IMG/VR virus record: IMGVR_UViG_3300037070_000164
Coordinates: 1-24,865 of that record
DNA: 24,865 nucleotides
Direction: 5' to 3' (one strand)
DNA from: a virus
In this document: positions 1-24,865 of the stretch, one piece after another
Position numbering within the stretch: the first letter of the stretch is position 1
Layout: every line of letters starts with the position of its first letter
Notes under the pieces: model-generated
Databases searched by the model: none
The model's input: only the letters and a program-made list of their open reading frames with translations
Told to the model about the DNA's origin: nothing
Position numbers and translations under genes: made by a program

Positions 1-177
1 CAAGCACTTGGTGTTGCTATGTCCAAGGGTGTGCCGATCATGGATGCACTACGTGAGATCATGAAGAAGGTGCAACAAGCAGCACCACCAGGAACCAATC
101 CACCAACGAATGGTGCAGGACCACCGACAGGTGGTGCACCACCGATGCAGGCAGGATTACCGCCAGGAGTGGCGTGA
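1..177 (+). CDS. Portal protein, C-terminal fragment (5' end outside window)
   Basis: An open frame enters from the left edge and stops at TGA 175-177, giving the last 58 residues of a longer protein. It begins with a short helix-forming part (DALREIMKKVQQA) and ends in a low-complexity tail rich in Pro, Gly and Ala (PPGTNPP, PPTGGAPP). Nothing in the fragment is diagnostic by itself. The call is inferred from position: in short-tailed phages the portal (head-tail connector) gene normally lies directly upstream of the scaffold and major capsid genes, and portal proteins often end in flexible tails like this one. The next gene starts 11 nt downstream with its own AAGGAG. It could instead be another head protein. 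Confidence 0.5.
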   Translation, partial: QALGVAMSKGVPIMDALREIMKKVQQAAPPGTNPPTNGAGPPTGGAPPMQAGLPPGVA

Positions 178-188
178 AGGAGTAGACA

Positions 189-1277
189 ATGTTTGTACGT
201 GGAGAGTTTGTACCTCGCTGGTTGTGTTATGTTAGTGGTGCGCCACCTGAAGATACAGGTGGTGGCGGTGGTGGTATTGACACCAGCACACCTGACACGG
301 CGCCACAGCAGGACCAGAGTGTTGAAGATGCAGCAACACCGTTCGACAAGTTTGTTGATGACACGTCACGTCCGACTGCACCAGCACAGCAACAGGCACC
401 TGTAGAACCACAGCAACCACAGGCACCACAGCAGGCACAGACCGGACTACCACACGAGCGTGGTCTGCAACGCACACGCACTGGTGATCTAGTCAACGCT
501 GATGGTCAGCTAGTTGCACGTGCAGGCACTGAGAGCAGACACTGGCAGCGTGCGAATGATGCAGCACGTGAAATCCAGTCCATGCGTGGTGAGTTAGATC
601 AGCTACGCACTGCGAATGAAGCATTCCGTTCCGCAGCAACATCATTCAGCACACTCGGTCTGCAACCAAATGAGATGGCTGCTGCTGCCAACCTCATGGC
701 GAATTGGAAACAAAATCCAGCTAACGTCATCAAGTACTTGTTGACAGAGGCACAAGCCGCTGGGCATGATCTCAGTGCAATACTTGGTGGTGCACAAGCA
801 GGTGTCGATCCGGCTGCTATACGCAGGATCGTACAGGAAGCAGTTGCACCACTGACGAGTGCTCAGCAAGAGCAACACCGTGTAGCACAAGCGCATGACA
901 ACGCTGCACGTGAGTACCAGGACTTCGCTCAACAGTATCCAGAAGCACTGGTACAAGAGGAAGAGATCGCATCACTGATGCGTCGCTTCCCAGATATGAG
1001 TGCCGAAGCCGCGCATCTACGACTGCACAACTACGCACTACAGAACGGCTTCGACTACACACAACCGTTGCGACCTCAGTTCGAGGCGCGACGTAGCGGC
1101 ATGCAAGTGCTGGCTAACACTCCATCGCAACCTGCCAATCGCAGCGTCCTACCTGGCTCACGTATGCCAGCGTCGAATGGTATGACCGATATGCGTACTG
1201 CTGCTGCACCAGCTAATGCCAGCACACGTGATATCGTGGCAGAGGCACTGCGAGAGGCCGGTATCCAGTTGCAATAG
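189..1277 (+). CDS. Putative capsid scaffold/assembly protein
   Basis: This encodes 362 residues from ATG 189, with AAGGAG six bases upstream. The N-terminal third (residues about 20-100) is low complexity: a run of six Gly near residue 24 and Gln/Pro/Ala repeats. The centre is helical and coiled-coil-like (EIQSMRGELDQLRTANEAF, about residues 127-145), followed by more charged helix and a short C-terminal amphipathic stretch (ALREAGIQLQ). Phage scaffolds are typically acidic to neutral, largely helical and Gln/Ala-rich, and they sit between portal and major capsid genes as here. They chaperone procapsid assembly inside the shell and are then lost or cleaved. No protease domain is visible, so a protease-scaffold fusion is unlikely. 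The assignment rests on position and composition rather than on a signature motif. Confidence 0.72.
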   Translation: MFVRGEFVPRWLCYVSGAPPEDTGGGGGGIDTSTPDTAPQQDQSVEDAATPFDKFVDDTSRPTAPAQQQAPVEPQQPQAPQQAQTGLPHERGLQRTRTGDLVNADGQLVARAGTESRHWQRANDAAREIQSMRGELDQLRTANEAFRSAATSFSTLGLQPNEMAAAANLMANWKQNPANVIKYLLTEAQAAGHDLSAILGGAQAGVDPAAIRRIVQEAVAPLTSAQQEQHRVAQAHDNAAREYQDFAQQYPEALVQEEEIASLMRRFPDMSAEAAHLRLHNYALQNGFDYTQPLRPQFEARRSGMQVLANTPSQPANRSVLPGSRMPASNGMTDMRTAAAPANASTRDIVAEALREAGIQLQ

Positions 1278-1289
1278 GAGTGAGGTCAA

Positions 1290-2276
1290 ATGATCAATGC
1301 AGCATTCGCTGCTCCTGGTACGCTAAACACTATCATCCATTCGATGCTCGACAAGAGTCGTAAGAAGCTCATCATGGCGTCGATCAAGTCGCACGCTCTT
1401 GTAGCGTGGGCCTTTGCGAACAACCAAGTTGAGATCGAGACTGGTGGTGCCAACATCACCAATCCACTCATCTTCGGTCGCAATCCGAACGTCACGTCGA
1501 TGCAGTACTACGACACTGTGCCGATGGCACAGACTGATGAGTTCAACACTGCTGGCTACGGATGGTCACGTGTTGTTGGCTCACTGATCATGAGTGATCA
1601 GGAAGAGGACGAGAACAAGGGACCAGAGGCGATCTTCAAGCTGTTGACTGCGAAGCTCGATGTGCTGGAAGAGAGCATTCAGGACAAGTTCAACTCTTAT
1701 CTGTACGGAGCAGGAGGCGGAACCGATCCCAACGGACTCGCGAACCTTATTCCTGATGATCCGACGACTGGTACACTCGGTGGCATCTCGCGAGTCACTG
1801 AGACGCAGTGGCGCACCAGTGCGTACCAGTTCGGCGGCAACCTAGACGCGACGAACATCGAAGAGGCATTCGATGACGTGTTGATGGACCTGAAGCTGAA
1901 GAACGACAAGCCGAACATCATGATCACCGGACGCAACATGATGCGTACGTACCGTCAGGCGGTGCGTGACAAGCTGGTGATCAACATGGCTGACACGAAG
2001 TCTGGCAAGGCCATGTACGATCTTGGCTTCGAGGGTGTGTCACACAATGGCATCCCAATGGTGTACGATGAGGACTGCGGTGTGAACCGTGTGTACTTCA
2101 TCAACAGCAAGTACCTGCGCCTGCACATCCTCAAGGGTGTGAACATGAAGGTGAAGGAACTTGTTGCACCGTGGAACCTTGACGCCATCGGTCGTCGTGT
2201 CGTGTGGCAGGGTCAGTGGTGCCTCTGGAGAGCATTCCGTACGCATGCAGTGCTGCGTAACGGCACGACTGGTTGA
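1290..2276 (+). CDS. Major capsid protein (HK97-fold type)
   Basis: This encodes 328 residues from ATG 1290. Two overlapping Shine-Dalgarno-like stretches precede it (TAGGAG and GAGGT within 15 bases), which fits very high expression. Recognisable capsid features include the central MSDQEEDEN segment, a long helix with EEDENKGPEAIFKLL, a Gly-rich loop (GAGGGTDPNG), the GGISR...TQWR block, and a C-terminal part ending in KVKELVAPWNLDAIGRRV followed by an aromatic-rich strand. These match the style of phage major capsid proteins from podovirus-like genomes. It would form the icosahedral shell. It lies directly after the scaffold gene, in the expected order. No N-terminal prodomain or cleavage site is obvious, in keeping with a separate scaffold. 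I cannot name the exact capsid family from sequence alone. Confidence 0.9.
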   Translation: MINAAFAAPGTLNTIIHSMLDKSRKKLIMASIKSHALVAWAFANNQVEIETGGANITNPLIFGRNPNVTSMQYYDTVPMAQTDEFNTAGYGWSRVVGSLIMSDQEEDENKGPEAIFKLLTAKLDVLEESIQDKFNSYLYGAGGGTDPNGLANLIPDDPTTGTLGGISRVTETQWRTSAYQFGGNLDATNIEEAFDDVLMDLKLKNDKPNIMITGRNMMRTYRQAVRDKLVINMADTKSGKAMYDLGFEGVSHNGIPMVYDEDCGVNRVYFINSKYLRLHILKGVNMKVKELVAPWNLDAIGRRVVWQGQWCLWRAFRTHAVLRNGTTG

Positions 2277-2278
2277 TC

Positions 2279-2653
2279 ATGGCACAGGTCAAGCGCGCGT
2301 ATGAGGTCGAGCGTGTGGACAAGCACACGCTCGTCGAACAGGTTGCACAGTTCGAGGACACTGGTGAGAAGACCAAGCTAGGTAAGCCGATCAACCGCTT
2401 CATTGGCTTCAAGACAGAGAAGCGTACTGTTGAAGACGGCTACATGGTGTACTTCCCACGTGGTCACTCGATCTATGTAGAGAACGATGATGCACTGAAG
2501 CGATTGCGTATGGAGAGTGAGGGTGGACTGATCGACATGGACACTGGTCTGCCACACATGCCGAACGCTGAGCCTGCATCACTCAAGGATGCCGTCAGTC
2601 GCGCTACACAGCCAACGCGTGGTGTGGATGATGTCATCAAGGAATTGGAGTAG
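2279..2653 (+). CDS. Small head-region protein of unknown function
   Basis: This encodes 124 residues from ATG 2279, two bases after the capsid stop. A TTG at 2273 would add two residues and overlap the capsid gene, but ATG is preferred. No strong Shine-Dalgarno precedes it, so translation probably depends on coupling to the capsid gene. The protein is charged and soluble. Its middle has a beta-like segment (YMVYFPRGHSIYVEN) and the C-terminus is helical and acidic (DDVIKELE). Genes of this size between the capsid and the adaptor are common in podovirus-like phages and are usually minor head proteins. I do not recognise a domain, and no function is claimed beyond a probable head or capsid-accessory role from position. 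Confidence 0.7.
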   Translation: MAQVKRAYEVERVDKHTLVEQVAQFEDTGEKTKLGKPINRFIGFKTEKRTVEDGYMVYFPRGHSIYVENDDALKRLRMESEGGLIDMDTGLPHMPNAEPASLKDAVSRATQPTRGVDDVIKELE

Positions 2654-2658
2654 ATACA

Positions 2659-3336
2659 ATGGTTGATCGCACCGCAGACTACTTCCCTTCGCGCATCAGT
2701 CAGTATGTACCTGACCTTGCGTATGTCGCTGATGTCACCAACAATGCACGCCAGATGCGTGTCGAATTTGGTGCACCACCGGCTATCTCTACCAACGTGT
2801 TCCAGTTCACCGCTGCTACGTCTGCACAGGTTGTAACGACCGGCCTGCCTGTGCAGATCAGTGGCCCTGGTCAGGCTGCGAAGTGGGGACGTTGCATCAC
2901 CATCGTCGGCAGCACTGCTGCTGCCAACGCACCGATCACTATCATTGGTCGTGACTATCTTGGTCAGCGCATGTCTGTTGTCATCGCTGCACTGACTGGT
3001 GTCACTGTCATCACTGGTACGAAGGCGTGGGCATGGATCGATCAGATCAATGCTGGCATCAACGCCAACGCAACTGACTTGATCACCATCGGCACGACTG
3101 ACAAGCTTGGCCTTCCGTTCGCATCTGTCATCCTCAGCGGTTCGCTGATTGATGGACTCAGTGCTACTGCATTCACATTCGTTGCACGTGACGGCACTAC
3201 TCCTGCAACTTCAGCAACCACCGATCCACGCGGCACTGTTCTGCCTGGCACCGCGACAAACGGCGTTCGCACGTACGCGGCTATCGTGCAGCTTGACACT
3301 CGCAACCTGCATGGTGTGCGCCAGTTCGCAGCCTAG
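2659..3336 (+). CDS. Putative capsid decoration/head structural protein
   Basis: This encodes 225 residues from ATG 2659, with GGAG eight bases upstream. The protein is rich in Thr, Ala, Val, Ile and Gly, with alternating beta-strand patterns throughout (ANAPITIIGRDYLGQ, VVIAALTGVTVITGT, ASVILSGSLIDGL). It has few charges and no signal peptide or membrane helix. Such all-beta composition directly after the capsid gene is typical of decoration (cement) or head-surface proteins that bind the capsid lattice and stabilise the shell. This is inference from composition and position; I see no family-defining motif. It is the last gene before the strong terminator, so it shares the highly transcribed capsid segment. 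That fits a protein needed in many copies. Confidence 0.7.
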   Translation: MVDRTADYFPSRISQYVPDLAYVADVTNNARQMRVEFGAPPAISTNVFQFTAATSAQVVTTGLPVQISGPGQAAKWGRCITIVGSTAAANAPITIIGRDYLGQRMSVVIAALTGVTVITGTKAWAWIDQINAGINANATDLITIGTTDKLGLPFASVILSGSLIDGLSATAFTFVARDGTTPATSATTDPRGTVLPGTATNGVRTYAAIVQLDTRNLHGVRQFAA

Positions 3337-3351
3337 TCGTGTGGTGACTAG
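3333..3351 (+). other. Short hairpin over the stop codon before the terminator
   Basis: CTAGTC (3333-3338) and GACTAG (3346-3351) form a 6-bp stem with a 7-nt loop; a G-U pair could extend it. It covers the TAG stop of the decoration-like gene and abuts the larger terminator stem. It may help RNA folding or protect the 3' end, but at this size it could be chance. Confidence 0.4.
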
Positions 3352-3404
3352 TGCAGCGTGTGACAGCCCGTCCCTCCTCCCCCAGTCACACGCTGCACCT
3401 TTTT
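3351..3404 (+). terminator. Strong intrinsic terminator after the capsid genes
   Basis: GTGCAGCGTGTGAC (3351-3364) is perfectly complementary to GTCACACGCTGCAC (3385-3398). The result is a 14-bp GC-rich stem with a 20-nt pyrimidine-rich loop, followed by C and five T (3400-3404). This is the classic form of a Rho-independent terminator. It sits in the only sizeable intergenic gap of the late block and ends 11 bases before the GTG of the adaptor gene. Partial readthrough would make capsid and decoration proteins more abundant than the tail proteins. An RNA-processing role for the stem is an alternative. Confidence 0.9.
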
Positions 3405-3415
3405 GTGAGTAGCCT

Positions 3416-4108
3416 GTGGAATACGCAAACTCCACACAGTTGATACAAGACGTTGTGCTGGAACTGTCACAGTTCCCAGGCAGTGGTTCGCAGTTGTATG
3501 CTGAGGACAACATACTAGCAAAGCTGCGTAGTGTGTTCAACAGTCTGTGTGGTGAAGCGTGGTGGCCGCATCTGTTGCGTTGGTCGAGTCATGAGCTTGA
3601 TGGTACGAGTGGTCGTGTGACACTAGTCACACAGTTCCCACCATCGCTACGTGACTTCGGTGACATCCGTGCTGTGCATGTAGACACGTCACAGAAGCCA
3701 CTCGCACGACTGCCTACTGACTTCAATCCATTCGGTCTCAATGGCACAACGCCACTGTATGTCGAGCCACTGCCTGCTGAAGAGGACACAGACGTAGGTA
3801 ATAAGTACCTGCTGCGTGTGTGGCCTCAACAGTCAGTCGGCACACTACGTGTGCGTGCACGCCATGTCAGTCCTGATGCGTTCAAGGACGCAGAAGTAAT
3901 CATACTGTTCGATCGATACACACTCGTCATGGGCGCGTGCATGTTGTACGCAGCTAGTGATGGTAATAATCCTGGTGAGGTGACAGCGTTCCAGGCACGC
4001 TATACAGATGCACTGACGAAGTGTCGCATCGAGATCAGCAACATGCCGACTGAGCTTGACACACGTGCACCGACAGGTGTGACGCAGTGGCAGGAGTGGC
4101 CGGTATGA
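3416..4108 (+). CDS. Head-tail adaptor (tail tubular protein A-like)
   Basis: This encodes 230 residues from GTG 3416. An in-frame TAG lies two codons upstream (3410-3412) and there is no nearby ATG, so GTG is the only reasonable start; the ribosome binding site (GTGAG) is weak. The protein has an N-terminal helix (STQLIQDVVLELSQ), a beta-rich middle with an RVWPQ element, and a C-terminal helical segment (LVMGACMLYAASDGNNP) followed by a helix of a type common in adaptors. This pattern, the size, and the position just before the nozzle gene match the T7 gp11-like tail tubular protein A family, which forms the ring joining portal to nozzle. It overlaps the nozzle gene by ATGA (4105-4108). Expression must come from terminator readthrough or from a promoter I cannot see. 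Confidence 0.75.
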   Translation: MEYANSTQLIQDVVLELSQFPGSGSQLYAEDNILAKLRSVFNSLCGEAWWPHLLRWSSHELDGTSGRVTLVTQFPPSLRDFGDIRAVHVDTSQKPLARLPTDFNPFGLNGTTPLYVEPLPAEEDTDVGNKYLLRVWPQQSVGTLRVRARHVSPDAFKDAEVIILFDRYTLVMGACMLYAASDGNNPGEVTAFQARYTDALTKCRIEISNMPTELDTRAPTGVTQWQEWPV

Positions 4109-5970
4109 GCTTGATGATCAGCAAGGGACGTAAGATACTTGGTGAGCGCATACCGCTCAGCAAAGAGAAGGTCATCAAGGAAGCGACTGTACGCAACTTC
4201 GATGGTGGATTGAACATCATCGACAGTGACTTGAACCTCACTACTAAGTATGCAAAGGTACTAGACAATCTAGAGCGTGCGCCTGATGGCACGTTGCAGA
4301 TGCGCTACGGCACCATGCTGCTGCATGAGTTTGCTGGTGTTGGGCTGAGTGAGATCATTGCATCACAGTACTTCAACACCTTTGTCATTGTTGTCGATGA
4401 TGAAGGGCGTGTCGGTGCTGGTAATGCAGCCGGCACTGTGTACAAGATATGGGATGACACGATTGCTGCTGCACTGCCTGGATCACCACTCGGCTGGTCA
4501 CCGTGTCAGTTCGCATCGTTTGCTGAGTTCAAAGGTGAGTTGTACATTGGCAACGGCATCGACAAGCCAATCCTTGTACCAGAGAACTTAGCAACTCGCT
4601 ACGTACAAGACCTTGGCAGTGGTGCAAATGCGTTCACACCAGTGGCCAAGTTCGTACGTGTGCACAACGAGTTCATGATCTGGGCTGGTGATGCACTCCT
4701 ACCCAGTACACTGCACATCAGCGCGCGTGGCGTCGCTGGTACGTACGTAGGTGATGGTGCGCCGAACGATGCAATCAAGTTCGACATCGCACCATTCGTC
4801 ACACGTGGCTCAGCAGACATCACTGGCATCGGTGCGTATCGTGACAAGCTGATTGTGTGCTGTGCTGAAGTGGTGCTGATCATCAAGATTGGTGACTACA
4901 CTGGTGAAGACCCACAAGTACACGCACCAAAGGTAGAGGATGTAATTGAGCAGTACGGCAGCATCGGTCACAACGTGATCCTCGCGCTTGGTGAGGACAT
5001 GCTGTTCATGGATCTTGTTGGCGTGCCGTCGATGTCACGTGCACTGCTGACCAGTTCGATCAGTCCGACACGTGAGTCACAGTTGATCGATCCTACGATC
5101 CAGAACATGCTGCGTAATCTGTCAGTCAAGTCAATGAGCGAGCGCTGCTTTGCTGTGTACGATAAGCGCAACTACTCGTCTATGTTCTTTGTACCTGACA
5201 AGGACACAAGTGCTGACACGACTGAGACTGTGTGCTTCACGTACAAGAACATCAAGGCACTGAAGGTGCGTGCATGGGCACGACTCAGAGGCTGGAAGTT
5301 CCGTTCTGGCTGTTCGACTGCTGAAGGTCGTGTCGTGCTGACACGTGTCACACGTACGTACATACTTGGCACTGGTCTGCTCGATGAGCAGTACCCTGCT
5401 GATCTGATTGGCTTTGTTGAAGCATTCGATGACGGCACGACGTTCACTGACAACACTGGTCTGCGTCCGATTGCGACGCTTGAGCCTGATGGCAGTGAGC
5501 GGACGTTTGAAGAGAGTGGCTTGCCGATTGCATTCGACTGGCAACTGCCGTGGGCTGATCTAGACAAGCGCACACGTACGAAGTACTCACGCTACATCAA
5601 GGTCGATACGACTGGCACTGCTGACTTCACCATCGACATGTTCATCGACAGCATGCTGCACCAGAAGCCGCTGCTTGGTGAGACATTCGATGATGGTACG
5701 ATCTTCACTGATGGTGAGTTCTTCATCAACACGAACATGCCGTACGATCCACAACTGACCATGCACATGGTTGGTGGTAGCAGATACGGACTGGGACCAG
5801 AAGAGTTCCGTGACTGGTTCGGTGGTTCGCGCATCACCAGTGATGAACGACTGTTCGCATGGCCTAGCAAGTTCAATCTGTTCAAGTTGCGTGCACATGG
5901 ACGCGCACGTGGGCCGTTGCGCTTCATCAGCATGTCGCTGTTCTATCACGACGGCAACATCAGGCGGTGA
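4105..5970 (+). CDS. Tail nozzle/stabilisation protein (tail tubular protein B-like)
   Basis: This encodes 621 residues from ATG 4105. AGGAG at 4092-4096, eight bases upstream, supports this start over an in-frame GTG at 4087. Near the N-terminus there is a VRNFDGGLNIIDSDLNL element followed by a segment with NLERAPDGTLQMRYGTM. This FxGG...(L)...R.G pattern is typical of podovirus nozzle or stabilisation proteins. The remainder is beta-rich with repeated strand-turn patterns, including two FDDGT(I/T)FTD elements at 5427-5450 and 5686-5710, and fits a beta-propeller-like tube. It would close the distal end of the tail and gate DNA exit. It is translationally coupled to the adaptor gene. The length is somewhat below T7 gp12 (about 790 residues) but usual for relatives outside the T7 group. 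Confidence 0.78.
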   Translation: MSLMISKGRKILGERIPLSKEKVIKEATVRNFDGGLNIIDSDLNLTTKYAKVLDNLERAPDGTLQMRYGTMLLHEFAGVGLSEIIASQYFNTFVIVVDDEGRVGAGNAAGTVYKIWDDTIAAALPGSPLGWSPCQFASFAEFKGELYIGNGIDKPILVPENLATRYVQDLGSGANAFTPVAKFVRVHNEFMIWAGDALLPSTLHISARGVAGTYVGDGAPNDAIKFDIAPFVTRGSADITGIGAYRDKLIVCCAEVVLIIKIGDYTGEDPQVHAPKVEDVIEQYGSIGHNVILALGEDMLFMDLVGVPSMSRALLTSSISPTRESQLIDPTIQNMLRNLSVKSMSERCFAVYDKRNYSSMFFVPDKDTSADTTETVCFTYKNIKALKVRAWARLRGWKFRSGCSTAEGRVVLTRVTRTYILGTGLLDEQYPADLIGFVEAFDDGTTFTDNTGLRPIATLEPDGSERTFEESGLPIAFDWQLPWADLDKRTRTKYSRYIKVDTTGTADFTIDMFIDSMLHQKPLLGETFDDGTIFTDGEFFINTNMPYDPQLTMHMVGGSRYGLGPEEFRDWFGGSRITSDERLFAWPSKFNLFKLRAHGRARGPLRFISMSLFYHDGNIRR

Positions 5971-5973
5971 CAC

Positions 5974-6141
5974 ATGGCTAGTGCAATTGATGCAACCAAG
6001 CCTGCTGATAACGTGCAGGTGGCGAAGTCAGAGCTTCGTGCGAACTTCCTGACTGCAAAGAACGAGATCACTGCACTGCAAGCAGCAACTAGCTTTGCAC
6101 GTTCGCTTGCATTCAATGGACTGGGACGACCAAAGAACTGA
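5974..6141 (+). CDS. Small tail-region protein (55 aa)
   Basis: ATG 5974 begins three bases after the nozzle stop, with AGGCGG just upstream, and the frame runs to TGA 6139-6141. The 55 residues have the form IDATKPADNVQ...SELRANFLTAKNEITALQ, a pattern I recognise from many short phage proteins encoded beside fibre genes (start with SAIDATKP, then a helix with LR.NF...K.EI..L). The helix could trimerise. The function is unknown; a small structural or fibre-attachment role is likely from context. The last residues (GLGRPKN) are basic. It is in frame with good spacing on both sides and is clearly not a shadow of another gene. Confidence 0.75.
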   Translation: MASAIDATKPADNVQVAKSELRANFLTAKNEITALQAATSFARSLAFNGLGRPKN

Positions 6142-6149
6142 GGTGCGAC

Positions 6150-6536
6150 ATGGATAGGATCGGTGTGCTTGGTAAGAAGGACAGCAAGTCGATTGGCACA
6201 CACGTCGTGTACGCGCCAGCCCCAGGCAAGGGTGCACGTGTGCGTCTGTTCTTTCATGCTGAAGCGAAGAACGGATCGAAGCTCGCTGTACGTGTGAATG
6301 GCATTCGTGTGTTCGCAACTGGTCCGCTGTCTAACAACAGCCATGTGTTCACCAGTGAAGCACACGTCATCAACACACAGAACAACGAGCCTGATGGCAG
6401 TTCTGCTGACAAGACAGTCGAGCCGTACGGTGGTGACTACATACTCGGTGGGCTAGATAGTGTCGAGTACACCATCGATGGCACTGACTTCGACAGCGTG
6501 CTGTTCCAAGTCGTAGGCGTTGAAGTGGACGTGTGA
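6150..6536 (+). CDS. Small tail-region beta protein (128 aa), unknown
   Basis: ATG 6150 has GAGGT five bases upstream, and the frame ends at 6536, one base before the next gene. The protein begins MDRIGVLGKKDSKSIGTH and is beta-rich with several short strands (ARVRLFFHAEAKNG, LAVRVNGIRVFATG, VEYTIDGTDFDSVLFQVVGVEVDV). It has no cysteines, signal or membrane helix. The fold looks like a compact beta-sandwich. It sits between nozzle and fibre genes and is therefore probably a virion protein, perhaps an adapter for the fibres. I do not recognise a family. Confidence 0.7.
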   Translation: MDRIGVLGKKDSKSIGTHVVYAPAPGKGARVRLFFHAEAKNGSKLAVRVNGIRVFATGPLSNNSHVFTSEAHVINTQNNEPDGSSADKTVEPYGGDYILGGLDSVEYTIDGTDFDSVLFQVVGVEVDV

Positions 6537-6537
6537 G

Positions 6538-7704
6538 ATGGTTGCACCTACCCCACGTACACCCAACTACAAGCTGCTGCTGACTGAGCCAGACAGGCGT
6601 GGCTGGCAGGATCAGTACTACGAGAACATGCGTATCATCGACAGTGGCCTCGCTGCGGTCACGTCGATCAGCAACTTCATGGGTGTGTGGGCGAACAACA
6701 CTGCGTACGAACTTGGTATGCGTGTGACTGATCCGTCTACGTCCATCATCTACGAATGTGCCACTCCACACACTAGCTCAGCAAGTCCTGTCACGTTCAC
6801 TGAGGAACGACTTGCACATCCTACGTACTGGGGCACGTACTCGTTCGGCGTACGGTTCCGTGGTGCATGGACACCTGACACACTGTACAGTGTTGGTGAC
6901 TACATTGCACATGGACATGTCTACGCCATATGCAGCACTGCTCACGTCTCTGGTGCTGTGTTCGATACAGGTCCGTGGGAGGAACTGATCGATGCGACTG
7001 CAACTGTAGAGGCATGCGAAGCACAAGTTGTGCTGGCTCAGGAACAAGTTGCACTCGCTGCGGCGCAGGTAGCACTTGCTGAAGCACAGGTCGCACTTGC
7101 ACAGGCAGCAGCCGCTGCTGCTGAAGCATCAGCTATCAGTGTCGGTGCGCGTCTCATTGGTACATCCACTACGTCACTGACACTCGGTCTTGGACCGATC
7201 ACACTGACGACACAGACGGCAGAGGGTTGGGCACCTGGACTGTATGTCACAATCGCACGTGGTGATGCACCTGTACAGTTCATGTCTGGTGTCGTCACAG
7301 CGTACGACCCTGGCACTGGTGTGTTGAATGTCACTGTTGACTTCGTTAGCACTGACGCTGGTACGACACATGCGAACTGGACGATTGGCATTGGTGGTCG
7401 TGGTGGTGGAGGTGGAGGTGGAGGATCAGTCGTGAGCAGCACAGCCCTTGTCACAACCGTGCCAGCGACGCTGGTCAGTTCACAGATACTCGCTGACAAT
7501 CCCAATCGCACTGGTGCAGCGATCTACAATGACAGTGCGGCTGAGTTGTTGGTCAACCTAGGTGCCGCTGCATCAAGCAGTGCGTTCACAGTAGACATGC
7601 TGCCTGGTGCGTACTACGAGTTGCCATTCGGCTACACTGGTGCACTGCATGGCATATGGGCTGCTGCGACTGGTAACGCAAGAGTTACGGAGTTTGAAGT
7701 CTGA
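6538..7704 (+). CDS. Modular tail fibre/adhesin with two chitin-binding-like modules and a coiled coil
   Basis: This encodes 388 residues from ATG 6538, one base after the preceding stop; a TTG at 6520 is less likely. Residues 1-40 form a phage-attachment type N-terminus (PNYKLLLTEPDRRGWQDQYYENMRIID in outline). Residues about 47-100 and 108-150 are two similar modules with the pattern G.W...T.Y..G..V......Y.C...H.S, resembling the small carbohydrate-binding modules CBM5/12. A heptad coiled coil with VALAxAQ units (about 157-199) follows, then a beta domain (200-285), a Gly run (286-296) and a C-terminal beta domain ending in RVTEFEV. The coiled coil suggests a trimer. The likely role is cell-surface binding, or attachment of the three fibre-like proteins encoded just downstream. 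The modules are my reading of the pattern, not a database hit. Confidence 0.75.
   Translation: MVAPTPRTPNYKLLLTEPDRRGWQDQYYENMRIIDSGLAAVTSISNFMGVWANNTAYELGMRVTDPSTSIIYECATPHTSSASPVTFTEERLAHPTYWGTYSFGVRFRGAWTPDTLYSVGDYIAHGHVYAICSTAHVSGAVFDTGPWEELIDATATVEACEAQVVLAQEQVALAAAQVALAEAQVALAQAAAAAAEASAISVGARLIGTSTTSLTLGLGPITLTTQTAEGWAPGLYVTIARGDAPVQFMSGVVTAYDPGTGVLNVTVDFVSTDAGTTHANWTIGIGGRGGGGGGGGSVVSSTALVTTVPATLVSSQILADNPNRTGAAIYNDSAAELLVNLGAAASSSAFTVDMLPGAYYELPFGYTGALHGIWAAATGNARVTEFEV
7027..7110 (+). repeat. Four 21-bp units encoding heptads VxLAxxx
   Basis: Four successive seven-codon units encode VVLAQEQ, VALAAAQ, VALAEAQ and VALAQAA. They give hydrophobic residues at positions a and d of a parallel coiled coil. 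The DNA units are diverged at third positions, so the repeat is old or selected at the protein level. Unit number could change by slippage or recombination. Confidence 0.8.
7393..7424 (+). repeat. G-rich run encoding a polyglycine linker
   Basis: Eleven closely spaced GG doublets on the coding strand (GGTGG, GGTGGTGGAGG, GGTGGAGG) encode a Gly-rich linker in the fibre protein. A two-tetrad G-quadruplex is possible but weak. A flexible hinge between two beta domains explains it at the protein level. Confidence 0.6.
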
Positions 7705-8849
7705 TGCCGTACTTCCCACCTGCTGGTGGCGGTGTCGTACTGCCGAACAGCATCAGTGACGGCACTGTCAAGGGTCGTGCTGTCGGTGCCGGTACAGGTG
7801 ATCCACAGGACTTGACACAAGCACAGCTTGCAGGTGTCGTTGCGACTGCTGCACCACTCAGCTACAGGAACATACTTGGCAGGAACGGTGGATTTGAAGT
7901 ATGGCAACGCAGCGCGGGTGGTAGTGCAAATTTCGGTATGGCGGCGTCGGCACAGCAATACGTTTCTGATGGGTGGTGGTGTCTGGCAGGAGCACAGACA
8001 ACGGTGTTGCAATCCGGCCCATTGGTTTACGGCTCGCGCTGGTCAATCTATATCGCACGCAATGCCGGACAGACCGGCGTGTCGCCTTACTATCTTGAGT
8101 TCCCACTAGATACCGATGAGATCGTGCCGATGCGTAATAGCATCGTCACGCTGTCGCTGACCATGTATGCGGGCGCCAACTGGTCGCCCGCAAGCGGCTA
8201 CGCAAGTGTACAACTTCTGACTGGTACGGGAGCGCCGGCACGAATACTGGCGGGGGCCTACGCAGGTCAGACACTGGTAATCCCTGGAGTGTCAGCACTG
8301 GTTCCTGGTGGTGCTGCAACACGCTACAGCTTCACGTCTGCCGCTGTCGTGCCGACGAACGCTACGCAAGCGACGGTGCTCATCACATGGACACCAGTTG
8401 GCACTGCGGGTGCCGCAGATAGCATCAACATCGATGACGTACAACTCGAAATCGGTACAGTCGCTACACCATTCGAGAGACGACCGTTTGAGAGTGAGTT
8501 GTTGGCGTGCAGACGGCACTACTGGAAGACGTTTTCGTATAACACCGCACCAATACAAAATTCAGGTGGCGGTGGCATGTTCAGGGCGGGTCAAATTGTT
8601 GCAGCGTCGACTTTCTCTGAGTACGGCCCTGCAAGCTTCCCTGTTCCGATGCGTGCCGTGCCGACAGTTACAGTTTACAATCCGTTAGCACTTAACACGC
8701 AGATGCGAAACTTCAATACGAGCACAGATTTTACTTCGACAAGCATAGCACAACACGAATGGGGCACATCATTCAATGCAGTAAGTCCTGCTGGAAGTGT
8801 GCCTGGAAACATCATCGGCGTTCACATCACTGCCGACGCAGGTATCTAG
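7704..8849 (+). CDS. Receptor-binding/tail fibre paralogue 1
   Basis: This encodes 381 residues from ATG 7704, overlapping the previous stop by one base (TGATG). The layout shared with the next two genes is: a short Pro/Gly leader with TVKGRAVGAGTG (residues 21-32); a SYRNILGRNGGFEVWQR block (53-69) opening a jelly-roll-like domain; PLDTDEI and VTLS strands; DDVQLEIG.ATPFERRPFE.ELLAC (244-269); a RHYWKTF motif; and a divergent C-terminus (278-381) ending in HITADAGI. The NGGFEVWQRG...ADGW...DDVQLE...C.R(Y/H)Y layout is common in phage tail-fibre and surface-binding proteins with a CBM-like sandwich. The variable C-terminus is the likely receptor-contact part. Base use in parts of this copy (about 7905-8300 and 8530-8760) differs from its neighbours, suggesting recombination. 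No enzymatic residues are evident. Confidence 0.75.
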   Translation: MPYFPPAGGGVVLPNSISDGTVKGRAVGAGTGDPQDLTQAQLAGVVATAAPLSYRNILGRNGGFEVWQRSAGGSANFGMAASAQQYVSDGWWCLAGAQTTVLQSGPLVYGSRWSIYIARNAGQTGVSPYYLEFPLDTDEIVPMRNSIVTLSLTMYAGANWSPASGYASVQLLTGTGAPARILAGAYAGQTLVIPGVSALVPGGAATRYSFTSAAVVPTNATQATVLITWTPVGTAGAADSINIDDVQLEIGTVATPFERRPFESELLACRRHYWKTFSYNTAPIQNSGGGGMFRAGQIVAASTFSEYGPASFPVPMRAVPTVTVYNPLALNTQMRNFNTSTDFTSTSIAQHEWGTSFNAVSPAGSVPGNIIGVHITADAGI

Positions 8850-8851
8850 CA

Positions 8852-10015
8852 ATGCCACTCTATCCACAAGGCGGCGGTCTGTATCCTGACTCGATCAGCA
8901 ATGACATCCTTGCCGACATGCCAGCGAATACAGTCAAGGGTCGTGCTGCTGGTACTGGCACTGGCAATCCGACTGACATACCGATGTCGTCGCTCGTTGC
9001 CGCGTCACAAGGACTGAGCTACAGGAACATACTCGGTCGCAATGGTGGGATGGAAGTTTGGCAGAGAGGTGCTGGTGGGAGCGCATCGTTCCCTGCCGTT
9101 GCTGGTTCGATACAGTACACCGCTGATGGTTGGGTGTTCTATTGCCCAAGTGGTGGCTCTACGCATTCCGTACTGCAAATCGCCGTCGCCGCACCGAATG
9201 GATCGCGCTACGGCTTCGTAGCGCAGCGTGTTGCAGGACAAACTGGCCTGCCAGCACCGACACTGGAATATCCTCTCGACACAGATGAAGTCGCACAGAT
9301 GCGTGGCAACCTTGTCACGCTGTCGTTCTCTGCATTTCCTGCATCTAACTTCTCTCCAGCGGGTGGGCTTGTTACGTGTCAGGTGCGTGTCGGTACGGGT
9401 GCGCCTGTCAAGCGCTTTGTGTCTGGATACACAAGTGAGACGGTGCTCATCAATGCCACTGCTGCCGTGACTTCGCTGCAAGCACCACCATTCGCATTCA
9501 CGTCGAGTGTCGTGGTGCCGACCAATGCGACACAAGGGTGTGTGGCTTTCACATGGACACCGACCGGCACTGCTGGTGCGGCTGATTACTTCTGGCTCGA
9601 TGACGTACAGCTAGAGGTCGGTTCTGTAGCGACACCATTTGAACGTAGACCATTTGAGAGTGAGTTGCTTGCTTGTCAGAGACACTACTGGAAGACATTT
9701 CGATATGCAATTGCACCAGTACAGAGTGCTGGTGTGAATACGTGTGATCATCAATTTGCAGCAGTCGCTCCTGCATCCAATTCATTTTGGCACTTCCTGC
9801 CGCACCCGATGCGTATGCGTGCCACTCCAACCATCGTTACTTACAATCCAGAAGCAATGAACAATCAGGTGCGTTGTGCGTTGGTCGCGCAGGATTGCAG
9901 CTCTACAAGTATCCTTGGCAGCGAGCGTGGCATGCAGCTTGTTGCTGTTACTGGTGCTGGCAACTCGCCACAGCATTTGCTGGCAGTGCATATCACAGCC
10001 GACGCAGGTATCTGA
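8852..10015 (+). CDS. Receptor-binding/tail fibre paralogue 2
   Basis: This encodes 387 residues from ATG 8852, two bases after paralogue 1 stops; an in-frame ATG at 8759 lies inside paralogue 1 and is rejected. AGGTATC upstream belongs to the DAGI codons of paralogue 1. Domain order is as in paralogue 1: leader with NTVKGRAAGTGTG (26-38), block A at 56-80, PLDTDEV at 141-147, DDVQLEVG (250-257), block B at 260-283, and a distinct C-terminus (284-387) with CDHQFAAVAP and MRMRATPTIVTYNPEAMN, ending HITADAGI. It has extra Cys residues in the C-terminal part. It probably assembles as a trimer, alone or with its paralogues, at the tail tip. Whether the three form one hetero-oligomer or alternative fibres cannot be told from sequence. 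Confidence 0.75.
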   Translation: MPLYPQGGGLYPDSISNDILADMPANTVKGRAAGTGTGNPTDIPMSSLVAASQGLSYRNILGRNGGMEVWQRGAGGSASFPAVAGSIQYTADGWVFYCPSGGSTHSVLQIAVAAPNGSRYGFVAQRVAGQTGLPAPTLEYPLDTDEVAQMRGNLVTLSFSAFPASNFSPAGGLVTCQVRVGTGAPVKRFVSGYTSETVLINATAAVTSLQAPPFAFTSSVVVPTNATQGCVAFTWTPTGTAGAADYFWLDDVQLEVGSVATPFERRPFESELLACQRHYWKTFRYAIAPVQSAGVNTCDHQFAAVAPASNSFWHFLPHPMRMRATPTIVTYNPEAMNNQVRCALVAQDCSSTSILGSERGMQLVAVTGAGNSPQHLLAVHITADAGI

Positions 10016-10018
10016 CAC

Positions 10019-11074
10019 ATGCCGTACTATCCGCAGACACCTAGCTACGCACCACCCAATCCGTTGTCGTATCGTAACGTGTTGGGTAGGAATGGTGGGT
10101 TCGAGGTGTGGCAGAGGGGCGCTGGTGGGAGTGCGTCGTTCGCAGTTCCACAAAGCACAGTCATGTACACGGCAGATGGCTGGCTTGTGAACGTTGGACC
10201 CAATCAGGCGACGACTGTCTTTCAGGCATCTCCTGGTCCTGTGTTGGGATCGCGCTCGACTTGTGTTGTGCAGCGTAACAATGGACAGACAGGTGCAGGT
10301 TTCAGTTCATTCGAGTTCCCACTCGATACGGATGAGATCGCACTAGCGCGTGGATCGATTGTCACGCTGTCGTTCACTGCATGGGCTGGTGCCAACTGGT
10401 CGCCGACGAGTGGCATCCTCAGTGTTGCACTGTACGTTGGCTCTGGCACTCCTGCGAAGCGTGTACTTGGTGCGTACACCAACGAACTCAAGCTGATCGA
10501 TGCAATTGCCCCACTCACAGCGACGCAGACACGTTATACATTCACGTCTACTGCTGTCGTGCCTGGCACTGGAGCACAAGCAGCACAAGCGTCAGTATTC
10601 TTCTCGTGGTCGTCGGTTGGTACTGCGGGTGCAAGTGACTCGTTTGCAATCGATGACGTACAGCTTGAGATCGGCACACAAGCAACACCGTTCGAGCGCA
10701 GACCGTTCGAGCAAGAGTTGCTGGCGTGTCAGCGGCATTATTTCAAGACATTCCCGTATGGGACCGCACCAGCATCGAACATTGGCGACACAGCGGCATA
10801 CTTCGTTTCACAAATAGTCGGCGCATCGGCAGGAATGTGGTGTGCGCCAGGAGTGCGTTATCCACGTGCAATGCGCGTAAATCCAACAGTCACTTTGTAC
10901 AATCCTGCTGCTCCCAATGCACAGGCGCGAAATCTTACATTTGCTGTGGACTGTAGTGGAACAACATTGGGTGCCGGCAATGATGCTACTGCACTCATGA
11001 GTGTGACAACACCAGCTTCCGGTGGTGTTGGTAACTTGCTTGCTGTTCACGTCACTGCCGACGCAGGGATCTAA
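10019..11074 (+). CDS. Receptor-binding/tail fibre paralogue 3 (short leader)
   Basis: This encodes 351 residues from ATG 10019, three bases after paralogue 2 stops, with CAGGTATC from the conserved upstream 3' end as ribosome binding site. It lacks the TVKGRA..GTG leader of the other two; only MPYYPQTPSYAPPNP precedes block A (17-41). PLDTDEI lies at 101-107, DDVQLEIG at 212-219 and block B at 222-245. The C-terminus (246-351) is unlike the other copies except for the MR..PTVT.YNP element and the final HVTADAGI. The missing leader suggests it may attach differently, for example to a paralogue rather than to the virion directly. The family assignment is the same as for paralogue 1, with the same uncertainty. 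Confidence 0.75.
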   Translation: MPYYPQTPSYAPPNPLSYRNVLGRNGGFEVWQRGAGGSASFAVPQSTVMYTADGWLVNVGPNQATTVFQASPGPVLGSRSTCVVQRNNGQTGAGFSSFEFPLDTDEIALARGSIVTLSFTAWAGANWSPTSGILSVALYVGSGTPAKRVLGAYTNELKLIDAIAPLTATQTRYTFTSTAVVPGTGAQAAQASVFFSWSSVGTAGASDSFAIDDVQLEIGTQATPFERRPFEQELLACQRHYFKTFPYGTAPASNIGDTAAYFVSQIVGASAGMWCAPGVRYPRAMRVNPTVTLYNPAAPNAQARNLTFAVDCSGTTLGAGNDATALMSVTTPASGGVGNLLAVHVTADAGI

Positions 11075-11076
11075 TC

Positions 11077-11295
11077 ATGACAACTGAAACATACAAGCTC
11101 AATGCAATGGGTGGTGTACAGCGTCTCAGTGACGGTGCATTCATTCCAGAGGATGAACGCAACGCTGACTGGCGTGCGTATCAGAAGTGGGTCAGTGAAG
11201 GTGGTACGGCATTCGCTGCTGATTACGAAGCACCAGTTGGTGAAGCACAAGCGACTGGCAAGCGCAAGGCGAAGGACGTGCGCGAACTAAAGTGA
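11077..11295 (+). CDS. Small fibre-associated protein (72 aa)
   Basis: ATG 11077 lies two bases after paralogue 3, and CAGGGATC in its last codons acts as ribosome binding site. The 72 residues contain GAFIPEDERNADWRAYQKW followed by a Gly turn and a Lys/Arg-rich C-terminus (GKRKAKDVRELK). The pattern IP.d..N.DW..Y..W...G is one I know from short phage proteins encoded immediately after tail fibres and linked with fibre assembly or attachment. That link is from family resemblance only. The stop overlaps the next GTG start (GTGA, 11292-11295). Confidence 0.7.
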   Translation: MTTETYKLNAMGGVQRLSDGAFIPEDERNADWRAYQKWVSEGGTAFAADYEAPVGEAQATGKRKAKDVRELK

Positions 11296-11474
11296 GCATC
11301 GGACTCGAAGATCGCGTGCGTGCGCTGGAAGTGCAGGTCGCCACAACGAAGGCTGACCTGCTCGGTCACATTGCGTTGTGCGATGGTCGCATGCGTGTGA
11401 TATGGAAAGTGGCTGGTGGACTGAGTGCGATTGTAGCAGCGGCTGTGTCGTTCATCGTCACAACGCTGCGATAG
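11292..11474 (+). CDS. Small membrane protein, XhlA/holin-accessory-like (60 aa)
   Basis: GTG 11292 overlaps the preceding stop by four bases, so translation is probably coupled. The N-terminal half is a charged helix with heptad character (LEDRVRALEVQVATTKADLL). The C-terminal third is one transmembrane helix (VAGGLSAIVAAAVSFIVTTL). This helix-plus-C-terminal-anchor form is that of haemolysin XhlA-like phage lysis accessory proteins, which act with a holin at the host inner membrane. The next gene encodes a two-helix membrane protein, which supports a lysis pair. Family membership is inferred from topology, and an unrelated anchor protein remains possible. Confidence 0.6.
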   Translation: MSIGLEDRVRALEVQVATTKADLLGHIALCDGRMRVIWKVAGGLSAIVAAAVSFIVTTLR

Positions 11475-11483
11475 GAGGATGAC

Positions 11484-11690
11484 ATGCTAGAACTACTAGT
11501 ATGGCTAGCAGTGCTAGTCATTGTCGTAGTCGTCGTGTGGTGGCTGTTACAGCAACTCGCACTGCCTCCACCTGTACAACAGATCATCACTATCGTGCTG
11601 GTTGTGGTGTGTGCAATCATCGCAATCGGTGTGTTGCTACAACTGACAGGCATGGGACCAGGCTGGTTCCGTCTACCAAGGAGTGTATGA
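11484..11690 (+). CDS. Putative holin (68 aa, two transmembrane helices)
   Basis: ATG 11484 is preceded by a full AGGAGG (11473-11478) with five-base spacing, the best ribosome binding site of the window. The 68 residues hold two strongly hydrophobic helices (about 4-23 and 32-53) joined by a short PPP-containing loop, and end in a short basic tail (RLPRSV). Length and topology fit a small holin of the two-helix class, which makes the membrane lesion that ends infection. No endolysin or spanin gene is next to it, which weakens the lysis reading. Very similar short membrane proteins occur in phages without proof of holin function. Confidence 0.6.
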   Translation: MLELLVWLAVLVIVVVVVWWLLQQLALPPPVQQIITIVLVVVCAIIAIGVLLQLTGMGPGWFRLPRSV

Positions 11691-11896
11691 TGACCACATC
11701 TGTAACGATTGCTAGTCCGTACAACGCAACGCATGGACTTGTTGTGGAAGTGATGGATGGTGAGGAAGTAGTCAAGACGTTCAAGGTCGCACCACGTGAG
11801 ACTGCTGAGACGCTGCACATCGAGGATGACACTACCATCACGATCCGACAGGACAGTGATACGATGCCTGGTGCAGCGGAGCCGCGTGGCAAGTAA
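11690..11896 (+). CDS. Small beta-rich protein (68 aa), unknown
   Basis: ATG 11690 overlaps the holin stop by one base (TGATG), with AAGGAG six bases upstream (11678-11683). The neighbouring in-frame ATG at 11687 has poorer spacing. The protein reads MTTSVTIASPYNATHGLVVE onward, with alternating beta strands, acidic residues and a C-terminus ending in EPRGK. It has no cysteine, signal or membrane segment. Its stop (TAA 11894-11896) overlaps the next ATG. It is probably a small virion or fibre-related protein, but I do not recognise it. Confidence 0.65.
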   Translation: MTTSVTIASPYNATHGLVVEVMDGEEVVKTFKVAPRETAETLHIEDDTTITIRQDSDTMPGAAEPRGK

Positions 11897-12447
11897 TGTA
11901 CAGTGTGCGTCGCATGGAGCCACGTGACGCACCAGCCATCCTGCGCCTCACACGTGAGTCGATTGAGAACAGTGTGTTCCACATCGAGGACTACTCACCA
12001 AAGCGCATCCTCGAACAACTAGTGATGGCAGTTGACCATCCAGAGTGGTACTTCGGTATCGTTGGTGAGCGTGATGGTGAGGTAGTTGGTATCAAGTGTG
12101 CGTGTGTGATGCCATGCTTCTACTCTGACAACAAGGTGTGTTGGGACCAAGCTACATACGTGACACCGAAGGCACGGTCGTTCAAGCTACTGTACATGAT
12201 GGTACAAGCGTATAAGCAGTGGGCTATCAGTGTTGGTGCAAGACAGGCGTACCTAGGTGCTACATCACAACCAGACAACCCACGCATCGCAACACTGTTC
12301 ACACGACTTGGCTTCCAACCAGCAGGCACACTGCATGTGATGGAGATTGACAATGGGCAAGGGTGGCGGCGGCGGCAACGAGTACGCGATGTACCAGATG
12401 CAGCAGCAGGCGAAGGAGCAGAAAGCCGCCGACGAAGCTGCGGCTGA
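11896..12447 (+). CDS. GNAT-like acetyltransferase with overprinted C-terminus
   Basis: This encodes 183 residues from ATG 11896, overlapping the previous TAA by one base. It has a GNAT-like order: RRMEPRDAPAILRLTRES start, a strand plus WYFGIVGERDGEVVGI (51-66), CWDQATYVTPKARS (82-95), helix FKLLYMMVQAYKQWA, SVGARQAYLGA, and the late RIATLFTRLGFQPAGTLHVME element. The usual R/Q-x-x-G-x-G/A acetyl-CoA loop is not obvious after YVTPKARS. GNAT proteins acetylate amines, and similar genes sit near internal virion genes in several podoviruses, with unclear targets. From residue 153 the frame runs through the start of the next gene, so the last 31 residues (Arg- and Gly-rich) are read from its +2 frame and are probably not part of the fold. 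Confidence 0.7.
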   Translation: MYSVRRMEPRDAPAILRLTRESIENSVFHIEDYSPKRILEQLVMAVDHPEWYFGIVGERDGEVVGIKCACVMPCFYSDNKVCWDQATYVTPKARSFKLLYMMVQAYKQWAISVGARQAYLGATSQPDNPRIATLFTRLGFQPAGTLHVMEIDNGQGWRRRQRVRDVPDAAAGEGAESRRRSCG

Positions 12448-13393
12448 TCGTCGTCAGAAAGAGCAGTGGGCGCGTGAAGATGCCAAAGAAGCAGCGAAGG
12501 TCGAAGCGCTGAAGTCTGGCACGTCCTATGAACAAGTTGCACAACAACTGCAAGAGACGAAGGCTGAAGAGAAGAAGACTGCACAGAAGGCCACGACACA
12601 AGAGTTGATCGAACAAGCACTTGGTGGTGCACGAGGCACCGCTACAAGTGCACTCACGTCACGTGGACTCAGTAGTAATGAGTTCATGCCAATTATTGAG
12701 AACGAGTTCAGTCGTGTGCGTAGTACGATACCAACCACTGCTGAGGATGTGAGTTCGTACTTCACACCAGAGCTTGTTGACACGACACTCAACAGAGAAC
12801 AAGAGAACAGACGAACTAGGTACGGACAGAAGGTGAATGAGTACTTCACGCCATCGTATGGTGAAAGCAAGTGGGCTGGTACTGCTGATGATGCATTGAT
12901 CGACACGATACTTGGTGAGGCTGGTGGCACAGCACAGTCAGCAGTTGAACGTGCGCGTGCACGTGGTCAGTTGGATGACACTGGCTACAAGGCAGCACAG
13001 AACAGACTGAACCTAGCAACAACCACTGGTAGATCGAAGGCACAGGCACTTGGTGGTGGTGTGTTGGAGCGCTACAGGGGTGAACTGAGTGGCATCGGTG
13101 ACGAAGCACGTACTGGTGCATCGAGCTACAACCTAGGCAGTACGTTCGATCCAGCAGGTTACACACAGAAGGCAGAAGGCAAGTACGGTGAGCAGAAGGG
13201 TACGTTCGAGGGTGACGTGCGTAGCGCGATTGGTGACGCTGGTCAGTTCTATGATGTTGGTGACATCATTGGCTTCGGTGCGAAAGAGCAAGGATCACAG
13301 AACACTGCTAGTTCACCACTTGCTGAAGTGCTAGCGAAGCGAGAGACGGATCGCACTGCACGTCGTGGCCTCGGCGGCACAGGGACGTTCTAA
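12353..13393 (+). CDS. Internal virion/ejection-type protein 1 (346 aa)
   Basis: ATG 12353 has GGAG seven bases upstream (12342-12345); a TTG at 12347 would add two residues. The start is inside the GNAT gene, with a 95-base overlap. The first residues are Gly-rich (MGKGGGGGNEYAM), then a long charged helical region (about 10-85) rich in Ala, Gln, Glu and Lys, followed by Gly/Ser/Thr-containing helical segments and a Gly-rich end (LGGTGTF). There is no membrane helix. The position ahead of three further Gln/Ala-rich virion-type genes, and its helical composition, suggest an internal core or ejected protein like those of T7-type phages. No motif confirms this. Confidence 0.68.
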   Translation: MGKGGGGGNEYAMYQMQQQAKEQKAADEAAADRRQKEQWAREDAKEAAKVEALKSGTSYEQVAQQLQETKAEEKKTAQKATTQELIEQALGGARGTATSALTSRGLSSNEFMPIIENEFSRVRSTIPTTAEDVSSYFTPELVDTTLNREQENRRTRYGQKVNEYFTPSYGESKWAGTADDALIDTILGEAGGTAQSAVERARARGQLDDTGYKAAQNRLNLATTTGRSKAQALGGGVLERYRGELSGIGDEARTGASSYNLGSTFDPAGYTQKAEGKYGEQKGTFEGDVRSAIGDAGQFYDVGDIIGFGAKEQGSQNTASSPLAEVLAKRETDRTARRGLGGTGTF

Positions 13394-13394
13394 C

Positions 13395-14498
13395 ATGATT
13401 ATTCCTGCAATCATTGGTGCCGTTGCTACTGCTGCTAGTACGTATGCAACGTGGAAGCAGCAACAGCAAGCACAGCAGAACCAGATACAACAGCAGATGC
13501 GGCAGCAGCAGCTTGGCATGATGCAGAATGCTGAGCAAGGTTCGCAGATCGCTGAGCAACAGCGCAACTCGTATGCTGCTCAAGCAGAGCAGCAGAGACT
13601 TGCACGACAGCAGTACGAGCTAGCAACTTCTGGCACAACGAACGCACGTGGTGATCGCACTCGGTACGTCCCAGGTGTGGGATGGGTAGAGGAACTGAGT
13701 GACGAGAGTCAGGTCATGCAGGGCCTGAGCGACACGGAGACGCGACGACGCTTGGCTGAAGACATGCCACGGTCGCGCTTCGGTCGTGAGATGAACTTTG
13801 ATACGCGACTGCAAGAGCGTGAAGCTGCTGATACAAAGTTGCGACAGTTTCAAGAAGTGCAAGGACGCTCGCCAGCAGCAATTGAAGCTGCGATGCTAGA
13901 GCAGAACATGGCGAACGCACAAGATCCGATTGACGCAACACGTCAGCAGGTGCAGATGAATGCACTGCGTGGCAACAGTGGTGCGAGTGACATACTAGCA
14001 GCACTGTCTGAGCGTGGTGCACAAGGTACGAGATCAGCGATTGCACAGGCACGTGCCGACGCACCAACTGCTGCACTGGAAGAGAACGCTGGACGACAGA
14101 ACAACACACTCAATCAATATAACACACTGGCTACTCGTGCCAGCAACATCGATGATGTGGCATTCCAGCCAGAGAACTTGCCGAATGAACTAGCATCACG
14201 TGGTCAGATACAAGCGAACAATGCACCACGAGCAATAGAAGGTGCGAGCAGTGCTACCTATCGTGGCTCTGCACCACTAGTTGATGCACCAACGTTCAGG
14301 TCGTGGAACTCACCATCGATTGACTACAGTGGTGGACCGAACACTGGCATGGCACTTGCTGCGGCAGGACAGACTGGTGAGAACTTGTACAATGCATTTG
14401 CTGACAGACAGGCCAGCAAGCCAAAGAACTGGAAAGCGAATGCAACTGGTAGTGGTGGCAGTAGTGGTGGTGGCGGTACTAGCTCTGTTAGGTGGTAG
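13395..14498 (+). CDS. Internal virion protein 2, Gln-rich with N-terminal hydrophobic segment (367 aa)
   Basis: ATG 13395 is one base after the preceding TAA. A longer in-frame start at 13365 lies in the upstream gene and is rejected. The first 17 residues (MIIPAIIGAVATAASTY) are hydrophobic, then comes a Gln-rich helix (KQQQQAQQNQIQQQMRQQQ) of coiled-coil type. The middle is helical with many Ala, Glu and Arg; the end is Gly/Ser-rich (GSGGSSGGGG). A hydrophobic N-terminus followed by a helical body is the layout of T7 gp14-type ejection proteins, which enter the outer membrane during DNA entry. This is by analogy. A tail-attached structural protein is the alternative. Confidence 0.68.
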   Translation: MIIPAIIGAVATAASTYATWKQQQQAQQNQIQQQMRQQQLGMMQNAEQGSQIAEQQRNSYAAQAEQQRLARQQYELATSGTTNARGDRTRYVPGVGWVEELSDESQVMQGLSDTETRRRLAEDMPRSRFGREMNFDTRLQEREAADTKLRQFQEVQGRSPAAIEAAMLEQNMANAQDPIDATRQQVQMNALRGNSGASDILAALSERGAQGTRSAIAQARADAPTAALEENAGRQNNTLNQYNTLATRASNIDDVAFQPENLPNELASRGQIQANNAPRAIEGASSATYRGSAPLVDAPTFRSWNSPSIDYSGGPNTGMALAAAGQTGENLYNAFADRQASKPKNWKANATGSGGSSGGGGTSSVRW

Positions 14499-14500
14499 AT

Positions 14501-15382
14501 ATGACCAGTCCTATTCAACGACTGCCTGCAAGTGCGCTTGATCCTGATCGTATGGAGCAGCAGTACGCATCGCAACTGCATGGCAGTGAAGGTGCGTATC
14601 AGCTACCATTTCTGCAAGCAGCGATGTACGAGCGTCGCCGTCGTGGTCAGCAGTTGCAGGACATGAACTTGCTTGCGAATGAACAAGCAGGTGCACTTGC
14701 ACAGCGTGAGATGGATGTTACTGAGCGCGGTCAGTTGCGGACGCTAGCTGGTACAGGATACGCACATGGCGTGCCTGCTGATCCGAACTTGTATATGATT
14801 GGTGGCATGCCAACGCCGCAGTCAGCGGTTGGAGTAGCACAGGCAGGCAATAGACAGATACAGCTAGAGTCCGATGCACGTGCCACACAGAACCTGGGCA
14901 GTGGTGCACATGCAGCAGCACAGGCTGGTGTTGATCCACTAGCAATGCCTAGCATGCCACAAGTACGCATCGAACCACTAGCTTCACGCACTGCACGTGC
15001 TGGTGGCAGCGGTGGACAGCGCACACGCATTGAGATGGATGAGTTCAATAACGCACGGATCATCGATGAGCGTGTGCCTGAGAACGAGATAGCTGGTCGC
15101 CTTGCACGCAGCGAACGCATCATGCAGGAACGTCGTGACAGTGTGTACGGCAATCAGATGCTCCAACGCAACACACGACTGCGCTCTACAGTTGATCGTG
15201 TGCGTGGTGAGATTGCTAGTGCTGGTGGACAATCAGCCACAGGTGGTGATGGTAATCACTTCACTGTCACAGGCCGCATTGGCAATCGAACAGTCGTACG
15301 CACGTATGACTCGCAAGGCAATGAAGTTGGTCAGCCACGTGTTACTGAGCAGCAGCCAGCGACGCCACCAGCACGGAGATAG
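14501..15382 (+). CDS. Internal virion protein 3 (293 aa), unknown
   Basis: ATG 14501 has AGGTGG five bases upstream (14490-14495). A GTG at 14492 would overlap the previous stop and add three residues. The protein is soluble, Arg/Gln/Ala-rich and mostly helical in its first third (MEQQYASQLHG, AMYERRRRGQQLQDMNL) and around residues 195-235 (AGRLARSERIMQERR). It has a short beta-like end (HFTVTGRIGNRTVVRTYDSQG) and a Pro-rich tail. The stop overlaps the GTG of the giant protein (TAGTG). Placement between two ejection-type proteins suggests an internal virion component. No domain is recognised. Confidence 0.65.
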   Translation: MTSPIQRLPASALDPDRMEQQYASQLHGSEGAYQLPFLQAAMYERRRRGQQLQDMNLLANEQAGALAQREMDVTERGQLRTLAGTGYAHGVPADPNLYMIGGMPTPQSAVGVAQAGNRQIQLESDARATQNLGSGAHAAAQAGVDPLAMPSMPQVRIEPLASRTARAGGSGGQRTRIEMDEFNNARIIDERVPENEIAGRLARSERIMQERRDSVYGNQMLQRNTRLRSTVDRVRGEIASAGGQSATGGDGNHFTVTGRIGNRTVVRTYDSQGNEVGQPRVTEQQPATPPARR

Positions 15383-18300
15383 TGGTGGGCTTCTTTGATG
15401 TAGAGCAAACTGCTGCTGCACCAACACCTGCGGCGTCTGATGCACCAGCAGGACTGAACAACGTATGGCGGCGGCTTGCTGCGGGTGTTGCTAGCATACC
15501 TACTGCACCACTTGGCCTCTATGGACTGGCGAGTGAGGGCAATCGACTGCTCACTGGACAACCATTCGCTGGCGGTGACACAGCGAACAGATGGAACCAA
15601 CAGTACAATCAAGCAGTGCACAGTGGCCTTGGCATTGGTGAGGCACAGACGCTAGGTGATCGTGCACTGGAGATTGGTGGCTCGTTCGCAGTAGGACCAG
15701 CAAGTGCTGCACTGCGTGCGCCCGCACTCATACGTGGTGCGTTGTCCACTGTTGGTGGACTGCCACAGACAGTACGTGGTGCTGCTATAGGTACAGGACT
15801 GGTGACTGGTGCCAGTGAGGCACTGCACTCACTACAAGCACCAGCACAGCAGACACAAGCCACACTAGATGGTGGACAAGCAGCAACGGCACCGCCAGGG
15901 ACGGCGCAAGCAACCATACCGGCACCTGTGCCGAATGTGCCATCATCGACAATCACACAAACTGTTACACAGCAAGGTGCTGGTGGGTTCTTCGATGTGC
16001 CAGGTGCAGCAGCACCAGCACAAGCAGGCGTACCGTCACAAGTGATCACTGCACCGCCCGGTGCAGCACCTGCTGCACGTCCGTCTGGTGGGTTCTTTGA
16101 TGTCAATGCAACAACGTCACCACCACCGCCACCACCATCGTCACCGATGGATTGGGCGTTGCCAGCGGTAGGTGCTGCTGCACTGGCTGCACTAGCAATA
16201 CGCTACGGACGTGCAGCACCAGCAGCAGCGTTGCGTACATCAATCACTGGATTGAATGCACCAGCAGAAGTTGCCACACCGTGGCATGTGCGACAGCTTG
16301 GTTACCATGTTGATCAAGCAGCGCCTGCTGCACATGCAGTACGGACTGTCAATCCATCAGCGTACACAGATGTACGCAACATGATTAACGACTCACAGCC
16401 ACAGGCCACTGCGATCAGGCAGATGCATGCATGGTCAGAGGGCTGGATGGATGGTCACCGACTGAGTGAGATACCAAAGACATGGGTCGATGACTACACA
16501 CGCATGACACCAGCGCAGCAAGCTGCTACTGAGCAGTTGCGTATAATGGAGCATGAGATCGGCAACTTGGCTGCTGGTCGTGCGCCGAACCTGCATGCGA
16601 ACCCTGTTACCAACCAGCCGTGGGCATCAACAAACATACTAGGTGGTGCAACACCTGGACGTGTGATACGCGAACTCACGCGCGAAACAGCAGCGCTGCG
16701 TAGTGATCCTATTGTGAACCAGATGGTGAACAGAGGACAGGCACTACAACAGTCATTCAATCAGTACGCATTCAGGCAAGGACTGATCAATGCTGCTGAG
16801 CTTGCTGAGTTGCAGACCACACGTCGTGGCTTCACAGCGCTGATCCAAGAGACAGCACAACCGAACATGCTCAAGCGACTGCTTGAACTCACCAGCACTG
16901 GACAGGTGCAACGTGAGTTGATTGATCTGTCTACGATGCTGAAGCAACAGGGTGCAGAGGTCGGCACGAAGTTCCTGCCGTCGCCACAAGCGACTGAGCA
17001 GATGTTACGGACACTGATGACGAGTGCGGCACACAATCGTGCACGCATTGGTATCATCGACAACGTGATGTTGGCACAGCCAGGGACGCGATACGCAAAT
17101 GTGATCACTGCTGTGCCACGTAGTGGTCAGGACACGATCAGTGTGCTACGCAACGGCAAGGCGATGAACTATCAAGTGACTGATGCGTCGTTGCGTACAT
17201 CGATGCGCGTCGTGCCTGATCATGCTGATGTGATCATGGGTGTGATAGATCGCACACGACAGATATCACAAGCCACTGCAACTGGTGTTGGCAATCCTGC
17301 GTTCCCTATTGTGTCTAACACATGGAACGGCATGGTTGCGGCGCTGACGCGTCCTTCTGGTACGCGTGTTGGCTTGTTCCAGGGTGATGTGGTTGGTGGT
17401 GCGATAGAAGCACAGATCGGTGCAGCACGTGGCATTGGTGCTATGGCTGCACGCAACATGTCACAGACGCTGGAGAGAAGCATACGCACGAATGGGTTCC
17501 TTGCACAAGCGCTGACGCCACAGATGACGCAGCACTTGGCTAACAGACTGGCACGTACGTGGCAGAACAGCACGCTGCATGCGATGCAGGAGCTTGGTGC
17601 GACTGGTGTCGGACGTATGAGTGCGGACACACACATACCGAACCGACACACGCTTATGGACTCGATGAACCCTGAGTATGTGTCACGTGTGCCATCGCTG
17701 AGCAAGGGATGGGCCATGTATCGTGACACGCTCGACATGATCCGTAGTGGATCGAACATCCAGTTCTTTGCACGCAACAGAGGCCGTGTCGGTGATGTGA
17801 CAGCAGCACGCATGTCTGCTGAACTCACTGGCAATGCCAGTGTACGTGGTAGCAGTCAACTCTCACGTGGTGCTGGCAAAGCTATTCCATTCGGCAACGT
17901 AGCAGTGCAAGAGTTCGCAGCGATGGGTCGTGCTGCACGTGAGAACCCATTAGGGTTCGGAATGGGTACAGCACTAGGTGTCGGTCTGCCAGCGATTGCA
18001 ATGGTCGAAGCAGGACGACGACTTGGTGGTCCTGAGAGCGAGGACTACTTCGATTACACGTTCAGGCGCATGTCACCAGAGGAACAAGCACGGTACTTTG
18101 TGATACCGATCCCTGGTATGCGTCCAGAGGACATGCCACACATCTCCATACCCAACTCGATGCGTGTTGGTTGGGCAATGGCACGTGATGGATATGCGGC
18201 ACTGACTGGTGCAACACCAGAAGCAACGCTAGAGCGTGGCATCTCCAACACACTACGTGGTGGTGCATTGACAGCACAGCCGATCTCCACACCACCGATC

Positions 18301-19149
18301 ATCAATGCACTGCTTGGTCTTGTCAATCAGCAATCAAACATTCCTGGTCGTGGCAACTCGATGATCGGTGTGTCACCACTACGTGGTGGTGGTGCTGTGC
18401 TTGGTGAGCCTGATGTGATACAGGGCATGCCACCGGATGCTACTGGTCCACAGAGACTGATGTACAGCACGATGCTGAATAGCATTGTGACGACACTGAC
18501 GACTGTAGCTGGTCAGACGGCAATGGACAGTGCGCGTGCGTTTGAACAAGCATCACGCTCGACTGGTGGCACTGGCACACCGTGGCGTGACGCAGCATCA
18601 GTGATCACATCACAGCCACAACGACAACTGACGATGTTCGGTGTCACTGATATATGGGGTCAGTCGCGTCGTGTAGGTACACAGAACCAGGACGGCATTG
18701 AGTTGTCACGTGCACAGGACGACTTGCAACGCATACAGCGTGAGTTCAACGAGAACATCCCCAATCAGGGACGCGCAGGTGGTCGTCGTGGTGGCATGCC
18801 AGATGCCAACTTGGCACAGGTCAGTGGTGCACGTGACCTGCACATGGGCGGCCTCATGGCACGCGCTGCTGACTTCTCACGCAGTATATCGCAGCACGAT
18901 CTGCGACGACTTGGCCTGCTGCGTGATCAACTGAGTGGCACTGTCGCCAGTCCATCGTACACTCCACGTGAGCATGCAGAGCGTCGTGCTGACATCAACA
19001 GACAGATCATGGAGCAGCAGCGCGAGACGATGCAGCGCATACGCAGCTTTGAAGAAGCACAGTCGCGCTACTACGGTCGTCGCATACGACTGAGTGACAT
19101 CACACGCACAGGACGTGTCAGCGACTTACCTCTACTGCCGACTCAGTAA
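15382..19149 (+). CDS. Large internal virion/ejection-type protein (1255 aa)
   Basis: Start GTG 15382, with GGAG a few bases upstream; a second GTG at 15385 is possible. The N-terminal 250 residues are Ala/Pro/Gly-rich and carry GFFDV at residue 3 and GGFFDV at 201 and 236. A hydrophobic segment lies at about 257-275, then long helical regions. Around residues 780-930 there is a block with KGWAMYRDTLDMIRSG, RMSAELTG and a second hydrophobic segment near GMGTALGVGLPAIAMV, which reminds me of the large polyvalent-protein domains of ejected phage proteins. It is the last and largest gene of the late block, as expected for a protein that is packaged and injected with the genome. No lytic transglycosylase motif or catalytic triad was found, so any enzyme role is open. 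Confidence 0.72.
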   Translation: MVGFFDVEQTAAAPTPAASDAPAGLNNVWRRLAAGVASIPTAPLGLYGLASEGNRLLTGQPFAGGDTANRWNQQYNQAVHSGLGIGEAQTLGDRALEIGGSFAVGPASAALRAPALIRGALSTVGGLPQTVRGAAIGTGLVTGASEALHSLQAPAQQTQATLDGGQAATAPPGTAQATIPAPVPNVPSSTITQTVTQQGAGGFFDVPGAAAPAQAGVPSQVITAPPGAAPAARPSGGFFDVNATTSPPPPPPSSPMDWALPAVGAAALAALAIRYGRAAPAAALRTSITGLNAPAEVATPWHVRQLGYHVDQAAPAAHAVRTVNPSAYTDVRNMINDSQPQATAIRQMHAWSEGWMDGHRLSEIPKTWVDDYTRMTPAQQAATEQLRIMEHEIGNLAAGRAPNLHANPVTNQPWASTNILGGATPGRVIRELTRETAALRSDPIVNQMVNRGQALQQSFNQYAFRQGLINAAELAELQTTRRGFTALIQETAQPNMLKRLLELTSTGQVQRELIDLSTMLKQQGAEVGTKFLPSPQATEQMLRTLMTSAAHNRARIGIIDNVMLAQPGTRYANVITAVPRSGQDTISVLRNGKAMNYQVTDASLRTSMRVVPDHADVIMGVIDRTRQISQATATGVGNPAFPIVSNTWNGMVAALTRPSGTRVGLFQGDVVGGAIEAQIGAARGIGAMAARNMSQTLERSIRTNGFLAQALTPQMTQHLANRLARTWQNSTLHAMQELGATGVGRMSADTHIPNRHTLMDSMNPEYVSRVPSLSKGWAMYRDTLDMIRSGSNIQFFARNRGRVGDVTAARMSAELTGNASVRGSSQLSRGAGKAIPFGNVAVQEFAAMGRAARENPLGFGMGTALGVGLPAIAMVEAGRRLGGPESEDYFDYTFRRMSPEEQARYFVIPIPGMRPEDMPHISIPNSMRVGWAMARDGYAALTGATPEATLERGISNTLRGGALTAQPISTPPIINALLGLVNQQSNIPGRGNSMIGVSPLRGGGAVLGEPDVIQGMPPDATGPQRLMYSTMLNSIVTTLTTVAGQTAMDSARAFEQASRSTGGTGTPWRDAASVITSQPQRQLTMFGVTDIWGQSRRVGTQNQDGIELSRAQDDLQRIQREFNENIPNQGRAGGRRGGMPDANLAQVSGARDLHMGGLMARAADFSRSISQHDLRRLGLLRDQLSGTVASPSYTPREHAERRADINRQIMEQQRETMQRIRSFEEAQSRYYGRRIRLSDITRTGRVSDLPLLPTQ
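15388..16104 (+). repeat. Three GFFDV repeats separated by low-complexity linkers
   Basis: GFFDV is encoded at 15388-15402, GGFFDV at 15982-15999 and GGFFDV at 16087-16104. Each is followed by Ala/Pro-rich sequence; the third precedes six Pro and a hydrophobic helix. DNA of the three is similar but not identical (TTCTTTGATGTA, TTCTTCGATGTG, TTCTTTGATGTC), so the repeat is kept at protein level. Confidence 0.8.
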
Positions 19150-20443
19150 GTGTGCGCTCAAACTCACGCAGCACAAGTGCTTGTGTACCACGTAGCTTGA
19201 GTCGCTTGGTCGCACGCCACAGTGTCAGTGGCTTGCCATACCTACCGTCACGCACTTCAAACTTCTGCACGATGTCGTGCTCATGCATGATGGCAAGGCA
19301 CAGGTTCATGTGCTCTCTGTTCATGTGTCGTTGTACCATGCCACCGAGTTGTGTCTGTGACAGACCAGCACGACCAGCACCGACGAGGCGCTGACAGATA
19401 GCATCTACTCCTGCAACGGTCTTGCCGATCTGCGTCTGTGCGGCGAAGATGCCTGCTGCGTCGTACTTGATTGTTCTGATGATTTTGATGGCGCGACTGA
19501 CATGCGTATGCTGAATTTCCCACAGTCCATCACTGACACAAAGGAACCCTGCGAGTCGCAGTACGTGGTGGTCTTCGCGTGCTTCAAACGACGCCCTGAA
19601 CGGATCACGATGTTCATCTCTGTTACCGTACCATGACTCAAACTCTTTCTTGCCTCCGTCACTAATTGGTATTCCACCGAGTTGTCCTCGTACGTGCTTA
19701 GCATGCTTTCGTACCGCTGCAAGACGTTCTGCAAAGCCAAGTGTGTCGAACCCTCGTCCGTCGCTGGGCCAAGCGATCCGTCGCTTGCGATCTTCTGCAA
19801 CAACAAATAGACAGCGGCTCGTAAAGCCACCTTCGATGATGGCTGGAGTGATGGACTGAGCAAGCCATGTTGGAGTGCTTGCACCAAGTAGAGAGACAAA
19901 GGCATTTCGTACTGAGACTTGGAGTGCTTCTCTGTTGAGGGCTTGTTTGACATACGGTGCGACTCCGGTGCGTGACGATGGGCAGTCGTAGTAGTCAGTG
20001 AGGAAGCCTGGTATCTCGTAGTGGCGCCGACCAAGCACTGTCACTAGTTCTTCGATGGAGATCACAAGCTGTGCGGTGCCGTGGTTCTGTGTGAGACTGT
20101 TCATCTCCATCAGTAGTGTACGCACAGTGACTGCTGTCTGCATGAGGCTCATGTGATCAGCATATGCATCGATGAACTGACGTGCGATCTCAGTCGCTGT
20201 CTTCACAGCAGTGCTCTTGCGTGTCACACCGGACTCAGCAGTGAGTACGCAGTACAGGTTCATGTACACAGGTGCACGTGGCCTGTCGATGCGTACCTCT
20301 CTGCCGAGTCCGACAGATAGCAGCCAGCACGCACACCAGAAGTCGTATGCACTGGCAGTCTCTGTGTCTGCTTGTGCATCCATGTAGTCAGCGATGAACG
20401 AACCGTCTGGTACGTACGAGCGGTAGTTGAGTCGTGATACCAC
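19118..20443 (-). CDS. DUF3987-like P-loop protein (replication-associated)
   Basis: This encodes 441 residues from GTG 20443-20441, with AGGTAG upstream and three bases after the small membrane gene. A P-loop-like AESGVTRKST (69-78) lies after a strand (YMNLYCVLTA), a Walker-B-like VISIEEL is at 127-133, and the segment GFLTDYYDC..., FVSLLGASTPTWL (182-194) and GGFTSRCLFVV (205-215) follow. This order matches DUF3987 proteins, P-loop ATPases found with primases in phages and mobile elements. The Walker A is degenerate (SGVTRKST rather than GxxGxGKS), though Lys76-Ser77-Thr78 remain. The C-terminal third looks winged-helix-like (GLSQTQLGGMVQRHM). Replication initiation or helicase function is likely, but no primase domain is fused. 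The 3' end overlaps the convergent giant gene by 32 bp. Confidence 0.72.
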   Translation of the reverse strand: MVSRLNYRSYVPDGSFIADYMDAQADTETASAYDFWCACWLLSVGLGREVRIDRPRAPVYMNLYCVLTAESGVTRKSTAVKTATEIARQFIDAYADHMSLMQTAVTVRTLLMEMNSLTQNHGTAQLVISIEELVTVLGRRHYEIPGFLTDYYDCPSSRTGVAPYVKQALNREALQVSVRNAFVSLLGASTPTWLAQSITPAIIEGGFTSRCLFVVAEDRKRRIAWPSDGRGFDTLGFAERLAAVRKHAKHVRGQLGGIPISDGGKKEFESWYGNRDEHRDPFRASFEAREDHHVLRLAGFLCVSDGLWEIQHTHVSRAIKIIRTIKYDAAGIFAAQTQIGKTVAGVDAICQRLVGAGRAGLSQTQLGGMVQRHMNREHMNLCLAIMHEHDIVQKFEVRDGRYGKPLTLWRATKRLKLRGTQALVLREFERTLTESAVEVSR

Positions 20444-20446
20444 TAT

Positions 20447-20590
20447 CTACCTGCACATTCCAATGAACCAACCAATTGCTAGCAGGATCGTGCCGGTGAT
20501 GTACATCTCCTGACCAGCAAAGCCTAGTCCAACAAAGCCACAGATGCCAGCGACGATCCACGGCTTGGTCAGTCCATCGTTGGTGTGCAC
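20447..20590 (-). CDS. Mini membrane protein (47 aa)
   Basis: GTG 20590-20588 is preceded by GGAG with seven-base spacing (20601-20598), and starts one base after the polymerase stop. A longer ATG start at 20641 would overlap the polymerase gene by 50 bases and is less likely. The protein begins MHTNDGLTK, with two hydrophobic helices (WIVAGICGFVGLGFA and MYITGTILLAIGWFIGMC) and a final Cys-Arg. It lies between two replication genes. A membrane-targeted phage effector or anchor is possible, and I cannot name it. The short length leaves real uncertainty about its being a gene, but the spacing and hydrophobic pattern favour it. Confidence 0.6.
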   Translation of the reverse strand: MHTNDGLTKPWIVAGICGFVGLGFAGQEMYITGTILLAIGWFIGMCR

Positions 20591-20591
20591 C

Positions 20592-23006
20592 TCACAACTC
20601 CATTGGTATGAGATCACTCCAGCGACGCATCTCTCTGTCACCAGGCACCCACTTCACTTCACATGGTATGATGAGTGAGTCACCACGTATGTACAATGGC
20701 TTCTCTGCGTAGTGCTTCATGATCGCAGCGACACGCTTGGCGTCATCGATCTTGCACAGTGCTGTGTTGCTGTCATGCACGTTCAGTCTGATCTTGGCGT
20801 GCGTCGGCCACGCACTGTCTTCGTGGCACTGGTAGATGACTTGGGTGTTTTTGTCTCCAATGGTGGACTGGGGCTTGAAGGCGACGATTGCTTCAAGCTG
20901 TTCGTCATCTTGTAACCGCTCCATGAGACGCCAGACCCGTCCGAATGGAGTAACCAGTTTCCGTTCACGACGGACTGTGGCTTCCAAGTCGGACCACCAG
21001 CGTCGCAACTCCGGTGTGATAGAGTGATACAGATTGTAAGCTCGCACGGCGTCGTCGTAGGGGAGACCAGTGACTTCTGCAAGACGGTCTGGACCCATGC
21101 GGTAATTGAGGCCATGTCTACAGCGTTTAGCGATATACCTTTGCGTGTAGTTTCCATCGATGAAGTCCTTTGTTGGCACGTCATCATACGGTATCTTGAA
21201 CATCTCACTTGCTAGTGCACGATGACAGTCGTACTTGCCATCACGTCGTGCCTGCTCGAACTGCTGCTTCCACTTGATGATGTTCGCATCCCATGCAACG
21301 AAGCGTGCTTCTGCTTGTGACAGATCGTAGTACACGAACGTGTAGCCAGGATCAGCAATGTACATCTCACGTGCCTTGGGTGGCACGTTCTGCATGTTCA
21401 AGCCACTGTGCCACATGTTCTGTGCACTAGACAGACGACCTGGTGCTGACTGTGTGCCGAACTGTTTGTACTCTGTGCGTGCGCGACCGTCAGGATCAGT
21501 GCGACTGCTCACGCTGACGCTGTAGAACTTGTGTTCCTTCTTGTAAGCAGCCAACGCCAGTATGACGTTCTTGTCTTCGAGTCGCGTACGTGGGTGCGCA
21601 AGTATGTGCTTGCGGTTAACATCCGCTGTAGAATGGCCCCGTCCAGTGAGCTTAAGGCGACGGAACAGAAGATCAGATATCTGAGGCGCGCTACGTGGAT
21701 TTGGGTATAGCGTGGTGTCGCCTGTCGCTTCATGCACGGCAGCCACAAACTTCTGTTCGAGTTCATCGACAAGCGCTGCATAGTAGGTGTCGAACTCCTG
21801 CTTCCGTTTGGCATCGACTAGCACTCCACACACTGTCATGTCAGTCAGGTGTCGCTGTGCACGCATGACATGATTGAAGAACAACTGATCGAGGTGTTGT
21901 TGCTTGAGTTCGACAAGCAACTTCTCACTACATGCTAGTGTGATACAACAGTCCTTGACGTTGTAGATCCAGAAGTCCTCGATGCGTCCGTCTGACTTCT
22001 CGCGCCACTCGGTGCGTTCGCCTTTGTAGTACGGATGTGTGGTGTACTGTGCAGTCAGGAAGCCAAGGTCGTGAGGCGCACTTGGGTAGAGTAGATGATG
22101 CGCGAGTAGGGTGTCGAACCATACGTGGTGAACAGCAAGTCTGTCTTTATAAGCAAGCCAGTAGCTGTCGAAGTTACCGTTTTGAGCCACGAGGCGTGTG
22201 TCACCATCTCCAAGAAGTCGTTGAATAGCACGGCGAACGCGTCGCTCGTCTGTGATCGCATACCGATTTCTGTGAGCGTCACGAAAGTTAATGCACATCC
22301 CTTCATACGGACTGTTCGCCATTCCGATGCAAGCAGTTTCACCGGCAGTGGTTTCAATATCGAACGCAACAGGCTTTCGTTCATCAGCCATGCGTCCACA
22401 CCATAGCACAGCTTCATCTGGGGACGGGTCGATGTGAGGAACGATTGTGTGCTCACGCCAGGTACCTCTCATCACCATGTCGAGCTTTGTGAGATCGAGT
22501 AGGAACCACGCTTCCATGCTTGGTGTTCGCATGATGTGTGCTGGGTTGTTCGTTATCACGTAGTAGCGGTCGTCCACAGTTAGCACAGAACCGCGCCAGT
22601 TGTCCACTCCACTTCGCCCACTGAGCGCTTCTAGTGCGACATTGCCGAGTACGAGCACATACTTTACGTTTCGTAGACATGACAACTCCCACTTCACCAG
22701 TCCTTGCCAGTGTGCGAGTTCGTTCGGTGGTATCTGCTCCTTGCCTTTGACACTAGCGAGTTGTCTCTTGACCACATTGGTGATGTAACACTGTCTGCGA
22801 GTAATGCCGAAGCGTCGTAAACTATTCCACAAATAGTTGCCGCTCCCACCAACGAGGGGGAGACGCATCCGCACCTCCTGCTCACCTGGGGCTTCTGCCA
22901 CAATAGCGAGCTTTGCATCCACATCACCATCACCATACACCTGTATCTGCAATCCAATGGGTGCTGCACGTGCAGCGAACTCCCTCTGCATCTCACCTAT
23001 GTTCAT
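20592..23006 (-). CDS. UDG-fold / 3'-5' exonuclease / family A DNA polymerase fusion
   Basis: This encodes 804 residues from ATG 23006-23004, with GGGAGG seven bases upstream (23019-23014) and an ATGA overlap with the upstream stop. Residues 33-178 look like a family-4-type uracil-DNA glycosylase fold: VAEAPGEQE (36-44), LVGGSGNYLW (51-60), CYITNVVK (73-80), VLGNVALEAL, and NNPAHIMR (153-160) where the usual HPA loop is expected. The exonuclease has FDIET (D216/E218), QNGNFD (N276/D280) and YNVKD (Y348/D352), so proofreading looks intact. Polymerase motif A is YDLSQAEAR (D561), motif B is RYIAKRCRHGLNYRMG (R623, K627, Y635) and motif C is VHDS (H744, D745). It is the replicative polymerase of the phage. 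The His of the UDG loop and the N-terminal Cys of an Fe-S cluster are absent, so glycosylase activity is doubtful. Confidence 0.9.
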   Translation of the reverse strand: MNIGEMQREFAARAAPIGLQIQVYGDGDVDAKLAIVAEAPGEQEVRMRLPLVGGSGNYLWNSLRRFGITRRQCYITNVVKRQLASVKGKEQIPPNELAHWQGLVKWELSCLRNVKYVLVLGNVALEALSGRSGVDNWRGSVLTVDDRYYVITNNPAHIMRTPSMEAWFLLDLTKLDMVMRGTWREHTIVPHIDPSPDEAVLWCGRMADERKPVAFDIETTAGETACIGMANSPYEGMCINFRDAHRNRYAITDERRVRRAIQRLLGDGDTRLVAQNGNFDSYWLAYKDRLAVHHVWFDTLLAHHLLYPSAPHDLGFLTAQYTTHPYYKGERTEWREKSDGRIEDFWIYNVKDCCITLACSEKLLVELKQQHLDQLFFNHVMRAQRHLTDMTVCGVLVDAKRKQEFDTYYAALVDELEQKFVAAVHEATGDTTLYPNPRSAPQISDLLFRRLKLTGRGHSTADVNRKHILAHPRTRLEDKNVILALAAYKKEHKFYSVSVSSRTDPDGRARTEYKQFGTQSAPGRLSSAQNMWHSGLNMQNVPPKAREMYIADPGYTFVYYDLSQAEARFVAWDANIIKWKQQFEQARRDGKYDCHRALASEMFKIPYDDVPTKDFIDGNYTQRYIAKRCRHGLNYRMGPDRLAEVTGLPYDDAVRAYNLYHSITPELRRWWSDLEATVRRERKLVTPFGRVWRLMERLQDDEQLEAIVAFKPQSTIGDKNTQVIYQCHEDSAWPTHAKIRLNVHDSNTALCKIDDAKRVAAIMKHYAEKPLYIRGDSLIIPCEVKWVPGDREMRRWSDLIPMEL

Positions 23007-23227
23007 CCACTTGCCTCCCAGTCATCTGCGTACGGACGCCGTGCAGGTACGTGTATGGTGCGCTCAATCGTGCTAAAGCGCTGCTGACACACACTGCACA
23101 CACGTCGTCGCCTGATCGTGCCATGTGCTGCACGTGAGTCCTTCACGTACGAGGGACGTGGCTCGTCACAGTGCGGACATCGCATCGCAATTGACTTGTC
23201 ACCTGTTACACACGTAGTGCCATCCAT
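23003..23227 (-). CDS. NrdR-like zinc ribbon protein without ATP-cone (74 aa)
   Basis: ATG 23227-23225 has GGAG seven bases upstream (23238-23235), which supports this start over an internal ATG before MRCPHC. The frame overlaps the kinase gene by 22 bases and the polymerase start by ATGA. Residues 16-55 read MRCPHC...YVKDSRAAHGTIRRRR and VCSVCQQRFSTIER, with C17/C20 and C44/C47. This matches the N-terminal zinc ribbon of NrdR, the repressor of bacterial ribonucleotide reductase genes, including the DSR, RRRR and RF.T.E elements. NrdR normally continues about 100 residues with an ATP-cone that senses dATP/ATP; here the protein ends in ARRPYADDWEASG. DNA binding is plausible and nucleotide sensing is not. 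It sits among nucleotide and DNA-synthesis genes, which suits a role in dNTP supply. Confidence 0.75.
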   Translation of the reverse strand: MDGTTCVTGDKSIAMRCPHCDEPRPSYVKDSRAAHGTIRRRRVCSVCQQRFSTIERTIHVPARRPYADDWEASG

Positions 23228-23802
23228 GACACAACTCCATGATCAACGAGGTCGATGAGCATATCCTTGTCGTTCGTGTTGTGTACCACCATGACCTTGA
23301 CTCCCTCTGCTGTCCAATAACTACGCGAGTCGTTGTCGAATGAATGTCCTGGTCTGTGCAGTTGTATGCACATGCAGTTGCGTGGTAGGAAGGCACTGAT
23401 GATCGGTTCTGCTTCAGCAAGGAAGCCACTGTCAGTGATGACAGTGCACTTGCTGAGTGTGACGTGTCTGTACAAGTGTGTCACTGCTAGATGACCGAAG
23501 ATCCCATCACCGAACATTGGCTTGGCGAAGTCCTCACTGAATGCGATCTTGATCTTGCGTAGTGTCACGTCCTCATCGAATGGTATCTCATGCACTGATG
23601 TGAATGGTGCGTCCTTGTTGGCCTCCCATGCCATCCATGCCTCACTGTTGTAGTCGAAGAACGCACGCAGTGCACGATCCATTGGTTGCTTCATCTGGTA
23701 CAATCGCAACCACTCACCATGTCGCTTCAGCAGTCCCATGCCAACAGTGTCCTTGCCACTGCCTGGTGGTCCTGAAAGGAATACAACCTTGTGCTGTGCC
23801 AT
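23206..23802 (-). CDS. P-loop nucleotide kinase-like protein (dNMP-kinase type)
   Basis: This encodes 198 residues from ATG 23802-23800, one base after the HNH gene stop. The N-terminus is VVFLSGPPGSGKDTVGMGLL, a full Walker A (GPPGSGKDT, residues 11-19) after a beta strand, as in nucleotide monophosphate kinases. Later regions include an acidic strand (CTVITDSGF, a Walker-B-like position near residue 125), and an Arg/His-rich segment near PGHSF. The GKDT form is frequent in phage dNMP kinases, such as the T4 gene 1 type. A dNMP kinase supplying dNTP precursors fits its place beside polymerase and NrdR-like genes. Substrate cannot be read from sequence; other P-loop kinase families remain possible. 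Confidence 0.7.
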   Translation of the reverse strand: MAQHKVVFLSGPPGSGKDTVGMGLLKRHGEWLRLYQMKQPMDRALRAFFDYNSEAWMAWEANKDAPFTSVHEIPFDEDVTLRKIKIAFSEDFAKPMFGDGIFGHLAVTHLYRHVTLSKCTVITDSGFLAEAEPIISAFLPRNCMCIQLHRPGHSFDNDSRSYWTAEGVKVMVVHNTNDKDMLIDLVDHGVVSWMALRV

Positions 23803-23803
23803 G

Positions 23804-24121
23804 TCACATCTCTTGTGAGTAGATGGTTTGTGCTTCAGTAGCTAACGCACGTGCACGTGTTACATCACGTCGTGGCAGCGGCTTGTCTGATCGCTCTACG
23901 TTGCACTTGCGATGTGCTAGCACAGCGAGGCGCCAATCCAGACCCTTGCGCTTGGCCTTTGGTACGATGTGTTCGATTGTCGCCTCCAACAGTCCAGTGC
24001 GTCCGTCAGTGCGGTGCTGACACGGAAACATACGCTCGCCACAGTGGAAGCACTTGCCGTACTGAAGCGCCATGAGGATTGCCATATACCTACGCTTGCT
24101 TTCACTCCTACGCTTACCCAT
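23804..24121 (-). CDS. HNH endonuclease 1 (small, zinc-binding type, 105 aa)
   Basis: Start ATG 24121-24119 overlaps the upstream HNH stop by eight bases (ATGGGTAA). A longer start at 24181 would put the N-terminus inside the other HNH gene and is rejected. The sequence shows KCFHCGERM (C24/C27), ATIEHIVPKAKRKG (E50, H51), and LAVLAHRKCNVERSDKP (H70, C73, N74). This is the CxxC...(E/D)H..P...CN layout of HNH nucleases, with the usual NL of the NLxxxC segment replaced by RL. Such enzymes cut DNA with one metal ion and often act as homing enzymes or in packaging. Terminase partners are not next to it, so homing or free-standing endonuclease is more likely. Confidence 0.75.
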   Translation of the reverse strand: MGKRRSESKRRYMAILMALQYGKCFHCGERMFPCQHRTDGRTGLLEATIEHIVPKAKRKGLDWRLAVLAHRKCNVERSDKPLPRRDVTRARALATEAQTIYSQEM

Positions 24122-24575
24122 TGGTAACGTGCCGCCACGATATGCCACGTGCAATGTGTGATATCTTGATCTGATGGACACCGAACTTGTCAGCGATGGC
24201 TTGCTGCGAGACGCCTAGTGACAAGAGCTTTCGTATCGCACGTACCTTGTCGTCGTCCAGTTTGGCATTCCACACCTGCGCTCCACGTCGTGTACGTCCC
24301 TTCATGCGGCAGTCATCTAGGTTATCTTGTTGCGTACCAAGGAACAGATGATCTGGATTGACACATGATGGAATGTCACACTTGTGCAGCACATACAGTC
24401 CGTCTGTAATCGCACCGCGATGTAGTATCCATGATGCCCTGTGTGCATACTCGTCGAAGCGATGCATCTCAAATCGACCGTAACCATTTGGCATCAATGC
24501 ACCTAGCCACAGCCAACAACCACTGTTGGGTTCAGGAACATACTTTGCATTGAAGCGCTCCTGCAATGTTCGCAT
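24114..24575 (-). CDS. HNH homing endonuclase-like protein 2 with C-terminal HTH
   Basis: This encodes 153 residues from ATG 24575-24573, with GAGG eight bases upstream and two bases after the helicase stop. The N-terminal part has SGCWLWLGALMPNGYG, the HRASW element and YVLHKCDIPSCVNPDHLFLG (57-80), with H64, C66, C71, N73, D75 and H76. This is the HNH_3 motif typical of phage homing enzymes, followed by TQQDNLDDCRMKGR. The C-terminal region, about 104-146, with VRAIRKLLSLGVSQQAIADK, is a helix-turn-helix for target recognition. It inserts between helicase and kinase-type genes as a free-standing mobile gene would. Endonuclease and DNA binding look intact. Confidence 0.85.
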   Translation of the reverse strand: MRTLQERFNAKYVPEPNSGCWLWLGALMPNGYGRFEMHRFDEYAHRASWILHRGAITDGLYVLHKCDIPSCVNPDHLFLGTQQDNLDDCRMKGRTRRGAQVWNAKLDDDKVRAIRKLLSLGVSQQAIADKFGVHQIKISHIARGISWRHVTNG

Positions 24576-24577
24576 GG

Positions 24578-24865
24578 CTAGAACCTCGGTGCTACAGTTG
24601 ACAACGCTGCGCTCAACCCTGGGATGTCTGTGACTACCGTTGCAGTTTTCCTAGCTCGTGTCACTGCTGTGTAGAAGTTCTTCCTGTTCAGCATGCCACG
24701 TACTGACTTGTTCATGACATACACGATGTGGCTGTACTCACTGCCTTGACACTTGTGTGTAGTCAGTGCATACGCAAGCTGTATGTCCATCAGTGGCTTG
24801 ATGCCGTATCTGCGTTCACCACGCTCGACAATGATCTCTGGTGGTACGTTGACGATGCGATCACC
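24578..24865 (-). CDS. RecD/Dda-like superfamily 1 helicase, C-terminal fragment
   Basis: The frame enters from the right edge and stops at TAG 24580-24578, giving the last 95 residues. It contains AYALTTHKCQGSEYSHIVYV, the motif V-type element of RecD2/Dda helicases (T..K.QG.E...V), and RKNFYTAVTRARKTATVV, the motif VI (YTAVTRAR) that supplies the arginine finger. Both are characteristic of the UvrD-like C-terminal domain found at the end of phage SF1B helicases. Such helicases remodel forks and displace proteins. The N-terminal P-loop part is outside the window, so the exact type and length cannot be given. Confidence 0.85.
   Translation of the reverse strand, partial: GDRIVNVPPEIIVERGERRYGIKPLMDIQLAYALTTHKCQGSEYSHIVYVMNKSVRGMLNRKNFYTAVTRARKTATVVTDIPGLSAALSTVAPRF

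Follow-up and report, generated by a model that had tools for sequence, protein, structure and literature searches.

In our preferred reading, to which we assign a probability of roughly 60%, the hairpin behind the capsid genes of this virus would be an element of the sense RNA at the capsid block's 3' end and not primarily a terminator. Its loop would act, in many related phages, as a module of the anti-Shine-Dalgarno (anti-SD) type through which the putative scaffold gene and the gene that follows the major capsid protein (MCP) gene are translated less, relative to the MCP. The sequences themselves establish the hairpin, the sense strand, the covariation of loop and sites, and the identity of the matched starts. 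In more general terms, a large family of uncultivated tailed phages probably encodes a matched SD/anti-SD pair, in which the scaffold and post-MCP starts would carry a private tag and the loop would be its exact antisense; both genes would be turned down after passage of the polymerase, the MCP would be spared, and loop and tag would drift together.

The window, by which we mean the whole stretch of DNA that was analyzed, is a virus record of 24,865 bases and probably a fragment. Its late block runs from the putative scaffold gene through the MCP gene, a 124-aa gene, and P0001 to a 79-nt gap that contains the hairpin, followed by the gene at the adaptor position (Table 1). The names scaffold and adaptor are positional. 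Pfam and PHROG searches gave no reliable match for the post-MCP gene, P0001, or P0002, and fold searches at E 0.001 gave none for the post-MCP gene or P0001. The scaffold gene has AAGGAG as its SD sequence (177-182), and the start of the post-MCP gene adjoins the MCP stop.

Table 1. Head-gene and hairpin features of the window, with coordinates, strand, and basis of assignment.
Feature	Position	Strand	Basis
Putative scaffold gene P0003	189..1277	+	Place before MCP; coiled-coil Pfam matches under cut-off; relatives
Major capsid gene P0004	1290..2276	+	phrog_9953, E 6.1e-49
Post-MCP gene, 124 aa, function unassigned; start matched by the loop in related lineages, not here	2279..2653	+	Loop-start comparison
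P0001, last gene of the capsid block, function unassigned	2659..3336	+	Beta-rich model, moderate confidence
Hairpin 5' arm	3351..3364	+	Complement of 3385-3398 without mismatch; fold; inverted-repeat scan
Terminal loop, 20 nt, pyrimidine-rich, predicted mostly single-stranded	3365..3384	+	Fold and pairing probabilities
CCTCCTCCC in the loop, same as the anti-SD seed reported for alpha-r14/NfeR1 sRNAs	3373..3381	+	Sequence; motif from the available parts of PMC10746234 and PMC3927594
Hairpin 3' arm	3385..3398	+	Sequence; fold
C + T5 tract (C 3399, T5 3400-3404)	3399..3404	+	Sequence; T runs of 5 in 2/90 hairpins
P0002, first gene on the tail side; GTG start, weak SD	3416..4108	+	'Adaptor' from position; without family match

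The hairpin in the window is real. An earlier note on this DNA had described a perfect 14-bp stem with a U-run ending 11 bases before the GTG at 3416, and sequence and fold confirm this description: the arm at 3351-3364 (GTGCAGCGTGTGAC) pairs with 3385-3398 at all 14 of 14 positions, and 11 bases separate the end of the T5 tract from the GTG. The RNA folds with -28.4 kcal/mol (z -2.2), and with flanks of 100, 200, or 400 nt, the mean pairing probability of the stem was 0.99 and the mean unpaired probability of loop positions 3373-3381 was 0.96. Throughout the window, no other perfect inverted repeat of at least 14 bp with a spacer of 3-30 was found, and only 2 of 200 dinucleotide shuffles of the window contained any such repeat. 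The terminator scan was silent on this hairpin because it admitted loops of 3-8 only. The gap had also been described as the only sizeable one in the late block, which holds, by eye and from the open reading frame lists, if the 55-aa reading frame at 5974-6141 is a gene; if it is not, the interval 5971-6149, which this frame fills, exceeds the 79 nt of the hairpin gap and becomes the largest one in this stretch of the block. Further downstream, at 19118-19149, the 3' ends of a late plus-strand gene and a convergent minus-strand replication gene overlap, with no terminator-like site listed there.

Relatives were collected by MCP searches of IMG/VR, with the best 80 matches per search and the requirement of a readable gap between a P0001-like and an adaptor-like gene. 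Removal of L081-L083 and of six loci with long gaps and repeats left 98 distinct gap regions, including L001, which carries the window's own hairpin. A strong hairpin (score of at least 22) was present in 90 of the 98. Seven regions that had shrunk to 11-39 nt (L095, L105, L108, L118, L124, L160, and L161) contained no strong hairpin, and the gap of L080 contained a weak one. In L124, a hairpin is present just inside the next gene, and in L109 and L110, which are among the 90, the best-scoring hairpin begins within the P0001-like gene, about 20 nt before its end. Many contigs have an MCP of about 67-70% identity together with an adaptor-like protein that is just about 23-37% identical.

The stem sequences vary by lineage. 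For the comparison, loci were divided into a low-GC and a high-GC set at 0.495, a boundary that was set after the data had been seen. In the low-GC alignment, which comprises 30 of 38 hairpins, both sides had changed at all 16 pairs, and covariation was 0.613, compared to 0.247 after shuffling and at most 0.235 when slid. Among 82 distinct stems, G-U pairs outnumbered A-C oppositions by 72 to 8 (p 5e-14). This excess of G-U indicates that the structure was selected as late-strand, i.e., sense, RNA, and an antisense RNA or a DNA cruciform is thereby ruled out. Five of the loci read contain an inserted gene (L006, L009, L020, L180, and L185), and in these a hairpin begins 7-108 nt past the P0001-like stop. 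As it was kept near this stop despite the insertion, the hairpin goes with the capsid 3' end. L009 has an extra hairpin ahead of its adaptor-like gene.

A covariance model built from the low-GC hairpins was run on 43 sources and gave 8 matches at E 1 or less, none of them in the window or in the high-GC loci included. The stem and loop sequences of this model are those of the low-GC set, and since it misses the window, what links the window hairpin to the set is its position and form, not the model. No Rfam family was matched, either at gathering scores in 14 loci or at E 5 in the window. In phage-collection records, in which the MCP is 23-28% identical at most, hairpins directly after the capsid gene or the next gene had, by eye, no comparable loop. 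One CTCCC-bearing loop was seen in L086, inside a later gene.

The earlier note had proposed a terminator that causes a step down in transcription between the capsid and the tail genes. Of this proposal, a real element at the capsid/tail boundary remains, situated where T7 has its terminator Tphi, and staying with the capsid 3' end in the five insertion loci; a plain terminator is not supported. A partial intrinsic terminator that resembles Tphi and lowers transcription between capsid and tail genes is in our view unlikely, even though the window combines a 14-bp stem with U5, the place between the capsid gene and the adaptor-position gene is equivalent to that of Tphi between gene 10 and gene 11, and several distant phages have terminator-like hairpins 3' of their capsid genes. 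In LUZ100, the available part of the report describes an apparent strong terminator directly downstream of the MCP gene (PMC10134795). Against such a terminator, the U-run is not conserved, as only 8 of 90 hairpins have a T-run of at least 4 in the 12 nt next to the stem, and 2 of 90 have one of 5. In addition, the d'Aubenton-Carafa score was positive for Tphi (+14) and four other phage hairpins, on which it was checked, but above zero in 0/90 and below zero in 90/90 of the hairpins of the set; the -21.9 of the window hairpin is lowered partly by the long loop. The related hairpins also differ from Tphi in their long pyrimidine-rich loop, and a terminator leaves the complementarity of the loop to head-gene starts, described below, unexplained. 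A single-subunit RNA polymerase (PF00940) was matched in 0 of 16 records, with a positive T7 control; this point is weakened by the fragmentary window, by the possible incompleteness of the other records, and by the fact that host RNA polymerase terminates too. With unconserved T-runs and negative scores, we rejected a plain terminator as the family-wide function. The hairpin may well set the expression of capsid genes apart from that of tail genes, and some transcripts could end at the U5 of the window itself. Hairpins 3' of capsid genes should not be taken for terminators by default.

An mRNA 3' stabilizer or RNase processing hairpin, which would guard the capsid mRNA and set the capsid/tail stoichiometry with an incidental loop, is improbable as the whole explanation. 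It would fit the position at the capsid 3' end in the five insertion loci, the finding that the hairpin is the strongest of its own locus in 72 of 90 cases, and stems that are richer in GC than their loci (mean 0.67 vs 0.48), but it does not predict conserved loops or covariation between loop and sites. Such a stabilizing function may act alongside the antisense role, and it may be all that remains in the window lineage and the high-GC set.

Anti-SD-like 5-mers occurred in 48 of 74 junction loops of at least 8 nt; among the loops of other hairpins in these loci, the count was 11 of 545. Related loci are not independent in these counts. A duplex-energy scan of 19 loci suggested that low-GC loops match the start of the post-MCP gene. 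The longest perfect loop match at the locus's own post-MCP start was at least 7 bp in 39 of 41 low-GC loci, compared to 54 of 1,640 control windows. When own loops were compared with permuted loops in this set, z was 9.3 at the post-MCP start (the same 39/41) and 6.3 at the putative scaffold start (28/36 with at least 7 bp), whereas the starts of the MCP gene (z -1.9, 0/41), P0001 (z 1.2, 2/41), and the adaptor-position gene (z -0.1, 1/41) gave no significant signal. Over 54 bins covering 2.7 kb around the MCP gene, z exceeded 3 only at the post-MCP start, the scaffold start, and the first part of the scaffold gene. For the third place, inside the scaffold gene, z was 4.1; this match falls within coding sequence and may reflect protein conservation. 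The complementarity in many relatives is mostly 7-11 bp, perfect, and located at SD or start regions, which in 13 loci lie about 3.0-3.4 kb (scaffold) and about 1.0-1.5 kb (post-MCP gene) upstream of the loop. In the 43.9-kb record G001, the late strand carries AAGGGGA three times, at the post-MCP start, at the scaffold start, and in the scaffold gene; the opposite strand has two copies, of which one is the loop. Since the total in G001 did not exceed that of the control pattern (3), it is the location of the copies that counts and not how many there are.

In variant lineages, changes occurred on both the loop and the site side, and complementarity was kept. Compensatory variants of this kind are L166 (UCAUCUCCUUC/GAAGGAGAUGA, 11 bp, three sites), L069 (10 bp, and 6 at the scaffold start), L169 (9 and 11 bp), and L067 (9 and 7 bp). 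Control of the adaptor-position start was rejected, as the loop match there was not significant and the hairpin stays at the capsid end in the five insertion loci. With respect to this start, the codon lies a median of 10 nt past the hairpin in low-GC loci (e.g., L196:7391-7436, L060, L015, and L040), and where GC was below 0.47, just 8 of 38 loci had an SD match of at least 4 at this start, compared to 38/38 for the MCP gene; initiation at the adaptor position may need hairpin opening or coupling. In low-GC loci such as L060 (6268-6325), an outer helix under the main stem (such as AAUAG/CUAUU) overlaps with the end of the P0001-like gene; 73% of the cells of this helix pair.

Further scans yielded 38 distinct loci outside the first set. 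Ten of these were unreadable (four without a P0001-like match, four without a stop, and two with too short a region), and L219, L223, L224, L243, L244, L249, L262, and L271 failed the filter for hairpin score or loop length; in L244 and L262, the hairpin is strong, with a loop of 6 nt and no match. Of the 20 remaining loci, 17 had at least 7 bp at one of the two starts, and L218, L233, and L277 had no such match at either. The post-MCP start was matched in 15/20 (permutation z 7.9; 13/16 with distinct loops only) and the scaffold start in 12/19 (z 6.8; 11/15 with distinct loops only). Both starts were matched in L216, where the loop UCUUCUCC faces GGAGAAGA, and in L220, where UCCUCUC faces GAGAGGA, and further pairs reached 11 and 10 bp in L222 and 8 and 8 bp in L227. 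That the repeated motif (such as AAGGGGAUG) is a DNA or RNA site at the head genes to which a protein binds, the loop carrying it in inverted form, would account for several copies co-evolving within one genome, but is very improbable, as the sites in the new loci end 0-9 nt 5' of the nearest ATG, with one overlapping it, the inverted copy sits in the open loop of a sense-RNA hairpin, and the variants reach 10-11 bp of complementarity.

For the anti-SD module, we propose that the single-stranded loop would pair with the start regions of the scaffold and post-MCP genes. As the matched sequence lies at the SD or the start codon, this pairing would be expected to reduce initiation of both genes relative to the MCP gene, which has its own SD in 38/38 low-GC loci and would be spared. 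The loop could act in cis or through a released 3' fragment. Because it is transcribed only after these genes, its effect would set in once RNA polymerase is past the head genes and would amount to a delayed negative feedback.

The proportion of scaffold to coat protein in phages is an old question. Post-transcriptional control of the scaffold is represented by scaffold autoregulation in P22, and long-range pairing at a start site by the long-distance (Min Jou) pairing of MS2. If our reading is correct, a loop that co-evolves with the scaffold and head-gene starts would be a direct answer at the RNA level, and it would point to RNA autoregulation as a common way in which environmental phages control assembly stoichiometry. 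Among the open-access PMC matches listed, judged by title or the start of the abstract and with most matching papers outside that view, none described an anti-SD hairpin in a phage capsid operon. By analogy, the putative capsid-operon antisense hairpins are close in logic to OppZ/CarZ of Vibrio cholerae, where, in the available part of the report, an RNA derived from the operon's 3' end inhibits translation by base-pairing with the transcript it comes from (PMC7398697). Complementarity to translation starts of the same operon is seen here in many relatives, with only 4-5 bp in the window. Unlike in that account of OppZ/CarZ, the element described here lies in a phage head operon, is followed by more genes, and has one loop for two start sites, and its processing and its repression are putative.

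In the window's own lineage, the hairpin has the same position and a generic anti-SD loop, and we infer its candidate antisense role from these features. The window loop matches the scaffold start with 5 bp and the post-MCP start with 4 bp, and the distinct loci L001-L004 had 4-5 bp at both starts, no preference for own over swapped loops, and no loop partner of 8 bp or more. Matches of 7 bp exist in this lineage, e.g., shortly after the next tail gene begins, and in L002 a 6-bp match lies just ahead of the MCP stop. Across 28 starts, alternatives included, the best duplex of the window loop (-19.4 kcal/mol; control 1% quantile -20.2) was found at the DNA polymerase start, and 5 of 28 duplexes lay under the 5% quantile of the control; such a slight excess would be expected of any anti-SD loop. 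This best partner, which is within chance, is a family A DNA polymerase gene on the minus strand (20592-23006) with GGGAGG 5' of its start. A further scan for close relatives of the window gave no new lineage. Unbiased scans of the high-GC set gave no partner; the highest z was 2.6 in a scan of 78 bins and 3.0 in one of 44. The high-GC scaffold start taken alone gave p 0.006 by run length, with the window lineage included, but p 0.054 by energy, and L126/L131 and L053 (8 bp at the scaffold start) are exceptions.

The window loop contains CCUCCUCCC (3373-3381), which is, according to the available parts of the reports, the seed of the alpha-r14/NfeR1 sRNAs (PMC10746234, PMC3927594). The AbcR1/2 seeds, again from the available text, are CUCCUCCC and UUCCCCUC (PMC8844928). 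With alpha-r14/NfeR1 as described there, the window hairpin shares this seed, single-stranded in a hairpin loop on a variable stem, and with AbcR1/2 a single-stranded anti-SD seed. The alpha-r14/NfeR1 RNAs, however, are described as free sRNAs with three hairpins, whereas a single hairpin lies inside a phage operon here, and unlike both groups of sRNAs, the seed in related phage lineages tracks the phage's own start sites. Exact CCUCCUCCC was present in 2 of 83 distinct hairpins (that of the window, L001, and L002), CCTCCCC occurs once in the window, on the sense strand, and a fixed partner GGGGAGG was discarded as it is not conserved. Genome scans confirmed no relative that would link the phage to Alphaproteobacteria, the host group of alpha-r14/NfeR1.

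Finally, we placed the pairing states on an MCP tree of 110 loci (FastTree), which is weakly resolved, with 21 of 102 inner branches starred. Pairing of 7 bp was present in 59 of the 110 loci, and 51 had no 7 bp at either start. The two states required 8 changes on the tree, so that paired and unpaired loci do not form two clean clades. The paired sequences, grouped by script into 12 classes, required 12 changes, the floor being 11.

Follow-up and report, generated by a model that had tools for sequence, protein, structure and literature searches.

Three tandem fibre paralogues with position-specific leaders suggest an adapter-type receptor-binding cassette in an uncultured tailed phage

Why would a tailed phage carry three related fibre-type genes side by side? 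The window analysed here, a stretch of 24,865 nucleotides from an uncultured tailed phage (IMG/VR record IMGVR_UViG_3300037070_000164), encodes three such proteins next to a fourth protein, g8. The question is whether the three are displayed together, each in a place of its own, or represent alternative versions of a single fibre.

Full-length alignment bears out the description of the three same-strand genes (Table 1) as tandem paralogues of about 50% identity, copies 2 and 3 being 52% and 54% identical to copy 1 (E down to 1e-100). The slot-2 start is set at 8852, as the mechanical open reading frame from 8759 begins too early. Among the three copies, identity reaches 85–89% in block A (copy 1 residues 51–77), 43–50% in the middle of the core, 79–84% in block B (copy 1 residues 240–277) and 80–90% over the final ten residues, confirming the shared blocks and terminus noted in the initial annotation. 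Its further statement that the sequence after block B hardly matches is right as to divergence but not as to ancestry. The 94 residues past block B, which form the tip, remain 30–37% identical, keep positions in common (MRxxPT..YNPxAxNxQxR) and reach the same terminus, so the three tips are divergent homologues. Hypervariable tip loops are ruled out, as the strands vary no less than the loops. A linker of about 35 residues, marked by the motif TVKGRA, is present in copies 1 and 2 and absent from copy 3. Near position 7760, copy 1 lacks 24 nucleotides in frame (8 linker residues) that are present in relatives L041 and L002; this gap is the sole difference seen in copy 1 from these two otherwise near-identical relatives.

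Table 1. Features of the fibre locus, in positions of the window
Feature	Position	Strand	Description	Evidence
g8, candidate adapter	6538..7704	+	N-terminal anchor ~1-150, coiled coil 153-197, glycine-rich spacer, C-terminal platform	
g8 C-terminal domain	7426..7701	+	92 residues, jelly-roll/cupin-like, presumed docking platform	
Slot-1 fibre gene	7704..8849	+	381 aa; tip ~8535-8846	PHROG 4492 E 4e-24, alignment
Slot-1 leader	7704..7748	+	MPYFPPAGGGVVLPN	position-specific across phages
Slot-1 last codons (AGI)	8838..8846	+	GCAGGTATC; Shine-Dalgarno-like GCAGG before slot-2 start	codon bias
Slot-2 fibre gene	8852..10015	+	387 aa; tip 9686-10012	PHROG 4492 E 1e-32, AlphaFold
Slot-2 leader	8852..8887	+	MPLYPQGGGLYP	compared residues 100% identical across phages, fourfold sites 46%
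Repeats of the AGI-end Shine-Dalgarno-like codons	10004-10012, 11063-11071	+		
Slot-3 fibre gene	10019..11074	+	351 aa; without TVKGRA linker; tip ~10754-11071	PHROG 4492 E 1.5e-31
Slot-3 leader	10019..10060	+	MPYYPQTPSYAPPN	position-specific across phages
g12	11077..11295	+	72-aa protein after the array; PHROG 34019 (function unknown)	E 8.5e-11; synteny

Each of the three proteins hits the tail fibre profile PHROG 4492 with E 4e-24 to 1e-32, over both core and tip (profile positions 784–1094 of 1096). No Pfam family match was obtained for any of them. Their matches in cultured phages are below 60% identity and mostly annotated as tail fibre, and no DNA-level similarity to the window was found in cultured phages. 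The AlphaFold model of copy 2, made with 37 relatives (mean pLDDT 79.9), comprises a disordered segment (residues 1–54, pLDDT under 50), a CBM4-like sandwich (57–258) and a second beta domain (279–387) corresponding to the tip; the fold of copies 1 and 3 is assigned by homology. The predicted sandwich matches the CBM4-2 module 2y6j (VIA Z 16.3, rmsd 2.4, 162 residues) and CBM-like domains of K2-2 TSP (Z 13.6), CBA120 TSP4 (13.4) and the Kp7 fibre gp52 (13.2). Matches to the whole model among predicted viral proteins include a CenC-like carbohydrate-binding protein as well as tail fibres. The three proteins belong to an already described type of phage tail fibre (PHROG 4492), and this assignment, along with a CBM-like fold that also occurs in tailspikes, supports the receptor-binding class first proposed for these proteins.

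A scan of viral contigs recovered 37 loci with fibre-family relatives; a scan of genome contigs for a prophage relative, as a guide to the host, returned none. Each protein of the array opens with a leader of 12–15 residues whose type follows its slot: MPYFPP.. in slot 1, MPLYPQGGG.. in slot 2 and MPYYPQSP.. in slot 3. Across the only five independent arrays that carry the leaders (window, L003, L004, L005 and L006), leader identity is 0.81 for the same slot versus 0.45 for different slots (within-phage label permutation, p 0.0004), whereas the linker next to the leader carries no position signal (0.61 versus 0.60). The leaders are kept as protein (89–100% identity) while their fourfold sites have diverged (40–53%); they are thus conserved at the protein level, and recent DNA transfer does not explain the pattern. 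The leaders of slots 1 and 3 recur in L003 and L005, where the body behind them is quite different, so that a leader can head proteins of entirely separate families. The window's copy 3 and the slot-2 protein of L004 have lost the linker but retain the leader. Descent by position could account for part of the leader order. In the two-copy arrays L009–L013, the position signal of the N-termini is weak (0.62 versus 0.55). The slot-3 gene of L005 (L005:9155-10153) carries the TVKGRA-type linker twice in tandem.

The neighbouring protein g8 combines two parts with different distributions. Its N-terminal ~150 residues are found in numerous phages from the window's capsid group, where they occur on fibre proteins. 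In L083, L094 and L114, a g8-type N-terminus heads a fibre ending in a Peptidase_S74 chaperone, so this segment is most likely a virion anchor, the one used by ordinary tail fibres in the capsid relatives. The C-terminal 92 residues are 60–62% identical in L003, L004, L005 and L006, and in L004 this platform follows the anchor directly in one chain. The AlphaFold model of the platform (pLDDT 88–97) has the PM2 spike P1 as its best VIA match (Z 9.4). Domains of this type are also found in phages without this array, which weakens the case for service to these fibres alone, and the platform may be a general structural domain.

The arrangement that we favour, with confidence somewhat above even, is an adapter-type receptor-binding cassette, in which g8 is an adapter with three addressed sockets that hold three docked fibres. 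The N-terminal anchor of g8 would fix the assembly to the tail, and its C-terminal jelly-roll would offer the platform. Three anchorless fibre proteins, presumably trimeric and all present on one virion, would dock there in defined positions, each by its own short leader. Each fibre would present a CBM4-like domain of carbohydrate-binding type and, at its far end, a divergent tip that determines specificity; cores and tips would bind surface glycans or other receptors, and evolution would swap bodies and tips behind fixed leaders. The earlier suggestion of several parallel or branched proteins gains support from the anchorless proteins, the position-specific leaders and the separate anchor protein.

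Five contig groups share one layout, in which the g8 C-terminal domain is followed by as many as three fibre genes and then by small genes. A homologue of the window capsid protein was not found in the records holding L003, L005 and L006; possession of the cassette therefore does not depend on a particular capsid type. A bolder version of the adapter-type cassette, which we hold only tentatively, is a portable three-address module: the 92-residue platform would provide three sockets, each reading a different 12–15-residue tag. On this three-address reading, phages with unrelated capsids could take up and replace as many as three receptor-binding bodies, each without affecting the others.

The same distribution bears on an alternative that we regard as unlikely, namely that the proteins form three independent fibres, each a homotrimer seated at a separate tail site off g8. 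Leaders that differ between slots would fit three tail proteins, and the link between leaders and g8 is one that we infer. However, the cassette occurs in phages that lack a window capsid homologue and have g8 N-termini different from that of the window (L003, L005 and L006), so the docking partner should travel along with it, as the g8 C-terminus does.

Less probable again is that the three proteins are alternative or spare fibres competing for one site, so that a virion carries one of them or a random mix and the population has several specificities. Copy number, a comparison proposed in the initial annotation, varies from one to three among the relatives: three in the window, L006 and L002 (where the contig ends within the third), two in L004 and L009–L013, and one in others. 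The capsid protein of L004 matches that of the window at 98%, and gene order agrees on both flanks, but L004 has two fibre genes only, 47–52% identical to those of the window, with slot 1 absent. Such variation would suit spare fibres, but fibres that compete for one site should have interchangeable leaders, and the leaders stay distinct by position across phages. Least probable of all is a carbohydrate-binding decoration on head or tail that aids adhesion without determining host choice: the CBM fold and a g8-type anchor heading proteins that match a head-decoration PHROG (L054 and L116) speak for it, whereas the best family is a tail fibre, the genes adjoin that of the anchor protein, and in L007 and L018 core and tip lie at the C-terminal end of one long chain (open frame 825–848 residues).

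The adapter-type cassette envisages exchange of bodies and tips, and trees of the core (216 columns) and tip (113 columns) were compared for conflicting pairs of splits; AU tests were set aside because they are biased by tree error. Three pairs conflict at support of at least 95 and eight at support of at least 90, versus none in a within-core control with the core halved, whose shorter alignments also give fewer well-supported splits. The slot-2 proteins of L003 and L005 have 62% core identity and 81% tip identity; for the first copies of L009 and L011 the values are 94% and 68%, respectively. The conflict between trees supports exchange of tips or cores between phages. The proposal of recombining tips is therefore supported between phages. 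Within the window it is not: the common blocks bear no mark of recent recombination between the copies, their synonymous sites not being clearly above chance, and the copy-1 tip is identical in the window, L041 and L002. Fourfold-site identity in blocks A and B is 22–67% on 8–9 sites each, mostly near 40%, not clearly above the 32% expected by chance; recent gene conversion among the three copies was accordingly rejected, and tip replacement was not seen between these closest relatives. The shared blocks look conserved for protein function.

The conserved ADAGI end may have a second role. Its second alanine is encoded by GCA or GCG in 21 of 22 family genes against a background of 0.53 (p 2e-5), and its glycine by GGG in 13 of 22 against 0.15 (p 3e-6), with p values that ignore kinship among the 22 sequences. 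In the three copies here, the AGI codons are biased to GC(A/G)GG(G/T). Because the next start codon often lies within about 10 bases past this end, the codon bias suggests that it probably doubles as a ribosome-binding site for the gene that follows.

The flanking genes provide further observations. The small gene g12 occurs twice in L006, after slot 1 (L006:7957-8253) and after slot 3 (L006:10358-10765), as if it moved with the fibre genes. A GNAT acetyltransferase (11896-12447, E 2e-6) is encoded amid the structural genes, and L004 has retained it at 65% identity. One protein, encoded on the minus strand at 20592-23006, joins a uracil-DNA glycosylase domain (UDG, E 1.7e-17) at the N-terminus to a family A DNA polymerase (DNA_pol_A, E 9.7e-27).

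Should the leaders prove to be docking tags, the place of each receptor-binding protein would be set by a short peptide code that can be read from sequence. Multi-receptor phages would then be recognisable in metagenomes, where hosts are unknown, and the cassette would show a way for a phage to change one specificity while keeping the others.

Known systems offer partial parallels. In K1-5, the adapter gp37 holds two receptor-binding proteins by conserved N-terminal peptides of 7 and 11 residues (PMC6872550). As in K1-5, SP6 and K1E, the locus described here encodes receptor-binding proteins that have no anchor and begin with short conserved peptides, distinct for each protein, ahead of variable bodies; a candidate adapter of anchor type adjoins them. 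Unlike those phages, it has three positions and related CBM-type bodies, and no enzyme domain was recognised. With regard to a T4gp10-like D2/D3 docking domain, the g8 C-terminus is jelly-roll/cupin-like (Z up to 9.4) and T4gp10 is not among the matches listed for g8, a listing that does not speak against such a domain. G7C and the Klebsiella KP32-type systems pair one anchored protein with others that have a conserved N-terminal peptide and a variable body, and truncated variants occur (PMC6872550). The window resembles them in all of these features, but its presumed anchored protein, g8, lacks a recognised receptor-binding body and is followed by three paralogues.

In the branched TSP1–4 of Ackermannviridae, N-terminal domains are conserved and position-specific while C-terminal parts are exchanged (PMC11414711). 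The present array likewise has several receptor-binding proteins with position-specific conserved N-termini and exchanged C-terminal parts; there, however, the links are XD and TD domains on tailspike bodies, whereas here they would be leaders of 12–15 residues. The long PHROG 4492 chains of L007 and L018 carry the same core and tip at their C-terminus, but in one polypeptide, where the window has three short separate proteins.
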